DNA from: an uncultured delta proteobacterium
GTDB taxonomy: Bacteria; Desulfobacterota; Desulfovibrionia; Desulfovibrionales; Desulfovibrionaceae
Length of the DNA stretch: 64,000 nucleotides
Reading direction: 5' to 3'
Assembly (NCBI GenBank): GCA_900079685.1
Contig: LT599019.1
Location: forward strand, 419,864-483,863
A model generated the notes under the pieces. It had not been told where the DNA came from. It ran no database searches and worked only from the letters and a program-made list of their open reading frames with translations. The position numbers were made by a program, and so were the translations under genes. This document shows positions 1 through 64,000 of this stretch, piece by piece (position 1 is the first letter of the stretch; every line of letters begins with the position of its first letter).

Positions 1-427
1 AGTCCTGGCCGTCCGGCGGAGTGACGATGGCGTGCTCGATCCCGAGGAGCATGGCGCAGCGCACATACTCGGAAAACATGGGGCCGAGGAACAAAATCTT
101 GCGCGGCGCCAGCTCCCTGAGCGCCAGCCAGATCAGTTCCGAGGACCCGTTGCCCGGCAGGACGTTGGCCGGGGAACAGTTCTCGTGCGCGGCGATCACT
201 TCGCGTAAGACGGCGGCGTCGTTGTCCGGGTAATGCTCGAACGGATACGGCGTGCCGTTGATGAGGCTCCGGGTGACGTGGGCCGCAAAGACATGGGTGT
301 TGCTGGAAAAATCGATGAAGTCCGAAACGTCTTTGCGCAGCCTGCGGGCAACGGCATAGACGTCCCCGCCGTGTCTGGCGAGGTCGTCTTCAACCCGGCG
401 GCGCCCGGAAGGCGTGACAAGATCCAT
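1..427 (-). CDS. CobD-like PLP-dependent aminotransferase/decarboxylase, C-terminus cut by window edge
   Basis: The first 142 codons of a leftward gene are visible; the rest lies beyond the left edge. The N-terminus carries HGGDVYAVARRL followed by DFIDFSSN, the signature of the histidinol-phosphate/threonine-phosphate aminotransferase family. CobD makes aminopropanol phosphate for the corrin ring. A NGSSELIWLAL stretch fits the PLP-binding fold. ATG at 427 is chosen because GAAGGAGG precedes it by 6 nt. It follows mqnD by 39 nt on the same strand, so co-transcription is likely. The active-site lysine is outside the window, so L-threonine-phosphate decarboxylase versus histidinol-phosphate aminotransferase cannot be settled. 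Confidence 0.8.
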   Translation of the reverse strand, partial: MDLVTPSGRRRVEDDLARHGGDVYAVARRLRKDVSDFIDFSSNTHVFAAHVTRSLINGTPYPFEHYPDNDAAVLREVIAAHENCSPANVLPGNGSSELIWLALRELAPRKILFLGPMFSEYVRCAMLLGIEHAIVTPPDGQD

Positions 428-466
428 TCTGCCTCCTTCATTCATTTTTCCGGCAGGCAACGGGGG

Positions 467-1312
467 TTACGGGCGTGGCGCGAACATCGGCTTCCCGTGG
501 GGAAGAAGCACGCCCCGGAGGTCGGCGGCTTTGGTCACAAGCCGCTCCACCGCGAACCTGCCCTCGTCGCCCAGGTCCAGGCTGAATTCGTTGACAAAGG
601 CCGCTATGTGTTTCGCCAGGACGTTCTCGTCCATTTCCTGGGCATGGGAGCGGACAAACGGGCGCCCGGCGGCCGGGTCGGCGTTGGCGGCGTTGAGGCT
701 GGCCCGGATGCAGGCGGTGATGCGGCGGAGCGTGTCCTCCCCCAGGCTGCGTTTGGCGACGATAACTCCCAGGGGGATGGGGGCGCCGGTGGTTTGCTCC
801 CACCACTCCCCAAGATCGAGCACCAGATGCAGCCCGTGCGCCGCATAGGTAAACCGGCTCTCGTGGATGATAACCCCGGCGGCGTACTCGCCGCGCGTCA
901 GGGCGGGCATGATCGCGTCAAAAATCAGCTCGCGGCGAGGCCCGGCAAAAGCCCCGTGCAGGGAAAGCAGCATATTGGCCGTCGTCCGCGCGCCGGGAAT
1001 GGCGATGGTCTCATTGCGCAACGCTTCCGGCGAAGCGGGCCGGGAAGCCACCAGCAAGGGGCCGCAACCGCGCCCGAGCGCCCCGCCCGAATGCAGCACC
1101 GCGTATTCGTCAAGGATGTCCGCCACCGCGGCGACGGAAACCTTGGTCACGTCAAGGCAGCCTTCCCTGGCGAGCGCGTTAAGCTCCTCCACGTCGGCAA
1201 ACCGCGTCACGAGCGGCCCCAGATATTCGGGCAACGGCACACGGCCTTCCACAAGCGCGGAAAAAATGTAGGTATCGTTGGGACAAGGCGATATGCCGAG
1301 TTGCAGAGCCAT
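467..1312 (-). CDS. mqnD: 1,4-dihydroxy-6-naphthoate synthase (menaquinone, futalosine pathway)
   Basis: The 281-aa product begins MALQLGISPCPNDTYIF, the typical MqnD N-terminus, and continues as a periplasmic-binding-protein-like fold with TKVSVAA and IPGARTTANMLL segments of the MqnA/MqnD family. MqnD converts cyclic dehypoxanthine futalosine to 1,4-dihydroxy-6-naphthoate on the alternative route to menaquinone, the respiratory quinone of sulfate reducers. ATG at 1312 is preferred over a longer in-frame start at 1390 because it begins at the conserved motif and has AGGAAGG about 8 nt upstream. It is divergent from the sigma54 regulator at 1575. Confidence 0.93.
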   Translation of the reverse strand: MALQLGISPCPNDTYIFSALVEGRVPLPEYLGPLVTRFADVEELNALAREGCLDVTKVSVAAVADILDEYAVLHSGGALGRGCGPLLVASRPASPEALRNETIAIPGARTTANMLLSLHGAFAGPRRELIFDAIMPALTRGEYAAGVIIHESRFTYAAHGLHLVLDLGEWWEQTTGAPIPLGVIVAKRSLGEDTLRRITACIRASLNAANADPAAGRPFVRSHAQEMDENVLAKHIAAFVNEFSLDLGDEGRFAVERLVTKAADLRGVLLPHGKPMFAPRP

Positions 1313-1574
1313 AAGGAGCCTTCCTGAATGAAGAGTGTAATCCGGTAAAGCGTTCCAATATACCTCCGCCGCCAAAAGGCCGTCAACCACGACATAGCGG
1401 GGAGCGGCCCTGTTTGCGCATCTGTCCGCGCGCCGTTTCGAGCCCGGCGGGTTTCACGCCGCAAGGAGCCGCACCCCCGCCTTGCGCTTTGCGCCCGCCG
1501 CGGCTATGCTCAGACCGACGTTTGCCGGACGGGGCGCGCTCCGCCCGGCCATGCAGTTTTTTTCCGGAGGCCCG

Positions 1575-3446
1575 ATGCCGTCCATTCTTTTCGTCAGCTC
1601 CGACCACGGTCGCGTTGCCTATGCCCGCACCATTTTCGCGGAAGAGTACCCCGACATCCTCCCGATGCACACCCCGCCGGACAGCGACGGCAGCGATATT
1701 ACGGCCGCCGTCATGGAGCACGGCATCGAGGTCGTCATCGGGCGCGGAGCCATCCATTCCCGCGTCAAGCGGCTCGATCTGCCGGTTACCGCCCTGGAAG
1801 CGCCGGTTACCGCCCTGGATACGCTCCATGCGTTACGCATCGCCAAAATCCACGGCTCGCGTGTTGCCGCCGTCGCTTCCCGCAGCGTCATCACCGGCGT
1901 GCACGAGCTTTCGGAACTTCTGGGCATAGACCTCAGGGTCTACCTCATGGACGGCGGGCGCGACCCGCGCCCGCTGGTGGAAAAAGCCATCGAGGATGGG
2001 GCGGACGCCATCATCGGCGGGTATATGGCAACCAGCATCGCGGAAGAAATGGGGCATCCCAACGCGCTCGTTTCCAACCACGAGGAGGGCCTGCGCCAGG
2101 CCGCGCGGGAAGCCACGGAAATCGTGACGGCCGTCCGGGAGGAAAAACGCCGCAGCGGGCTTATCCGGACCCTTATCGACCATACCAGCGACGGCATCGT
2201 GGCCGTTGACGCGGCGGGCAAAATCATCGTGTTCAACCCCGTGGCGGCGAGCATCACGGGCGTTGCCAACGCGCTCGGCACGCTGGCGGATAAAACCCTG
2301 CCCGTGTTGAAACTCATGAAAACCCTGGAATCCGGCAAGGAAGACCTTGGCGGCATTTTCCGGATCAACGGCATCGACGTCATCTGCCAGCGCGTGCCGG
2401 TCACGGTCGACGGCAAGGTGGTCGCGGCCGTCGCCACCTTCCAGGACGTGCGCCGCCTCCAGCAGATGGAAGCCAGGGTCAGGCGGCGTATTTACGATTC
2501 CGGCCACGCCGCGACCGCGACCTTTGACACCCTGCTGGGAAAAAGCCCCGCCCAGATGCGGACGGCGGCCCAGGCCAAGGAATTCGCGCTCACCGACTCC
2601 ACCGTGCTCCTCCTGGGGGAGACCGGCACGGGCAAGGAGCTTCTCGCCCAGAGCATCCACAACTACAGCTCCCGCAAAAAAGGGCCATTTGTGGCCATCA
2701 ACTGCGCCGCCCTGCCCGGCCAGCTGCTGGAAAGCGAATTGTTCGGTTACGAGGGCGGCGCGTTCACCGGCGCCAACCCCAAGGGCAAACCCGGCATGTT
2801 CGAGCTTGCCCACGGCGGCACGCTGCTGCTCGACGAGGTCGGGGAGATGGACATCCATATCCAGGGGAAACTCCTGCGCGTCCTGGAAGAGCGCAAGATC
2901 ATGCGCCTCGGCAGCGATAAGCTGCTGCCCATCAACGTGCGGCTCATCACCGCCACCAACAGCAACCTGCGCGAGCTTATCCGCAAATCCGCCTTCCGGG
3001 CCGACCTTTACTACCGGTTGAACGTGCTCCGGCTCCAGGCCCCGCCGCTGCGCGAACGGCGTGAGGATATCCCGCTTCTCGCGGCCCACTTCCTGGATAT
3101 TTTTTCCGCCGAAGGCAAATCCCCCCCGAAACTCGCGCCCGACGCGGAAAGCGCGTTGCAGGAATACCACTGGCCCGGCAACGTGCGCGAGTTGCGCAAC
3201 CTCATGGAGCGCGTGGCCGCCCTGCACAAACGGGGGACCATTGACGCCAGCACCGTGATGGGGCTGCTGGCGGACGAGCATGCCGAACTGACGCCGCCGG
3301 AGTATGATGAAGACCTCGCCAAAATTTACGCGGCCCTCGCCGAATGCGGCGGCAACCACACCAGGGCGGCAAAACTCCTCGGCATGAGCCGTATAACCCT
3401 GTGGCGGCGGCTGAAGCAGAAGCAGGGAAGGAACGCCTCCGAATAA
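1575..3446 (+). CDS. PrpR-type sigma54-dependent transcriptional activator (PrpR_N, PAS, AAA+, Fis HTH)
   Basis: The 623-aa protein has a PrpR N-terminal sensory domain (about residues 5-185), a PAS domain (about 195-310), a sigma54 AAA+ domain with Walker A GETGTGKE near residue 348, the sigma54-contact motif GAFTGA near 395 and Walker B LLLDEVGE near 417, and a C-terminal Fis helix-turn-helix (TRAAKLLGMSRITLWRRL). ATG at 1575 follows GGAGG by 5 nt; longer in-frame starts lack the conserved N-terminus. PrpR-family activators sense a carboxylate or acyl intermediate. The next two genes (CitE-like, CaiB-like) lie behind a -24/-12 promoter and are the obvious targets. The ligand is unknown. An 18-bp sequence is duplicated in frame at 1781-1819. 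Confidence 0.9.
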   Translation: MPSILFVSSDHGRVAYARTIFAEEYPDILPMHTPPDSDGSDITAAVMEHGIEVVIGRGAIHSRVKRLDLPVTALEAPVTALDTLHALRIAKIHGSRVAAVASRSVITGVHELSELLGIDLRVYLMDGGRDPRPLVEKAIEDGADAIIGGYMATSIAEEMGHPNALVSNHEEGLRQAAREATEIVTAVREEKRRSGLIRTLIDHTSDGIVAVDAAGKIIVFNPVAASITGVANALGTLADKTLPVLKLMKTLESGKEDLGGIFRINGIDVICQRVPVTVDGKVVAAVATFQDVRRLQQMEARVRRRIYDSGHAATATFDTLLGKSPAQMRTAAQAKEFALTDSTVLLLGETGTGKELLAQSIHNYSSRKKGPFVAINCAALPGQLLESELFGYEGGAFTGANPKGKPGMFELAHGGTLLLDEVGEMDIHIQGKLLRVLEERKIMRLGSDKLLPINVRLITATNSNLRELIRKSAFRADLYYRLNVLRLQAPPLRERREDIPLLAAHFLDIFSAEGKSPPKLAPDAESALQEYHWPGNVRELRNLMERVAALHKRGTIDASTVMGLLADEHAELTPPEYDEDLAKIYAALAECGGNHTRAAKLLGMSRITLWRRLKQKQGRNASE

Positions 3447-3634
3447 CAGCGTGTCCGTAAAGAGGCGGAGCGTGAGCCGATGGCGTTGGCTTGCGCACAT
3501 CGCCGAGCCGGGCAAAGCCCGCCTTGCTCCGCTGCGCGGGCGGCTATCGCCGCCGTTTTCCCACGGCCGAACGTGATACACTCTTTTCCGGCAACCGCCG
3601 CGCGACCTGCCGGGAACGCGGCGGTTGTTTCATT

Positions 3635-3653
3635 GTTTCAATACCGTTGAAAC
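3635..3653. promoter_or_regulatory. Dyad, candidate upstream activator site for the PrpR-like regulator
   Basis: GTTTCAA (3635-3641) and TTGAAAC (3647-3653) form a perfect 7-bp inverted repeat around TACCG. It lies about 77 bp upstream of the -24 element, the expected position for an enhancer-like site of a sigma54 activator. That the adjacent regulator binds here is inference. Confidence 0.6.
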
Positions 3654-3729
3654 GGTTTGCCGGGACGCGCGCCGCCCGCCGCCCGGTTTTTCCGCCGTAT
3701 GACCGGAGACGCCATGCGCTTGCCTCCGT

Positions 3730-3745
3730 TGGCATGGGGCTTGCT
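3730..3745 (+). promoter_or_regulatory. Sigma54 -24/-12 promoter of the CitE/CaiB operon
   Basis: TGGCATGGGGCTTGCT matches the sigma54 consensus TGGCAC-N5-TTGC(A/T) with one substitution and exact GG-N10-GC spacing. Initiation about 12 nt downstream of the GC would give a short leader before the ATG at 3782. Confidence 0.75.
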
Positions 3746-3781
3746 CAAGGGGAGCATTCACAGCCCATACAAGGAGTTGCC

Positions 3782-4717
3782 ATGTCACGGGATTACGCAG
3801 TGACCGCGGTTCGCCGCTCCCGGCTTATCATGCCCGCCCATCAGCGGAAATTTGTGGAAAAAGCATACACCCGCAATGCCGACGCCGTGGTCCTGGACCT
3901 GGAGGACAGCGTTCCGGATACCGAGAAACTCGCGGCCAGGGCCGCTGTCAGGGAGGGCATCGCGCTTGTCGCCAAAGGCGGGAGCGAGGTCATCGTCCGG
4001 GTCAACAATACGCCGGAACTCCTTGCCGGCGACCTCGACGGCGCCCTCTGGCCGGGTCTTGACGCCGTCTACCTGCCCAAGTGTGAAACCGCGGCGGAAA
4101 TCAAAGATCTGGAAGCGGCCATCACCCGGCTGGAAGAAACGCGCGGCATCGCGCCGGGCAGCGTTACCATCAACGCGGTCATCGAGACGCCGCGCGGGTA
4201 CCTGAACGCCGAAGCAATCGCGGGAGCCAGCGGCCGCATTGATTCCATCACCCTCGGCAACGAGGATTTCTGCGCCGCCATCAATCTGGCCTCCGGGCCG
4301 GAAACGCGCAACGGCATGCTGCCCTTCCGCATGCACCTGCTCGTCGTGGCCCGCGCGTACGGCAAAATACCGATGGGCCTTGTGGACTCCATGACCGGAT
4401 TCGCGGACAAAGGCAATTTCGAGGATCTCGCCGTCCTCAGCCACAAACACGGGTTCCTGGGCTCAAGCTGCATCCACCCGGCCAACGTGGAAATCCTGAA
4501 CCGGTGCTTCTCCCCTTCGGAAGAGGCCGTGGAAAAAGCCCGCGCCGTTCTGGAAGTCATGGAAGCTGCCCTCGCCAGGGGGGAAGCCGCCGCCGCCCTG
4601 GACGGCGCAATGGTCGATATCGTGCACTACAACAAGGCCAAGGCCCTTATGGACCGCGTCAACGCCATCGCGGCGCACGAAAAACGCAAACGCACGGCCC
4701 GTGAAGCGGCCGAATAA
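3782..4717 (+). CDS. HpcH/HpaI-CitE family lyase (malyl/citramalyl-CoA lyase-like)
   Basis: The 311-aa protein has CitE-family landmarks: RSRLIMPAHQRKFVEKA at the N-terminus, DAVVLDLEDSVP (metal-proximal Asp/Glu), AVIETPRGYLNA with the catalytic-region Glu, LGNEDF, and GSSCIHPANVEILN near the C-terminus. Members cleave or form 3-hydroxyacyl-CoA C-C bonds, for example malyl-CoA or citramalyl-CoA, or hydrolyse malyl-CoA. ATG at 3782 follows AAGGAG by 7 nt. The CoA-transferase starts 10 nt after its stop, so the pair probably activates an acid to its CoA thioester and then cleaves it. Substrate is not determinable from sequence. A sigma54 promoter is 36 nt upstream. Confidence 0.85.
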   Translation: MSRDYAVTAVRRSRLIMPAHQRKFVEKAYTRNADAVVLDLEDSVPDTEKLAARAAVREGIALVAKGGSEVIVRVNNTPELLAGDLDGALWPGLDAVYLPKCETAAEIKDLEAAITRLEETRGIAPGSVTINAVIETPRGYLNAEAIAGASGRIDSITLGNEDFCAAINLASGPETRNGMLPFRMHLLVVARAYGKIPMGLVDSMTGFADKGNFEDLAVLSHKHGFLGSSCIHPANVEILNRCFSPSEEAVEKARAVLEVMEAALARGEAAAALDGAMVDIVHYNKAKALMDRVNAIAAHEKRKRTAREAAE

Positions 4718-4727
4718 GGATACCGCC

Positions 4728-5933
4728 ATGGAACCCAACACCCTTCCCCTGCGGGACATAACGGTCATTGACGCGGCGACCATGCTCGCCGCCCCCTGGT
4801 CCGCCGCCTTTCTTGCCGATTACGGCGCCAACGTCATCAAGGTGGAGCACCCGGAAAAGGGCGATACGGGCCGTGCCTACGGCAAGCAGAAAAACGGCGT
4901 CGGGCTGCTGTGGAAGAGCATGGCCCGGAACAAACGCTGCATCACATTGAACCTCGGCAAACCCGAGGGCCAGGAAATTTTCAAAAAGCTCGCGGCCAAG
5001 GCCGACGTGGTTATAGAAAACTACCGGCCCGGCACGCTTGAGAAATGGAACATCGGGTACGAGCAGCTCGCCGCCGTCAACCCGTCCCTGGTCATGCTGC
5101 GCACGACCGGCTTCGGCCAGACGGGCCCGTATGCCTCGCGCGGCGGGTTCGGCACCGTGGCCGAGGCCATGAGCGGGTTCGCGTCCATCAACGGCGCCAA
5201 GGGCGGCCCCCCCACCCTGCCGGGTCTGGCTCTGGCGGACGGGGTCTGCGGTATTTTCGGCGCGCTGTCCGTTATGATCGCCCTGCACGAGCGCAACAAC
5301 AACCCCGAGCGCCGGGGGCAGTCCATCGACATATCCCTGTACGAGCCGCTCATGCGGCTGGTGGAACCGCACATCCTTTCCTTTGACCAGCTCGGCCTCA
5401 TTGCCGAGCGCGTGGGCAACGCCAGCGTTTCCGTGGCGCCGCGCAACGCCTACGTCACGAAGGACGGCACCTGGGTAGCCCTATCCGGCGCGGCCCAGCC
5501 CATCGCGGCCAACGTGTTCAAGGCCGTGGGCCGCCCCGAGCTCATTGAGGACGAGCGATTTTGCAACAACGCCGCCCGCATGAAGAATGTGGAAGAACTC
5601 GACGCCATCATCGGCGGCTGGATCAGGGAGCGCGACTGGCAGGAGGTGCAGCGCGTATTCTCCGAATGCGGCGCGGTCATCGGCCCCATGTACACCATGG
5701 ACCAGCTATTTGAAGACAATCATTACAAAATTCGTGAATCCTTTGTCAGCGTTGAGGACGAGGAACTCGGTTCCGTGCGCATGCCCAACGTGGTGGCGAA
5801 ATTTTCGCGTACGCCCGGCAAGGTGATGACCGCCGGAGCCCCAAAGGGCAAGCATAACGAAGAGGTTTACTCGGGAATGCTGGGGATTCCCCCCGCCGAA
5901 CTCGCCCGCTTGCATGATAAAGGTGTTGTCTGA
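4728..5933 (+). CDS. Class III (CaiB/BaiF, Frc-type) CoA-transferase
   Basis: The 401-aa product shows the family N-terminus (LRDITVIDAATMLAAPW), ADYGANVIKVEHPEKGD, the MARNKRCITLNL segment, and DVVIENYRPGTLEKW, where Asp/Glu in this region forms the catalytic acyl intermediate in formyl-CoA transferase relatives. It moves CoA between organic acids. It lies in an operon with the CitE-like lyase under a sigma54 promoter. Itaconate/citramalate or malate/succinate are plausible substrates by analogy with known CoA-transferase plus lyase pairs, but no itaconyl-CoA hydratase is nearby. ATG at 4728 is preferred over one at 4701 that overlaps the upstream gene. Confidence 0.87.
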   Translation: MEPNTLPLRDITVIDAATMLAAPWSAAFLADYGANVIKVEHPEKGDTGRAYGKQKNGVGLLWKSMARNKRCITLNLGKPEGQEIFKKLAAKADVVIENYRPGTLEKWNIGYEQLAAVNPSLVMLRTTGFGQTGPYASRGGFGTVAEAMSGFASINGAKGGPPTLPGLALADGVCGIFGALSVMIALHERNNNPERRGQSIDISLYEPLMRLVEPHILSFDQLGLIAERVGNASVSVAPRNAYVTKDGTWVALSGAAQPIAANVFKAVGRPELIEDERFCNNAARMKNVEELDAIIGGWIRERDWQEVQRVFSECGAVIGPMYTMDQLFEDNHYKIRESFVSVEDEELGSVRMPNVVAKFSRTPGKVMTAGAPKGKHNEEVYSGMLGIPPAELARLHDKGVV

Positions 5934-5965
5934 TAAACCAATGATCGCAAGGGCTTGCTCTTGCA

Positions 5966-6016
5966 GTTCCAGGGTGTGGACCTCCGGATCCCCCCACCGG
6001 AGATCCCCCCTGGAAC
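5966..6016 (+). other. Nested hairpin downstream of CoA-transferase
   Basis: Outer arms GTTCCAGGG (5966-5974) and CCCTGGAAC (6008-6016) enclose a second stem CTCCGG/CCGGAG. It has no U-run and may serve as 3' mRNA protection ahead of the terminator at 6035. Confidence 0.4.
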
Positions 6017-6034
6017 GTTGAAGGCCTATAAAAA

Positions 6035-6057
6035 GGGCCTGCGCAAGCAGGCCCTTT
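6035..6057. terminator. Bidirectional intrinsic terminator between convergent genes
   Basis: Perfect 8-bp stem GGGCCTGC/GCAGGCCC with loop GCAA. An A-run precedes it and a T-run follows it, so it can stop both the CoA-transferase operon and leftward pgk transcription. Confidence 0.8.
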
Positions 6058-6094
6058 CGTCATTTTTCCGTTGCCCCTGAAAGGTAAAACAGCC

Positions 6095-7282
6095 CTATTC
6101 CCCGCGCTCTTCAAGCACCGCGACAGCCGGGAGTTTTTTGCCTTCCAGAAATTCAAGGAACGCGCCGCCGCCCGTGGAAAGATAAGAAACCTTATTTTCC
6201 ACGCCGAACTGGTCAATGGCGGCCAGCGTATCACCCCCGCCCGCGATGGAAAAGGCGGGACTTTCGGCCACGGCCTTGCAGAGCGCTTCGGTCCCCTTGC
6301 TGAAGGGGGCCATTTCAAACACGCCTACCGGGCCGTTCCAGACGATGGTGCCCGCTTTTTTCAAAATATCCGCATACAAGGCCGCCGTCTTGGGGCCCAC
6401 GTCCAGGATCATCTCGTCATCCGCCACGTCCGCCGCGTTCTTGGTGCTCGCGGGAGAGGTTTCCGCGAACTCCTTGGCCACGACGACGTCTATGGGCAGG
6501 GGAATTTCACCGCCCTTGGCTTTGGCGGCGTCCATCAGCCGTTTGGCTTCGCCCACCAAATCCGGTTCGTACAGGGATTTGCCTACCGGGAACCCCGCGG
6601 CTTTCAGGAAATTGTTGGCGATGCCGCCGCCCACGATGAGCTGGTCCACTTTGGCGGTCAGCGCGTCAAGAATGGTCAGTTTCGTCGAAACCTTGGACCC
6701 GCCGATGATGGCGACGAGCGGCCTGGCCGGTTTTGCCACGGCCTTTTCCAGGGCGTTCAGCTCTTTTTCCAGCAAGGGCCCGGCGCAGGCCACGGGCGCG
6801 AACTTCGCCACCGCGTGGGTGGAGGCTTCCGCCCTATGGGCGGTGCCGAAGGCGTCCATCACGAACACGTCGCAGAGCGCCGCATACTGTTTGCCCAGGG
6901 CGTCGTCGTTCTTTTTCTCGCCCTTGTTGAAGCGCACGTTCTCGCACAGCACGACGTCGCCCGAGTTCAGGGACACGCCGTTAAGATAGTCCTTGACCAG
7001 AGGAACGGGGCTGGTCATCAGCCCGGAAAGATAGGCGGAAACCGGCGCGAGCGAGAATTCTTCCGCGTATTCGCCCTCCGTGGGGCGGCCCAGATGGGAA
7101 AGGAGCATCACCGAAGCGCCGGCGTCCTGGGCCATCTTCAAGGTCGGCAGGATGGCGCGGATGCGCGCGTCGCTCGTAACCTTGCCGTCTTTTACCGGCA
7201 CGTTCAAATCAACGCGGATGAGCACGCGCTTGCCCCGCAGGGAGCCTTTCGCGGCGAGGTCGGACATGGTTATCACAGCCAT
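6095..7282 (-). CDS. pgk: Phosphoglycerate kinase
   Basis: The 395-aa length is typical. [15 protein letters not shown] holds the N-terminal substrate-binding residues, GRPTEGEY the basic patch, and [18 protein letters not shown] and [13 protein letters not shown] the nucleotide-binding C-domain. It transfers phosphate between 1,3-bisphosphoglycerate and ADP in glycolysis/gluconeogenesis. ATG at 7282 has AAGGAG 9 nt upstream; MSDLAAKG five codons later is an alternative start. Transcribed leftward, 79 nt after proB. Confidence 0.97.
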
Positions 7283-7361
7283 TGCATAACTCCTTTATAT
7301 AACGGTTGGTCTTCTTCATCGGAACCGGCGCGACAGCAGGATACGGGGCAGCCGGGCGGCC

Positions 7362-8522
7362 TCATACCGCCGCGTGGAGCAGCATGTTGTCGCGGTGCAC
7401 GGCTTCGGCGTAGGGGACGTCCTCATCCGCCTTCCCGCCGGCGCGGCCCGCCAGCGATTTGCCCATAACGCGCCGCAGCTCCCCGGCGGCGTAGTTGCAA
7501 AGGCCCACGCCGACCGGCTCTTTGCCCGGCCCGACGATGGTCACCAGAGCCCCCTGGCCGAAGTTGCCGGATACGGCGACAATGCCTGCCGGCAAGAGGC
7601 TCTTCCCGCCCTTGACCAGCGCTTTGACCGCGCCCGCGTCGATGGTGAGCGTGCCCGCCGCGTCTGCGTTATAGGCCAGCCAGAACTTGCGGCTGGAAAT
7701 GGCCTTCCCGGAAGGCCTCACCCAGGTGCCGAGCGTGGCGTCCGGTTCCGCGAACACGCGTTCCAGGATGCCTTCTTCCCTGCCGGGGACGATATAGGTC
7801 GGCACCCCGATCTGGGCCGCCCGGCAGGCCGCGAGCAGTTTGGAATGCATGCCGCCGGAGCCCAGCGCCGTTTTGGCCCCGCAGAGCGCGTTGACGTCCA
7901 GATTCCGGATGTCGTCGATGCAGTCCATTACCCGCGCATCCGGGTTGACGCCGGGGTCCGCGTCAAAAACGCCCCTGGCGGACGTCAGGTTGATGAACAG
8001 ATCCGCTTCGGTCAAATTCAGCAGCAACCCGGACAAGTTGTCGTTATCCCCGAATTTCAGCTCGCTTACGGCCACGGTATCGTTCTCGTTGACCACGGGG
8101 ATGGCGCCCCATTCCAGCAGGGTCGCAAACGTGTTGCGCGCGTTCAGAAAACGCTGGCGGCTGCGCATGTCGTCCCGGGTCAGCAGGACCTGGGCGGAGA
8201 CCTTGCCCCGGCTCGCGAAAGCCTGGTCGTAAGCGTGCATGAGACGGCTCTGCCCGATGGCGGCCGCGGCCTGTTTGTTGGGCAGGTCCGTCGTGGTTAT
8301 GGCCCTTTTGGCCCGCATAACCCCGCGCCCGGCGGCCACCGCCCCGGAGGAGACGAGAATGACCTCGCGGCCCGTATCGTGCACGGCGGCCAGTTGCGCG
8401 GCCAGCCGTTCCACCCGGTCCAGGTCCAGGCCTTCGCCGGAGGCCAGCACCGCGCTGCCCACCTTGACCACAACCCGCCGGGACTTGGCTATATACTGCC
8501 GCTTTTCCTGCTTCCAGTCCAT
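7362..8522 (-). CDS. proB: Glutamate 5-kinase (kinase plus PUA domain)
   Basis: The 386-aa product has the amino-acid-kinase N-terminus RVVVKVGSAVLA, ILVSSGAVAAGR, NENDTVAV, FGDNDNLSG and ALGSGGMHSK, then a C-terminal PUA domain from about residue 290. It phosphorylates glutamate in the first step of proline synthesis. ATG at 8522 lies 17 nt after the obgE stop, so obgE-proB form one leftward transcription unit, a pairing common in Desulfovibrio relatives. Confidence 0.96.
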   Translation of the reverse strand: MDWKQEKRQYIAKSRRVVVKVGSAVLASGEGLDLDRVERLAAQLAAVHDTGREVILVSSGAVAAGRGVMRAKRAITTTDLPNKQAAAAIGQSRLMHAYDQAFASRGKVSAQVLLTRDDMRSRQRFLNARNTFATLLEWGAIPVVNENDTVAVSELKFGDNDNLSGLLLNLTEADLFINLTSARGVFDADPGVNPDARVMDCIDDIRNLDVNALCGAKTALGSGGMHSKLLAACRAAQIGVPTYIVPGREEGILERVFAEPDATLGTWVRPSGKAISSRKFWLAYNADAAGTLTIDAGAVKALVKGGKSLLPAGIVAVSGNFGQGALVTIVGPGKEPVGVGLCNYAAGELRRVMGKSLAGRAGGKADEDVPYAEAVHRDNMLLHAAV

Positions 8523-8539
8523 TATTAGCCCCCTGCCCG

Positions 8540-9643
8540 CTATTCCCGCGTCCAGATAACCTCGGTATCGTCGCCGTCATCGTCGTCGTCATTCAAATCC
8601 GCCGCTCGCGGCGTCACAAGCGCCTCGTTCACGGACAAGGAATCAAACAGCGCCCACATGGCCTGCACCACCTCGTCCACGCCTTCCCCGGTCAGGGCGG
8701 ACATGAAAAATATCTCCCGCCCCTCGCCCGCCGCCCGCGTGCGAAGGCGCGCGATCTTTTCCGGGTCCGCCGTGTCGATTTTATTCACGGCCTCGATCTG
8801 GCGGCGGTCCGCCAGCTCCTCGTTGAACAAGGCGAGTTCCGTGTTGATGAGGTCGAACCCGGACCAGGGGTCGTCCTCGTCGATATCCTCGATGCTCAGG
8901 ATGTGCAGCAAAAAGCGGGTCCGCTCGACGTGTTTCAGGAACCGGTGCCCGAGGCCCGCGCCGACCGCCGCGCCCTCGATGAGGCCGGGGATGTCCGCGA
9001 TGACGAGGCGCCGGTCGTAGTCGTAATCGTCGATCATGACGCCGAGGTTCGGCACCAGCGTCGTGAAGGGGTAGGCCGCTATCTTGGGTTTGGCGGCGGA
9101 AACCTTGCTGATGAAGGTGGACTTGCCCGCGTTGGGCAGCCCCAAAAGGCCGCAGTCCGCCAGGATTTTCAGTTCCAGGCGCAGGGTCCGCTCTTCCCCG
9201 GCTTCGCCGGGCTGGGCGAAGCGCGGGGCGCGCATGGTGGGGGTCTTGAAAAACTCGTTACCCTTGCCGCCGCGCCCGCCCGCCGCCGCGAGAACTTCCA
9301 CGTCCGGTTCCGAGAGGTCGGCGAGCAGGGTTTCGCCCTCGTCCGTGACCTCGTAGATCTGGGTGCCGAGCGGCAATTCCACCACCAGGTGTTCGCCTTT
9401 GCGGCCGTGGCATTGCGAACCCTCGCCGGGGCGGCCGTTCTCGGCCTCGTACCGGCGTTTGACCCTGAAATCGTACAGCGACATGAGGCGGGAAACGCCC
9501 TTGAGGTACACGCTGCCGCCGTCGCCGCCGTTGCCGCCGTCCGGGCCGCCGCGCGGCACAAATTTCTCGCGGCGGAAGGATACGCAGCCGTGCCCGCCTT
9601 TCCCGGCCTTGACCGTAATTATGGCTTCATCAACAAATCGCAT
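8540..9643 (-). CDS. obgE: Obg family GTPase (ribosome assembly)
   Basis: The 367-aa protein opens with the glycine-rich Obg fold ([20 protein letters not shown], then [14 protein letters not shown]), followed by the G domain with P-loop GLPNAGKST at about residue 165, a YPFTTL switch and DIPGLIEGA. It acts in 50S subunit maturation and stress signalling. The C-terminal tail is acidic (DDDDDGDD). ATG at 9643 is the conserved N-terminus; a longer reading frame would start inside the upstream hairpin. Confidence 0.95.
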
Positions 9644-9657
9644 AGGGTACCCGTGAT

Positions 9658-9709
9658 GCGGGGGGAAGAGGGAAACTTTTTGAGGAAAAGTTTCCCTCTT
9701 CCCCCCGCG
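9658..9709. repeat. Long near-perfect hairpin upstream of obgE
   Basis: Arms 9658-9680 and 9686-9708 pair over about 23 bp (GGGGGAAGAGGGAAAC and its complement) around a TGAGG loop. It lies in the 202-bp gap between the CAT-like gene and obgE, both leftward. There is no distal U-run, so it is a poor intrinsic terminator and resembles a dispersed palindromic repeat. Confidence 0.7.
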
Positions 9710-9845
9710 CCCCCCATCTCCTTTCCAAACCGTTTCGGGTGGGAGAAAGAGGGGAAAAAGGACGTTATCAAACATAAGGACTATATACCGCGTCCCGGCC
9801 GGTCACAACAGAAAACAGGCCACACCCGTTACGGGAAAGCGTCCC

Positions 9846-10502
9846 TCAAAACGGCGCGATCCCGCCATCGGGCATCCACAGCGCGTCCGGATCGGCGAAG
9901 CTTTTCTCGATATGCGCGAAAAACCGGGAGGCGTGAAGCCCGTCCACAAACGCGTGGTTGAACTTGCAGCTGATCGGCACAAGGTTGTTGTGCATCTTGC
10001 CCCAGGCCAGGATCGGGATGGCCTGCCCGAAGTGGTATTCGGCCTGCGTCACCGAGGTGAAATGGAGCCAGGGCAGACAGCTCGCGCAGAGGAAATCCTC
10101 GCCGTGCTCCTCCATCGGGGAAGGGGCATCCCGCTTGGCGGCCGCCACTTTGGGCGCGGCGTCCGCGGCGAACGCGGCAAAGGTGGGGGCATGCTCGCAC
10201 CAGATCTGGCGGAACATCTCCTGCTCGGTCATGACGGGCGTCATCACGGCGATGGCGTCGAACTCCGCCACTGTATCGCCCAGGATCCGCTGCCGGATCT
10301 GGGGAACGGCGTTTGCCGCCCGCAAAATGGCATACAGCGCCAGCAGAAAAAAAGACTCGCCCCGGTCTTTGGCGCACGCGTGCAAACGGTGCGCGTCAAG
10401 CGCGACGGAAACGTTGAAGCTGGGGTCGTCGAATTTCCGGTAAAAGGTGAAAAGCTCCCAACGCGGCCAGCTCTCTTTGGTGAGAATACGGTATGTGTTC
10501 AT
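9846..10502 (-). CDS. Chloramphenicol acetyltransferase-like protein (CatA fold)
   Basis: The 218-aa length matches type A CAT trimers. The catalytic signature appears as NHAFVDGLH with the general-base His at residue 183 and the structural Asp four residues later. WPRWELFTFYRKFDDPSFNVS matches the family N-terminal region. It would transfer acetyl from acetyl-CoA to a hydroxyl, but many genomic CatA-like proteins are not proven resistance enzymes. ATG at 10502 follows AGGAG by 6 nt. It appears monocistronic or weakly linked to obgE across the hairpin at 9658. Confidence 0.85.
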   Translation of the reverse strand: MNTYRILTKESWPRWELFTFYRKFDDPSFNVSVALDAHRLHACAKDRGESFFLLALYAILRAANAVPQIRQRILGDTVAEFDAIAVMTPVMTEQEMFRQIWCEHAPTFAAFAADAAPKVAAAKRDAPSPMEEHGEDFLCASCLPWLHFTSVTQAEYHFGQAIPILAWGKMHNNLVPISCKFNHAFVDGLHASRFFAHIEKSFADPDALWMPDGGIAPF

Positions 10503-10630
10503 GATACTCCTGTCTCCGGCGGTATGGCCGGACCGTCAATTCCGCCGCATCCGGCATACCGCATGACGGCGGCGGCACGCAAGAAGAGAAGGTATCAATG
10601 CTCTAACGACGAGCCCATATAAAAAAGGCA

Positions 10631-10658
10631 TTGACCTTTTGCCCGTCATGCATACCAT
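10631..10658 (+). promoter_or_regulatory. Candidate sigma70 promoter of nudC-like gene
   Basis: TTGACC (10631-10636), 16-nt spacer, TACCAT (10653-10658). Initiation near 10665 would give about a 50-nt leader to ATG 10718. Confidence 0.45.
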
Positions 10659-10717
10659 TGGCTCTGTGTTTTGCATGGGAGCGCCCGCATCAAAAAATCA
10701 GCTCCCGGGGATTTTTC

Positions 10718-11512
10718 ATGACACAGAATAACCAGCCGATGTGGTTCATTTTTCACGACAAAAAACTGCTTCTCCTGCCGGACAAAAAAGGGGAAGAAGC
10801 CCTGCTCCGCGGCGAGGGACGGCCCTTTGCATCGCACCAGGACCAGGACGTGCATGTCCATGTCCTCGGCACTTACGACGGCGCACCCTGTTACGCCTGC
10901 ACCCTGAAGACGCTCCCGCCCGAGGCCGGGCAGCTCTGCGTTTTGACGGATTTGCGCTCGTCGTACCCGGTTCTCGGGGAAAATCTTTACGTCACCGCGG
11001 GCAAGGGTTCGGAACTGATTCACTGGGACAGCCAGACACGCTTCTGTCCCGCCTGCGGCGCGCCCACGCAGCCCAAACTTCCCATTTCCAAGAGCTGCCC
11101 CAAATGCGGGAACGAGCTTTTTCCCAACATCGCGCTTGCCATTATCGTGCTGGTCCGCAGGGGGGAGGAAGCCCTGCTCGTCCGGGCGCATACATTCAGG
11201 GGCACGCACTACGGCCTCGTGGCCGGATTCCTGGAACCCGGCGAGACCCTGGAAGAATGCGTCGCGCGGGAAGTCCGCGAGGAAACCGGCATCAGCATCA
11301 AAAACATCCGCTACTTCGGCTCCCAGCCCTGGCCCTACCCCAGCGGGCTCATGGTCGGGTTCACGGCGGACTATCAGAACGGCGACCTCACCCTCCAGCA
11401 GGAGGAGCTTGCCGCCGGGGCCTTTTTCTCCCGCGACAACCTGCCCGACCTGCCCGCCAAGCTCAGCATCGCACGGCGGCTTATCGACGCCTGGATCGAC
11501 GGGAAGCCGTAA
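10718..11512 (+). CDS. nudC: NADH pyrophosphatase / NAD-cap Nudix hydrolase
   Basis: The 264-aa protein has a zinc ribbon (CPACG then CPKCG, about residues 110-130), a Nudix box GFLEPGETLEECVAREVREE followed by TG, and the NudC-specific SQPWPYPSG downstream of the box. NudC hydrolyses NADH and removes NAD caps from RNA. ATG at 10718 starts the conserved N-terminal domain; the Shine-Dalgarno is weak (GGGG). The gene stands alone between leftward units. Confidence 0.92.
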   Translation: MTQNNQPMWFIFHDKKLLLLPDKKGEEALLRGEGRPFASHQDQDVHVHVLGTYDGAPCYACTLKTLPPEAGQLCVLTDLRSSYPVLGENLYVTAGKGSELIHWDSQTRFCPACGAPTQPKLPISKSCPKCGNELFPNIALAIIVLVRRGEEALLVRAHTFRGTHYGLVAGFLEPGETLEECVAREVREETGISIKNIRYFGSQPWPYPSGLMVGFTADYQNGDLTLQQEELAAGAFFSRDNLPDLPAKLSIARRLIDAWIDGKP

Positions 11513-11622
11513 CCCGCGAATACGGTTGGCGCTATCCCGAACTCCCCCTCATGCGGGGAATTTTTTGTACGGGCAACAAACCCGACGACGAAGCGGCCAT
11601 GGCGGGGCTTTTCCCGCGCCGG

Positions 11623-12111
11623 TCACGGGCAACGCCGGTAAAATCGCGTGTCCACGGACATCAGCGGAAAGTTTTCCGGCAGAAGCTCTTTGGGAAAAGG
11701 CGCGAACCCGTTTTTTTCGTAGAACCTGTGCGCGGCCAGAAACTTCTCCGTGGTGCCGAGGTAGATATCCCGCACGCCCCGCCCGCGCGCCCATTCCAAC
11801 AGCACGTCCAGCAGTTGCTGCCCCGTTCTGTACGGAGCTCCCCGGTAGGCGGGGCCGACGAACATCTTCCGCAGCGCGCCCTGCCCGTTCCCGATATCCT
11901 TCAGGGAAACGGTGCCGGCCACCGCGCCGTCATGGAGGGCAACCCAGAAGTTCCCGTTCCCGGTTTGGTAAAAGTCCGGGATGGCGCTTAAATCCGGCTG
12001 CCCCTCGCGGGTGACCGGCACGCCGAACTCCTTCCGCTGGATGCCGAGAATCAGGTTGATGACCGCTTCCTTGAAGGAATCGTCATATTCGCGCACCGTG
12101 ACAATGCCCAT
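11623..12111 (-). CDS. GNAT family N-acetyltransferase
   Basis: The 162-aa product has GNAT features: VALHDGAVAGTVSLKDIG (beta4 region), MFVGPAYRG then GQQLLDVLLEWARGRGV (acetyl-CoA pyrophosphate loop and helix), and HRFYEKNGFAPF at the C-terminus. The acyl acceptor is unknown. ATG at 12111 is preferred because AAGGAG lies 7 nt upstream and the earlier in-frame stretch contains the rpmA terminator. Confidence 0.85.
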   Translation of the reverse strand: MGIVTVREYDDSFKEAVINLILGIQRKEFGVPVTREGQPDLSAIPDFYQTGNGNFWVALHDGAVAGTVSLKDIGNGQGALRKMFVGPAYRGAPYRTGQQLLDVLLEWARGRGVRDIYLGTTEKFLAAHRFYEKNGFAPFPKELLPENFPLMSVDTRFYRRCP

Positions 12112-12212
12112 CCGTTGCTCCTTGTTGCGGGCGCGCCCATGCGGCCATGGGCCATCCGCCGTGTACGAAACGCTCCGGGAATAGTAGCGGAAAACGCTTC
12201 CGGGCGCAAAAA

Positions 12213-12242
12213 AAAGCGGCCCGGCAAGCCGGACCGCTTTTT
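12213..12242 (-). terminator. Intrinsic terminator of rplU-rpmA
   Basis: AGCGGCCCGGC / GCCGGACCGCT, an 11-bp stem with one C-A mismatch and loop AA. Flanking A-run and T-run make it functional leftward after rpmA. Confidence 0.8.
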
Positions 12243-12262
12243 TTGCCCGGCAACGCGGGCAA

Positions 12263-12529
12263 TCAGGACGCGGGAATAACGCTGACGCGTACTTTCTCGC
12301 GGCGATTGCGGATGTATTTTTCAAATTTCACAACACCGTCGCAGGTGGCGAAGATGGTGAAATCGCGGCCCAGGCCCACCCCGGAACCGGGATGCACTTT
12401 GGTGCCGAGCTGGCGCACGATAATGCTGCCGGCAAGAACTTTCTGGCCGCCGTACCGTTTGACGCCCCGGCGCTGGCCCGCACTGTCGCGGCCGTTACGG
12501 GAACTGCCGCCTGCTTTTTTATGTGCCAT
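12263..12529 (-). CDS. rpmA: 50S ribosomal protein L27
   Basis: The 88-aa protein begins [16 protein letters not shown] and contains [19 protein letters not shown] and [11 protein letters not shown], all diagnostic of bL27. The N-terminus reaches the peptidyl-transferase centre. It lies 18 nt after rplU on the same strand, the near-universal L21-L27 pair. Confidence 0.98.
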
Positions 12530-12547
12530 GGCTTATCTCCTTCGCGG

Positions 12548-12856
12548 TTACGCGGTGATGGACTTGATCTTCAGGGTGGTGAAATCCTGACGATGCCCCT
12601 GGGTGCGGCGCGAATCCTGGCGACGGCGCTTTTTGAAGACGATGATCTTCTCGCCGCGGCCGTGTTCGACCACTTCCGCCGTCACCGTGGCGGCGGCGAT
12701 ATAGGGGGAGCCGACGGCAAAGGAGCCGCCGCCGAGCATCAAAACCTTATCAATGACAATTTCGCTGCCCACAGCCGAGGTAAGTTTTTCAACGCGGATC
12801 TTGCCGCCTTCCTCAACCCGGAACTGTTTGCCGCCGCTTTCAATAATCGCATACAT
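12548..12856 (-). CDS. rplU: 50S ribosomal protein L21
   Basis: The 102-aa product MYAIIESGGKQFRVEEG...KKRRRQDSRRTQGHRQ is standard bL21, which binds 23S rRNA. It is the first gene of the leftward rplU-rpmA unit. A TTGACG-N17-TAAACA sequence lies about 20-50 nt upstream (leftward) as a possible promoter. Confidence 0.98.
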   Translation of the reverse strand: MYAIIESGGKQFRVEEGGKIRVEKLTSAVGSEIVIDKVLMLGGGSFAVGSPYIAAATVTAEVVEHGRGEKIIVFKKRRRQDSRRTQGHRQDFTTLKIKSITA

Positions 12857-13116
12857 GGTGTGCTTCCTCCAATACGAAGAGAGAGGTGTTTACCGCCTCG
12901 AGAATAATTCGTCAAGTACTCTTTTGCTTGCCAATCGGTTTTCGAGCCATTAGGATGCCGCGCTATGAAAACACTACATTCCATGTGCCGTCAGAAAACC
13001 AGCATTTTTCTTCTCTGCCAAGGAAGGCGAGTTCCGGGCGGAGGGAGTATATACACCAATATTCGACCTTCGCACGGGGCGAGCCTGACGAAGGCAGAGG
13101 GGAAAAAGGCGGTTTT

Positions 13117-14283
13117 ATGATGGTCACATACGACGCGGTCGCCCTGTTTTCCGGCGGCCTGGACAGCATCCTCGCGGCACGACTCATACAAGACCAGGGT
13201 CTTGCCGTCAAATGCATCCATTTCACCTCCCCCTTTTTCGGCAAGCCCGAGAGCATCCCGCATTGGCGCGAAGTGTACGGTCTGGACATTGACGCCGTGG
13301 ACGTCGGCGACGCGTTCGCCGCCATGCTGGCGGAACGCCCGGCCCACGGGTTCGGCAAGGTCCTCAACCCCTGCGTGGACTGTAAAATACTGATGATGCG
13401 GCGCGCCGTGACCCTCATGCGGGAGCTCGGCGCGGACATCCTTATATCGGGCGAAGTCCTGGGGCAGCGGCCCATGTCCCAGCGCAAAGACACCCTCAAC
13501 ATCATCCGCCGGGACGCCGGCGTGCGCGATGTCCTTATCCGCCCGCTCAGCGCCAGGATTCTGGAAGAAACCCCGGCCGAAGCCAGCGGCAGGATAGACC
13601 GCTCGCGGCTTGGGGCCATCTCCGGCAGGGGACGCAGGAGCCAGCTCGAGCTGGCGGCGGCGCTCGGCATAACGGAAATTCCCACCCCCGCCGGCGGATG
13701 CCGGTTGACGGAAAAGGAAAACGGCAGAAGCTATTGGCCGGTTCTCCTGCATACGCCCCGCCCAACGGGCAACGACTTCGACCTTGCCGCGACCGGGCGC
13801 CAATACTGGAACCTTGCCGCGCCCGGCGCGCCGCTGCATCTGTGCGTCGGCCGCAACCAGGCGGACAACGCGCGGCTGCTCGAGCTCGCGCTGCCGGGCG
13901 ACATTGTTTTCAAAATAGCGTCCTTTCCCGGCCCCGTGGCCCTTGGCAGACCCTTTCCCGGGCAGGAGTGGGACGATGCGGCCGTGGCTTCGGCGGCCGC
14001 CTTCACGGCGTCTTTTTCTCCCAAAGCCGCCCGGTTTTCGGAAGAATCGGGAAAACCGGTGTTTGTGAAAGCGCACAAGGGGCCCGACCACGGCGCGATC
14101 ATGCGCCCCGTGGAAGAGGACGCCGTGCCCGCGATTCCCGTGATCCCGGCGCGGGCCGGCGATTGGCGGGAATACCCATGGGAAAAGGCGCGCGGGGAAA
14201 TCCGCGCCGAGCAGCGCGAACGGCTGGGCCTGCCGCCCAAGGAACAGCCTTTCCAGGATGAAGACGAGCCGGGCTCGGAATAA
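13117..14283 (+). CDS. PP-loop ATPase (tRNA thiolation-like) with NFACT-R-like C-terminus
   Basis: The 388-aa protein has an ATP-pyrophosphatase P-loop (ALFSGGLDSILAAR) near the N-terminus, a CVDCK motif and SGEVLGQRPMSQR, as in ThiI/MnmA-type RNA sulfur transferases. The C-terminal part (DIVFKIASFPGPVALGR ... AAAFTASFS ... PVFVKAHKG) resembles the NFACT-R RNA-binding domain. The combination suggests RNA modification, but the substrate is unknown. ATG at 13117 or 13120 are both possible; the RBS (GGAAAAAGG) is moderate. Relatives are often annotated as TrmU-like. Confidence 0.75.
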   Translation: MMVTYDAVALFSGGLDSILAARLIQDQGLAVKCIHFTSPFFGKPESIPHWREVYGLDIDAVDVGDAFAAMLAERPAHGFGKVLNPCVDCKILMMRRAVTLMRELGADILISGEVLGQRPMSQRKDTLNIIRRDAGVRDVLIRPLSARILEETPAEASGRIDRSRLGAISGRGRRSQLELAAALGITEIPTPAGGCRLTEKENGRSYWPVLLHTPRPTGNDFDLAATGRQYWNLAAPGAPLHLCVGRNQADNARLLELALPGDIVFKIASFPGPVALGRPFPGQEWDDAAVASAAAFTASFSPKAARFSEESGKPVFVKAHKGPDHGAIMRPVEEDAVPAIPVIPARAGDWREYPWEKARGEIRAEQRERLGLPPKEQPFQDEDEPGSE

Positions 14284-14376
14284 CCCTGTCAAAAAAATAT
14301 CATCGCGATGGGCCGCATCATTCCGGATGCCGCGCCGGGCCGGGAATTTGCCCGCAAACGCAGCGGCAAATTATTC

Positions 14377-14392
14377 TGGCCCGGTTTTTGCT
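14377..14392 (+). promoter_or_regulatory. Sigma54-like -24/-12 promoter of the zinc-knuckle TPR gene
   Basis: TGGCCCGGTTTTTGCT matches TGGCAC-N5-TTGC(A/T) with one change (A to C at the fifth base) and exact spacing. Predicted start is about 90 nt upstream of ATG 14495; the leader contains a GTCACGC/GCGTGAC hairpin. Confidence 0.55.
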
Positions 14393-14494
14393 TATTTATC
14401 CCGAAGCTGATAGTGTGCAACTACCTGTAAAGACGTCACGCGGCGCGTGACAGCCGGGTACCGCCGGAGTATCAAAGGAAGAGCCGGGAGATCT

Positions 14495-17173
14495 ATGGCA
14501 CAGCTCGCGACATTATTGGACCAGATGCATCCGCCCGCCGACGAGCGGATGCACGCCGACGGCTACGCGCTGTGGATGGCCTGGCAGGGAGAATCCAACC
14601 CCGTCGTCTTCCAGTTCATGCAGGAATACGGCGGCCTGTTCCTGGAAACCGCCGAGGACCAGGCGCTCCTGTATTTTTTTTCCTCCAACGTGTTTTTGGC
14701 CGCCGCCCGCCTTGAGAGCTGGTCGCGCTTTGACGCAACGGCACTGACCGCCGTCATCATGCCCGCATCCCTGACCATGGGGGATTCGCGCTCCTTCCGC
14801 CTGGATATGGCGCAGCCTTTGCGCGACCAGGGGCTGTTCGCCCCGGACGCGTTCTCCATCTGGATTCACCCCGATATCGCGGCGGCGGCGACGAGCATCC
14901 CCGGCATCACCCTTGCCGCCAAAACACCGCCGTCCACCCTGGCGAAGCTGGAGTGGAAGCAGATTGCCGTCGACACCCGCCTGCCCTACCAGGCGGCCGT
15001 CGGCTGGTATTCCATTTTGCGCCCCTTGGGCAACCCCTTGGACAAGGAATTTCAAATCGGCTGGCGGAGCCTCTTTGACGAACTTGAAAAAATATTGCAG
15101 CGCAACAAATTCCGCTATACGGTGCACGACTTTTTCCTGATGTTCCCCCTGGAGAACCTGCGCCAGCTCCAGATCTGGATCCGCAGTTTCCTGGATATCG
15201 TGGCCGAACTGCGGAACGAAAATCCGGATGCTTACTGGCCGTGCGTTATCGCCATCGTGAACAAAAAGGGGCTCGGCTTCAACAACGACCTGCCCGCCAA
15301 AGCGGGCATCGATTGGAACCAGCTGGCGGCGGACCATCCCTATATGAGCTTCCAGAACGCCCTGGCGCTCGGCAACGATTTCGCCATCCACGAGGTGCGC
15401 TTCGCCACAGGGAGCGGGCCGGACGACTGGTGCAACGTCAGCCTGCTCAGCCAGGCGAAACAGGGCAGCAACGCCATTCCCCTGCTGATCCCCGGCACGC
15501 TGACGCTGGGCGAAAATCCCGTGTGCTTTTACTGCGGCCAGCGCAGCCACGTGTTCACCGAATGCCCCACCCGCTCGCTTCCCGAACGGGACAAAGACAT
15601 CTGGCGCCGCGTGGCCGGGTTTGACTTCGCCATGATGAAAGACGGCGTGCGCGCCCTGGATGAGGCCGTCAAAACCGGCGGGCTGGAAGCGCTTCCCGCC
15701 GCTCTCGCCCAGGATGACGCGGCGGGCGTCATGGGCAGGGCCATTTTCGACATCAACCATCCGTTCCAGTTGCGGTCCGTCAGCCAGATGTGGCGGGCGA
15801 GAGGCAAAACGCCGCCCGTCGCCGCCTCGGACATGCTGGACATGGACAACCACCCCATCTGGGACATCCTCCAGACCTACGCCGCCGCCGAGGACAAGGG
15901 AGCCGTGGAACGTTCCCTGCAAGCCCTCTTGAGCCGGTATCCCCGCGATTTCAGGATAAAGTCTCTGCTCGGGTTCATCGCCCTTGAGCGGGGCGACCCG
16001 CAAAAAGCGGCAGCGCTCTGGAAAGACGCCGAGGGCATGGCCCCGGCCGGTTTCCCCCAGGCCTGGCACCTTGCCCTGCAAGCGCGGGCCATGGAATGCT
16101 GGGGAAAAATCAACCAGGCCCTGCCGCTTTACGACCAGGCCCTGCGCGCCTGCCAGGCCTGGAGTTATCCTGACTACCGGAAAATCGTCTGCCAGGTCAA
16201 AACCGGCTTCGCCGACTATGCCCTGAACCAGATGGCCGCCCTCTTGAAGCTGGACGCCAACTATTTCAACATGGCCATCATCGACACCGAGATGGAGCGC
16301 GGCCAGATCCAGGTGCTTACCGGTCTCGGCGCAATCTGGGCGACGACGGAAGAACAGATGGCCGACGAATCCTCCATGCTCGACAGACTGGCCAAGGAGC
16401 TCACGCTCTGGTTCACGCCCGCGCACCCCTTTGCGGAACAGGCCGGGGAACGCATCCGGAAACTGAAGGAGCTCTCCAAGTACCACAACTACGTGCCGTA
16501 CATCGCGGCCATCCACGGCAGAGCGGCCATCGAACGCGACATGCAGATCGTCATTTCCAGGGAGAGCCGCGATTTCCGTAACAAATTCAAGGGGTACCTC
16601 GACAAGCTCGCCTATATCCAAAAGGAGGCGGCCTGGTTCCCCTTCCCCAAAATCATGGTGGAGTTCAACAAGAACTACAACCAGTGCGCGGCAAGCCTTA
16701 ACTGGGCCTTGCAGAGCAACCTGCACACCCCGGAAGCCTTCCGCCGCGCCCTCCTCATGGCGACGGACGAAGAGGACCGCATCTCCAGGCTGGAAAAACG
16801 TCTTAAATTTTTACGCCTTATCAGAGACGGAACGCTGTTTCTCCTGACGCTGGTCAAAACGTTCTTCTGGATAGAAGTTGTGGGGCTGCTGCTGGTTCTG
16901 GTCGTTTTGCCGCTCTTCCTGTACTACGCCCAGAAAAGCGGCATGGCCCTGCCCTTCGGCTCCCTGGCCGGGCAGCAGTGGCAGGTGCAGAAGGGCGCGA
17001 CCTTCATCATCAGCTTCCTGGCACTCTCCTTTGCCCTGCTCCGGACGGTGTTGCGGTTTGAAAAAATCCGCGACAACCTTCTCGAAAAGGCCCGCAGGGC
17101 CGAAAGGGCGAAGCAGCAGGCCCGGAAGCAGGCCATGGAAGAACAGTTGCAGAAGAGGAAAAAGAAAAAGTGA
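14495..17173 (+). CDS. Large membrane-anchored TPR protein with a CCHC zinc knuckle, function unknown
   Basis: I do not recognise this 892-aa protein as a named family. A CFYCGQRSHVFTEC motif at residues 344-357 has exact C-X2-C-X4-H-X4-C zinc-knuckle spacing. TPR-like helices (SLLGFIALERGDPQKAAALW, then a repeat ending ALPLYDQALRACQ) occupy about residues 480-570. Two transmembrane segments lie near the C-terminus (about 785-815 and 836-855), followed by a strongly basic coiled tail (RRAERAKQQARKQ ... KRKKKK). It is probably an inner-membrane protein with a large cytoplasmic N-domain. ATG 14495 follows GGGAG. A sigma54-like promoter lies upstream. Confidence 0.75.
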   Translation: MAQLATLLDQMHPPADERMHADGYALWMAWQGESNPVVFQFMQEYGGLFLETAEDQALLYFFSSNVFLAAARLESWSRFDATALTAVIMPASLTMGDSRSFRLDMAQPLRDQGLFAPDAFSIWIHPDIAAAATSIPGITLAAKTPPSTLAKLEWKQIAVDTRLPYQAAVGWYSILRPLGNPLDKEFQIGWRSLFDELEKILQRNKFRYTVHDFFLMFPLENLRQLQIWIRSFLDIVAELRNENPDAYWPCVIAIVNKKGLGFNNDLPAKAGIDWNQLAADHPYMSFQNALALGNDFAIHEVRFATGSGPDDWCNVSLLSQAKQGSNAIPLLIPGTLTLGENPVCFYCGQRSHVFTECPTRSLPERDKDIWRRVAGFDFAMMKDGVRALDEAVKTGGLEALPAALAQDDAAGVMGRAIFDINHPFQLRSVSQMWRARGKTPPVAASDMLDMDNHPIWDILQTYAAAEDKGAVERSLQALLSRYPRDFRIKSLLGFIALERGDPQKAAALWKDAEGMAPAGFPQAWHLALQARAMECWGKINQALPLYDQALRACQAWSYPDYRKIVCQVKTGFADYALNQMAALLKLDANYFNMAIIDTEMERGQIQVLTGLGAIWATTEEQMADESSMLDRLAKELTLWFTPAHPFAEQAGERIRKLKELSKYHNYVPYIAAIHGRAAIERDMQIVISRESRDFRNKFKGYLDKLAYIQKEAAWFPFPKIMVEFNKNYNQCAASLNWALQSNLHTPEAFRRALLMATDEEDRISRLEKRLKFLRLIRDGTLFLLTLVKTFFWIEVVGLLLVLVVLPLFLYYAQKSGMALPFGSLAGQQWQVQKGATFIISFLALSFALLRTVLRFEKIRDNLLEKARRAERAKQQARKQAMEEQLQKRKKKK

Positions 17174-17265
17174 CCCGGCTCTTCCGGCGGCATAGCGGCG
17201 GACCTTCGGGCAGCAGACAGGACAGACGCGTCTGAATTTCGCTCTGCGACAACGCCATAAAGGCA

Positions 17266-17354
17266 CTGGATCCCCGCCTTCGCGGGGATGACGTGTGCTG
17301 CAAAGACAACTCCCGGCACAGGCAACCGTCATCCCCGCGAAGGCGGGGATCCAG
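17266..17354. repeat. Pair of inverted REP-like hairpin repeats
   Basis: An identical 28-bp sequence (17266-17293, core ATCCCCGCCTTCGCGGGGAT) occurs again as its exact reverse complement at 17327-17354, 33 bp apart. Each copy itself folds (CCCCGC-CTTC-GCGGGG). This is the organisation of BIME/REP-type palindromic units in intergenic DNA. Confidence 0.8.
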
Positions 17355-17437
17355 ACGGCACAAGCTTGGGGTAAGAGAATGCATCGCTGGAGAAAGAAAT
17401 TACGATGCGTCTACCCTGGGGCAGCCGCTTACGGCCA

Positions 17438-17466
17438 TTGACAGCCCCTGCCCGGCGATATATAGT
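17438..17466 (+). promoter_or_regulatory. Strong sigma70 promoter of SRP RNA
   Basis: TTGACA (17438-17443), 17-nt spacer, TATAGT (17461-17466): near-consensus, placing the start at about 17473-17475, exactly where the SRP RNA begins. Confidence 0.85.
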
Positions 17467-17474
17467 TTTGAACT

Positions 17475-17563
17475 CAAGGGAGCCGGGCGGCGGTAACGCC
17501 GCCAACCCCGCCAGGTCCGAAAGGAAGCAACGGTAACGGTTGTGCCGGGTGTCCGGCTCCTTG
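17475..17563 (+). ncRNA. ffs: Bacterial small signal recognition particle RNA (4.5S type)
   Basis: The apical domain reads CCAGGTCCGAAAGGAAGCAA with a GAAA tetraloop and the asymmetric GGAAGCA internal-loop strand that binds Ffh. The 5' end (AAGGGAGCCGG) pairs with the 3' end (CCGGCTCCTT). It scaffolds co-translational targeting of membrane proteins with Ffh and FtsY. A consensus promoter and an intrinsic terminator frame it exactly. Confidence 0.93.
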
Positions 17564-17565
17564 AA

Positions 17566-17591
17566 GGGGCGAGTTTTCTCGCCCCTTTTTT
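17566..17591 (+). terminator. Intrinsic terminator of SRP RNA
   Basis: GGGGCGAG-TTTT-CTCGCCCC followed by a T6 run. Confidence 0.92.
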
Positions 17592-19987
<2,396 letters not shown>

Positions 19988-19995
19988 GCTGCGCC

Positions 19996-20478
19996 ATGGC
20001 CTTTTCCCCAAAACCGGCCAACATCCTTTGGTGGGTGGTCTATTATATCGCAGGCATGGGGTTGCAGCTGCAATTCCCCGGCGTGGACGCCCTGGCGCCC
20101 GCCATCATGCTCTCCTGCCAGGAAGGGCGGCCCCAGCAGACGGCCTGGCTGTGCCTCGCGACGATTCTGATACAGGAAGGCACGGGGTCGCTCGCGTTCG
20201 GCAATTCGCTTCTCTGGTATGGCTCGCTCCTGCTTTTCTTTTACGTGGGCAGGCTGTTTTTCGTCACGGGCAGTCTTTTTTTCGTGGTGCTGCTGGCCCT
20301 CGTTCTCGGCGTCGCCCATTCCGGCATTCTGTATGTGACAAGTTCGCTGCAAGGGTTTGAGGTCGACACGTACCGCCTGGTCCAGCAGGCGATGGCCCAG
20401 GCGCTGCTCATTCCGCCGCTCTATGCCGCGGCTTCATTGGTACGCAAAAGGTTTTTGCACTATGAATATGGAATTTGA
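19996..20478 (+). CDS. mreD: Rod shape-determining protein MreD
   Basis: The 160-aa, highly hydrophobic protein has four to five predicted membrane helices and sits directly between mreC and mrdA, which is the MreD position. Sequence conservation in this family is low, so the call rests on size, topology and order. Start ATG 19996 lies 8 nt after mreC. Its 3' end overlaps mrdA by 17 nt. Confidence 0.85.
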   Translation: MAFSPKPANILWWVVYYIAGMGLQLQFPGVDALAPAIMLSCQEGRPQQTAWLCLATILIQEGTGSLAFGNSLLWYGSLLLFFYVGRLFFVTGSLFFVVLLALVLGVAHSGILYVTSSLQGFEVDTYRLVQQAMAQALLIPPLYAAASLVRKRFLHYEYGI

Positions 20479-22258
20479 CCCGGAAGGGTATCAACCGCCC
20501 CGGGCAGGACTGGTACTCCTGTACGCGTGCGTGGCATTCCTGTTCATCGTCTTTTTGCTGCGCTTCTGGTACCTCCAGGTTCTGCGCGGCGCGGACTACG
20601 CGCGCCAGGCCCAGGAAAACCGCCTGCACCAGGAGCGGATATATTCCAACCGGGGGCTGATTTTCGACCGGCACGGCAGGGTCCTGGCGGAAAACCGCCC
20701 GGCCTACTGCATCGCCGTGACCGCGGACGACTGCCCGGATATCCCCGCCTCCCTCACCCAGATCAGCCAATGGACGGATATTCCCTACGACGTGCTGGAA
20801 GCGAAGTTCATCCAGGGCCGCAAGCAGGTTCCCGGGTTCGAGGCCCAGCTCCTCGTCTCCGACATCCCCTTTGACACCCTGACCCAGATCGAAACGGAAC
20901 TGCCCCGCTGGCCCGGCGTCTCCATCCTCATCCGCCAGCGCCGCCACTACCCGCAGGGCCCGCTTTTTTCCCACATTCTCGGCTATGTGGCGGAAGCGAA
21001 TGAAAAAGAGCTTGAGGCCGATAAGGATCTTGACCTCGGCGACATCGTCGGCAAGCAGGGCCTTGAACTCCGGAAGGAAAAGGAACTGCGCGGCAGCAAG
21101 GGGTTGCAGGAGCTCGAAGTCAACGCCAAGGGGCGGCAGCTGGCCCGGACCGTCAAAACCCCGCCCGTCGGCGGCACCAACCTGGCCCTGTCCCTGGACC
21201 TGGATATCCAGCAGGCGGCGGCGGACATTCTCGGCGAGGAAGCCGGGAGCATCGTGGTCATGGAGCCGGAAACAGGGCAGCTGGTCGCGCTGTTGACCAA
21301 ACCCGCCTTTGACAACAACGCCTTTGCCGCCCGCCTGACCCACAAGGAGTGGGAGGAGCTGCGCACCAACCCGCGCCACCCGCTGCTCAACCGGGCGATC
21401 CAGAGCGTATACCCGCCGGGGTCCGTCTGGAAGCTGATGATGGCTGGGCTCGTGCTCTCGGAAGGGATAAGCCCGAAAGAGGCCGTCACCTGCCACGGCT
21501 CCATCCAGATGGGCAACCGCACCTTCCGCTGCTGGCGCGCGGGCGGCCACGGCCGGGTTGACCTGGTGCAGTCTTTGGTGCAGTCTTGCGACGTGTATTA
21601 TTACCAGATGGCGGAACGGATCGGCATCGACAAGCTGGCCGCGTTCGCCAAAAAATGCGGGTTCGGGAACGTGACGGGCATCGACCTGCCCCACGAGCAG
21701 CGCGGGCTTGTGCCGGACCGCGCGTGGCGCCGCTCGCGGGGCGAAACATGGCAGCGGGGCGAAACGCTCAACGTGTCCATCGGCCAGGGGTCCACCCTTG
21801 TCACGCCCATCCAGCTGGCGTCCTTTGTATCCTCGCTCCTCAACGGCGGCAAAAAACTCAAACCGTCGCTGATCGCCAATGAGCCGCCCGAGATACGGGG
21901 CATGCTGCCCATGTCGGACGAGGCCCGCAATTTTATCGTGGACGCCATGCGCCAGACCGTCGAGGGCGAGCGCGGCACCGCCAAGCGGATCGCCCGGCCC
22001 GACGCCGTCATGGGCGGCAAGACGGGCACGGCCCAGGTGGTCAGGATCGGGGACGTCCGGCTGAAATCGCACCAGATGGCGTACGAGCACCGGGACCACG
22101 CCTGGATGGCTACCTGGGGCGCCAAGAACGGCAAAACCTACGTCGTCATCGTCATGCTGGAGCACGGCGGCGGCGGCAGTTCGGCGGCGGGCCCGCTGGC
22201 GGCGGCCATGTACACCAAGCTTTTCGGCCCCGTTCCGCCAAAAACGGCGGCGCGCTAG
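20462..22258 (+). CDS. mrdA: Penicillin-binding protein 2 (elongation transpeptidase)
   Basis: The 598-aa protein has one N-terminal membrane helix (LVLLYACVAFLFIVFLLRF), a PBP dimerisation domain (NRGLIFDRHGRVLAENRP) and a transpeptidase domain with SVWK (Ser321), SCD (Ser375) and KTGTAQV (Lys520). It crosslinks peptidoglycan during elongation with RodA. ATG 20462 (or 20468) overlaps the mreD end. There are no sequence oddities. Confidence 0.97.
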   Translation: MNMEFDPEGYQPPRAGLVLLYACVAFLFIVFLLRFWYLQVLRGADYARQAQENRLHQERIYSNRGLIFDRHGRVLAENRPAYCIAVTADDCPDIPASLTQISQWTDIPYDVLEAKFIQGRKQVPGFEAQLLVSDIPFDTLTQIETELPRWPGVSILIRQRRHYPQGPLFSHILGYVAEANEKELEADKDLDLGDIVGKQGLELRKEKELRGSKGLQELEVNAKGRQLARTVKTPPVGGTNLALSLDLDIQQAAADILGEEAGSIVVMEPETGQLVALLTKPAFDNNAFAARLTHKEWEELRTNPRHPLLNRAIQSVYPPGSVWKLMMAGLVLSEGISPKEAVTCHGSIQMGNRTFRCWRAGGHGRVDLVQSLVQSCDVYYYQMAERIGIDKLAAFAKKCGFGNVTGIDLPHEQRGLVPDRAWRRSRGETWQRGETLNVSIGQGSTLVTPIQLASFVSSLLNGGKKLKPSLIANEPPEIRGMLPMSDEARNFIVDAMRQTVEGERGTAKRIARPDAVMGGKTGTAQVVRIGDVRLKSHQMAYEHRDHAWMATWGAKNGKTYVVIVMLEHGGGGSSAAGPLAAAMYTKLFGPVPPKTAAR

Positions 22259-22327
22259 GGGTTATTTTTCGATAAACGCCGGCCGTGAAAAACGGAATGT
22301 TTCGGCCGGCAAGGAGCGACGCGAGCA

Positions 22328-23443
22328 ATGTCCCCCATCGACCGCAGATTGATAACCCACGCCAACTGGGGCTTAATAGCCTTCATGGGCCTGTTGTTCC
22401 TGGTGGGGGTCGCCAATCTGTATTCCGCCAGCGGCATACGCCTTGATGAGGGGCTCGAGGTCGCCTCCTTCTACCAGAAGCAACTCGTCTGGGGCGCCAT
22501 GGGCGTGGGCCTTATGCTGCTCGTCATGTCCGTGGACTACCGCCACCTCAAGAGCTTTGACCGCATCATCTACCTTGCGGGCGTCGTTTTGCTGCTCCTG
22601 GTCCTCGTCATGGGCAAGGAAGCCAAAGGGGCCGCGCGCTGGCTCCATTTCGGCGGTTTTACCCTGCAACCGAGCGAAATCGCCAAAATCAGCGTCCTTA
22701 TCATGGGCGCGAAAATTCTGGCCGCCACACGCGAACCCCTGGGCTGGCGGCGGCTCGGGCTTGTCCTCCTCATGGGGCTTATCCCGGCGGGCCTCATCTT
22801 CCGCCAACCGGATCTGGGCACCTGCCTCCTGGTACTGCTGCTCCTCGGCGGGATGATCCTGTACAAGGGCGTCAGGCCCGGCGTGCTCAAGGTCTGCTGC
22901 ATCGCGGGCCCCCTGATGCTGCCCGTCGGCTGGATTTTTTTGAAACCTTACCAGAAGCAGCGGCTCCTGACGTTCTGGGACCCCGCCAACGACCCCTTGC
23001 AGTCGAGCTACCACATCAACCAGTCGCACATCGCCATCGGCTCCGGCCAGATGTGGGGCAAGGGGTTCCTGGAAGGCACCCAGAACCAGCTGCGCTTCCT
23101 GCCGGAAAAACACACGGACTTCGCCATCGCCGTGTTCGGCGAGGAATGGGGGTTCATCGGCTGCATGCTGCTCCTGATGGTGTTCTGCTTTTTTTTGCTG
23201 AGTATCCTGAATACGGCGCGGGATGCAAAAGACCGTTTCGGCTCTATACTGTGCGCCGGTGTATTCTTCTACTTTTTCTGGCAGATTTTCATAAATATGG
23301 GTATGACTATGGGGCTGCTTCCGGTCGTGGGCGTTCCCCTGCCCTTCATCAGTTACGGCGGCAGCGCGACGCTTGTTAATTTCTGCCTTCTTGGACTCGT
23401 CCTGAACGTTTCCATACGGCGGTTCGTCTTTAAAGTCTCGTAA
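22328..23443 (+). CDS. rodA: Rod-shape SEDS glycosyltransferase RodA
   Basis: The 371-aa multi-pass protein has SEDS signatures: WLHFGGFTLQPSEIAKI, IFRQPDLGTCLLVL, INQSHIAIGSGQMWGKGF, LPEKHTDFAIAVFGEEWG and LPVVGVPLPFISYGGSA. It polymerises lipid II glycan strands with PBP2. It follows mrdA by 69 nt with AAGGAGCG upstream. Confidence 0.97.
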   Translation: MSPIDRRLITHANWGLIAFMGLLFLVGVANLYSASGIRLDEGLEVASFYQKQLVWGAMGVGLMLLVMSVDYRHLKSFDRIIYLAGVVLLLLVLVMGKEAKGAARWLHFGGFTLQPSEIAKISVLIMGAKILAATREPLGWRRLGLVLLMGLIPAGLIFRQPDLGTCLLVLLLLGGMILYKGVRPGVLKVCCIAGPLMLPVGWIFLKPYQKQRLLTFWDPANDPLQSSYHINQSHIAIGSGQMWGKGFLEGTQNQLRFLPEKHTDFAIAVFGEEWGFIGCMLLLMVFCFFLLSILNTARDAKDRFGSILCAGVFFYFFWQIFINMGMTMGLLPVVGVPLPFISYGGSATLVNFCLLGLVLNVSIRRFVFKVS

Positions 23444-23465
23444 CCAGCCTTGCAAGGAGAGCCTC

Positions 23466-23861
23466 ATGGCAAAAGATGACATCACAGCCTTCTTGGGAGC
23501 CGGTACCATCTATAACGGCAAACTCAGCTTTGTCGGTTCGGTCCGTATAGACGGCCAGTTCACCGGTGAGATCAAGTCCGAAGGCACCCTCATCCTCGGT
23601 AAGGAAGCCAAGGTCGAAGGGACGATCAACGTCTGCCATCTCGTGCTCTCCGGCAACCTGCACGGCGACGTGGTGGTCACGGGAAAAACCATCCTGCACA
23701 AAACCGCCAACCTTACCGGCAACCTGATAACCCGCTCCCTGATTATTGAGGAAGGCGCCATGCTCCAGGGAAGCATCTGCATGGACCCGGCCATGGACAC
23801 CAAATCGGCCATGGGCAGACAGGATATGGAAGACGGGTTGCGCGAGGTCGAAATCCAGTAA
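23466..23861 (+). CDS. Bactofilin (polymer-forming cytoskeletal protein)
   Basis: The 131-aa product is built of short repeating hydrophobic beta strands (IYNGKLSFVGSVRIDGQFTG, EGTLILGKEAKVEGTI, GDVVVTGKTI), the right-handed beta-helix DUF583 fold. Bactofilins form membrane-associated filaments that localise wall enzymes. It starts 22 nt after rodA behind AAGGAGA, so it extends the elongasome operon. Confidence 0.93.
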   Translation: MAKDDITAFLGAGTIYNGKLSFVGSVRIDGQFTGEIKSEGTLILGKEAKVEGTINVCHLVLSGNLHGDVVVTGKTILHKTANLTGNLITRSLIIEEGAMLQGSICMDPAMDTKSAMGRQDMEDGLREVEIQ

Positions 23862-23915
23862 CGCTCAGGGACCGTCCGCGCGCCGCCGGCAGCCCGCACG
23901 GCATGAGAGGTTTAT

Positions 23916-25361
23916 GTGACGATACGCTCGTTTCTTTCGCCCGGCCTGATACTGTGCCTTTCGGACTGTTTCGCCGTTCTCGCGTCCTGCGCCGTCGCCT
24001 TCACCCTGCGGTTTGTCACGGGCGGCATCATGCCATGGCAAATGTACTTCGGCACGCTCCCCTGGCTTGCGGTTTTTCCGCTGCTCTATTTCATGCTCAC
24101 GCTGTATCCGGGCACCTTCCTGCGCAGGCAGGACGAGCTCAAACGGCTGTCCGTGGCCACCACGGTCGGTTTTTTATGCATCGTCTTTTTCACCTTCCTG
24201 ACCAAGGAAGGCCAGCATTTTTCCCGCCTGGCCCTGCTTCTCGCCTGGATGACAAGCCTCTTCGCCGTTCCCGCCGCCCGTAACTTCGTCCGCAACCGCT
24301 GCCGCCGCTTTGTCTGGTGGGCCGTGCCCTGCGTGATGTTCGGCAACGATGGCCGGATCATGGAACTGTGCGACGCCCTCAGCAAAGCCCGGGGGCTGGG
24401 CGTGCGCCCGGCGGTTCTGGTCCTTGACCAGAATGCGCCCCTGCCCGACCTCGCCCCTGTGCTCGCCCCGGCGGACACCGTCATGGTGGAGCGCATCCCC
24501 CTTGCCGACCCGGAGGCCGCAACCGCCGCCCTCGAGGCTATCGCCCACCGCTACGCCAAAGCGTACGCGGTCGTCAGCTTCGACTCCTCCAACGCCGGGG
24601 AGCGCCAGGCCTGGCTGGATATCATCGACCACTGCTTCCAGCGGATCATCCTCATCCCGGATATGGCCGTGGGCGGACGGGTATGGCATATGGCGGTTTC
24701 CATCGGCAGGCTTTCCGGCATCCTCATGAGCCAGAACCTGCTCGACCCGCGCCGGATGTTCCTCAAGCGCTGCATGGACTGCCTGCTGACGCTCCTGGCC
24801 GGCATCGTGGCGTTCCCGGCCATGCTCGTCCTTGCCGTCGCCATCCGCCGCGACAGCCCCGGTCCGGCGTTTTTCAAACAACAGCGCATCGGCCGGAACG
24901 GCAAACATTTCAGCGTGTATAAGTTCAGGACCATGGCCGTCAACGCCGCCGAACTTCTGGAAAAACACCTGGCGGAAAACCCCGAGGCGCGCGAGGAATG
25001 GGAAAAAACCCAGAAGTTGAAAAACGACCCGCGCATTACCAGGGTCGGCCATTTGCTTCGCAAGACCAGCCTGGACGAACTGCCCCAGATCCTCAACGTG
25101 CTCCGGGGCGAGATGAGCCTGGTCGGCCCCCGGCCCATTGTCGACAATGAAATAGCCCGGTACGGGAAAGCCTATGCGCTCTATACCCGCGTGCGGCCCG
25201 GCATAACCGGGTTGTGGCAGGTTTCCGGCAGAAACGATCTGCCCTACGCCGACAGGGTCTGGCTCGACCGCCATTACGTCTGCAACTGGTCCGTGTGGCT
25301 CGACATTCTGATTATCGCCCGGACCGTTCCCGAGGTTCTCCACTGTTCCGGCGCGTATTGA
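23916..25361 (+). CDS. Polyprenyl-phosphate sugar-1-phosphate transferase (WbaP-like)
   Basis: The 481-aa protein has N-terminal membrane helices, a nucleotide-binding-like middle domain, a re-entrant helix, and the catalytic bacterial-sugar-transferase domain (YKFRTM, DELPQILNVLRGEMSLVGPRP, RPGITGLWQVSGR). It loads a hexose-1-phosphate onto undecaprenyl phosphate to begin exopolysaccharide or O-antigen synthesis. The start is GTG 23916 behind GAGAGG; the ATG two bases earlier is followed directly by a stop. It ends before a strong terminator, as the last gene of the mre cluster. Confidence 0.92.
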   Translation: MTIRSFLSPGLILCLSDCFAVLASCAVAFTLRFVTGGIMPWQMYFGTLPWLAVFPLLYFMLTLYPGTFLRRQDELKRLSVATTVGFLCIVFFTFLTKEGQHFSRLALLLAWMTSLFAVPAARNFVRNRCRRFVWWAVPCVMFGNDGRIMELCDALSKARGLGVRPAVLVLDQNAPLPDLAPVLAPADTVMVERIPLADPEAATAALEAIAHRYAKAYAVVSFDSSNAGERQAWLDIIDHCFQRIILIPDMAVGGRVWHMAVSIGRLSGILMSQNLLDPRRMFLKRCMDCLLTLLAGIVAFPAMLVLAVAIRRDSPGPAFFKQQRIGRNGKHFSVYKFRTMAVNAAELLEKHLAENPEAREEWEKTQKLKNDPRITRVGHLLRKTSLDELPQILNVLRGEMSLVGPRPIVDNEIARYGKAYALYTRVRPGITGLWQVSGRNDLPYADRVWLDRHYVCNWSVWLDILIIARTVPEVLHCSGAY

Positions 25362-25427
25362 CGATCATACAAAACGGCATATGATGCCTCCGATCGCCAT
25401 ACGATGCGGATATAGTGCATGAAAACA

Positions 25428-25454
25428 AAAAACCGCGCGCGGAGCGCGGTTTTT
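25428..25454 (+). terminator. Intrinsic terminator after WbaP-like gene
   Basis: AAAAACCGCGC / GCGCGGTTTTT, 11-bp stem, loop GCGGA. Confidence 0.88.
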
Positions 25455-25492
25455 CAGACCACACCGGCGCTCGCCGGCAGGAACCAGAGACC

Positions 25493-26800
25493 ATGTTCGA
25501 CAACCCGGCGGCCGTCGCCCTGCTGAAAATCGCCCTGACGTTCGCGTTCATGCTTTTTGCCATCAAGCGCAACTGGCACCTGTGGTTTGTCATCCTTGCC
25601 GGGGCCGTGCTGTTGGGCCTTCTGTTCGGCTTAAGCCCGCTGGCGATCGGCAAAACCGCCGCGAGTTGCCTGACCCAGCCCACCACCTTCACCCTGTTCG
25701 GGGTGGTTTTCTGGATCATGCTGTTGTCCGCGATCCAGGGAAAGACAGGCCAGGGCAGACGGTTGGTGGCCGGGCTTACCCCGTACATGAAGTCGCCGCG
25801 CCTTAGATTAGCGTTTTTCCCGGCCCTGATCGGGCTCCTCGGCGTTCCGGGCGGCGCCATCTTCTCCTGCCCCATGGTCCGCGACGTGGCGGACGGGTAC
25901 GATGTTCCCGACCGCAGGCTCGTCATTATCAACTACTGGTTCCGCCACATATGGGAATCGGCCTGGCCGCTCTACCCCGGTTACCTCATGGCCTGCGTCG
26001 TGGCGGAGATAGCGCCCTCCGTTCTCTGGCGGTACACCTTCCCGGCGGTCTTCATCAACGCTCTCCTGGGCTGGTTCTTCTTTCTGCGCACCCCTGTCGA
26101 GCGCCTTCCCGGCGTGCCGCTGCAGGATGCGGCAAAAAGGCCGCTGCCCATCGTGCTGCTCGACGCGCTGCCCGTCGTCGTGGGCATCGGGCTCGCCCCG
26201 GTCATCAGTTTTCTCTTCAGCGCGGCGGGGCTCAACGCGCCCAGCGGCGCGGCCTTCGTGCTTTCCTTCTTCCTCGCGGCCATGACCTCGCTGATCCAGG
26301 ACAAGGTGCCGCTCTCCAGCCTGCCCTCCCTGATGTTCAAGCCCCATGTCGGCAAAATGCTGGCCCTGGTCCTGATGGTCTTTGTTTTCAAGGAAATCGT
26401 GATCGAGGCAAACGTCGCGGGCGCGATCGCCGCCGCCACCGGCAAAGGCGCGCTCCTGGTGCTGGCGCTGGCCCTGCCCGCCCTCATGGGGAGCCTGACC
26501 GGCATTATGCTCGGCTTCGTCGGCCCGGCCCTCCCCCTTCTGATGGCGCTTATCATCCAGGCGGGCCTGTATGAGGAACGGATGTGCTGGGTCATCCTCG
26601 CCCTGTTTGCCGGACACGTCGGCCAGATGATTACCCCCATGCACAGCTGTTACCTTGTCACGCTGGAATTTTTCAAAGTCCGCCTCGCGGACACCTGGCC
26701 GCCCGTCTTCCGCGCGGCACTGGTGTACCTGGCGCTCTGCTGCGCCTACACCGCCGCCCTGTACCATTTTGCCAGGCCGATTTTTTCCCGAAGCATGTAA
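25493..26800 (+). CDS. DUF401-family membrane permease
   Basis: The 435-aa hydrophobic protein with about ten predicted helices resembles the DUF401 group of uncharacterised ion-transporter-like permeases (segments PALIGLLGVPGGAIFSCPMV and NYWFRHIWESAWPLYPG). The substrate is unknown. ATG 25493 follows the terminator by about 40 nt. It lies 12 nt upstream of the His-rich LarC1-like gene, which hints at metal or carboxylate metabolism, but that is inference. Confidence 0.75.
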   Translation: MFDNPAAVALLKIALTFAFMLFAIKRNWHLWFVILAGAVLLGLLFGLSPLAIGKTAASCLTQPTTFTLFGVVFWIMLLSAIQGKTGQGRRLVAGLTPYMKSPRLRLAFFPALIGLLGVPGGAIFSCPMVRDVADGYDVPDRRLVIINYWFRHIWESAWPLYPGYLMACVVAEIAPSVLWRYTFPAVFINALLGWFFFLRTPVERLPGVPLQDAAKRPLPIVLLDALPVVVGIGLAPVISFLFSAAGLNAPSGAAFVLSFFLAAMTSLIQDKVPLSSLPSLMFKPHVGKMLALVLMVFVFKEIVIEANVAGAIAAATGKGALLVLALALPALMGSLTGIMLGFVGPALPLLMALIIQAGLYEERMCWVILALFAGHVGQMITPMHSCYLVTLEFFKVRLADTWPPVFRAALVYLALCCAYTAALYHFARPIFSRSM

Positions 26801-26812
26801 TAAGGACCCCCT

Positions 26813-27679
26813 ATGCACGATATCCACGATCACGACCACGACCATACGCACGGCCACAGCCACGAGCACGGGCATGAACACTCGCACGCGCACGGCCATC
26901 ATCACGGACACCACGGCCACGGCGTGGAACACGGGCACGGGCATGCCGGGCGGAAGGTCCTTGTGCTTCGCCCCTACACCGGCGTTTCCGGAGACATCAT
27001 GGTCGCGGGACTCGCCCGCATGCTCGGCGCGGACCAGGCGGCCATTGACGCGCACATCGCGGCCATCGGCCTGCGCGAACTCGAGGGCAGCCTCACTGTC
27101 GTACCGCACTCGCTTAATGAAGTGGGCGGCTGGCAGTGCCGGGTTACCCTGCCGCACGAGCACAGCCACAGAACCCTGGCGGACATTGCCGCCATCATCG
27201 AGGCAAGCGCCCTGACGGACAAGGCCAAGGGCCTGGCAATAAAGGCTTTCACGATAATCGCCGAAGCCGAGGGCGCGGTCCACGGCAAGGAACCGGCCGC
27301 CGTATCCTTCCACGAAGTCGGCGCGCTGGACAGCATCCTGGACGTCTGCCTCGCCGCCGCGCTGTTTGACGCGCTCTCCCCGGATCTTTTCGTCTGCGGC
27401 CCCCTGCCCGTGTGCGACGGCACGGTGCGGTGCGCCCACGGCAAGCTTCCGGTGCCCGCCCCGGCCGTGATGCGCCTGCTCCACGCTATTCCCGTGCGCG
27501 GCATCGCTTCAAGCGGCGAAACCCTGACCCCCACCGGCCTCGGGCTGCTGAAAGCCTTTGACGCCTCCTTCGGCACCTGGCCCGCCATGACCATTGAAAC
27601 GGAGGCCCTCGTCTACGGCACGCGGGTCTTTGAAAACGTCCCCAACGGCGCCATTTTCGCCTGCGGCACGGGGATGTAA
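26813..27679 (+). CDS. LarC1-like protein with His-rich N-terminus, lacking LarC2
   Basis: The 288-aa protein begins with 22 His in the first 45 residues, a probable metal-binding tail. It then follows the LarC/DUF111 N-terminal domain (VLRPYTGVSGDIMVAGLARMLG, AVSFHEVGALDSILD, HGKLPVPAPAVMRLL, TPTGLGLL). LarC inserts nickel into the pincer cofactor of lactate racemase; in some bacteria larC1 and larC2 are joined by frameshifting. Here the frame ends after the LarC1 core and the next gene starts 17 nt later, so no LarC2 domain is present. It may be a stand-alone relative or depend on LarC2 elsewhere. RBS AAGGAC. Confidence 0.8.
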   Translation: MHDIHDHDHDHTHGHSHEHGHEHSHAHGHHHGHHGHGVEHGHGHAGRKVLVLRPYTGVSGDIMVAGLARMLGADQAAIDAHIAAIGLRELEGSLTVVPHSLNEVGGWQCRVTLPHEHSHRTLADIAAIIEASALTDKAKGLAIKAFTIIAEAEGAVHGKEPAAVSFHEVGALDSILDVCLAAALFDALSPDLFVCGPLPVCDGTVRCAHGKLPVPAPAVMRLLHAIPVRGIASSGETLTPTGLGLLKAFDASFGTWPAMTIETEALVYGTRVFENVPNGAIFACGTGM

Positions 27680-27695
27680 CCGGCAGCGCCGCCCC

Positions 27696-28247
27696 ATGCC
27701 GAGCGTCTTCACCCACCCCATCCCCGCGCTGGCGCTGGCCGCCGGGCTTGGACGGAACGTCGTCCCGCCGCGTCTGGCCGTGGTTACCGTCATCGCCGCC
27801 GTGCTGCCGGATCTGGACGTGGCGTCCTTCGCCTTCGGGGTGCGGTATGCGGAAAACCTGGGGCACCGGGGGCTGTCCCACTCCCTTGTATTCGCCCTGG
27901 CTGTCGCGGCCCTGGCTTTTTTAGCCGCGCCCCTGCTGCGCGCCGGACGGATAACGGCCTTCCTGGCGGTTCTTTTCGCCATGCTGTCCCATATCCTCCT
28001 CGACGCCGCCACGACCGGCGGCCTTGGCGTGGCGTTCTTTTGGCCCTTTGACGGAACGCGGTATTTTCTCCCCTGGCGGCCCATCGCGGTATCCCCATTC
28101 AGCCCTGAGGCCTTTCTCTCCGAATGGGGCTTGCGCGTCATCCTTTCGGAACTGCGCTGGGTCTGGGCGCCCTGTTTCATTTTTGCCCTGTCGGGCATCA
28201 CGGTGCGCCGGTCCGCGCGGCTTTTGGGCCGCAACCGGCTACGGTAA
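27696..28247 (+). CDS. YdjM/DUF457-family membrane-bound putative metal-dependent hydrolase
   Basis: The 183-aa protein has a THPIPALALAAGL start, DLDVASF, HRGLSHSLVFAL (His-rich active-site-like motif) and SHILLDAATTGG, with four or more membrane segments. This pattern is that of the YdjM/YfhO-type inner-membrane hydrolase family. The substrate is unknown. It follows the LarC1-like gene by 16 nt and precedes the serine hydrolase by 10 nt, implying one operon. Confidence 0.8.
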   Translation: MPSVFTHPIPALALAAGLGRNVVPPRLAVVTVIAAVLPDLDVASFAFGVRYAENLGHRGLSHSLVFALAVAALAFLAAPLLRAGRITAFLAVLFAMLSHILLDAATTGGLGVAFFWPFDGTRYFLPWRPIAVSPFSPEAFLSEWGLRVILSELRWVWAPCFIFALSGITVRRSARLLGRNRLR

Positions 28248-28257
28248 GGAGTATACC

Positions 28258-29442
28258 ATGCCATTTCGCCTGAAATGTATGATCCCGGCCTTGCTGCCGC
28301 TCCTGCTCTGCTGCCCGCCCGCCGCCGCCGGGCCGTGCTGGGAGGCGGAAAACATCAAACCGCTGGAGATCCTGTTCTGGAACACGCCGCAAAAGCTGTG
28401 CGGATACCAGAACATGGAGCATCTCTGGTCCTCCAACACGGTCGCGCGGAACGGCGCGCCCGTGAAGCCCCTGATCTACGGCAAAGGCCCGGACCTCAAG
28501 AATTCGACCATGGCGTTCATGCAAAAGAACGGCGTGTACGGCCTGCTCGTCATGCACAAGGGCGCCGTCATCCAGGAGCATTATCGCGGCGGGTGCGGCG
28601 GCTACGACGGGGGACGCTGGACCTCCTTTTCCATGGCCAAGTCCCTGACCGGGCTGCTTGTGGGCGCGGCTGTCGCGGACGGGCATATCAGAAGCCTTGA
28701 TGACCGCGTCGCGGCCTATCTCCCGGAACTTGCCAAGGGAGCGTACGCCGAGGTCACGGTCCGCCAGCTGCTGACCATGACCTCGGGCGTCGCCTGGAAC
28801 GAAAATTACCGCGACCCCGCATCCGACGTGGCCAAGCTCGCGGATCTCGCGGACGGCGCGGAACATTCCTTCCTCGCCTACATGGCCGCGCGGCCGCGCA
28901 AGGCCGAACCCGGCACCGTGTTTACCTACAGCACCGGGGAGGCGGGCGTTATCGGCCATCTTGTGCGGCGCGCCACGGGCAAAAGCCTTGCCGCATACAT
29001 GTCGGAAAAAATCTGGTCCAAACTGGGCATGGAACGGGACGCCGTCTGGATAACGGACAGGTCCGGCGCGGAGGTCAGCGGCTGCTGCTTCAGCGCGACC
29101 TTGCGGGATTACGCCCGGATGGGCCGGTTCATGCTGGAGGGCGGCGTCATTGACGGCAAGGCCGTGCTGCCTCCCGGGTGGATGCGGGAAACGGCGACGG
29201 CCAGCAAACCCTCGCGGGCGCAAAACCGGCCCTACGGGTACCAGATGTGGGTGCGGGAAAACGGCGCGTACCAGGCCAGCGGCATTTTCGGCCAACTCAT
29301 CCACGTGGACCCGGAGCGGGAGCTCGTCATCGTCATGCTGAGCGCCTGGGAGAACGCCGTGGGCACGGTGGAACAGCACCAGGACCGCCGGGCGTATATC
29401 GCGGCGGTCAAAAAGGCCCTCGCCGCGCGCGGCGGAAAATAA
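28258..29442 (+). CDS. Secreted class C beta-lactamase-fold serine hydrolase
   Basis: The 394-aa product has a Sec signal peptide (hydrophobic core with an AAAG cleavage region near residue 24). The serine-hydrolase motif S-M-A-K in TSFSMAKSLTGLL, VTVRQLLTMTSGV and a YSTGE second-motif region match the beta-lactamase/6-aminohexanoate-dimer hydrolase family. It probably acts in the periplasm as an esterase, amidase or peptidase. ATG 28258 follows TAAGGAG by 7 nt. A strong terminator lies in the convergent gap downstream. Confidence 0.88.
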   Translation: MPFRLKCMIPALLPLLLCCPPAAAGPCWEAENIKPLEILFWNTPQKLCGYQNMEHLWSSNTVARNGAPVKPLIYGKGPDLKNSTMAFMQKNGVYGLLVMHKGAVIQEHYRGGCGGYDGGRWTSFSMAKSLTGLLVGAAVADGHIRSLDDRVAAYLPELAKGAYAEVTVRQLLTMTSGVAWNENYRDPASDVAKLADLADGAEHSFLAYMAARPRKAEPGTVFTYSTGEAGVIGHLVRRATGKSLAAYMSEKIWSKLGMERDAVWITDRSGAEVSGCCFSATLRDYARMGRFMLEGGVIDGKAVLPPGWMRETATASKPSRAQNRPYGYQMWVRENGAYQASGIFGQLIHVDPERELVIVMLSAWENAVGTVEQHQDRRAYIAAVKKALAARGGK

Positions 29443-29510
29443 CCCGGCACGGGCAGCGCAAAACAACCCGGCGCGAGCCGCAAAAAATAGCCTGACGGAA
29501 GCGAAGAGAC

Positions 29511-29543
29511 AAAAAAACGCCCGCCGGAAGATTCCGGCGGGCG
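29511..29543 (-). terminator. Intrinsic terminator of acyl-CoA ligase operon
   Basis: CGCCCGCCGGAA/TTCCGGCGGGCG perfect 12-bp stem. The A7 run at 29511-29517 is a U7 tail in the leftward direction. Confidence 0.87.
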
Positions 29544-29607
29544 CAGGTTTGCTGTCCCCCCAAAGCGGGACCTAACGGCCCAAGGCCAGCAAACCCTTTA
29601 TGCGGCG

Positions 29608-31293
29608 TTACACGACCTTTTTGAGATCTTCCTTCTCAGCCATGGCTTCCGGGAAAAGTTCGCCGGCCATTTCACGCAACTTGAATTTCTGGATCTTGCC
29701 GCTGCCGGTCAAGGGATACGCCTTGAGCATGTGCACGTAGCGGGGAACCTTGTGCCAGGCGATTTTGCCGCGGCAGAAGTCGCGCACGTCCTCGGGCAGG
29801 ATTTCCACGCCCGGCTTGGGGATGATGAACGCGCCCACTTCCTCGCCGTACTTGCGGCTGGGCACGGCCACCACCTGAACGTCCTGCACGCCGTCCATGC
29901 CCGCGAGAAATTCCTCGATCTCGCGCGGGTAGACGTTCTCGCCGCCCCGGATAATCATGTCCTTGATGCGGCCGGTGATGACCACATAGCCTTCCTCATC
30001 CATGGTGCCGAGGTCGCCGGAGCAGAGCCAGCCCTCCTGCGTGATGGCTCTGGCCGTTTCCTCGGGCATGTTGTAGTAGCCTTTCATGACGTTGTAGCCG
30101 CGGCAGCGCACCTCGCCTACCTGGCCCCTGGGCACTTCCTTGCCGGTTTCCGGGTCCGCGATGATGACTTCAACGCCCGGCATGGCCCGGCCCACGGTTG
30201 TGACCCGCCGGATGAACGGCTCGTCCCGGTGGGTCTGGGTCATGCCGGGGGAGCTTTCGGTCAGGCCGTACACGCTGGTGATTTCCGTCAGGTTCATCTT
30301 TTCGAAAGCCCGGCGCATCAGCGGCTCGGGGCAGACGGACCCGGCCATGATGCCCGTCCGCAGGGACGAGCAGTCGATCCGGTCGAAAATCTTGTGGTCC
30401 ATGACGGCGATGAACATGGTGGGCACGCCGTACAGGGCGGTGCAGCGTTCCACTTCAATGGAGGTCAGAACCTGGACCGGGTTGAAGGTCTCCAGGATGA
30501 CGAGCGCCGTGCTCCAGTTGACGGCCGCCATGACCGCGAGCACGCAGCCGAAGCAATGGAACAGCGGCACGGGCACGCAGATCCTGTCCGCCGGGGTGAA
30601 GCCCTGGTGGTAGCCCACCCAGTAGCCGCAGTTGCCGATGTTTACGTGGGACAGCATGACGCCCTTGGGGAAGCCCGTGGTGCCGGAGGTATACTGCATG
30701 TTCACCACGTCGTGGGGGGAGATGGAGGCCTTGCGGTCCTCATATTCCTTATCGGTAATCATGACCGAAAGACTTTTGACTTCCGGGATGGAATACATGC
30801 CGCGGTGCTTCTCTACCCCCAGGAAAATGACGCGCCTCAAGTGCGGCAGCTTGGGGGAGTTCATCTCCCCGCGCGGCTGGGTACGCAGCTCGGGCAGAAT
30901 CTTGTGGACGGTCTGCAGATAGTCGTGGTCGCGGATGCCGTCCACAACGACCAGGTTTTCACATTCGGAATGCGAGAGCAGGTATTCCACTTCACTTTCG
31001 CGGTAGCTGGTGTTCACGGTCAGCAGAATGGCGCCGATACGGGCGCAGGCGAACATGAGCCCCACCCAGAACGGCACGTTGGGCGCCCAGATGGCGACCT
31101 TTTCCCCTTTCTGCACGCCAAGCGCCATCAGGCCTTTGGCGATGGTGTCCACTTCACCTCCAAACTCTTTCCAGGTCAGCCTGTAGTCTCTGTCCACATA
31201 GACAACGGCATCGTTGTCCGGCGCTCTTTGTATGGCCTCGTCCAACAGCTGGCCCAGGGTTTTTTCTCGCAATACGAACGGTTCGATATACAT
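29608..31293 (-). CDS. AMP-forming acyl-CoA synthetase
   Basis: The 561-aa ANL-superfamily enzyme has the P-loop MQYTSGTTGFPKGVMLSH, VYGLTESSPG, WLCSGDLGTMDEEGYVVITGR (A8 hinge) and the catalytic lysine region PLTGSGKIQKFKLRE. It activates a carboxylate with ATP and CoA. Similarity is to the FadD/medium-chain group; substrate chain length cannot be read from sequence. It lies 22 nt after the XRE-cupin regulator, with which it forms an operon behind a candidate attenuator. Confidence 0.92.
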   Translation of the reverse strand: MYIEPFVLREKTLGQLLDEAIQRAPDNDAVVYVDRDYRLTWKEFGGEVDTIAKGLMALGVQKGEKVAIWAPNVPFWVGLMFACARIGAILLTVNTSYRESEVEYLLSHSECENLVVVDGIRDHDYLQTVHKILPELRTQPRGEMNSPKLPHLRRVIFLGVEKHRGMYSIPEVKSLSVMITDKEYEDRKASISPHDVVNMQYTSGTTGFPKGVMLSHVNIGNCGYWVGYHQGFTPADRICVPVPLFHCFGCVLAVMAAVNWSTALVILETFNPVQVLTSIEVERCTALYGVPTMFIAVMDHKIFDRIDCSSLRTGIMAGSVCPEPLMRRAFEKMNLTEITSVYGLTESSPGMTQTHRDEPFIRRVTTVGRAMPGVEVIIADPETGKEVPRGQVGEVRCRGYNVMKGYYNMPEETARAITQEGWLCSGDLGTMDEEGYVVITGRIKDMIIRGGENVYPREIEEFLAGMDGVQDVQVVAVPSRKYGEEVGAFIIPKPGVEILPEDVRDFCRGKIAWHKVPRYVHMLKAYPLTGSGKIQKFKLREMAGELFPEAMAEKEDLKKVV

Positions 31294-31315
31294 AACGGTC
31301 TCCGGACTTCCTTAC

Positions 31316-31885
31316 TTATGCGGGGTGATAAATGGTCGCGTAAATGGAACACGGTTCGTCGCCATACGCGCCCACGTAATGGGGCACGATGGAGTTGTAA
31401 TACACCGTGTCGCCGGGTTCCAGCACGGAACGCTCGTTCCCGTAGAGCACCAGCAGTTTCCCTTTGTGCACGACGATGAATTCCTCGCCCTGGTGGCTGG
31501 AGAGGTGGATGTCTTCCGCCGGTTCGGGCATGATCTCGATGAAGAAGGGCTCCATGTTGCGGTCAACCTTGCCCTTGCCCAGGGAGTAATACTTGTAGGA
31601 CGGCATGCGGCCGAGGCTGTGGTGCATGACCAGGTCGGCCTCGCGCTTGCTCTTGGTCGTGATGATGGGGTCCTTGCAGCTCACGTCGTCCATGAAGGTG
31701 CCGAGCCGGATCTGCATGGCGTGGGCGATTTTCTGCAGGGGGCCGATGGTGGGGTACACGCTCTCTTCTTCCAGCAGGCGGATGAAGTCGGGATCGAGGC
31801 CGGCGGTTTCCGCCAGTTGTTCACGGGTCATTTCTTTCGCTTCGCGGAACTTGCGGATACGGGAACCTATTTTTGATGCGGACAT
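31316..31885 (-). CDS. XRE-family regulator with C-terminal cupin domain
   Basis: The 189-aa protein has an N-terminal helix-turn-helix (IRKFREAKEMTREQLAETAG) and a cupin sensory barrel (SSHQGEEFIVVHKGKLLVLYG, LEPGDTVYYNSIVPHYV). Such HipB-cupin regulators often sense small carboxylates or CoA-linked metabolites. ATG 31885 follows GGAG by 8 nt; a TTG four codons earlier is in frame but inside the RBS. It heads the operon with the acyl-CoA synthetase, so that gene is its likely target. Confidence 0.9.
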   Translation of the reverse strand: MSASKIGSRIRKFREAKEMTREQLAETAGLDPDFIRLLEEESVYPTIGPLQKIAHAMQIRLGTFMDDVSCKDPIITTKSKREADLVMHHSLGRMPSYKYYSLGKGKVDRNMEPFFIEIMPEPAEDIHLSSHQGEEFIVVHKGKLLVLYGNERSVLEPGDTVYYNSIVPHYVGAYGDEPCSIYATIYHPA

Positions 31886-31976
31886 GGTCTTCTCCAATTT
31901 TCACTCGTTCGGGGTTGCTTTGGGTGTATGGTGCACATAAACGAAAAATGCCGCGCAAAAATTTTGCGGGCATAAT

Positions 31977-32019
31977 AAAAAAAGCGGTCCGGTAAGCTTG
32001 AAGAACTATCCCGGCCCGC
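31977..32019 (-). terminator. Attenuator terminator hairpin with U7 tail
   Basis: Leftward RNA: GCGGGCCGG (32019-32011), 18-nt loop, CCGGACCGC (31992-31984), then seven U. Eight of nine positions pair. It lies 92 nt before the XRE-cupin start codon. The alternative pairing partner is described with the leader peptide. Confidence 0.65.
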
Positions 32020-32047
32020 TACGCGGCGTGTTTGAAAAAGGAAACAG

Positions 32048-32128
32048 CTACCGCGCGAGAAGGCTCGGGTTGGCCCCGGACCGCTCTGCTAGTAGCAGGA
32101 GAGATATGGCGTGAATGGCTGTTTTCAT
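32048..32128 (-). CDS. Candidate regulatory leader peptide with four consecutive Leu codons
   Basis: Leftward ATG at 32128 opens 26 codons ending TAG: MKTAIHAISLLLLAERSGA, then NPSLLAR. Codons 10-13 are CTC CTG CTA CTA, including two CTA codons that are rare in this GC-rich window. A weak GGACGG precedes the ATG. GCGGTCCGG (32084-32076), directly after the Leu run, is the perfect complement of the 3' arm of the terminator at 31984-31992. The CGCGCGG around the stop codon can pair with CCGCG just ahead of the terminator's 5' arm. This is the architecture of leu/ilv-type transcription attenuation; function is inferred. Confidence 0.6.
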   Translation of the reverse strand: MKTAIHAISLLLLAERSGANPSLLAR

Positions 32129-32173
32129 AATGGTGCCGTCCGAAGGGCGGAATGCCCCATACCGGACGGTTGT

Positions 32174-32202
32174 TAGGTATCAGACGCGCCAAAGGCCGTC
32201 AA
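32174..32202 (-). promoter_or_regulatory. Candidate promoter of the leader/XRE-cupin operon
   Basis: Leftward TTGACG (32202-32197), 17-nt spacer, TACCTA (32179-32174). The -10 is weak. The start would lie about 40 nt before the leader peptide. Confidence 0.35.
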
Positions 32203-32214
32203 TAATTTTTTGCC

Positions 32215-32456
32215 GGTAGTGGCTCAATTTAGCTTCAGACATCTCTGCTCTCTTTATCCGTAAGGCTCGGAGACTCGCCTAACGGCTAAAGGAAGGAAGG
32301 CGTGCTTTTGCCGCAGGGAAGCCGACCCGGAGGGCTTGTGCCCGTGGGTGAGTCTTCGAGCCCTTACGGGCATCGAGAGCAACGCTGGGCTCTTTGGCCC
32401 ATGACCGAGGACAAAAGTGCGCCTGACGCAGTATCAAGCTAAATTGAGCCACTACC
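32215..32456. mobile_element. MITE-like element, 242 bp with 21-bp perfect terminal inverted repeats
   Basis: GGTAGTGGCTCAATTTAGCT plus one more T at the left end (32215-32235) is the exact reverse complement of 32436-32456. No transposase-sized reading frame lies between. I see no clear target-site duplication. The right end abuts the TAA stop codon of the GNAT gene at 32457. It is probably mobilised in trans by an unidentified transposase. Confidence 0.75.
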
Positions 32457-33050
32457 TTATCTTATGCCTGGAGAAAGCAGCCGCTCGCGCGCCGCCGCAT
32501 CCAGCGCGGTAACGGGGCGCGGTGGGACGGGCGTATCCGCGTGCGGGGCAAGGGTCTTTTCCATCCAGGCCACGTCGTGCCAGGCCCCGCCCTTGTACCC
32601 GGACTTATGGTGCACGCCCGCCGGGACAAACCCGAACGACGCGTGAAACCGCTCACTCCTGGGGTTGGGAACCGCAATGACCGCATAGGCGTTGCAGTAT
32701 CCCAGTTCCTCAAGCAGGCGGAAAAGGCTCGCGTACAGCGCACGGGCCACGCCCGTGCCGCGTGCGTCCGGCGCGGCGTACACCGAGGTTTGCACGTCCC
32801 AGGCGTACGCGGCCCGTTCCATATGGCGGGAGGCGTAGGCATAGGCCAGAATCTCCCCGTCCCGTTCGCAAACCAGGTAGGGGTACACGGAAGCGATGCC
32901 TTCAATCCGCTTGGTAAATTCTTCGATAGACGGCACCGTGTATTCAAAGGTTACCGGCGTATCGCGCACAAAGGGCGCGTATATGGCGAGGATTCCGGCG
33001 GCATCCCGGGCGTCCCCGGGCCGGACGAACCGTATGGCACGGTCTTTCAT
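32457..33050 (-). CDS. GNAT acetyltransferase, phosphinothricin/methionine-sulfoximine acetyltransferase-like
   Basis: The 197-aa protein matches the PAT/MddA group: IRFVRPGDARDAAGILAIYAPFV, TPVTFEYTVPS, YAYASRHMERAAYAWDVQTSVYA, RGTGVARALYASL and FHASFGFVPAGVHHKSGYKGG. It likely N-acetylates amino-acid analogues. ATG 33050 follows GGGAGAG by 4 nt; an upstream TTG is less likely. Its stop codon touches the MITE end, so the native C-terminus may have been altered by insertion. Confidence 0.87.
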   Translation of the reverse strand: MKDRAIRFVRPGDARDAAGILAIYAPFVRDTPVTFEYTVPSIEEFTKRIEGIASVYPYLVCERDGEILAYAYASRHMERAAYAWDVQTSVYAAPDARGTGVARALYASLFRLLEELGYCNAYAVIAVPNPRSERFHASFGFVPAGVHHKSGYKGGAWHDVAWMEKTLAPHADTPVPPRPVTALDAAARERLLSPGIR

Positions 33051-33126
33051 GGTCTCTCCCGGCGTCCGGGACAATAGCGCCCGGGCGTCTCTTTTATCCG
33101 CGAACCGTTTATGCTATCGTCCGCCC

Positions 33127-33159
33127 ATGTATATGCCCATGTATATGCCCATGTATATG
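33127..33159 (+). repeat. 12-bp tandem repeat at the start codon
   Basis: ATGTATATGCCC occurs at 33127 and 33139, and its first nine bases again at 33151. Copy-number change keeps the frame. Confidence 0.9.
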
Positions 33160-33519
33160 AAAGACGCGCAAACCGCCAAGGCGAAAAAAAAGGCCGCCCC
33201 TGAAAAGCCGGGATTTTTCGAGCAGGTCCATGCCGTCGTCGCCCGCATCCCGCCCGGCAAAGTCATGACTTACGGGCAGATAGCCGACGTTTTGAACAAC
33301 GTCTGCTCCGCCCGCTACGTGGGCTACGCCATGCGGGCCGCGCCGGACCACAAGCAGCTCCCTTGCCACCGCGTGGTGAACAGAAACGGGGACCTTGCTC
33401 CCGGCGGCAGGTTCGGCGGGAGCGAAAACCATCGCCGCATGCTGGAGGCCGAGGGCGTCACCTTCACGCCCGAGGGCCGTATCAATCTGGACGAGTGCCT
33501 CTTCAATCCGTGGGGGTGA
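33127..33519 (+). CDS. MGMT-family DNA alkyltransferase-like protein (DNA-binding/Cys domain only)
   Basis: The 130-aa protein has the Ogt/MGMT C-terminal domain: FEQVHAVVARIPPGKVMTYGQIA, RYVGYAMR and PCHRVVNRNG with the acceptor Cys retained (alkyltransferase-like proteins usually have Trp there). It lacks the N-terminal MGMT domain. It may repair or flag O6-alkylguanine. The N-terminus is a 12-bp tandem repeat encoding MYMP units, giving several in-frame ATGs from 33127 to 33157, so the true start is ambiguous; no clear RBS is visible. Confidence 0.82.
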   Translation: MYMPMYMPMYMKDAQTAKAKKKAAPEKPGFFEQVHAVVARIPPGKVMTYGQIADVLNNVCSARYVGYAMRAAPDHKQLPCHRVVNRNGDLAPGGRFGGSENHRRMLEAEGVTFTPEGRINLDECLFNPWG

Positions 33520-33523
33520 GGGC

Positions 33524-33910
33524 TCAATGCCCTCGCGCGAACAGCGTGACCGTGGCGATGCCGAGCCCGGTCATGGCGAGGGAGCCGAGCACATGCAGCC
33601 CCACCAGGAAAACGGCGGCGACAATGTGCCGCCCCTGAATCAGGAGCACCACTTCGCCGGAAAAGGTGGAAAAGGTTGTCAGCGCGCCGAGAAAGCCGGT
33701 GATAACGAACAGCCGCGCGCCGTCCGGGAACTGGGGAAAAAATGCGACGACCCCGAGCATGACGCCGATGAGATACCCCCCGGTCAGATTGGCGATAAGG
33801 GTCCCAAGCGGCAACAGGGGCAACACGGCATTGAAGGCCAAGCCGAGCAGCCAGCGCATCACGGCCCCGATGCTCGCGCCCGCGCTGATGCATAAAATAT
33901 TTTGCAGCAT
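33524..33910 (-). CDS. crcB: Fluoride exporter CrcB/Fluc
   Basis: The 128-aa, four-helix protein has the Fluc signatures GASIGAVMRWLLG, GTLIANLTGGYLIG and TGFLGALTTFSTFSGE (polar track and central Na site). It forms a dual-topology fluoride channel. ATG 33910 follows GAGGAA. It converges on the alkyltransferase gene with a 4-nt gap. No fluoride riboswitch was recognised upstream. Confidence 0.95.
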   Translation of the reverse strand: MLQNILCISAGASIGAVMRWLLGLAFNAVLPLLPLGTLIANLTGGYLIGVMLGVVAFFPQFPDGARLFVITGFLGALTTFSTFSGEVVLLIQGRHIVAAVFLVGLHVLGSLAMTGLGIATVTLFARGH

Positions 33911-34077
33911 GGCGTATTCCTCACACAAGAAGGATTCCCGGCTCACGCGGGGGGAGCGGACGGGCGCTGCGCCCTTGCGCTCCCCGCATTTTCCGGGAAC
34001 CTATCGTACCCCAAACAAGGGAACCGTCCAGCAGTCTAAAGCATTTCGTATTTGAGACGCACCCTTCGGCGCTCAAC

Positions 34078-34175
34078 GGCGGAGGGGACCTCCGCCTACG
34101 CCTGCGGGGCGGACGGCTCGAAGCGAGCCGTCAGAGCATTTTTCCGGCAAGATATTTTCAATGACAAAATGCTCT
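34078..34175. repeat. Three consecutive hairpins between tolA and crcB
   Basis: GGCGGAGG-GGA-CCTCCGCC (34078-34096), GACGGCTCG-AAG-CGAGCCGTC (34112-34132) and AGAGCATTTT/AAAATGCTCT (34133-34142/34166-34175). The last arm overlaps the tolA stop codon. It is possibly a dispersed intergenic repeat or a leftward 3' processing/termination structure. Confidence 0.5.
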
Positions 34176-35073
34176 ACCGCTTGATGGCTTCGTAGGCGAA
34201 CGGCACCTGCACCTGCATGAGGTCGGGCCTCGGCGGCGGCTCCACCTTGCCGGTGTCGCGCACGGCTTTCAGCACGGAGCCGTCAAACGCGGCGTCCCCG
34301 GAAGATTGTATGATCTCCGCCTCCAGGATGGTCCCGTCCTTGGCGAGGCTGATGCGGACCATGGCCGTGGGGTTCCTGCGGTCTGCCCGGCCCGCGTATT
34401 CCCAATTGGGCCGGATGCGGGAGACCAGGGACTGCATGTAGGACCCCACGATGCCGTAGCCGTCCCCCCCGGAACCGCCGGGGCCGTCGCCTTTGGGGTC
34501 CTTGCTGTCCGGGTCCGTGGCCTGGCCTTTGAGGTCGCCGAGCGCGGCGCGCAGAATATCGTCCGCGCTCTTTTGCGGCTGCGCGGGCTTGGAAGGCCCG
34601 GCGGGTTTATCCGGACCGGCGGGCTTGTCCGGAGTTGCGGGTTTGGCCGGTTCCGGCTTCGCGGGTTCCGGCTTGGCAGGCTCCGGTTTCGCGGGTTCGG
34701 GTTTCGGCGGGTCCGGCTTGGGCGGCTCGGGCTTGGGCTGGTCCGGCTGCGGAATGGGAATGGGCGCCGGTTCCGGCTTTGTGGGAACCGGCGTGGGTTT
34801 GGCCGGGTCCGGCGGCGGCGGCGAGGTTTTCGGCGGTTCGGGTTTGGGCGCGGCGGGCGTCTGCGGCGCTGCCGGGGCCTGGGGGGCGGACGGCGCCGAC
34901 TGCGGTTTGGGAGCCGCGCCCGGCTTGCCGATGGTGTAAATGCCGATGTCAATGACCGGGGCCGTCAGGTCCACAAGCGGCGGCTCGCTCTGCGGCATAA
35001 AAAGGGCGAACGCGATGACCCCCGCGTGGAGGCAGAGGGAAAGAAGAAAACTGGCCGGGCGCAATAACCGCAC
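34174..35073 (-). CDS. tolA: TolA/TonB-like energy-transducing protein
   Basis: The 299-aa product has an N-terminal membrane anchor (LLSLCLHAGVIAFALFM), a long Pro/Lys/Glu-rich periplasmic spacer with PKPEPAKPEP repeats (about residues 55-170), and a C-terminal TolA/TonB domain (MQSLVSRIRPNW, ISLAKDGTILEAEIIQSSG). It couples the proton-driven TolQ/TolR motor to the outer membrane. GTG start at 35073 with GGAG upstream. TolA is preferred over TonB because of the C-domain and partners, but ExbB-ExbD-TonB is not excluded. Confidence 0.82.
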   Translation of the reverse strand: MRLLRPASFLLSLCLHAGVIAFALFMPQSEPPLVDLTAPVIDIGIYTIGKPGAAPKPQSAPSAPQAPAAPQTPAAPKPEPPKTSPPPPDPAKPTPVPTKPEPAPIPIPQPDQPKPEPPKPDPPKPEPAKPEPAKPEPAKPEPAKPATPDKPAGPDKPAGPSKPAQPQKSADDILRAALGDLKGQATDPDSKDPKGDGPGGSGGDGYGIVGSYMQSLVSRIRPNWEYAGRADRRNPTAMVRISLAKDGTILEAEIIQSSGDAAFDGSVLKAVRDTGKVEPPPRPDLMQVQVPFAYEAIKR

Positions 35074-35095
35074 AAAAAGCTCCGCGAACAGACGG

Positions 35096-35581
35096 TTACG
35101 ATCTGGGAGACGGTGCCGGGGTTTTGGCGGGAGGCGTCGCGCCGGACGGGGGAGCCGTGCCGGCTGCGCCGGTTTGGGGCTGCTCCGCCACCATGCCGAG
35201 CTTGTCTATGCCCGCGGACCGGATATGCCCGATAACCGCGACAACGGTGCCGTACGGCACGTCCTTGTCCGCCTGCAAAAATACCTGCCGTTTCTGGTCC
35301 GTGGCCACGGCCCTGATCTGGGCCTCCAGATGTTCCAGATCGGTCACGGCGTAAGTGTCCACATAGACCGTGCCGTTCTTGCGGATCGTCAGGATGATGT
35401 GGTCCTTGTCCGTGGGCAGGGTGGCCGCGCTTTTCGTCTGCGGCAGGTCCACGTCGACGCCCTCGGTCATGAGCGGAGCCGTAATCATGAAAATGATCAG
35501 CAGCACGAGCATGACGTCCACAAAAGGCGTGACGTTGATCTCGGAGACGAACCCCTTGCCGTTGCCTAATGACGCGCCCAC
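35096..35581 (-). CDS. tolR: TolR/ExbD-family proton-channel subunit
   Basis: The 161-aa protein has the single membrane helix with the catalytic Asp (INVTPFVDVMLVLLIIFMIT) and a periplasmic domain (VDLPQTKSA, KDVPYGTVVAVIGHIRSAG). An unusual Pro/Ala-rich tail extends the C-terminus. It lies 2 nt after tolQ. Confidence 0.92.
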   Translation of the reverse strand: MGASLGNGKGFVSEINVTPFVDVMLVLLIIFMITAPLMTEGVDVDLPQTKSAATLPTDKDHIILTIRKNGTVYVDTYAVTDLEHLEAQIRAVATDQKRQVFLQADKDVPYGTVVAVIGHIRSAGIDKLGMVAEQPQTGAAGTAPPSGATPPAKTPAPSPRS

Positions 35582-35583
35582 GG

Positions 35584-36294
<711 letters not shown>

Positions 36295-36582
36295 GGCGGT
36301 CAATCTCCCCTCGGGGCTTATATGGCGGCGGCGCGGCACCGTGAAAACGGCCGGTTCCGCACTCTCGCAATTTTCAAGATAAATTCTAGAACCGGATAGC
36401 GCGAATGCGGCCCTTTGCCAATATATTTTTCCATAAACCGGCAAACGGCTCGGTTCTACCGGATTTCGCCCCGATTGTCCCTCTCTATTTATAGGATGCG
36501 GTCCGTTCCCGGAGCGGCGCCGGTGGAGTGGACAAAGCGCTGCCCTGCCTGTATTCACAAGGTGAGTGACGACGGAGGGTGC

Positions 36583-37932
36583 ATGGCTTTCAGATACGGA
36601 CGGAATATAACAGTTTTAGCGGCAGCGGCCCTTGCGGCCGTGTTTCTGTGTGTTGCCCCCGCTTCCGGGCTGGCCGCCGGGACAGGGTCCTTTGACCTGA
36701 AGTCCGCCGTGTTCCGGGCTCTGGACGAGAATTTCACCATCAGCGCCGCCAAAGAAACCGCCATGGCCGCGGAATCCGGACGACTGGCGGCGCGCGGTGC
36801 CTTCGGCCCGTCTCTGGGTTCGACCTACGACTACCAGCGCCGCCAGCACCGCTACGCCGCCGGTTCAAGCAACGAACGGGACAAGGATCTTTTTACCTGG
36901 AGCGTCTGGCTGCGGCAAAACGTGTTCGCGGGCTTCGCCACCCTGAATACGTACCAAAAGGCCGCGCTGCAGAAGGAAAATGCCGAGTCCGGCGTTGCAA
37001 AAGCGCGGCTGGAGCTTATCGGCACGGTGCAGGAAAACTTTCTCCGCCTGCTGCAAGCCAGGGAAAACACGCGCAGCGCCCGCGACTCCCTGGAACGGTT
37101 GCGCTCCCAGCTCAAAGTGACCAACGCCTTTTACGAGGTGGGACTGAAACCCCGCCTGGACGTCCTGCAGGCCGAGGTGGATGTCGCCACCGCCGAGGAC
37201 TTTCTTCTCCAGGCCATCAACGCGTATGAAACGCAGCAGTCGCGCCTGAACACGCTCCTCATCCTGCCGGTGGAAGCGGATACCGCCTACACGGGCAGCC
37301 TTGACTTCATCCCCTTTACCCGTAACTTCGAGGCCTGCCTGAAAACCGCCTTTGCCAGACGGCCGGACCTCATCATGGCCGAAAAGGCCGTCGCCATCGC
37401 GGACAAGGATGTGGGCATAGCCCAGAGCGAATTCTACCCGAAAATCAATGCCGAAGGCGGCTGGTCCACGCAGGGCGACCGCTTTGCCGCCTCGGGCAGC
37501 GACAACCTGCCCAACAATTACGCCGGGTGGTCCGCCGGGATTTCCGCCGACTGGACCGCGTTTTCCGGCGGCACGACCTACTACGGCGTGCGCCAGGCGA
37601 AGCAGACGAAAAACCGCTTCGCCGCCGAGGCCATGGACCTCAGGCAACAGATTTCCCATGACGTGAAGTCCGGGCTTTTGAAAATCTCGGAAACCGCGAA
37701 GCGGATAAAAGTCGCCCAAAAAGGCCTTGAGCAGGCCAAGGAAGCCTACAGAATGGCCGACGCCCTGTACCAGACCCAGGTCGGCATCTTTATCGACGTG
37801 CTGGACGCCCAGGCCAAACTGACCCAGGCGGAAGCCACCCTCACGGGCGCCCAGGCGGATTACCTCATTGCGGTCTCCCAGCTGCACGTTGCCATGGGCG
37901 AGGAAAACCCCGCTCTTCTGCCCATCCAGTAG
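36583..37932 (+). CDS. tolC: TolC-family outer-membrane efflux/secretion channel
   Basis: The 449-aa protein has a signal peptide (VLAAAALAAVFLCVAPASGLAA) and two TolC/OEP repeats with long coiled helices (LRSQLKVTNAFYEVGLKPRLDVLQ; ALYQTQVGIFIDVLDAQAKL). It is the trimeric exit duct for type I secretion or RND efflux. ATG 36583 follows GGAGGG. No inner-membrane partner lies nearby. Confidence 0.9.
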   Translation: MAFRYGRNITVLAAAALAAVFLCVAPASGLAAGTGSFDLKSAVFRALDENFTISAAKETAMAAESGRLAARGAFGPSLGSTYDYQRRQHRYAAGSSNERDKDLFTWSVWLRQNVFAGFATLNTYQKAALQKENAESGVAKARLELIGTVQENFLRLLQARENTRSARDSLERLRSQLKVTNAFYEVGLKPRLDVLQAEVDVATAEDFLLQAINAYETQQSRLNTLLILPVEADTAYTGSLDFIPFTRNFEACLKTAFARRPDLIMAEKAVAIADKDVGIAQSEFYPKINAEGGWSTQGDRFAASGSDNLPNNYAGWSAGISADWTAFSGGTTYYGVRQAKQTKNRFAAEAMDLRQQISHDVKSGLLKISETAKRIKVAQKGLEQAKEAYRMADALYQTQVGIFIDVLDAQAKLTQAEATLTGAQADYLIAVSQLHVAMGEENPALLPIQ

Positions 37933-37963
37933 CGGCAACAGGCACAAAAAGCTTGCCTCCACC

Positions 37964-37979
37964 GCGCGTGTCCACGCGC
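37964..37979. repeat. Hairpin after tolC
   Basis: GCGCGTG-TC-CACGCGC perfect 7-bp stem 30 nt after the tolC stop. A CCCC/GGGG pair followed by TTTTT lies just beyond and may be the terminator. Confidence 0.4.
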
Positions 37980-38103
37980 TGCTCCCCTTTCCCACAGGGG
38001 TTTTTCTTCAAGTTTGCCATTTCCTTAATAATAACAAGATGGATTCTCTAATGGACGGGACGTACAGACCTGCGTATATAAGGATACTGGAGAGATATCG
38101 GAA

Positions 38104-38137
38104 AGTGCTTGCACTAAATTATAATAGGAACTATTAT
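38104..38137. promoter_or_regulatory. Two adjacent dyads overlapping a consensus -10 upstream of dfx
   Basis: AGTGC-TT-GCACT (38104-38115) is followed by ATAATAG-GAA-CTATTAT (38121-38137). A perfect TATAAT lies at 38120-38125. An operator overlapping the -10 would suit repression; the AT-rich dyad resembles PerR/Fur-class sites, but the regulator is unproven. Confidence 0.5.
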
Positions 38138-38198
38138 TAGTATTGATGTGTGGCACCAATACCGGCCGCGACTGCCGGGTAAATAAAGGAGATCTACC

Positions 38199-38579
38199 AT
38201 GTCCAAGCAGTTTGAAGTCTATAAATGTTCTCAATGCGGCAATCTTCTTGAAGTCCTCTACGCCGGCGCTGCCAGCCCCGATTGTTGCGGCGGCCACATG
38301 AAGTTGATGAAAGAGGGCGAAACCGACGGCGCCCTTGAAAAACACGTCCCGGTCATTGAAAAAACCGCTACCGGCTTCAAAGTCAAAGTCGGCGCCGCGG
38401 CACACCCCATGACGGCCGAACACTGGATTCAGTGGATCGAGATTATCGCGGACGGCCGCTCCTACCACAAGTTCCTCAACCCCGGCGACGCCCCGGAAGC
38501 GGAATTCTGCATCCAGGCCGACAAGGTCATTGCCAGGGAATACTGTAACCTGCACGGCCACTGGAAGGCCGAAGCCTAA
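38199..38579 (+). CDS. dfx: Desulfoferrodoxin (superoxide reductase, two-iron type)
   Basis: The 126-aa protein has Cys10, Cys13, Cys29 and Cys30 (desulforedoxin-type centre I) and the centre II ligands EKHVP, AAHPM, AEHWI and CNLHG. It reduces superoxide to peroxide using electrons from rubredoxin. ATG follows AAAGGAG. It is first in dfx-rub-roo, a classic Desulfovibrio oxygen-defence operon. Confidence 0.97.
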
Positions 38580-38608
38580 TTTTTGAACGGAAACAAAGGA
38601 GAATCAGT

Positions 38609-38767
38609 ATGGAAAAGCACGTTTGCACCCTCTGCGGCTATGAGTATGACCCCGCCAAAGGCGATCCCGACAACGGCGTTCCCGCCGGCACCCCTTGGGA
38701 AAAGGTTCCCGCTGATTGGGTTTGCCCCCTCTGTGGCGCGGACAAAGACAGTTTCGACCCGGTCTAA
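38609..38767 (+). CDS. rub: Rubredoxin
   Basis: The 52-aa protein carries CTLCG (Cys6, Cys9) and CPLCG (Cys39, Cys42), the Fe(SCys)4 site, with Tyr11, Tyr13 and Trp37 at usual places. It is the electron donor to desulfoferrodoxin and Roo. It starts 29 nt after dfx behind AAAGGAGA. Confidence 0.98.
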
Positions 38768-38786
38768 CCGCGTATAAGCACCTTTT

Positions 38787-38830
38787 GGCAGCGGTCCATA
38801 CAGCGTTCCGGCGCCGTATGGACCGCTGCC
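38787..38830 (+). other. 15-bp hairpin between rubredoxin and roo
   Basis: GGCAGCGGTCCATAC / GTATGGACCGCTGCC pair perfectly around a 14-nt loop. Only TTAT follows, so it is a weak or partial terminator, or an mRNA-stabilising element setting rub:roo stoichiometry. Confidence 0.55.
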
Positions 38831-38958
38831 TTATGCGCGGCTGCGGCCCGGCGCGCAACGTATCAGGATAAACCGCCATCCGGGTGGGTCATGCCTTGAC
38901 GGCACACCCGCCCTTTGTATATTTTCCGGAAACCATACTCTTTAACGAAGGATTGGAA

Positions 38959-40170
38959 ATGAAACCCCTTGCAATCAAAGACGATATTTATTGGGTCGGC
39001 GCGGTTGACTACTCCAGCCGCGATTTTCACGGCTATTCGCGCTCGCCGCAGGGCACAACCTACAACGCCTACCTTGTCCTGGACGAAAAAAACACCCTGT
39101 TCGACACGGTCAAGTGTGAATCGTTTGATCTCTTCCTGCAGCGGATCCGTGAAGTCATCGACCCCGGGAAAATAGACTACATCGTGGTGCATCACGTGGA
39201 ACTCGACCACGCGGGATGCCTGCCCCAGATCGTGGAACTCTGCAAACCGGAGAAAATTTTCTGCTCGCCCATGGGCCTCAAAAGCATGAACGCCCATTTC
39301 AATACCGAAGGCTGGCCCATTGAGGTCAAAAAAACCGGCGACACCCTTTCCCTCGGCAAGCGCACCGTGCAGTTCCTCGAGGCGCGCATGCTCCACTGGC
39401 CGGACAGCATGTTCTCCTACCTGGCCGAGGACAAACTGCTCTTCTGCAACGACGCCTTCGGCCAGAACATCGCGTGCAGCGAGCGGTTCTCCGATGAAAT
39501 CGACCGCGGCGTGCTTGAGCACGCCATGAAGGAATACTACCACAACATCGTGCAGCCGTTCGCGCCCCAGGTCATCAAAGTGCTGGACCAGGCGGCGGCC
39601 CTTGGCCTCGATATCGACATGGTTGCCCCGGATCACGGCCTGATATTCCGCGGCAAGACCGACGCCTCTTACGCCCTGGAGACTTACCGCCGCTATGCGA
39701 CTCCCGTCTGGAAAAAGCGGGCCGTCATCACCTTTGACACCATGTGGCACAGCACGGAAAAAATGGCCTGCGCCATCGGCGATGGGCTGGCGGATGCGGG
39801 TGTCCCCTACCAGCTTCTGCCCCTCAAGGATAACCACCACAGCGCGGTCATGACCGCGCTGGCCGATGCGGGCGCGGTGTTCGTCGGCAGCCCCACCCAC
39901 AACAACGGCATCATGCCGGGCGTCGCCAACATGCTGACCTACATGAAGGGCCTCCGGCCCATGCGGAAGATGGGCGCGGCTTTCGGCTCCTTCGGCTGGT
40001 CCGGCGAAGCGCCGAAGGTCATCCATGAATGGCTGGATAAAATGGGCTTCGAAATGCCCCTCGAGCCGCTCTCTTGCAGCTTCGTGCCCAAAGAGGACGT
40101 TCTCGGGCAGTGCTACGAAGCCGGGAAAACCGTCGGCAAAGCCCTTGCGGAGCGTTGCGCCGCGCAATAA
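38959..40170 (+). CDS. roo: Rubredoxin:oxygen oxidoreductase (flavodiiron protein)
   Basis: The 403-aa protein has an N-terminal metallo-beta-lactamase diiron domain with H79-x-E81-x-D83-H84 ligands, numbering identical to the well-studied Desulfovibrio enzyme, and a C-terminal flavodoxin domain (TFDTMWHSTEKMA, GSPTHNNGIMP, GSFGWSGEA). It reduces O2 to water with rubredoxin electrons. ATG 38959 follows AAGGATTGG. Confidence 0.97.
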   Translation: MKPLAIKDDIYWVGAVDYSSRDFHGYSRSPQGTTYNAYLVLDEKNTLFDTVKCESFDLFLQRIREVIDPGKIDYIVVHHVELDHAGCLPQIVELCKPEKIFCSPMGLKSMNAHFNTEGWPIEVKKTGDTLSLGKRTVQFLEARMLHWPDSMFSYLAEDKLLFCNDAFGQNIACSERFSDEIDRGVLEHAMKEYYHNIVQPFAPQVIKVLDQAAALGLDIDMVAPDHGLIFRGKTDASYALETYRRYATPVWKKRAVITFDTMWHSTEKMACAIGDGLADAGVPYQLLPLKDNHHSAVMTALADAGAVFVGSPTHNNGIMPGVANMLTYMKGLRPMRKMGAAFGSFGWSGEAPKVIHEWLDKMGFEMPLEPLSCSFVPKEDVLGQCYEAGKTVGKALAERCAAQ

Positions 40171-40177
40171 GCGGCAT

Positions 40178-40211
40178 GGCCCGGAACGCCGGTTTTCCCG
40201 CGTTCCGGGCC
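40178..40211 (+). terminator. Hairpin after roo
   Basis: GGCCCGGAACGC / GCGTTCCGGGCC, perfect 12 bp, 10-nt loop, no strong U-run. Confidence 0.45.
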
Positions 40212-40257
40212 GCCCTCTTCCCCCCATGGACCGGCGCGCGCCGGACAGGAGTAAACG

Positions 40258-40638
40258 ATGCGTGAGCAGGACCTGTTGGTATTACTGGATACATTCATGC
40301 GCGCGTTTAACGATCATGATGCGGACGCGCTCATGCGCTGCATGACGGATGACTGCGTGTTCTTCACCGCCGCCGGAAACGGGCCGGAGGGGAACGCCTT
40401 GCGGGGACAGGCCGCCGTAAAAGCCGGGTTCGAAGCCATCTGGAAAAAATGCCCGGACGCCCGGTGGAGCAACGGCAGGCATGCTGTTTCCGGCAACAGG
40501 GGCTTTTCGGAATGGCGCTATACCGGCACCGCCGCGGACGGTTCCGGCAGCGTCGCGGTGAACGGCGTGGATATTTTCACCTTCAAAGACGGCAAGATCC
40601 AGGTAAAAGATTCGTACAGAAAGCAGGCCGCCGCATAG
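40258..40638 (+). CDS. SnoaL-like/NTF2-fold protein
   Basis: The 126-aa protein has the NTF2-like pattern LDTFMRAFNDHDADALMRCMTDDCVFF ... GVDIFTFKDGKIQVKDSYRK. Members bind or isomerise small molecules, with no specific substrate inferred here. ATG 40258 follows AGGAGT. It may be the last gene of the oxygen-defence cluster, though a hairpin separates it from roo. Confidence 0.8.
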   Translation: MREQDLLVLLDTFMRAFNDHDADALMRCMTDDCVFFTAAGNGPEGNALRGQAAVKAGFEAIWKKCPDARWSNGRHAVSGNRGFSEWRYTGTAADGSGSVAVNGVDIFTFKDGKIQVKDSYRKQAAA

Positions 40639-40674
40639 CGGAACACGGCGCGGGCGGCCGCCTCCATAAAACAC

Positions 40675-40702
40675 ATGCCGGGATCCTTGCGGATCCCGGC
40701 AT
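40675..40702 (+). terminator. Hairpin terminator-like structure after SnoaL-like gene
   Basis: ATGCCGGGATCC-TTGC-GGATCCCGGCAT, perfect 12-bp stem; U-rich tail is weak. Confidence 0.6.
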
Positions 40703-40735
40703 TGCTGTTCAGAGAAGACGAAAAGGGGGACAGCG

Positions 40736-41014
40736 TTAAGCGTACCGTTTCTGCCCGGTTTCCCCGGAACCATACTGTTTGGGTACCATTTCATAGCCCA
40801 GAACTTCGGCCATGTACTTCAAGGGGCTGACGTCCCGGGTTTGCTGCATGATCTCCAGCAGCGTTTCCGCCCCCAATTTCGCCCCTCTGTCATACGGGTT
40901 GATCTCCCTCAGAAGCGTCGAGTAGGGTTTGCCGATCTCATCGGCCAATGCTTTGGCGGGCATGTCGTTTTCCAATACCACCGTGTGAACCACCTTAATC
41001 AGATCAGATTGCAT
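40736..41014 (-). CDS. Phage CII-like DNA-binding regulator, orphan
   Basis: The 92-aa protein (DLIKVVHTVVLENDMPAKAL, ADEIGKPYSTLLREINPYD) resembles the phage regulatory CII/CP76 helix-turn-helix family. ATG 41014 follows GAGGAGG by 6 nt. No other phage gene lies nearby, so it is a domesticated regulator or relic. An AT-rich region with a perfect palindrome (41120-41136) lies upstream and is a candidate operator. Confidence 0.7.
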   Translation of the reverse strand: MQSDLIKVVHTVVLENDMPAKALADEIGKPYSTLLREINPYDRGAKLGAETLLEIMQQTRDVSPLKYMAEVLGYEMVPKQYGSGETGQKRYA

Positions 41015-41068
41015 TTGGTCCTCCTCGGCAAGCCAGTGCCGCAAAAAACCGTGTTACGGGTTTGCTGT

Positions 41069-41101
41069 GCCAAGGCCGACTCCCGATGAGTCGGCCTTGG
41101 C
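41069..41101. other. 14-bp perfect hairpin upstream of CII-like gene
   Basis: CCAAGGCCGACTC / GAGTCGGCCTTGG around CCGAT; no U-run on either side. Confidence 0.5.
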
Positions 41102-41119
41102 ATAAATCTATATAGACAA

Positions 41120-41136
41120 GTTAATATAATATTAAC
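41120..41136. promoter_or_regulatory. Perfect AT-rich palindrome, candidate operator
   Basis: GTTAATAT-A-ATATTAAC, 17 bp, in an AT-rich island between uvrC and the CII-like gene. Confidence 0.5.
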
Positions 41137-41193
41137 TTTTTAGAACAAGAAAATAGAGAAATCAGAAAATAATCATGTGGGGAGACTACAATA

Positions 41194-43131
41194 TTAGGAT
41201 GTTTTAACCCTGGACTGTAGACTGTTGACAAGCTTTTCCGCCAAACGGGGGCCAATACCGGGGATCGCGGCAAGCGTTGCCGCGTCGGTTTCGGCCATGG
41301 CAGTAAGCGATCCGAAGTGTTGCCATAAAATCTTCGCTATTTTCGGTCCGACGCCCGGGATGCGCAAAAGTTCGCCCGCCATGGCCCGGTTGGCTCTGGC
41401 CTTGCGGTGGCGGCCTATGGCGAAATCATGGACCGTATCGCGAACATGTTGTAGAAAGAAAAGTTCGGGCGAGCCCGGCGCGATGGGCAGGGGGTTGGAT
41501 CTGGCGGGCAGAAAAATCCTGTCCGCGTCGTTCCCCGCCCGGCGGTCGGCCCGGCCGTCCTCGGTTCTGGCCTTGGCGATGCCCGCCACCGCGAACGCAT
41601 CCGTAATCCCGGCCTCGGCAAACCCGCGCACAACCGCCGCAAGCTGTCCCTTGCCGCCGTCCACCAGAACAAGGTCGGGCCAGGGTTCCCCGGCCGCTGC
41701 CCGGCGCTTGGCCCATTGGTACAGCGCGGCATAATCGTCGCCGCCCGCGTCCACGGCATACGCGCGGTATGCGTCTTTCTCGGGCCGCTCGCCCGCGAAG
41801 ACGACCATACCGACCCGCGTCTCGCTCCCCCCGGTGTGGGAAACGTCCACAGCCTCAATGCGTTCGACGGGCCGTGCGGCATGCAGCGCCGTTTCAAGCA
41901 GGCCCGCCATGGGAAGCGCATCCGGTTGCCGGCGCATCTCCCCGGCGTTGGCCGCCGCCATGGCCACCAGAGCCTCCTCGTCCCTGCCGCGCGGCGGCAA
42001 AAGATGCACGGGGCCTCCCCGCAAATCCCCCAGAGCGGCGGCAAGCGCTTCCGTATTGCCGGAACCGCCCGCGCCCCCGGCGTCGCCGATGCCGCCGCCG
42101 GGGGCGCCCTCCCGGGCGTCCTCTCCGGCGCCCGGCCCGGCATCCGGCGCGGTGTCCGCCATGGCGCCCGCCGCGCCGAACCAGGAGGCCACGATCCTCG
42201 GCGGAACAGGGAGCCCCGTCTGGTAAAACTGAACCAGAAAACTCTCCAGCAGCTCCGGCGCATCGTCAAGGACGAGGTCAGGCCAGAAATACGTCTTCTT
42301 GTCGAGCAACACGCCCCCGCGCACGAACAGGATGCACAGCGCGAGCCCGCCGTCCAGGGCCGCAACGCCCATAACATCCATATCCCGCGAGACGTCGAGC
42401 ACCACCGCCTGGCGTTCCACGGTCTGCTTCACCGCCCGGATGCGGTCGCGCAAAACCGCCGCGTGCTCGAAATCCAGAGATTCGGCGGCGGCGAGCATTT
42501 CTTTCTCCAGCAACTCCAGGAGCTCCCCGGACTTGCCCCGCAGAAGCAAAATGACCTGGCGCACGGCGGCGGCGTACTGCTCCTTGTCCACGTCCAGTAC
42601 GCAGGGGCCGAGGCATTGTCCCATATGGTGGTACAGGCAGGGCCGCGTCCTGTTGCCGAAGGACCTGTCCGGGCACCGGCGCAGGGGAAAAACCTTGTGG
42701 ATCGCCCGCCAGGTCTCCCGCGCGGCCCCTGTTGAGGAAAACGGGCCGAACAGAACCTTGCCCGCCATGCCCCGCCCGGGCCGGACACGGCGGACGATCT
42801 CCAACCGCGGGAAATCCGCCGCCGTGTCGATGCGGAACAGGATGTGGTCCTTGTCGTCCCGCAGGACGATATTATACCGGGGCCTGTGCTTTTTGATAAG
42901 GCTGGCTTCCAGGAGCAGGGCTTCCTTCTCCGTCGCCGTGACAAGGGTTTTCAGCGAGCAGGCGTGCGCCAGCATGGCCGCCGTCTTCGACGCGACATTG
43001 TTCCGGAAATAGGACAACACGCGTTTCCGCAAATTCTTCGCTTTGCCAACGTAAATGGTCACGCCCTTCTCATTGCCGAAAAGGTAGACGCCGGGCGCGG
43101 TGGAAATGCTTCTCGGATCAGGTTTTTGCAT
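41194..43131 (-). CDS. uvrC: Excinuclease ABC subunit C
   Basis: The 645-aa protein has the GIY-YIG nuclease (PGVYLFGNEKGVTIYVGKAKNLRKRV), a Cys cluster spaced 12, 8 and 4 as in the UvrC iron-sulfur site (RRCPDRS ... PCLYHHMGQCLGPC), a UVR motif, the RNase H-like nuclease and two C-terminal helix-hairpin-helix motifs (IPGVGPKIA, IPGIGPRLA). It makes both incisions in nucleotide excision repair. An Ala/Gly-rich linker of about 40 residues sits between the UVR and RNase H parts. It is divergent from the porin gene. Confidence 0.97.
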   Translation of the reverse strand: MQKPDPRSISTAPGVYLFGNEKGVTIYVGKAKNLRKRVLSYFRNNVASKTAAMLAHACSLKTLVTATEKEALLLEASLIKKHRPRYNIVLRDDKDHILFRIDTAADFPRLEIVRRVRPGRGMAGKVLFGPFSSTGAARETWRAIHKVFPLRRCPDRSFGNRTRPCLYHHMGQCLGPCVLDVDKEQYAAAVRQVILLLRGKSGELLELLEKEMLAAAESLDFEHAAVLRDRIRAVKQTVERQAVVLDVSRDMDVMGVAALDGGLALCILFVRGGVLLDKKTYFWPDLVLDDAPELLESFLVQFYQTGLPVPPRIVASWFGAAGAMADTAPDAGPGAGEDAREGAPGGGIGDAGGAGGSGNTEALAAALGDLRGGPVHLLPPRGRDEEALVAMAAANAGEMRRQPDALPMAGLLETALHAARPVERIEAVDVSHTGGSETRVGMVVFAGERPEKDAYRAYAVDAGGDDYAALYQWAKRRAAAGEPWPDLVLVDGGKGQLAAVVRGFAEAGITDAFAVAGIAKARTEDGRADRRAGNDADRIFLPARSNPLPIAPGSPELFFLQHVRDTVHDFAIGRHRKARANRAMAGELLRIPGVGPKIAKILWQHFGSLTAMAETDAATLAAIPGIGPRLAEKLVNSLQSRVKTS

Positions 43132-43148
43132 ATCGGTATATTTTTTGA

Positions 43149-43165
43149 TTGAAAACCATTTTCAA
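43149..43165. promoter_or_regulatory. Fur-box-like dyad between uvrC and porin
   Basis: TTGAAAA-CCA-TTTTCAA, perfect 7-bp dyad. From memory, the Fur motif proposed for Desulfovibrio is close to TGAAAATNATTTTCA, which this matches with one difference. It lies 118 bp before the porin ATG and 18 bp before the uvrC start. Confidence 0.5.
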
Positions 43166-43282
43166 ATAGACTACAAGAACCCTGCATCGTCTGACCGCCG
43201 TGTTTACACACGTGACGGCGCATTTCGTGGGTGGCATGCTATCTATACATCTATTCATCTTTTTACTAGAAGGAAGTCCACA

Positions 43283-44710
43283 ATGAAACGTCTGGTTGCA
43301 CTCGTGTTCGCCGCCGCCTTTGTCCTTGGCTCCCTGGCTCCGGCGCAGGCCATTGAGGTCAAGCCGTCGATGACATGGGAACTCGGCATGGGCTGGGCCG
43401 ACAATACGCGGTTCCTCGACGCCAAACAAGGCGCGCATGACGACGCTTTCGGCGTCATGCAGCGGATCCGCCCCCAATTCAAGTTCATCGCCTCCGACAC
43501 CCTGGAAGCGGTCCTGGAATTTGAATCATACCTGATGTGGGGCAGCAACGAGGAGTTGGACGGCGGCGGCGCCATTAACGCCGACCAGGCCACGTTCTGG
43601 ATCCGCCGGGCCTACCTCGACTGGTCCCCGGCAGGGGATTTCCAACTCCGCATGGGCGTGCAGGGCCTGGCCCTGCCGAGCGCCACCTTCGGCAGCCCCA
43701 TCCTCGATACCGACGTCGCCGGCATCGTCGCCAGCTACAAGTTCTCGGACAATCTGGCTCTGACCGCCTTCTGGCTGCGGCCCTTTGACCGCGACTACTA
43801 CGGCGAGGACCAGCAGGACGGCAAAAACAGCCTGGACGACATGGATATGTTCGGCCTGTCGCTGCCCCTCACCTACGAAGCGTTCTCCCTCAACCCCTGG
43901 GCCATGTATGCCAAAAACGGCAACGCCTCCGAATACTGGAACTCCCGCTACGATGCCGACGACCAGTACTTCAAAGGCTCGAGCGACATGTGGTGGGCAG
44001 GCGCCGCGTTTGAACTGAACCTGCTCGACCCCTTCATCCTCAAGATTGACGCCATGTACGGCAGCAGCACCAGCAGCAAGGACGCCCCCGAGTACAAGGG
44101 CTGGCTCGTCGCGGGCCTCTTCGAATACAAGACCGAATCCATGTGGGGCAACCCCGGCCTGCTCGGCTGGTACGCTTCCGGCGACGACGGTGACGACTAT
44201 AAAGACAACGGCGGCAACGGAAGCTTCGGCCGCATGCCCGTGGTCAGCACGGACCGCGCGGGCTTCGCACCTATGTCCTATGGGTTTGCCGGTTCCGCCG
44301 GCTGCATGCAGGACAGCCTGCTCTCCAACTCCGGGGTGGGCACCTGGGGCCTCGGCCTCCAGCTTGACGGCATGAGCTTTGTGGACAAACTGAGCCACAC
44401 CATCCGCGTCGCCTATATCCGGGGCACCAACGACAAGGATATGATCCGGAACAACCCCGACGTCGACCGGGACGGCTCCCGCCTGGACCTGCCGGGCTAC
44501 TACGGCGCCATGGGCGACGCCGTCTACCTGACCCGAAAGGACCACGCTCTTGAGTTCGACTTCCTCACCAAATACGAAGTGAACGAAAACCTCACCCTTT
44601 TCCTTGAAGCCAACTACATCAGGCTCGACCTGGACTCCGGCGTCTGGGGCAAAATGGCAGACACCACGGATGCCTGGAAAACCCAGTTGCTCTTCGAATA
44701 CTCCTTCTGA
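43283..44710 (+). CDS. Desulfovibrio-type outer-membrane homotrimeric porin
   Basis: The 475-aa protein has a signal peptide (LVALVFAAAFVLGSLAPAQA) and alternating amphipathic beta strands ending in LLFEYSF, the aromatic C-terminus recognised by BamA. Features such as VKPSMTWELGMGW, FWIRRAYLDW and SPILDTDVAGI resemble the abundant outer-membrane homotrimeric porins annotated in Desulfovibrio and Bilophila. ATG 43283 follows AGAAGGAAG. It is monocistronic, with a Fur-like box upstream and a very strong terminator. Confidence 0.9.
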   Translation: MKRLVALVFAAAFVLGSLAPAQAIEVKPSMTWELGMGWADNTRFLDAKQGAHDDAFGVMQRIRPQFKFIASDTLEAVLEFESYLMWGSNEELDGGGAINADQATFWIRRAYLDWSPAGDFQLRMGVQGLALPSATFGSPILDTDVAGIVASYKFSDNLALTAFWLRPFDRDYYGEDQQDGKNSLDDMDMFGLSLPLTYEAFSLNPWAMYAKNGNASEYWNSRYDADDQYFKGSSDMWWAGAAFELNLLDPFILKIDAMYGSSTSSKDAPEYKGWLVAGLFEYKTESMWGNPGLLGWYASGDDGDDYKDNGGNGSFGRMPVVSTDRAGFAPMSYGFAGSAGCMQDSLLSNSGVGTWGLGLQLDGMSFVDKLSHTIRVAYIRGTNDKDMIRNNPDVDRDGSRLDLPGYYGAMGDAVYLTRKDHALEFDFLTKYEVNENLTLFLEANYIRLDLDSGVWGKMADTTDAWKTQLLFEYSF

Positions 44711-44725
44711 CCGCCTCCGGGCCCC

Positions 44726-44770
44726 AACGACACCACCCCGCCGGGTAACCGGCGGGGTGGTGTCGTTTTC
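44726..44770 (+). terminator. Strong intrinsic terminator of porin gene
   Basis: 19-bp perfect stem AACGACACCACCCCGCCGG with its complement (44749-44767), loop GTAA, then TTTT. Confidence 0.93.
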
Positions 44771-45497
44771 ACCCTCTGCCCGCACGGCGCCGGGCTGGAC
44801 AGCCCCGTGGAAACACGGTACAGCTACGCTGGTCGGGGGACATTGTAGGGGAGACAATGTGGCGGCTTGCCGCTCCGCCTGCCTGATTTTTAAAAACCAT
44901 TCTGCCGCAACGCGTTTCTCGTCACCGCCGGAACAGCTTCCGCCGCGCAACAACCTGTTGCGCCATACCGTATGGCGCACAGAGAAAAAATTGCTTGTGG
45001 AAATTGTCCTGAATGTGTGTATATTCTATCGTTGATACCGGCATCGCCGATACGGCGTGGGGCAAGGCCAGCGCTAAAAGCGCATAACTAAGAACTTTTT
45101 TGCGTGCGCGTGGACAACACAAAAAGACATCAGATATCAGACCTTATTTTTTTATCTTGAAATTTGTCCAACTGCGACTTATGGCCTTTTATAAAGGGAA
45201 GCGACAAATCGCGTGTCCGCTAAAACGTGGGGGTTATGCGGGTCCGTGCCTCAAATAAAAAAATAGACAATATTATATTTTTGTAAAAATACTTAAAAAA
45301 ACTGCAATAAGCATACAATATGTGTTTATTGAAAGAATTTAAAAGTATTTTTCCATACACAGATAGTTATAAAACGGTAAATTTTTCGTTTTCATGTCCA
45401 TAACATTTATATTTTTTAATTTCTTTTTCCGAAAATACCACAGAATTGCGGTATATATGCAAAAATATGCCGACCCGAGTATATTCTGGAGCCGCGC
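44768..45497. other. 730-bp intergenic region, AT-rich in its second half
   Basis: No convincing gene. The first half holds a perfect palindrome (44960-44978). A leftward TTG-initiated 66-codon frame (44922-45122) has a signal-peptide-like start (VLSYALLALALPHAVSA) but no family match. From about 45120 to 45480 the sequence is far more AT-rich than its neighbours, probably the promoter region of the EAL-HDOD gene and possibly acquired DNA. Confidence 0.5.
44960..44978. repeat. Perfect 19-bp palindrome
   Basis: GCGCCATAC-C-GTATGGCGC in the porin/EAL-HDOD intergenic region. Confidence 0.6.
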
Positions 45498-46823
45498 ATG
45501 CTTGAACGGTTGAAGGAATTAATGCAGGAAGAACTCCTGCATAAAAAACACGCCAAAGAGCCCGTGCAGCAGGAAGACTCGCTGCAGTCTATCGTCGCGC
45601 GGCAGCCCATCTTTGACAAAAAAGGCTCCATCTGGGGATACGAACTGTTATACCGCAGGCCGCAACATCTGGATGCGGCGGACTTTTCCAGCGGCGCCGT
45701 GGCAACGGCCAACGTCATCATTAACGGGTTCGAGACGGTCCGCCCGAGTCTGAAAAAAACGCAGAAAGTTCTGATAAACTTCACCAGCGACCTGATAGAA
45801 ACCCAGGTCATCACGCTTTTGCCGGCCGAAACCTGCGTCGTGGAAATACTTGAGGACGTGCAGCCCACGCCCGAGGTGCTGAAAGCCGTCGTCGCCATCA
45901 AAAAAGCCGGGTATACCATCGCGGTCGACGATTACATCGGCCAGGACAACCTGCAACCCTTCCTCCCGCTGGCGGACATCATCAAAATGGATGTCCTGGG
46001 CCTCAGCCCGAAAGAAGTGGCGCACCAGATGCTGCAAATACGCGGCAGCAAATGTAAAGCGGAGCTTCTCGCCGAGAAGGTGGAAGACGAAAAAAGCGCC
46101 GCCGTTTGCCGCGAACTCGGGTTCTCCCTGTTCCAGGGGTACTTTTTCAGCAAGCCCGAAATCATGCGGGGAAGAAAGGTCTCCACCTCCCAGGCCGTGC
46201 GCATGCACATCCTCGCCCTGTGCGTCGGCGATTACGTGGATATCCGGGCTATCAGCGACGCGGTGCTGCACGACCCGGTCATCACGGCCCGGCTCCTGCG
46301 GTTCGTCAACTCCGCCCATTTCGGGTTGCGCGGACCCATCCGGACGGTGCACCACGCGTTGACCCTCGTGGGGCCCATAACCTTCATGCAGTGGCTGTGC
46401 GTCAACGTCCTGGCCACCCTGGAAAATTCTCTTATCTCGCACGAGTTGGCGTTCCTGGCCTCCCAGCGGGCCAAATTCATGGAATGCCTGGGCAAGGACC
46501 TCGTCGCCCGCAAAGCCCTTCCGCCGGGTGTTTCCGTCTCCTCCCTCTTCCTGACGGGCCTGTTCTCGCTGCTTGAAAGCGTCATGAACATGCCGCTGGC
46601 CGAAATTCTGGACGGCGTCCCCCTTGACCCGGATGTGGCCACCGCCCTGACCGGCGGCGAAAGCCCATACAGCCCCTGGCTTAAGCTGATGAACCTTTAT
46701 GAGCGGGGCCAGTGGGAAGAAAGCATCACACTGGCAAAGCAGCTGAACCTGACGGAAAGGGCCCTGTCTTCCGCTTACACCAGCGCGCTGGAATGGAGCG
46801 CCATATTTTTCCATGAAACATGA
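45498..46823 (+). CDS. EAL-HDOD signalling protein (YuxH-type, degenerate EAL)
   Basis: The 441-aa protein has an N-terminal EAL-like domain (SIVARQPIFDKKGSIWGYELLYR ... VEILEDV ... KMDVLG) lacking intact catalytic EAL and metal ligands, and a C-terminal HDOD domain (RLLRFVNSAHFGLRGPIRTVHHAL). It is probably an inactive c-di-GMP-related scaffold. ATG 45498 is preceded by GGAG (CTGGAGCCGCGC). Monocistronic. Confidence 0.9.
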   Translation: MLERLKELMQEELLHKKHAKEPVQQEDSLQSIVARQPIFDKKGSIWGYELLYRRPQHLDAADFSSGAVATANVIINGFETVRPSLKKTQKVLINFTSDLIETQVITLLPAETCVVEILEDVQPTPEVLKAVVAIKKAGYTIAVDDYIGQDNLQPFLPLADIIKMDVLGLSPKEVAHQMLQIRGSKCKAELLAEKVEDEKSAAVCRELGFSLFQGYFFSKPEIMRGRKVSTSQAVRMHILALCVGDYVDIRAISDAVLHDPVITARLLRFVNSAHFGLRGPIRTVHHALTLVGPITFMQWLCVNVLATLENSLISHELAFLASQRAKFMECLGKDLVARKALPPGVSVSSLFLTGLFSLLESVMNMPLAEILDGVPLDPDVATALTGGESPYSPWLKLMNLYERGQWEESITLAKQLNLTERALSSAYTSALEWSAIFFHET

Positions 46824-46848
46824 TGCCGACGGCAGCGGCATCCATGAA

Positions 46849-46881
46849 ACGCGGCCTGCCCGGCAACGGGCAGGCCGTGTT
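46849..46881. terminator. Terminator between EAL-HDOD gene and ybeY
   Basis: CGGCCTGCCCG-GCAA-CGGGCAGGCCG, 11-bp perfect stem extended by ACG/TGT pairs; serves convergent genes. Confidence 0.65.
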
Positions 46882-46905
46882 GTATCGGATGATTGTCTCC
46901 GGGGC

Positions 46906-47382
46906 TCAGTCCGGAAGAATTCCCGCCGCCGGCAAACCGGCTGCGAAGGCGGCGTCCTGCGCCGCATCCATGGCGGGTCCGTGATCCAGTCCGCTGACAT
47001 GCGCCATGCCGTGCGCCAGAAGCCGCAACGTGTGTTCCGCCGCATCCTGGCCGTACAGCAGGCATTCCCGCTCAAGGGTATCAAGGGAAAGAACCAGACT
47101 TGCCCCGCCCCGCGCGCCGTCCATGCAGGTGCCGGGGCAGGTGCCGGGGCAGGTGCCGGGGCCGGGCGGGAAGGAAAGGATATTGGTGGGGCCGGAGCAG
47201 CCGAGAAAATCCGCGTTCATCCGGCTGATGCCGCTGTCGTCCACCAGGGTAAGTTCCAGCGAAACCCCGTCCAGCCCGCAGGCGCGGCGCATGGCGGCCA
47301 GAACGGCCTCAAGCTCCCGGCGGGAGAACGGGCACTGCCAGGCAAAGCCCGCGCGCCGGAAAATGCGGATCTCCCCGCTCAT
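46906..47382 (-). CDS. ybeY: Endoribonuclease YbeY (16S rRNA maturation)
   Basis: The 158-aa protein carries the metal site HGMAHVSGLDHG (three His) and LVDDSGISRMNADFLG. It acts in 16S 3'-end processing and ribosome quality control. An in-frame insert PGTC repeated three times lies just after ILSFPPG; it is encoded by a 12-bp tandem repeat (47126-47161). The start overlaps the pgpH stop by 4 nt, so phoH-pgpH-ybeY is an operon. Confidence 0.93.
   Translation of the reverse strand: MSGEIRIFRRAGFAWQCPFSRRELEAVLAAMRRACGLDGVSLELTLVDDSGISRMNADFLGCSGPTNILSFPPGPGTCPGTCPGTCMDGARGGASLVLSLDTLERECLLYGQDAAEHTLRLLAHGMAHVSGLDHGPAMDAAQDAAFAAGLPAAGILPD
47126..47161 (-). repeat. 12-bp tandem repeat, three copies, inside ybeY
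   Basis: GCAGGTGCCGGG-type unit repeated three times, adding Pro-Gly-Thr-Cys units without frameshift. Confidence 0.9.
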
Positions 47383-49781
47383 TGCGGCGGGATGGCGTAA
47401 TCGCCGTCTTCCTCCAGCGGGGGCTCAACAGGGGGCTCCACAGAGGACGCAACAGGGGAGGCGGCGGGAGACGCGGCGGCAGGATGGGCAACGGGCTCCG
47501 CCGGGAGATCCGTCTCCAGCGGGCAGGCGATTTTTTCCGCGCACCGTTTCTGCCGTTCCCCATCAGCTTTCTCGACCGGTTTTTCCGGGTACTTGATGCG
47601 GTGATGGAACAGCCCCACAAGGACGTGCAGGAAGCTTTTCGAAAGCCTGTTCAAGTCCTTCATGGTCAAGTCCGTCTCGTCAAGCTGCCCCGAGGAAAAC
47701 AGGCCCTTTATCACATTGTTGATGTGCATCTGCAGCCGGTTGGGCGTGGGGTCGTCCAGCGTGCGGCTGGAAGCTTCCACAATATCGGCCAGCATGACAA
47801 GGGCCGCCTCGCGGGTTTGCGGCTTGGGCCCGGCGTAGCAATAATCGGCCTCGCTCGGGTTTTCTCCGAGGCGTTGCGCTTTCTGGAAAAAATACGAAAT
47901 AAGGTTGGTGCCGTGATGCTGCCTGATGATGTCGATGACTTCCGAACCGAGGCGGTGGTCCTGCGCGAGTTCCACCCCTTTCTTGACGTGGGACAGCAAA
48001 ATGAGCGCGCTCATGGACGGCGCGAGCTTGTTGTGCGGGTTATCCCTGCCGAACTGATTCTCGATGAAATAATCGGGGCGGGTTATTTTCCCCACGTCAT
48101 GGTACAGGGCGGCCACCTTGCACAGCATGGCATGGGCTTCAATGGCCTTGGCGCCGGATTCGACCAGCTGGGACACGATGAGGGAATGGTGGTAGGTCCC
48201 GGGCGCGTTAATCATGAGATCGCGCAGGATGGGCTGGTCCAGGTTGAGCAGCTCCATCAGACGGAAGCGGGTCACGTACCCGAACGCCATCTCCATCAGC
48301 GGGGACAGCGCGAACACCACGCACAGGGACAGGGTGCCGCCCGCGAACACGGCCACGGCTTCCTGGAAATACCGCGTATGCACGCCGCCCTGGATGAAGG
48401 TTGCGCCCGCCCACATGACGTACAGCCCGCCCAGAAGCGGGAAAATGGTCCCCACCACATCCTGGCGGCTCTGGGTCCGCACGATCAGCCAGGTATTCCA
48501 CATGGCCGAAAGAAAATAGAACAGGAACAGCGCCAGCGAGCCCTTGTACATGGCCGCGCTGAAAAAGGCGAGCAGCAGGCCGGTCGTCACGTAGCGCCTG
48601 GTCGAGAACAGCATGGCGGAAAGCCCGGCAAGACCGGCCAGCGGCATGGCGTAGGCGAGGGTCTCCGGCGAGAAGGTCGGGTTTATTTCCACCAGCTTCT
48701 GCCCGAGTTCCATCAACACCCTGGAACTTAACGCGACCCCGGCCACAAGCAGCGCGATGAAGACCAGGTCTTTCTGGCTCACCGGGCTCGAAGCCTTTCC
48801 GCTGGGTGAGAAAAACAGGCCGGAGGCGATAATGAAGGCAATGCAGACCAGACCGATAAAATAGGTATGCCGGAAAAAATCCGCCTGCCGCTGCCCCAGC
48901 GACTGGAGTTTCATCTGCTGTTCCGGCGTCACGCGCTCGCCCTGACGGACGATGATTTCCCCTCTCTGCACGCGGTAGACCGTCGGCTCCATGGCTTCCA
49001 CGGCTTCGGCGGTCCGGGTTTTCGTCAGCTCATAGTTAGGGATGAGCGTCGGCGCGAGGAGCATCTCCACGATCTGCTGGCCCGCGCGTCTGGCCACCAC
49101 GCTTTTGTTGGGGAGCGAACGGAGCATGATCCCCAACTCCGCCTGCGCCATGCGCACGTCGGGAATAAGCTGGGGCTCGGTGTACATGGTCTCATGGCCG
49201 TCGCGCACGTTGCGCACGATGATGCCGCCCTGGGATCCCAGCAGCAGCCGGATATCCGCGACAATGCCGCCGGAGAAGCGCTGCTCCATCCAGGGAAGAA
49301 TGTCCTCAAGAACCATGGCCTGCGTAGCGGGCTCGGTCAACACCTGGAACACGCGGGGAGAAAGCTCCTCCCCGACCTGTTCGGCAAAGGCGCTGCGGGC
49401 CTGCTCCTTGGCTTCCAGCGTGGGCGCGGCGTTGACCGCCGTAAAAAACGCCTGGATGCGGTGCCGGAGCGCGTTGAGGCCGTCGGGCATCAGATCGCAG
49501 ACAAGGGGCTGCATGGCGCGCATCTGCTCGCGGCGGTTTTCCGTGGCCCTGTTGTCCTTGACCACAAACCCGTGCTCGGCCACGATGTCCGCCGTCGCGA
49601 CTTCCCCGGCCAGAAACCGGCGGGTGGGCCCGGCGTCAAGATTGACGCTGGCCACCGCGCACAGCGCAATGAGCGTGGCAAAAAGCACGGCCGCGCCGCG
49701 GCCGAGGTGGTGCTCCTCGCGCCATTGGGTCAGCCGCGTCTTTTTCCGGTCAAAATTAGTCTGTATTTTTATGTTGGTCAT
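47379..49781 (-). CDS. pgpH: PgpH-like 7TMR-HDED/HD phosphohydrolase (c-di-AMP phosphodiesterase family)
   Basis: The 800-aa protein has an N-terminal membrane helix, an extracytoplasmic 7TMR-HDED domain, seven transmembrane helices (about residues 300-500) and a cytoplasmic HD domain (APGTYHHSLIVSQLVESGAKAI, LYHDVGKITRPDYFIENQ, IRQHHGTNLISYF). Its relatives hydrolyse cyclic di-AMP. A low-complexity Pro/Ala/Glu tail of about 60 residues ends the protein. It lies between phoH and ybeY, the common order. Confidence 0.93.
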   Translation of the reverse strand: MTNIKIQTNFDRKKTRLTQWREEHHLGRGAAVLFATLIALCAVASVNLDAGPTRRFLAGEVATADIVAEHGFVVKDNRATENRREQMRAMQPLVCDLMPDGLNALRHRIQAFFTAVNAAPTLEAKEQARSAFAEQVGEELSPRVFQVLTEPATQAMVLEDILPWMEQRFSGGIVADIRLLLGSQGGIIVRNVRDGHETMYTEPQLIPDVRMAQAELGIMLRSLPNKSVVARRAGQQIVEMLLAPTLIPNYELTKTRTAEAVEAMEPTVYRVQRGEIIVRQGERVTPEQQMKLQSLGQRQADFFRHTYFIGLVCIAFIIASGLFFSPSGKASSPVSQKDLVFIALLVAGVALSSRVLMELGQKLVEINPTFSPETLAYAMPLAGLAGLSAMLFSTRRYVTTGLLLAFFSAAMYKGSLALFLFYFLSAMWNTWLIVRTQSRQDVVGTIFPLLGGLYVMWAGATFIQGGVHTRYFQEAVAVFAGGTLSLCVVFALSPLMEMAFGYVTRFRLMELLNLDQPILRDLMINAPGTYHHSLIVSQLVESGAKAIEAHAMLCKVAALYHDVGKITRPDYFIENQFGRDNPHNKLAPSMSALILLSHVKKGVELAQDHRLGSEVIDIIRQHHGTNLISYFFQKAQRLGENPSEADYCYAGPKPQTREAALVMLADIVEASSRTLDDPTPNRLQMHINNVIKGLFSSGQLDETDLTMKDLNRLSKSFLHVLVGLFHHRIKYPEKPVEKADGERQKRCAEKIACPLETDLPAEPVAHPAAASPAASPVASSVEPPVEPPLEEDGDYAIPPQ

Positions 49782-50796
49782 ATGCCTTCACTACTCTTCC
49801 GACCAGGGGGTGGCGCAGGACATCGCTTTCGTCAAAACGAAGCATGCGGATGCCTTCCACGTCCCGCAGCACGGACAAGGCCTGAACAAGCCCCGAGCGG
49901 GGCGCCGCCTTGCCGCTTTCCGGCAGGTCGATCTGGGTCGTATCGCCGGTAATGGCCGTTTTTGACCCGAACCCCATCCTGGTCAGAAACATTTTCATCT
50001 GTTCCGTGGTGGTATTCTGGGCCTCGTCCAAAATGATAAACGAATCGTTAAGGGTTCTGCCCCGCATGAACGCAAGGGGCGCAACTTCAATTACCCCCGT
50101 CTCCAGCATCTCCGCGACCCGCTCAAAATCCAGCATGTCGTGCAGCGCGTCGTACAGAGGGCGCAAGTAAGGGTTTATCTTCTGGGCGAGGTCGCCGGGC
50201 AGAAAACCCAGCCGTTCTCCGGCTTCCACCGCGGGCCTGGTCAAAATAATACGCTTGACCCGTTTGGCAAGGAGCATGGACAACGCAACGGCAACCGCCA
50301 GATATGTTTTGCCCGTTCCCGCGGGCCCCACGGCAAAGGTCATGTCCGCCTCGCGCAGCGCGGCCACATAATCCCGCTGGCTCAAGGTCTTGGGGCTGAT
50401 CGTCCGGCGGGGGGATACCACGAACACGGCATCGCGGAATATCTTGGCGATATCCGCGTCCGCATCGCGCTCCAGCATGCCGAAGGCGTATTCCATATCT
50501 CTGGGGTGCAGGGGGTGGCCGGCTTTCAAAAGCGCGTACAACTGCGTGAGACAGTTTTTTACGAGGGCTCGCGCACCGTCCTCCCCTTCGATGGACACGG
50601 CAAGGCCGCGCGACCCGATGGATGTGCCCGACCGTTCCGCGATAAGGCGCAGGTGTGCGTTTTGCGGCCCGAACAGGGTATTGGCGAGAGTCGCGTCGTC
50701 AAACACGAGGGTTTTGGCGGCCTGGCCCGCGGCCTCGTCCGAGGCGCAGGAGCCGGTACCAACGGAGGACGACTCGGTGCAGGGCGTTATACTCAC
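49756..50796 (-). CDS. phoH: PhoH-family ATPase
   Basis: The 346-aa protein has Walker A GPAGTGKTYLAVAVA near residue 153, Walker B SFIILDEAQNTT and sensor GDTTQIDLP. PhoH-like ATPases associate with YbeY in RNA metabolism. The GTG start at 50796 has a weak RBS; its 3' end overlaps pgpH by 26 nt, indicating translational coupling. Confidence 0.93.
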   Translation of the reverse strand: MSITPCTESSSVGTGSCASDEAAGQAAKTLVFDDATLANTLFGPQNAHLRLIAERSGTSIGSRGLAVSIEGEDGARALVKNCLTQLYALLKAGHPLHPRDMEYAFGMLERDADADIAKIFRDAVFVVSPRRTISPKTLSQRDYVAALREADMTFAVGPAGTGKTYLAVAVALSMLLAKRVKRIILTRPAVEAGERLGFLPGDLAQKINPYLRPLYDALHDMLDFERVAEMLETGVIEVAPLAFMRGRTLNDSFIILDEAQNTTTEQMKMFLTRMGFGSKTAITGDTTQIDLPESGKAAPRSGLVQALSVLRDVEGIRMLRFDESDVLRHPLVGRVVKAYDQHKNTD

Positions 50797-50883
50797 GACG
50801 CTCTAATAGCCTGTTTCCGCCCTCCCGTCCAATGGTTTTCACCGCCTGCGCAAAGCCCGCCCGCCGCCCGCCTTTTGCCGCAT

Positions 50884-50899
50884 TGGCACGCTGTGTGCA
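50884..50899 (+). promoter_or_regulatory. Sigma54-like promoter of unknown gene at 50955
   Basis: TGGCACGCTGTGTGCA: perfect -24 TGGCACG and a -12 with one mismatch (GTGC for TTGC), exact GG-N10-GC spacing. Start expected near 50911. Confidence 0.6.
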
Positions 50900-50954
50900 T
50901 TTTACGGAACGGACAGCATACCCGGAAAAAATTGCCGGAAAACCGGAGGACGCC

Positions 50955-51614
50955 ATGACCGTTCGCGCGACCAGCACCAACGCCAACTACCTCAATGCCT
51001 ACAGCATGTACCAGGACCTGTACGCCAAAAATACCAAGACCTCGGACAGCAACACGGCCATTGCCGGCAATTACACGACGTCCGGCACCCAGGCGACCAG
51101 CGGCCTTCTGACGGCCCAGGGCCGCGACGAACTGTCCAAGGCACTCGACGCCATGAAAAAGGCCGGCTACACGCGGTTCACGTTCAACGATGTGGAAGAT
51201 TACCGCAAGAACCTGGAATCCGAGTTTTCCAAAACCGTCAAGGCCGACCTCAAGGAAATGGGCGTGGACCCGGATATTACATTCAACCTGGTGCTGGACG
51301 CCAACGGCAACCTCAAGGTCATCAGCGACCACGCGGACAAGGCCGCCGTTGAAGCGTATTTTGAGGACAACCCGGAAATGGTCGACGTGTTCAAACACAT
51401 CCAGGCGCTTTCCAACCTCAAAAAGGCCCAAAGCCGCGCGCCGGACCAGGCCGCGGAATTTACCCGCAACATGAAGCTCAGCCTCCAGGCCGAAGCCGTG
51501 CAAGCATTTTTTGCCGCCACGGACAACAACGGCGCGGATTATTTCAGCCAGATCGCCACGTTCGGCTCCAACGACGCAACGTCGTTCCTGCTGGGGCTCA
51601 ACCAGTCCGTATAA
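50955..51614 (+). CDS. Uncharacterised 219-aa protein, sigma54-type promoter
   Basis: I do not recognise this protein. It is soluble, without signal peptide or membrane helix. It has a Ser/Thr/Asn-rich N-terminus (ATSTNANYLNAYSMYQDLY) followed by helical segments (ELSKALDAMKKAGYTRFTFND, LESEFSKTVKADLKEMGV). ATG 50955 follows CGGAGGA by 5 nt. The sigma54-like promoter and low-complexity N-terminus are reminiscent of flagellum-associated proteins of this lineage, but that is speculation. Monocistronic. Confidence 0.7.
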   Translation: MTVRATSTNANYLNAYSMYQDLYAKNTKTSDSNTAIAGNYTTSGTQATSGLLTAQGRDELSKALDAMKKAGYTRFTFNDVEDYRKNLESEFSKTVKADLKEMGVDPDITFNLVLDANGNLKVISDHADKAAVEAYFEDNPEMVDVFKHIQALSNLKKAQSRAPDQAAEFTRNMKLSLQAEAVQAFFAATDNNGADYFSQIATFGSNDATSFLLGLNQSV

Positions 51615-51923
51615 CAGACTCGAGCCAGGACTGACACGGCATCACGGACGGCGAGCCGTCATCGTAAAATAGTAAATTCGATATACAATAATGGATAAGC
51701 ACGCCCGAGGCATGGGGTTGTGTTTATCCGTTCTCTCTTTTATATTCCCCGCGTGCGGAAATTTAAAATCCTTTGCATGCTGCGTTATTTGCGATATAGT
51801 CAAAAATGTGATGTTGTTCTCTTTCATATAGGCTTTTCTGTACTGTTGCGATACCGTCAAGCACAACGCGGCGAACCGGGCCGGCGCGCTGTCCAAGGTT
51901 CCGTGCCCGCTCCTGAAAAATGT

Positions 51924-52601
51924 ATGAAAAATGCCATGCCCGCTGATACAAAGCGCGGTTTTTCCTCCGACAGGCTCATGGACTTCCTCAGAGTCGAGAT
52001 GGGGTTTGTCAAGGAATTCGCCTGTTCGCCGTTTCAGGTCGGCTCCATCTGTCCCAGCAGCCGGGCGCTGGCCGGCCAGCTTGTCAGTCTGGCCCGGGAT
52101 GCGGCGGAATACGCGCCTCTCGCGGCAACCGAGGGGCTCATCATCGACCTCGGCACCGGCCCCGGCCCCGTGACCGGGGAGTTGCTCCGCGCCGGGATTT
52201 CCCCCGGGCGCATTGTGGCCGTGGAACGCTCGCCCTCCTTTGCCCGGACGTTCCGCCAGCGGTACCGCCAGGTCCCGCTTCTCATCGGGGACGCGGTCGA
52301 CCTGCGCCAGATGCTGGCCGAAAAATACCCGGACAGCCCCGTCGCGGCCATCATCTCGTCCCTGCCGTTCCGCGCCATCCCCCGGAAAATCGCCGTGCGG
52401 ATATTGCGGGAACTGCACGAAACGCTGCTTGAACGCGGGGGCGTTCTTATCCAGTATTCCTACGCCTGGTGGATGAAACACGCTCTCAGCGAATCAGGAT
52501 TTTCCCCCCGCGTGTCCAGGCTGGTTCTGCAAAACGTGCCCCCGGCGCGGGTGGAAGCGTACGTGGCCGAGCCGGAATACCGTCCGAAGCTGATGCTGTG
52601 A
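51924..52601 (+). CDS. SAM-dependent methyltransferase, phospholipid N-methyltransferase-like
   Basis: The 225-aa protein has a Rossmann SAM site (LIIDLGTGPGPVTGELLRAG, VAVERSPSFARTF) and the SICPSSRALAGQLV and SSLPFRAIP motifs seen in PmtA-type enzymes and rRNA dimethylase relatives. It might methylate phosphatidylethanolamine. The start is uncertain: ATG 51924 or 51936, neither with a good RBS; upstream in-frame codons look non-coding. Confidence 0.78.
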   Translation: MKNAMPADTKRGFSSDRLMDFLRVEMGFVKEFACSPFQVGSICPSSRALAGQLVSLARDAAEYAPLAATEGLIIDLGTGPGPVTGELLRAGISPGRIVAVERSPSFARTFRQRYRQVPLLIGDAVDLRQMLAEKYPDSPVAAIISSLPFRAIPRKIAVRILRELHETLLERGGVLIQYSYAWWMKHALSESGFSPRVSRLVLQNVPPARVEAYVAEPEYRPKLML

Positions 52602-52651
52602 TTCCGAGTGAACGCCGCGGGAGCAACCGCTCCACGCTCTTTCTTCCAAAA

Positions 52652-52681
52652 CGCCCGTTTGCCCGCTGAAACGGGCGCTTT
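52652..52681 (+). terminator. Intrinsic terminator after methyltransferase gene
   Basis: CGCCCGTTT / AAACGGGCG, 9-bp stem, then CTTTGCTT. Confidence 0.6.
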
Positions 52682-52842
52682 GCTTGCCAATTCCGCCGAC
52701 GGCATTAATTCATTGCTCTGAACGGCAGTGTGGTTTATAGCCTCCACAACATACCGGGAAAAATTTTCTCTTCCCGAACCATTCCCCCGTGCGGCCACGG
52801 GCGCGCAGCCGTCCGTAACACGTAACGATTCCAAGGATATAT

Positions 52843-54423
52843 ATGAGCAACCGTTTTGATGAACTGCCCCTTTCCAAAGAACTTCTGAAAGCCATTGAAG
52901 ACATGGGGTTTGAAGAAGCCACCCCCATCCAGACGCTGGCCATTCCCGCGCTTCTCGAAGGGCATGATATAATCGGCCAGGCCCAGACGGGCACCGGTAA
53001 AACCGCCGCTTTCGGCATCCCCCTGCTTGAAGGGGTCAACACCAAAAGCAAACAGGTTCAGGGCCTTGTGCTCTGCCCTACGCGCGAGTTGGCCATCCAG
53101 GTCGCCGCGGAGCTGACCTCCCTTGCCGCGCGCAAAAAAGGCGTGTTCATTCTGCCCGTCTATGGCGGGCAGCCCATGGACAGGCAGCTGCGCGCCCTCT
53201 CACGGGGAGTGCAGGTGGTCGTGGGCACGCCCGGCCGCGTCATGGACCACATGGACAGGCGTACGCTCGATCTTAGCGCCGTGCGGTTCGCCGTGCTCGA
53301 CGAAGCGGATGAAATGCTGGACATGGGCTTTTTCGAGGATATGGAGACCATCCTCGCGGATACGCCCCAGGACTGCCAGAAAGCCATGTTCTCCGCCACC
53401 ATGCCCGCCGGCATCCAGAGCCTCGCGGAGCGCTTTCTCCGCGACCCCAAAACCTTGAAGATAACGCAAAAACGCCTGACCGTGCCCACCATCGAGCAGA
53501 TCTGGTTCGAAGTGCGCCAGCATCAGAAACTCGATGCGCTCTGCCGCGTGCTCGATACCTGGAACCCGAACCGGGCCATCGTGTTCTGCTCGACCAAGCA
53601 CGGCACGGACGAGCTCGTCAGCAACCTCCAGGGCAGGGGCTATCAGGCGGACGCCCTGCACGGGAACCTTTCCCAGACCCAGCGCGACCGGGTCATGGCC
53701 CGCTTCCGGAGCGGAACCCTCGATATCCTGGCGGCCACGGACGTTGCCGCGCGCGGCCTTGACGTGGACGATGTGAACGCGGTCATCAACTATGATATCC
53801 CCAACGGCGCGGAAAACTACGTCCACCGCATCGGCCGCACCGGCCGGGCCGGCAAGACCGGCAAGGCCTTCACCTTTGTGACCCCGCGCGAGACGTACGC
53901 CCTGCGCGACATAGCGCACCGCACCAAGGCCCCGATAACCCAGGCCCAGCTGCCGAGCCGGTTCGAGGTGGCCAACATCAAAACCGCGCAGCTTCTGGAA
54001 GAAGTGCGCGCGGTCATCACGGAAAACAATCTTGCCAAACACACCCTGATGGTGGAAAAATTCCTGGAAGGCGACGAAACCAGCATGCAGATGGCCGCCG
54101 CGCTCCTGAAAATGCTCATGAAGCGCGAATTCGGCGAAGCGGACTTCCCCGAGGAAAAACGGGCCAAGCACGAGCTGTCCGGCGATACCGTCCGGCTGTT
54201 TTTCAACCTCGGGCACAAGGCGAAAATCGGCCCGCGCGACATCGTCGGCGCCATCACCGGCGAAACCGGCCTGCCCGGCCGCATTGTGGGCTCCATTGAA
54301 ATACGGGACCGCTTCTCCTTCGCGGACGTGCCCGCGGAGCATGCGGACGCCATCATCCAGGCGCTTGACGGCTCCAAACTGCGCGGCTGCCGCCTGGGCG
54401 TGGACAAGGCAACCCCCAAATAA
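52843..54423 (+). CDS. deaD: DEAD-box RNA helicase (DeaD/CsdA type)
   Basis: The 526-aa protein has the Q motif (FEEATPIQTLAIP), motif I AQTGTGKT, Ia PTRELAIQV, II DEAD (VLDEADEMLDMGF), III SAT, V DVAARGLDV and VI HRIGRTGRAG, then a C-terminal DbpA-type RNA-binding domain (VRLFFNLGHKAKIGPRDIVGAI). It acts in ribosome assembly and mRNA decay, often cold-induced. ATG follows AAGGATATAT. Confidence 0.95.
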   Translation: MSNRFDELPLSKELLKAIEDMGFEEATPIQTLAIPALLEGHDIIGQAQTGTGKTAAFGIPLLEGVNTKSKQVQGLVLCPTRELAIQVAAELTSLAARKKGVFILPVYGGQPMDRQLRALSRGVQVVVGTPGRVMDHMDRRTLDLSAVRFAVLDEADEMLDMGFFEDMETILADTPQDCQKAMFSATMPAGIQSLAERFLRDPKTLKITQKRLTVPTIEQIWFEVRQHQKLDALCRVLDTWNPNRAIVFCSTKHGTDELVSNLQGRGYQADALHGNLSQTQRDRVMARFRSGTLDILAATDVAARGLDVDDVNAVINYDIPNGAENYVHRIGRTGRAGKTGKAFTFVTPRETYALRDIAHRTKAPITQAQLPSRFEVANIKTAQLLEEVRAVITENNLAKHTLMVEKFLEGDETSMQMAAALLKMLMKREFGEADFPEEKRAKHELSGDTVRLFFNLGHKAKIGPRDIVGAITGETGLPGRIVGSIEIRDRFSFADVPAEHADAIIQALDGSKLRGCRLGVDKATPK

Positions 54424-54428
54424 CCCGA

Positions 54429-54463
54429 TGCCGGGGCGCATTCGCCGCGGATGCGCCCCGGCA
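54429..54463 (+). terminator. Hairpin after deaD-like gene
   Basis: TGCCGGGGCGCAT / ATGCGCCCCGGCA, perfect 13-bp stem, 9-nt loop, no U-run. Confidence 0.45.
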
Positions 54464-54489
54464 GTGGAATAAACCGGACGGAAAAGGCC

Positions 54490-55446
54490 ATGACCGCCGA
54501 ACACGCCTCCATCACCCGCGACCCGGCCACGAAAACCGCCACCCTTACCGTTGCCCACAGCGGCAGGTGGGATCTTTTCGCGGGCAAAACCGTTGCCGAC
54601 GTTGACTTTTCTCAACCCATCGCTTCGGGGGCCGGCCCCGGAAAACAGACGCTGCCCCCGGCCGGGTGGACATGCTTCGCCCTGCGCGCGGCGGAGCGGG
54701 ATGCCAAAAAACCGCTGCTCCTTGCCGAACGGCACCTGCCCATGGCGGGCGGCTACAATTTCCGCGACCTTGGCGGGTTTTCCGGGACAAACGGCAAACG
54801 CGTGGCCTGGGGGAAGTTTTTCCGCACGGACGGGCTCAGCGCGTTGACAGACGCGGATTTGACGTACCTTGCCTCCATCCCCGTCGTCACCATCGTCGAT
54901 TTCCGGACCGCCGAGGAAAACGAGCATCATCCGGACAAAATTCCCGCAAGCGTCAAAAACGTTGTGCGCCTCCCCATCGCACCCGGCTACATGAGCGAGC
55001 GCGCGGCCAAAAATCTTGAGGACTACGCCTCCCCGGACGAATTCATGCTCGAGATGTACCGCGATCTGGCCCTGGACCCGGACATCACCGCGTCCTACCG
55101 GCGGTTTTTCGCCGCCGTGCAGGCCGAGAAGGATATCCCCATCATCTTCCACTGCTCGGCCGGCAAGGACCGCACGGGCCTCGCCGCGGCGCTCATTCTT
55201 ACGGCTCTCGGCGTGGACCGGGAGGCCATTCTCGCGGATTACGAGGCTTCCAACGGCTACCTGGGTGACAAGTACGCGCCCTACATCGCGCAAAAGCCGT
55301 ACCTCAAGAGCCTGTTCACCGTGAAAAAGACCTTCCTGCTGGAGGCATTCAGACTGCTCGAATCCGAGTACGGCTCCCTTGGGGCCTACCTTGAGACGGC
55401 TCTGGATGTGGATGTTGCCGCGATGCGCCGGCGGTTCCTCGTATAG
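54490..55446 (+). CDS. Protein-tyrosine/serine phosphatase family protein
   Basis: The 318-aa protein has the catalytic P-loop HCSAGKDRTG (CX5R) near residue 220, NFRDLGGF and FFRTDGLSALTDADL typical of the Y_phosphatase3 (LipA/MptpB-like) family, and DYEASNGYL downstream. An N-terminal extension of about 90 residues precedes the phosphatase core. The cytoplasmic substrate is unknown. ATG 54490 follows a hairpin; RBS GGAAAAGG. Confidence 0.85.
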   Translation: MTAEHASITRDPATKTATLTVAHSGRWDLFAGKTVADVDFSQPIASGAGPGKQTLPPAGWTCFALRAAERDAKKPLLLAERHLPMAGGYNFRDLGGFSGTNGKRVAWGKFFRTDGLSALTDADLTYLASIPVVTIVDFRTAEENEHHPDKIPASVKNVVRLPIAPGYMSERAAKNLEDYASPDEFMLEMYRDLALDPDITASYRRFFAAVQAEKDIPIIFHCSAGKDRTGLAAALILTALGVDREAILADYEASNGYLGDKYAPYIAQKPYLKSLFTVKKTFLLEAFRLLESEYGSLGAYLETALDVDVAAMRRRFLV

Positions 55447-55591
55447 CGCCTTTTCCCGCTGCAACGGCGGGCACGCCGCCCGCACGGAACGCCGCGCCGG
55501 GACCGGCGCTGCTTGCATCTTGTCTTATCGCTTGAATTATCTTACAAATAATACGCTTTGGTGGAGGGGCCAACAGCAGGACAGGAGCAGC

Positions 55592-55891
55592 ATGGGAAAA
55601 TTCATACTCTATACCGTCTTCGGAACGCTGGCGACCTTTGCGATTATCCTGCACTTGAGCCTTTTGCCCCATCTTGCGGACTTGCCGCGTTTCGCGAACG
55701 GCCTTACCGTTGACGCGGTTTTGAGCGAACTTCACTCCTTCCTGCTCACCCTTGCCGTTTCCTGGATTGCCTGGTGGAGCGTTTCCGGCATCCTGTCCCT
55801 TATTCTCTATTCCCTCGGGAAATACACGGGCATCATTCTTTTTGTCCTTTCCCTGGGCGTCGTCTTCGGCATCACCCTCCTGATAACCTGA
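55592..55891 (+). CDS. Small hydrophobic membrane protein, unknown
   Basis: The 99-aa product has three probable membrane helices (FGTLATFAIILHLSLLPH, LTLAVSWIAWWSVSGILSLIL, IILFVLSLGVVFGITLL). ATG 55592 follows AGGAG. I do not recognise a family and see no operon partner. Confidence 0.65.
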   Translation: MGKFILYTVFGTLATFAIILHLSLLPHLADLPRFANGLTVDAVLSELHSFLLTLAVSWIAWWSVSGILSLILYSLGKYTGIILFVLSLGVVFGITLLIT

Positions 55892-56312
55892 ATCTGAACC
55901 TCAGTTTCATACCCCCTCCGGCACGGCATTCGCGCTGTAACCTGCTCGCTGCCGCACGCTGTTCCCGGCAAGCCCCTCTTTTTTCCGCCACGCGGTAAAA
56001 TCCTTTTTTTCACAAGGAACGAAAAGGCTTGACGAAGAGTAGTGCCCCGCATATCTTTGCCGCTATCTGTGGAAAACGGTTATATTTAACCTTTTTTTCC
56101 AAGCGCCGGTACGCATCGCGCGTGTTAGTCCGCCCTTGTGACGCTGTGGTACAACGCAAAAAGCTACTGTCTCAGGAATGCGAAGCGTCCCCGTGGCCGT
56201 GCTGTTTGCAGACAACACAGCGTTTTCCTTTTGGCCTGCTCGGCAGGCGTTTCTCGCGGTCGTCCATGATTGCGAACGTGGACCCAGGAATCTTAACCTT
56301 CAAGGACGGTAC
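55892..56312. other. Long intergenic region and leader of the sodium-pump operon
   Basis: About 420 bp without a convincing gene. A good promoter at 56029-56057 leaves an untranslated leader of roughly 250 nt before the small gamma-like subunit, with small hairpins such as GCCTGC-TCG-GCAGGC (56234-56248). Confidence 0.55.
56029..56057 (+). promoter_or_regulatory. Candidate sigma70 promoter of the decarboxylase operon
   Basis: TTGACG (56029-56034), 17-nt spacer, TATCTT (56052-56057). Confidence 0.55.
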
Positions 56313-56441
56313 ATGAACATCATTGCGTATACCCTGATGTGTTACGGGCTGACGATAGCCATCTCGCTGCTCGTCATCGCGGTCGTGCTCGGCGTGAACA
56401 AGATCATGAGCAAAGCAGACGCCCAGAACGGCGACAACTAG
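56313..56441 (+). CDS. Minimal gamma-like subunit of a sodium-pump decarboxylase
   Basis: The 42-aa protein has one membrane helix (GLTIAISLLVIAVVLGVNKI) and a short polar tail, as in OadG/MmdD-type gamma subunits but much shorter. ATG 56313 follows AAGGACGG; the beta subunit starts 15 nt after its stop. Assignment rests on topology and position. Confidence 0.65.
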   Translation: MNIIAYTLMCYGLTIAISLLVIAVVLGVNKIMSKADAQNGDN

Positions 56442-56456
56442 ACCGAGGAGCATAGT

Positions 56457-57662
56457 ATGGACATCCTTATTCAAATGTTTCCCGGTATTTCGACGCTGTT
56501 TTTCCAGGAACCGCTGATCGCCTTTTTCCGCATCGGCCTGATTATTTTCGGCCTGGTGCTCGCCTATTACGGATTCAAGCACACCCTGGAACCGCTGATT
56601 ATGATTCCCATGGGCCTCGGCATGATCGCCATCAACGCGGGCATGCTGTATCTGCAGGACGGCTCCATCGGCAACATCATTCTGGCCCCGCTGGTTTCCG
56701 ACCCCGGCGAGCTGGTCAACATCATGCAGGTCAACTTCCTGCAACCAATTTACTCCCTCAGTTTCGCCAACGCCCTCATCGCCTGCCTGGTGTTCATGGG
56801 CATCGGCGTGATGAGCGAAATTTCCTTCATCCTGGTCCGTCCCTGGACGTGCATGATCCTCGCCCTGTTCGGCGAGCTCGGCACCTTTGTCACGCTCATC
56901 GTCGGGACGTATATGGGCCTCCCGCCGGGTGAAGCCATTTCCGTGGCGATCATCGGCGGCGCGGACGGCCCCATGGTTCTCTTCGCCTCGCTGATGCTGG
57001 CCCCGAACCTGTTTGTGCCCATCGCGATTATCGCGTACCTCTACCTCTCCCTGACGTACGTGGGCTATCCCTTCCTGTTGCGGGCCCTGGTTCCCGCCGG
57101 GTACCGCGGCATCGACATGGAATTCGAGGTGCCCAACGTCTCCAAGAAGACCAAGTTCATGATGACCGTCATCCTGTGCGCCATTTTGTGCCTGCTTCTG
57201 CCTGTCGGCGCGCCGCTGATCGTGTCCTTCTTCCTGGGTGTGGCCATCAAGGAAGCGGAAATCGAGCCGCTGCAAAAGCTGCTCGAGTCCACCATTCTCT
57301 ACGGCTCCACCTTCTTCATGGGCCTGCTCCTCGGCGTGCTCTGCGACGCGAGCGTGCTCCTGAATGACAAGATTCTCATCCTGGTGATACTCGGCATCGT
57401 GGCCCTGGCTGTTTCCGGCCTGGGCGGCATCGCGGGGGCCTGGATGTTCTTCAAGATCTTCAAAGGCAAATTCAACCCGGTTCTCGGCGTCGCCGCCGTG
57501 TCCTGCATGCCGACCACCGCGAAAATCGCCCAGAAGGTCGCCATGGACGAAAACCCTTACTGCATCATCATGCCCATCGCCATGGGCACGCAGATCTGCG
57601 GCGTCATCACGACGGCCATTGCAACGGGCGTGTTTATCGCCACCTATAAAATGCTGTTGTAG
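56457..57662 (+). CDS. Sodium-translocating decarboxylase beta subunit (OadB/MmdB/GcdB family)
   Basis: The 401-aa multi-pass protein has the sodium/proton-coupling IIGGADGP motif with its conserved Asp, FANALIACLVFMGIGVMSE and CMPTTAKIAQKVAMDENP near the end. It decarboxylates carboxybiotin and exports sodium. The source acid (oxaloacetate, methylmalonyl-CoA, malonate or glutaconyl-CoA) depends on an alpha carboxyltransferase, which is not in the window. RBS GAGGAG. Confidence 0.93.
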   Translation: MDILIQMFPGISTLFFQEPLIAFFRIGLIIFGLVLAYYGFKHTLEPLIMIPMGLGMIAINAGMLYLQDGSIGNIILAPLVSDPGELVNIMQVNFLQPIYSLSFANALIACLVFMGIGVMSEISFILVRPWTCMILALFGELGTFVTLIVGTYMGLPPGEAISVAIIGGADGPMVLFASLMLAPNLFVPIAIIAYLYLSLTYVGYPFLLRALVPAGYRGIDMEFEVPNVSKKTKFMMTVILCAILCLLLPVGAPLIVSFFLGVAIKEAEIEPLQKLLESTILYGSTFFMGLLLGVLCDASVLLNDKILILVILGIVALAVSGLGGIAGAWMFFKIFKGKFNPVLGVAAVSCMPTTAKIAQKVAMDENPYCIIMPIAMGTQICGVITTAIATGVFIATYKMLL

Positions 57663-57670
57663 CAACCGCC

Positions 57671-58609
57671 ATGCTGCGCGAAGAGTCTGATACCGGGGGG
57701 ACGGGTACGTCCCCCCGGCCTTCTTCCCCCGGCGAGATCTTCCCGCCCGCCGTTATTCCGGGATGGGACAGCGCGTTTCACGCCGAACTCGATTCCACCA
57801 ACCTCGAAGCCAAACGCCGTATCGCGGCGGGGCACACCGGAAAATTTTTACTCATCGCGGAAAGCCAGGCAAACGGGCAATGCCGCCACGACAGGCTGTG
57901 GGAATCCCCGCCGGGAAAAGGCATATGGGCCAGTTTCATTCTGCCCGCCGCCGTTCCCCTTGCGTGGCTGCCCCAATCCGCGCTCGTTCTGGCGGTCGCC
58001 GTCCGCGAGGGCATATACGAAGCCACGCGCGTCGATCTGGAAGCGAAATGGCCCAACGATCTTTTGGGGCTCCGGCAAAAATGCTGCGGCCTGCTGGTGG
58101 AAACCGCCCTGGGAACCACCGGGGAAACGGCGGGAAAAAACGCGCCGGCGGGCGTTCCGGCGCGGGCTGTCCAACTCGTTCTGGGCGTCGGTATCAACTG
58201 CAACCATGGCGCGGATGATTTCCCGCCGTATCTGCAAGGGGTTGCCGCGTCCCTCTCCATGCTCGCCGGGGGAAAATGGTTCTCCCGCGCGGCCGTGCTC
58301 CTGGCCGTTGCCCGGAGTATCGACCGCTGGTTCGCCGTCTGGCAAAATCAGGGGTTTTCACGGATACGCGCGGCCTGGCTCGCCCATAACTGCACCCTCG
58401 GCGAAACGATCCTGCTGCCCGAAGGCTACGGGCATTCCCAAGCGACCGCCCATGACATGGACCCCTCCGGCGCCCTGGTGGCGCTGACGGACGGCGGCGA
58501 CCGTATCCGCATCGACTCCGGCGAAATTCTGTTTCCGGACGGCGCCGGAAATGCCCGTGGCGCGCGCCCTTCCGGCGAAAAGACAAAAAAGAGCGCACTT
58601 TCCCCCTGA
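57671..58609 (+). CDS. birA: Biotin-protein ligase, catalytic domain only
   Basis: The 312-aa protein has a biotin-binding loop variant (GQCRHDRLWESPPGKGIWAS), KWPNDLL and LGVGINCNHG, with no N-terminal helix-turn-helix, so it is a group I ligase that cannot repress transcription. It biotinylates carrier lysines. It starts 8 nt after the beta subunit, so it is translated with its client complex. The canonical GRGRxG appears as GQCRHD, a notable divergence. Confidence 0.9.
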   Translation: MLREESDTGGTGTSPRPSSPGEIFPPAVIPGWDSAFHAELDSTNLEAKRRIAAGHTGKFLLIAESQANGQCRHDRLWESPPGKGIWASFILPAAVPLAWLPQSALVLAVAVREGIYEATRVDLEAKWPNDLLGLRQKCCGLLVETALGTTGETAGKNAPAGVPARAVQLVLGVGINCNHGADDFPPYLQGVAASLSMLAGGKWFSRAAVLLAVARSIDRWFAVWQNQGFSRIRAAWLAHNCTLGETILLPEGYGHSQATAHDMDPSGALVALTDGGDRIRIDSGEILFPDGAGNARGARPSGEKTKKSALSP

Positions 58610-58624
58610 CGAGTGTGAAAAAAA

Positions 58625-58747
58625 ATGCTAGGCTTTTCCGTGCTGGTTCATATGCACAAGGGCACCCCAGGAAAACAGCCGCGGAAAGAATGGAAAGATG
58701 CCGCCCGGAAACTTCCGGACTGGCGGAAATACAACCCAAACCAGTAA
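58625..58747 (+). CDS. Candidate 40-aa small protein between birA and the biotin carrier
   Basis: ATG 58625 opens a basic frame (MLGFSVLVHMHKGTPGK ... WKDAARKLPDWRKYNPNQ) ending 13 nt before the carrier start. It lacks a good RBS. Related pumps can have very small accessory subunits, but no homology is claimed. Confidence 0.35.
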   Translation: MLGFSVLVHMHKGTPGKQPRKEWKDAARKLPDWRKYNPNQ

Positions 58748-58760
58748 GTAGGAGCTATTC

Positions 58761-58970
58761 ATGGAAGTGAAAGCAAGAATGCCCGGCAAAGTGGATGAAG
58801 TGAAAGTCAAAGTCGGCGATGCGGTGAAAAAGGGCGATATCCTTTTCGTCGTGGAAGCCATGAAAATGAAGACTCCGGTTCCCTGCCCCCAGGATGGAGC
58901 CGTTAAGGAACTGAAAGTAGAAGCCGGCTCCCGCCTTTCCGCCGGCGAAGTCATGGCCGTCATCGAGTAG
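58761..58970 (+). CDS. Minimal biotin carboxyl carrier protein
   Basis: The 69-aa protein is a lone biotinyl domain with EAMKMKT (biotinylated Lys35) and hairpin glycines, lacking the Pro/Ala linker of OadA or MmdC. It carries CO2 between the missing carboxyltransferase and the beta subunit. ATG 58761 follows TAGGAG. A terminator lies 50 nt downstream. Confidence 0.93.
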   Translation: MEVKARMPGKVDEVKVKVGDAVKKGDILFVVEAMKMKTPVPCPQDGAVKELKVEAGSRLSAGEVMAVIE

Positions 58971-59021
58971 TGCGGCCGCGGGAACGCACGCGTTCCCGGT
59001 TTCCAACGATTCTGAAAAACG

Positions 59022-59052
59022 AACGCCTGCCGGTCCCCGGCAGGCGTTTGTT
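59022..59052 (+). terminator. Intrinsic terminator of the decarboxylase operon
   Basis: AACGCCTGCCGG-TCC-CCGGCAGGCGTT, 12-bp perfect stem, then TGTT. Confidence 0.78.
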
Positions 59053-59055
59053 CAC

Positions 59056-59526
59056 ATGGAAAAGAACATGAGCAATTCTGTTTTGCAACAACTTCCCGGC
59101 TCTCCGGGCTGCGTCATCTGCGACAACAACGCCTCCAACCCCCGGTCGCTGCGGCTGAAAATATTATGGAACGCGGATGACAAAACCGTGGCAATCCCCT
59201 GCGTCCCGGATGAATCCTGGTGCGGGTACAGCAGCATCGTCCACGGCGGGGTCATTGCCTCGGTCCTGGATGAAGCCATGGCCTGGGTCGTCAAAGAGGT
59301 TACCGGCGACTGGGCGTTCACGGCGGAGTATACCATACGCTTCAAGGCCGCGCTCGTTCCGGACAGGCAATACACCGCCGTCGCGTCGGTGGAGGAAATT
59401 TTTTCGCGCAAGATCCTTGTGGCGGCGCGGTTCGTAGACGCGGACGGCAAAGTGGCCGCCGAGGCGCGCGCCACGTTTATCCCGGTAAAGGGACGCGCCA
59501 GCCCGCGAAGCTCGGACGCGGTCTAG
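59056..59526 (+). CDS. PaaI/hotdog-fold thioesterase
   Basis: The 156-aa protein has SIVHGGVIASVLDEAMAWV (hotdog HGG and catalytic Asp/Glu region) and AEYTIRFKAALVP. It probably hydrolyses an acyl-CoA. ATG 59056 lies only 4 nt past the terminator, so ATG 59068 (GGAAAAG upstream) may be the true start, or translation depends on read-through. Confidence 0.85.
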   Translation: MEKNMSNSVLQQLPGSPGCVICDNNASNPRSLRLKILWNADDKTVAIPCVPDESWCGYSSIVHGGVIASVLDEAMAWVVKEVTGDWAFTAEYTIRFKAALVPDRQYTAVASVEEIFSRKILVAARFVDADGKVAAEARATFIPVKGRASPRSSDAV

Positions 59527-59666
59527 TGGTTACTTGCAAAAGTAACCACACAAAATCCGTCAGGATTTTGCGCCGCCGCAGGCGGCGGCGCAAGCCGAAA
59601 ACCACGTTTTTGGGCGTAGCGATCGTAGCAAAAATAAGTCCTCTTATTTTTGCAATGAGACACTAG
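59523..59666. mobile_element. MITE-like cluster of four hairpins spanning two convergent stop codons
   Basis: CTAGTG at 59523 and CACTAG at 59661 bracket 144 bp. The inner ends share TTGCAAAA(G/A)TAA in inverted orientation. Inside are perfect hairpins GTGGTTACTT/AAGTAACCAC, AAAATCC/GGATTTT, GCGCCGCCGC/GCGGCGGCGC and GCAAAAATAAG/CTTATTTTTGC. The TAG stops of the thioesterase gene and bioN lie in the two ends. Confidence 0.6.
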
Positions 59667-60400
59667 GAATGCTTGGGCCACTCCCAGGGCTCGGGGCGGT
59701 AGACGTTGCGGGAGGCGATGGCAAGGGTCATGTCCCAGGTCTGGGAACTGACAACCCGGATCAGGGCGAGGCCCATGAGCGCCATACGTTTGTGCAGGCG
59801 AAGCCGGGGCGCGCGCATGAGCATGCTCCGGCGCAGTTCTTTCATGGCGCGCAAGGAGCGGGGGAAGAAAGCCATCATCAGGCTGAGAGCGAGAGCCGCC
59901 CGCCAGACGCCCTCCGCCAGAACGGGCCTGACCTTGCCGCGCAGGAGCGTGCCGCAGACCCATTTTTCCGCGCCCACCAGCCAGCCGAGGTACCAGGTAA
60001 GCGTCCGCCCCAGGGTGAGCGGGGTGGCGGCAAGCGGCACGGCAAGCGCGAGCCCGAGCAGGGTGAAGAGCCTTCCCCCCAGCAGCGCGGCCTGCACATT
60101 GGCCGCGCCGAATTCGCCGGGGTGCTCGAAAAGATAGAGCATCAGCTGCGACACGGTCCAGATCAGGACAAAAATCCCATACGCCGCGAGTGCGGCTCTG
60201 CCGTCGCGCAGTTCCACAACGGCGGTCAGCGCGATAACGCAGGCCGCCGCGAAAAAGAAGGCCGTCACCGGCCAGGGCATGACCCAGGCCAGAACGCCCG
60301 CGACGGAAACGAACGCGACCAGCGCGCGCGTGTCGAGCCGGACCAGCCCGGAACGGACGCGGCGCGCGAGCCGCTCGGAAAATGGACGCGAAAAAGCCAT
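59663..60400 (-). CDS. bioN: Energy-coupling-factor transmembrane subunit (BioN/EcfT)
   Basis: The 245-aa protein has five or so membrane helices and the EcfT coupling helices with Ala-Arg-Gly-type signatures (RRSMLMRAPRLRLHKRM). It would join BioM (ATPase) and BioY (biotin-binding S component), both encoded divergently 175 nt away. Assignment to biotin is from context. Confidence 0.85.
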   Translation of the reverse strand: MAFSRPFSERLARRVRSGLVRLDTRALVAFVSVAGVLAWVMPWPVTAFFFAAACVIALTAVVELRDGRAALAAYGIFVLIWTVSQLMLYLFEHPGEFGAANVQAALLGGRLFTLLGLALAVPLAATPLTLGRTLTWYLGWLVGAEKWVCGTLLRGKVRPVLAEGVWRAALALSLMMAFFPRSLRAMKELRRSMLMRAPRLRLHKRMALMGLALIRVVSSQTWDMTLAIASRNVYRPEPWEWPKHS

Positions 60401-60461
60401 GCTATCCTCGTGAGAACCGTTTGCGGGCCTGTTCTACAGGATTTGTTTCGCCCGGACAAGA

Positions 60462-60512
60462 GGAGCGGTCCAGTTTGGCCTGATGCTGCATCAGGCCAAA
60501 CTGGGCCGCTCC
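60462..60512. repeat. 51-bp near-perfect palindrome between bioN and bioY
   Basis: Arms 60462-60486 and 60488-60512 pair over 25 bp with one T-G mismatch (GAGCGGTCCAGTTTGGCCTG and its complement). Located between divergent bioN and bioY start sites; either a shared regulatory structure or a repeat. Confidence 0.8.
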
Positions 60513-60537
60513 CCGGGGGCTGGCCCCTGAAAGAAAA

Positions 60538-60566
60538 TTGACTTTCCCGGCGTGCGGCTGTACGGT
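60538..60566 (+). promoter_or_regulatory. Candidate promoter of bioYM
   Basis: TTGACT (60538-60543), 17-nt spacer, TACGGT (60561-60566). Start would be within a few nt of ATG 60576, implying a leaderless or near-leaderless mRNA; no Shine-Dalgarno is visible. Confidence 0.4.
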
Positions 60567-60575
60567 GCCGCTGCT

Positions 60576-61154
60576 ATGAGCCAAAAAGAACCGTTGCCGC
60601 ACGACGCCCAATCCTCGTTACGATCGATCCACACCATTGTCTGGATTGCGCTGATGGCCGCGCTTACCGCCGTCGGGGCCATGGTTTCCATTCCCGTGGT
60701 TCCGTTCAGCCCGGTTCCCATCTCCCTGCAGACCATGTTCGTGCTCCTGGCCGGTCTGATCCTCGGCCCTAGGGGCGGCGCTTTCGCCATGTTGCTGTAT
60801 CTTGCCGCCGGTTGCCTCGGCCTGCCCGTCTTCACGGGCGGCAAGGCGGGCCTTGCCGCGTTTCTCGGCCCCACGGGCGGGTTCCTCTTCGGGTTTGTCC
60901 CGGCCGCCATCCTCTGCGGCTTTGCCAAAAGCACACCGGTAAAACCGTACTGGATTCTGCTCCTCTACTGCGCCGCCGCGACGGCCGTCACCCTTGCGCT
61001 CGGCACCGCGCAACTCGCCGTTCTTTTGAAAATATCGGTGGGCAAAGCCCTGGCCGTGGGCGTTATCCCCTTTCTGCCGGGCGCGGCGCTCAAATGTTTC
61101 GGCGCGGCCTATATTTACCGTTTTCTCGCCGTCCGGAGGCTGATTCCCGCATGA
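60576..61154 (+). CDS. bioY: Biotin transporter S component
   Basis: The 192-aa, six-helix protein has the BioY core: IPVVPFSPVPISLQTMFVLLAGLILGPRGG, LYLAAGCLGLPVF and GPTGGFLFGF. It binds biotin and couples to BioMN. ATG 60576 is used; GTG 60552 is an alternative. Overlaps bioM by ATGA. Confidence 0.95.
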   Translation: MSQKEPLPHDAQSSLRSIHTIVWIALMAALTAVGAMVSIPVVPFSPVPISLQTMFVLLAGLILGPRGGAFAMLLYLAAGCLGLPVFTGGKAGLAAFLGPTGGFLFGFVPAAILCGFAKSTPVKPYWILLLYCAAATAVTLALGTAQLAVLLKISVGKALAVGVIPFLPGAALKCFGAAYIYRFLAVRRLIPA

Positions 61155-61885
61155 TCGTCACCGCAAGCTCCCTGTTTTTCCGCCACCCCGGCGCGGAAGA
61201 CGATACGCTGAAAGACGTCACCTTCTCCATCCGGGAAGGGGAACTGCTGTGCCTGCTCGGGGTGAACGGCAGCGGCAAATCCACCTTGCTCGCCCTGCTC
61301 GCGGGGTTGTTTTCGCAGCGCGCGGGAGAACTCTCCGTGGCCGGGAACGAACTGCCGCGCGAGGCATTCAAGCTGCGCGGCAGAATAGCGCTGGTCCCGC
61401 AGGACCCGGACGTCTATATCCTGGGTTCCCTGGTGGAGGAAGACCTCCTGCTCGCCCTTGACCGCGACGATACCGCCGGGAGAGAGCGGGCGCTGGGCTT
61501 TGCCCGTATTTTCGGCCTGGAACACGCCTTGAACCAGCCGGTGCATACCCTTTCGCACGGGCAGAAACGCAAGCTCTGCCTGGCCTCCGCCCTGGCCGCG
61601 CGGCCGGAAATTCTCCTGCTCGACGAGCCTTTCGCGGGGCTCGACCACCCTTCCTCCATGGCCATGCGCGAGGCCCTCGCCCGGAACAAGGCCGCGAAGC
61701 TGACCCAGGTGGTGGTGGGGCACGACCTGGACCTCATGGCGGACCTTGCGGATTCTTTCATGTTAATGCACAGTGGCGAGGTTGTCGCCGCCGGGAACAA
61801 GGAAACCGTCTTCCCCCGCCTGCTGGCGGCGGGGGTGCGCCCGCCCTGCTCCTGGTTCACGGGCGGGGGCCCGGCATGGCTGTAA
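61151..61885 (+). CDS. bioM: Energy-coupling-factor ATPase (BioM)
   Basis: The 244-aa ABC ATPase has Walker A GVNGSGKST, Q-loop VPQDPD, signature LSHGQKRK, Walker B ILLLDEP and switch His (VVVGHDLDL). It powers biotin uptake with BioN and BioY. The start overlaps the bioY stop. Confidence 0.93.
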   Translation: MIVTASSLFFRHPGAEDDTLKDVTFSIREGELLCLLGVNGSGKSTLLALLAGLFSQRAGELSVAGNELPREAFKLRGRIALVPQDPDVYILGSLVEEDLLLALDRDDTAGRERALGFARIFGLEHALNQPVHTLSHGQKRKLCLASALAARPEILLLDEPFAGLDHPSSMAMREALARNKAAKLTQVVVGHDLDLMADLADSFMLMHSGEVVAAGNKETVFPRLLAAGVRPPCSWFTGGGPAWL

Positions 61886-61903
61886 CCGTATGAGCATCCG
61901 ATC

Positions 61904-62092
61904 ATGAGCACGAAAAAAAAGACCGTATCCTTAGCCAATACCCCGGTGCAGCGCGCGCTGGCAAAGGCGAAACGCTCCACCCTCATCATCCTCTTCGCCG
62001 TGGGCATCGCGGCGGGGTTCGTGTACAAAGCCTATTTCCAGGACAAACCCGGAGACGCCACGCCTCCGGCGGCTGCAACCGCGCAACCTTAA
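61904..62092 (+). CDS. Small single-helix membrane protein, unknown
   Basis: The 62-aa protein has a basic N-terminus, one helix (STLIILFAVGIAAGFVYKAY) and a Pro/Ala tail. ATG 61904 lies 18 nt after bioM and 16 nt before the TauE-like gene, so it is probably co-transcribed. No family recognised. Confidence 0.6.
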   Translation: MSTKKKTVSLANTPVQRALAKAKRSTLIILFAVGIAAGFVYKAYFQDKPGDATPPAAATAQP

Positions 62093-62108
62093 CAGTGAGA
62101 GGCGCATT

Positions 62109-62903
62109 ATGCTGATTCTCGGCGTCTATCTGGCGTGCGGCGTAGTTGTCGGCCTGTTGGCCGGGCTCCTCGGCATCGGCGGCGGCACGGTCATCGTGCC
62201 CATTCTGGACATCATGCTTCCCTTGCAGAACGTCGATTATTCCGTTGTCCACCACATGGCGCTCGCGACGTCCATGGCCAACATCATGTTCACCTCCGTC
62301 ACCAGCGCCTGCTCCCACAGCAAGCGCGGCACGGTCCGCTGGGATATCGTCAAGGCCATGACCCCGGGGCTGCTCCTCGGCACGCTGGGCGGCACCTTCG
62401 TGGTATCGAGCATCCCCACGGCTCCGTTGAAAATCGTGTTCTGCGTGTTTCTGGCGTACACGTCCTTTCAGATGATAAAGGACATAAAACCCAAGGCGTC
62501 TTTCCATCTGCCCGGCACTCCCGGCCTTTTCCTGGCCGGGCTCTTTGTCGGCATTGTGGCCAGCTTTGTCGGCATCGGCGGCGGCGTCATCATCATCCCG
62601 TTCCTGACCATGTGCAACGTGCCCATGATTAACACCATCGGCGCGTCCGCGGCCATGGGCTTCCCCATCGCGGTTGCCGGGACCATCGGCTTTATCGTCA
62701 ACGGGTGGGGCAATGCCGCCCTCCCCGACTATTCCCTGGGCTTCGTCTACCTGCCGGCCCTCGCCGGGCTCGTGGTGGCGAGCATGCTCGTCACCCCCTA
62801 CGGTGTGAAGCTTTCCCACTCCATGCCCGTGAAGACGCTCAAACGCTGTTTCGGCGTGCTGCTGCTGGTAATGGCCGCGCGCATGGCCTACAGCATCATG
62901 TAA
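62109..62903 (+). CDS. TauE/SafE-family sulfite/anion permease
   Basis: The 264-aa, about eight-helix protein shows the duplicated GLLGIGGGTVIVPIL and SFVGIGGGVIIIPFL motifs diagnostic of TauE/SafE. Such permeases export sulfite or other sulfonate-derived anions, in keeping with a sulfur-metabolising host. Ends before a strong terminator. Confidence 0.92.
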   Translation: MLILGVYLACGVVVGLLAGLLGIGGGTVIVPILDIMLPLQNVDYSVVHHMALATSMANIMFTSVTSACSHSKRGTVRWDIVKAMTPGLLLGTLGGTFVVSSIPTAPLKIVFCVFLAYTSFQMIKDIKPKASFHLPGTPGLFLAGLFVGIVASFVGIGGGVIIIPFLTMCNVPMINTIGASAAMGFPIAVAGTIGFIVNGWGNAALPDYSLGFVYLPALAGLVVASMLVTPYGVKLSHSMPVKTLKRCFGVLLLVMAARMAYSIM

Positions 62904-62926
62904 TCCGCCGCTTTCCGGCCTGTTCG

Positions 62927-62961
62927 TGCCGCGCCCCCCGCCGGGGGACGCGGCATTTTTT
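62927..62961 (+). terminator. Intrinsic terminator after TauE/SafE gene
   Basis: TGCCGCG-C-CCCCC / GGGGG-A-CGCGGCA stem with loop GCC, then ATTTTTT. Confidence 0.88.
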
Positions 62962-62989
62962 ACCCCCTCTTTCCGGCCCGGGCGCATCC

Positions 62990-63140
62990 TAGACAGTGTC
63001 GTCACGAGATGATTTTTTGTTCTCCGGCAAGGAAGATGAGCCTTTTATGAAGGGAGCGTACTCTGATGGTACGTGACCGGAATAAAAGGTGAAATCTGAC
63101 GCAGCCGGGGACAAAAAAGCGCTCGTGGCGACACTGTCTA
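62990..63140. mobile_element. MITE-like element flanked by TA, about 150 bp
   Basis: TAGACAGTGTCG-T-CACGAG at the left is mirrored by CTCGTG-G-CGACACTGTCTA at the right; T6G/CA6 extends the repeats to about 29 bp. Both ends carry TA, as expected for TA target duplication by IS630/Tc1-type transposases. The interior is also partly palindromic (CCTTTTAT/ATAAAAGG). No coding capacity. Confidence 0.7.
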
Positions 63141-63228
63141 AACAAAATTGCAAATAAGCCGATAGAGCATAGAGTCTTCCCCGGTTTTTCCCATGAGGAT
63201 TTTCCCGGAGAGGATCACGGAAAAAATT

Positions 63229-63244
63229 TGGCATCGCCCTTGCA
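63229..63244 (+). promoter_or_regulatory. Sigma54 promoter of fliD
   Basis: TGGCATCGCCCTTGCA has full -12 TTGCA and -24 TGGCA with exact spacing. Start near 63255, 55 nt before ATG 63310. Confidence 0.75.
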
Positions 63245-63309
63245 TAAATTGCGGCGCCACCCTTGTTTCCCACGACATGGGCAAAATTTTCCAACAAGCG
63301 AGTCAGGCT

Positions 63310-64000
63310 ATGAGCAGTACCGTTCAGACACAATCCAGCTATCTCCCCTCGGAATACTTTTCCGGCGGGTTGAGCATTTCCGGCTTGACGGGCAACGGGA
63401 CCGACTTCACCTCCATGATCGACCAGTTGCGGAAGATCGAAATGATCCCCACCCAGCGCATGCTGCGCTGGAAGTCGGAATGGCAGCAGCGGCAGGACGC
63501 GTTCGGCGTCGTCCGGGAAGCTCTGGTCAACTTGCGCGATGTCTGCGCCAAAATGAACACCATGGACAAGTTCCTGGTGAAAACGGCCACCAGCTCCCAG
63601 CCCAACTTCGCGACCGCCACGGCCTCCAGCTCGGCCATCGCCAACAGCTACAAGCTTGAGATCAAGCAGGAAGCTTCGGTCAACATCTGGAGCATGAACT
63701 CGGAATTCGCGGCCGGCACCACCAAGGTCACGGCCAGCGGCACGAGCGGCACCTTTGCCTATGAGTACCAGGGGAGCATCCGTTCCCTGACCGTTCCGCC
63801 GGATACCTCCCTGGAACAGCTCAAGAACATGATTAACAACGACACCAACAACCCCGGCGTGCGCGCGTCCCTCATCAAGAGCGCCAACGGCGTGACCTTC
63901 CAGATCAAGGGCATGGATACGGGCGCGAAGAATTCGCTCTCCATCCTCTCCACGACCGGGCTCACGGGCGGGTTCGCGGGCCAGAACTACGAGCCGCACA
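63310..64000 (+). CDS. fliD: Flagellar filament cap protein FliD, 5' part (runs off the window)
   Basis: 230 codons are visible with no stop. The N-terminus has the FliD pattern GLSISGLTGNGTDFTSMIDQL and LRWKSEWQQRQDAF, followed by Ser/Thr-rich sequence and a region suited to filament capping. FliD assembles flagellin at the filament tip. ATG 63310 is 55 nt after the predicted sigma54 start. Confidence 0.92.
   Translation, partial: MSSTVQTQSSYLPSEYFSGGLSISGLTGNGTDFTSMIDQLRKIEMIPTQRMLRWKSEWQQRQDAFGVVREALVNLRDVCAKMNTMDKFLVKTATSSQPNFATATASSSAIANSYKLEIKQEASVNIWSMNSEFAAGTTKVTASGTSGTFAYEYQGSIRSLTVPPDTSLEQLKNMINNDTNNPGVRASLIKSANGVTFQIKGMDTGAKNSLSILSTTGLTGGFAGQNYEPH

Follow-up and report, generated by a model that had tools for sequence, protein, structure and literature searches.

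The window, the whole 64,000-nucleotide stretch of DNA that was analysed, carries on its minus strand an XRE-cupin regulator gene followed by an acyl-CoA ligase gene, as assigned with Pfam and NCBIfam, and upstream of both a leader that runs from 32170 to 31977 (Table 1). The initial annotation had proposed this leader to be a leucine-type transcription attenuator, and direct reading recovered every element that it named. The 26-codon peptide with its four consecutive Leu codons is present as described, and the hairpin with its U7 lies between the leader ORF and the first gene, 91 nt from the XRE-cupin ATG (31885). The stem of this intrinsic terminator is 9-10 bp long and is followed by U7 both in the window genome (G000) and in its congener (G001), with one mismatch in G000 and none in G001. 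Within the 3′ arm of the 5′ hairpin, GGACGG is the only Shine-Dalgarno-like stretch upstream of the leader ATG. As a whole, the leader folds with a z of -4.3 relative to dinucleotide shuffles. Among the promoter-like elements, the TTGACG that had been annotated is present, and a TTGAC(T) element occurs at about the same position in G001; a sigma-70 scan of the region gave no match above the scan threshold, so the promoter is treated here as putative. Directly upstream of it lies a MITE-like element (32215-32456) with 26-bp terminal inverted repeats, which is not found at the leader site in G001. The only RNA family that reaches its gathering score in the window is the bacterial small SRP RNA (Rfam RF00169, 17474-17568).

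Table 1. Features of the leader and its downstream genes, in window coordinates
Feature	Position	Strand	Basis or comparison
Promoter-like elements, weak (TTGACG 32202-32197; GATACC/TACCTA)	32174-32202	-	Direct reading; putative
5′ hairpin CCGTCCG..CGGACGG	32136-32169	-	Stem identical in G001, 12-nt loop indel
Leader peptide ORF MKTAIHAISLLLLAERSGANPSLLAR, 26 codons + TAG	32048-32128	-	Kept in G001
Control codons CTC CTG CTA CTA	32090-32101	-	G001: ATC CTG CTA CTA
Region 1 AGCGGTCCGGGG, pairs with region 2 (protector) or region 4	32074-32085	-	Identical in G001
Region 2 CCCGAGCCTTCTCGCGCGG, antiterminator 5′ arm, end adjoins leader stop codon	32051-32069	-	Nascent-RNA folding
Region 3 CCGCGTAGCGGGCCGGG, antiterminator 3′ arm and terminator 5′ arm	32010-32026	-	Folding
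Region 4 CCGGACCGC + U7, terminator 3′ arm	31977-31992	-	G001: CCGGGCCGC + U7
Terminator arms, then U7 ending at 31977	32020-32011 / 31992-31983	-	
XRE-cupin transcriptional regulator gene	31316-31885	-	Pfam HTH_3 and Cupin_2; conserved across the order
AMP-forming acyl-CoA ligase gene, 561 aa	29608-31293	-	Closest NCBIfam model PRK12583, below cut-off

A whole-genome search gave one congener, G001 (a 74%-complete MAG and the sole congener compared), and 37 relatives at greater distance, of which nearly all have an XRE-cupin homologue. Gene order is kept in G001, where the leader is syntenic between a GNAT gene and the XRE-cupin and ligase genes. Its peptide, MQTINRAISILLLAERSGATPSHLAR, aligns without an indel to that of the window; 69 of the 81 nucleotides of the ORF and 19 of the 26 residues (20 counting the stop) are identical, against 49 of 87 positions (56%) in the spacer that separates the terminator from the start codon. 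A run of codons for one amino acid within a short ORF, as expected of leu/trp-type attenuators, is thus found in both species, with CTG CTA CTA conserved in G001 behind an ATC instead of a CTC codon. CTA is nearly unused in the genes of both genomes, making up 1.6% of Leu codons (9 of 553) in the G000 genes sampled and none of 166 in those of G001, so a conserved tandem CTA would not be expected from codon use. The stem of the 5′ hairpin is identical although the loop differs by 12 nt, and the protector helix (regions 1:2) is kept. One compensatory U-A/C-G double change maintains the apical helix of the terminator, and where the window stem has its G-A mismatch, G001 has a C-G pair, both in the alignment and by direct reading. 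As only two species carry the leader, covariation is thin, amounting to this one double change. The initial annotation had named a lack of conservation, or random covariation, of the Leu codons and the hairpin as grounds for dropping its reading; ORF, CTG CTA CTA, region 1, protector helix and terminator are instead all kept in G001, and the leucine-type reading is supported.

The distribution of the leader is narrow. A DNA search in 59 relatives placed it only in G000 and G001, and a scan of 48 upstream regions found it only at L001, L002 and L031, which represent two species, L002 and L031 being the same genome. None of the other 45 upstream regions, drawn from the order and one Bacteroidota MAG, combines a Leu-run ORF with a terminator, and no leader was found outside the genus among the upstream regions scanned in the order. 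Weak further DNA matches in G009, G034, G041 and at a second G000 site were inspected and are not homologues of the leader. A pattern search with ATCCTGCTACTAGC, allowing two mismatches, was unspecific, its matches being about as frequent as those of the control. No Rfam family, including the leucine operon leader and the T-box, gave a covariance model match to the leader at gathering or permissive thresholds, which returned just three unrelated weak hits (E up to 5), and a check with an approximate E. coli leuL sequence gave no match and is given no weight here.

Such a leader might in principle be a chance assembly, the terminator of the upstream GNAT gene combined with a fortuitous ORF. Single helices are cheap in G+C-rich DNA and a strong antiterminator arises in about 7% of shuffles, yet the frame, the rare codons and the stem are conserved and the combination is unique in the sequence scanned. 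That scan found seven terminator-like sites in the window, both strands included, and 19 more in 0.84 Mb of strand sequence from other loci; by our criteria, the only terminator preceded by a short ORF with at least four consecutive Leu codons was that of the leader. We therefore regard a chance origin as highly improbable.

The anatomy of the leader, its conservation in the congener and its alternative pairings can be read from the two sequences themselves. According to the initial annotation, AGCGGTCCGG in the peptide, CGCGCGG at its stop codon and the terminator arms would offer mutually exclusive pairings. These elements are present (with AGCGGTCCGG at 32085-32076 on the minus strand and CGCGCGG at the stop codon), while the predicted antiterminator needed revision, as it pairs CCCGAGCC..CGCGCGG, and not CGCGCGG alone, with CCGCGTAGCGGGCCGGG. 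In folding nascent RNA that ended before the 3′ arm of the terminator, with the part covered by the ribosome left out, the predicted mean probability that region 3 is paired with region 2 was 0.10 (G000) and 0.05 (G001) with no ribosome, rose to ~0.88 and ~0.78 with codons 11-14 in the A site, and was 0 in both species for a ribosome at the stop codon. In G001, whose Leu run comprises codons 11 to 13, a ribosome stalled at codon 9 or 10 gave ~0.2. Within this thermodynamic model the antiterminator excludes the terminator and becomes available only when the ribosome stalls at the control codons, and the predicted pattern is the classical three-state behaviour. An equally strong pattern occurred in 9 of 1000 upstream-sequence shuffles for G000 and 37 of 1000 for G001 when pairing with region 2 only was counted, a measure picked after the result of a first test, in which every upstream pairing of region 3 was scored and the states were not resolved (G000: 0.81 with no ribosome, 0.88 when stalled). 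In the complete transcript the minimum-energy fold with a stalled ribosome is the terminator, or alternatively in G000 a stem of regions 1:4 that ends at the same U-run; readthrough therefore needs the usual kinetic argument that the antiterminator must form first.

Taken together, the leader is probably a classical leu/trp-type attenuator, ribosome-mediated and responsive to charged tRNA-Leu, that controls the XRE-cupin/acyl-CoA ligase operon. Stalling, readthrough and the physiological reason for both we infer as follows. Charged tRNA-Leu would be sensed chiefly through the two adjacent rare CTA codons. When leucine suffices, the ribosome would reach the leader stop codon and cover region 2, so that regions 3 and 4 could pair and transcription would stop at U7. 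Under a shortage of Leu-tRNA, the ribosome would stall on CTG CTA CTA with region 1 covered, allowing regions 2 and 3 to pair and RNA polymerase to read through into the operon. In the absence of translation, regions 1 and 2 would pair and the terminator would form. The same device could conceivably answer a general arrest of translation, for instance by ribosome-targeting antibiotics, instead of leucine, and attenuators of that kind exist, as reported for bmrCD of Bacillus subtilis (PMC4191407). The tandem rare Leu codons sit where stalling frees region 2, however, and the target genes are not resistance genes, which makes this explanation quite unlikely.

The branched-chain amino acid genes of the genus give the leader its genomic context. 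Both G000 and G001 lack ilvC, which 13 of 14 other relatives carry (the fourteenth is a fragmented MAG); a full-score ilvB is likewise missing from the two and present in 14 of 14. In several relatives a DUF465 gene stands directly before ilvB, and in G011 before ilvN/ilvC. In G000 and G001, on one contig each, what follows the DUF465 gene is an inverted-repeat element, or a remnant of one, together with an rfbD-like gene. This shared, replaced junction, together with the absence of the ilv genes, argues that these genes were truly lost in the genus ancestor. At the lost ilv site, G000 has an inverted-repeat sequence related to the MITE-like element near the leader, and G001 has part of such a sequence. 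In G000 leuA is cleanly missing, its flanks lying ~145 bp apart (G000:C1:1416357-1416502, L127); the same flanks surround leuA in G001, where the gene has its own Leu leader. G000 retains leuB and ilvD, a branched-chain amino acid transaminase of the ilvE_II type (above cut-off), and subunits of 2-oxoacid:ferredoxin oxidoreductases, enzymes that are general in the order.

The loss of these genes also bears on the alternative that the leader is a functionless relic of a leu or ilv operon stranded by rearrangement, the initial annotation having suggested a displaced leu-operon leader. The ilv genes are indeed gone from the genome, and in G000 leuA as well. Nevertheless, the leader is unlike G001's own leuA leader, no such leader occurs where the DUF465 gene directly precedes ilvB in several relatives, and it is syntenic in the two species with its structure kept while the adjacent spacer has diverged. 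We consequently disfavor this alternative as very unlikely.

For the attenuator reading, the question becomes what the ligase does. The best named family, PRK12583, is a generic fatty acid CoA ligase model, and sequence matches to solved structures leave the substrate unfixed. We tentatively suggest that the ligase activates branched-chain acids (isovalerate, 2-methylbutyrate, isobutyrate), so that, when leucine is short, it would supply branched-chain acyl-CoA for Leu/Ile/Val synthesis by reductive carboxylation. The 2-oxoacid:ferredoxin oxidoreductases would carboxylate these and the branched-chain transaminase would aminate the products, replacing the lost IlvBNC route. Formation of leucine from isovalerate by carboxylation and then amination is documented in rumen bacteria (PMC7356843, which cites Allison 1962 and 1966). 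Loss of ilvC and of a bona fide ilvB gives the link to branched-chain acid activation a context, and makes a role of the target genes in supplying leucine plausible. One possible hypothesis, to be held with the same reserve, is that a lineage without de novo branched-chain amino acid synthesis put the ligase under leucine attenuation, and would activate environmental branched-chain fatty acids and reductively carboxylate them to amino acids only when leucyl-tRNA is short.

Alternatively, the same attenuator may govern a ligase with some other leucine-linked purpose, such as activation of membrane lipids or fatty acids, or uptake of acids under starvation. XRE-cupin/ligase pairs are common in the order, including ilv-proficient relatives without the leader, so the basic job of the ligase need not be amino acid synthesis; the assignment to a generic family, below cut-off, is in keeping with this. 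In some relatives the pair occurs in two tandem copies (L104, L109 and L111, in G013, G008 and G003). Against another purpose stands the restriction of the leader to a genus without ilvC and ilvB, and we consider such a purpose quite possible, though short of probable. In six of the neighbourhoods examined, the pair lies ~4 kb before ilvBNC; because unrelated genes lie in between, this linkage is not strong evidence.

Attenuators usually sit on amino acid biosynthetic operons, and the amino acid that is sensed indicates the function of the downstream genes. Leucine would here hint at what an otherwise unassigned acyl-CoA ligase does in a genus that has lost the known route. If true, the leader would offer a genetic entry to the isovalerate carboxylation route to leucine, described at the physiological level since the 1960s, and would show re-targeting of attenuation after pathway loss. 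The mechanism is a known one, whereas the target is unusual and new to us, with support from two species; in the literature searched, whose coverage was incomplete, we found no leucine leader on an acyl-CoA ligase.

The enterobacterial leu operon leader (leuL) encodes a short peptide with four adjacent Leu codons, followed by competing helices and a U-run terminator before the first gene. The present leader shares the four-codon run, the competing helices and the U-run terminator; it differs in its target, which is a regulator with an acyl-CoA ligase in place of leuABCD, and in matching no Rfam model. In the ilv operon of Staphylococcus aureus, a leucine-rich leader peptide attenuates transcription (PMC5794164). 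There too, Leu codons in a leader peptide attenuate transcription downstream, with a branched-chain amino acid biosynthetic operon as the target and in a different phylum.

Closer at hand, CTA-rich frames also stand upstream of leuA in G001 (MQHSSQPYPANLPGAVQSALSGAFGPAISCGVAAFSGLLLRGSL) and in many relatives, and share with the present leader CTA-rich Leu codons near the end of the frame, shortly before the gene. Their peptides and helices differ, and in several relatives it is a full pssA gene whose 3′ end provides the frame. Seven relatives have a long frame before leuA, and the three that were read out contain a full pssA-like gene, which by its motif we take to encode CDP-diacylglycerol-serine phosphatidyltransferase. 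In L130, L131 and L139 (G005, G008 and G025) and others, the pssA-like 3′ end has rare CTA codons in tandem immediately ahead of leuA, and in G025 at least it is followed by a terminator-like stem and a long U run. The contrast within these pre-leuA genes is plain: across the seven genomes, CTA accounts, among Leu codons, for 20 of 38 within the last 30 codons and for 0 of 227 in the rest (p = 6e-20, a value that is optimistic because frames were picked for most CTA). It is as if a whole housekeeping gene, pssA, served as a leucine leader. CTA runs thus look like a leucine-control signature of the order, one that the ligase leader would use too.
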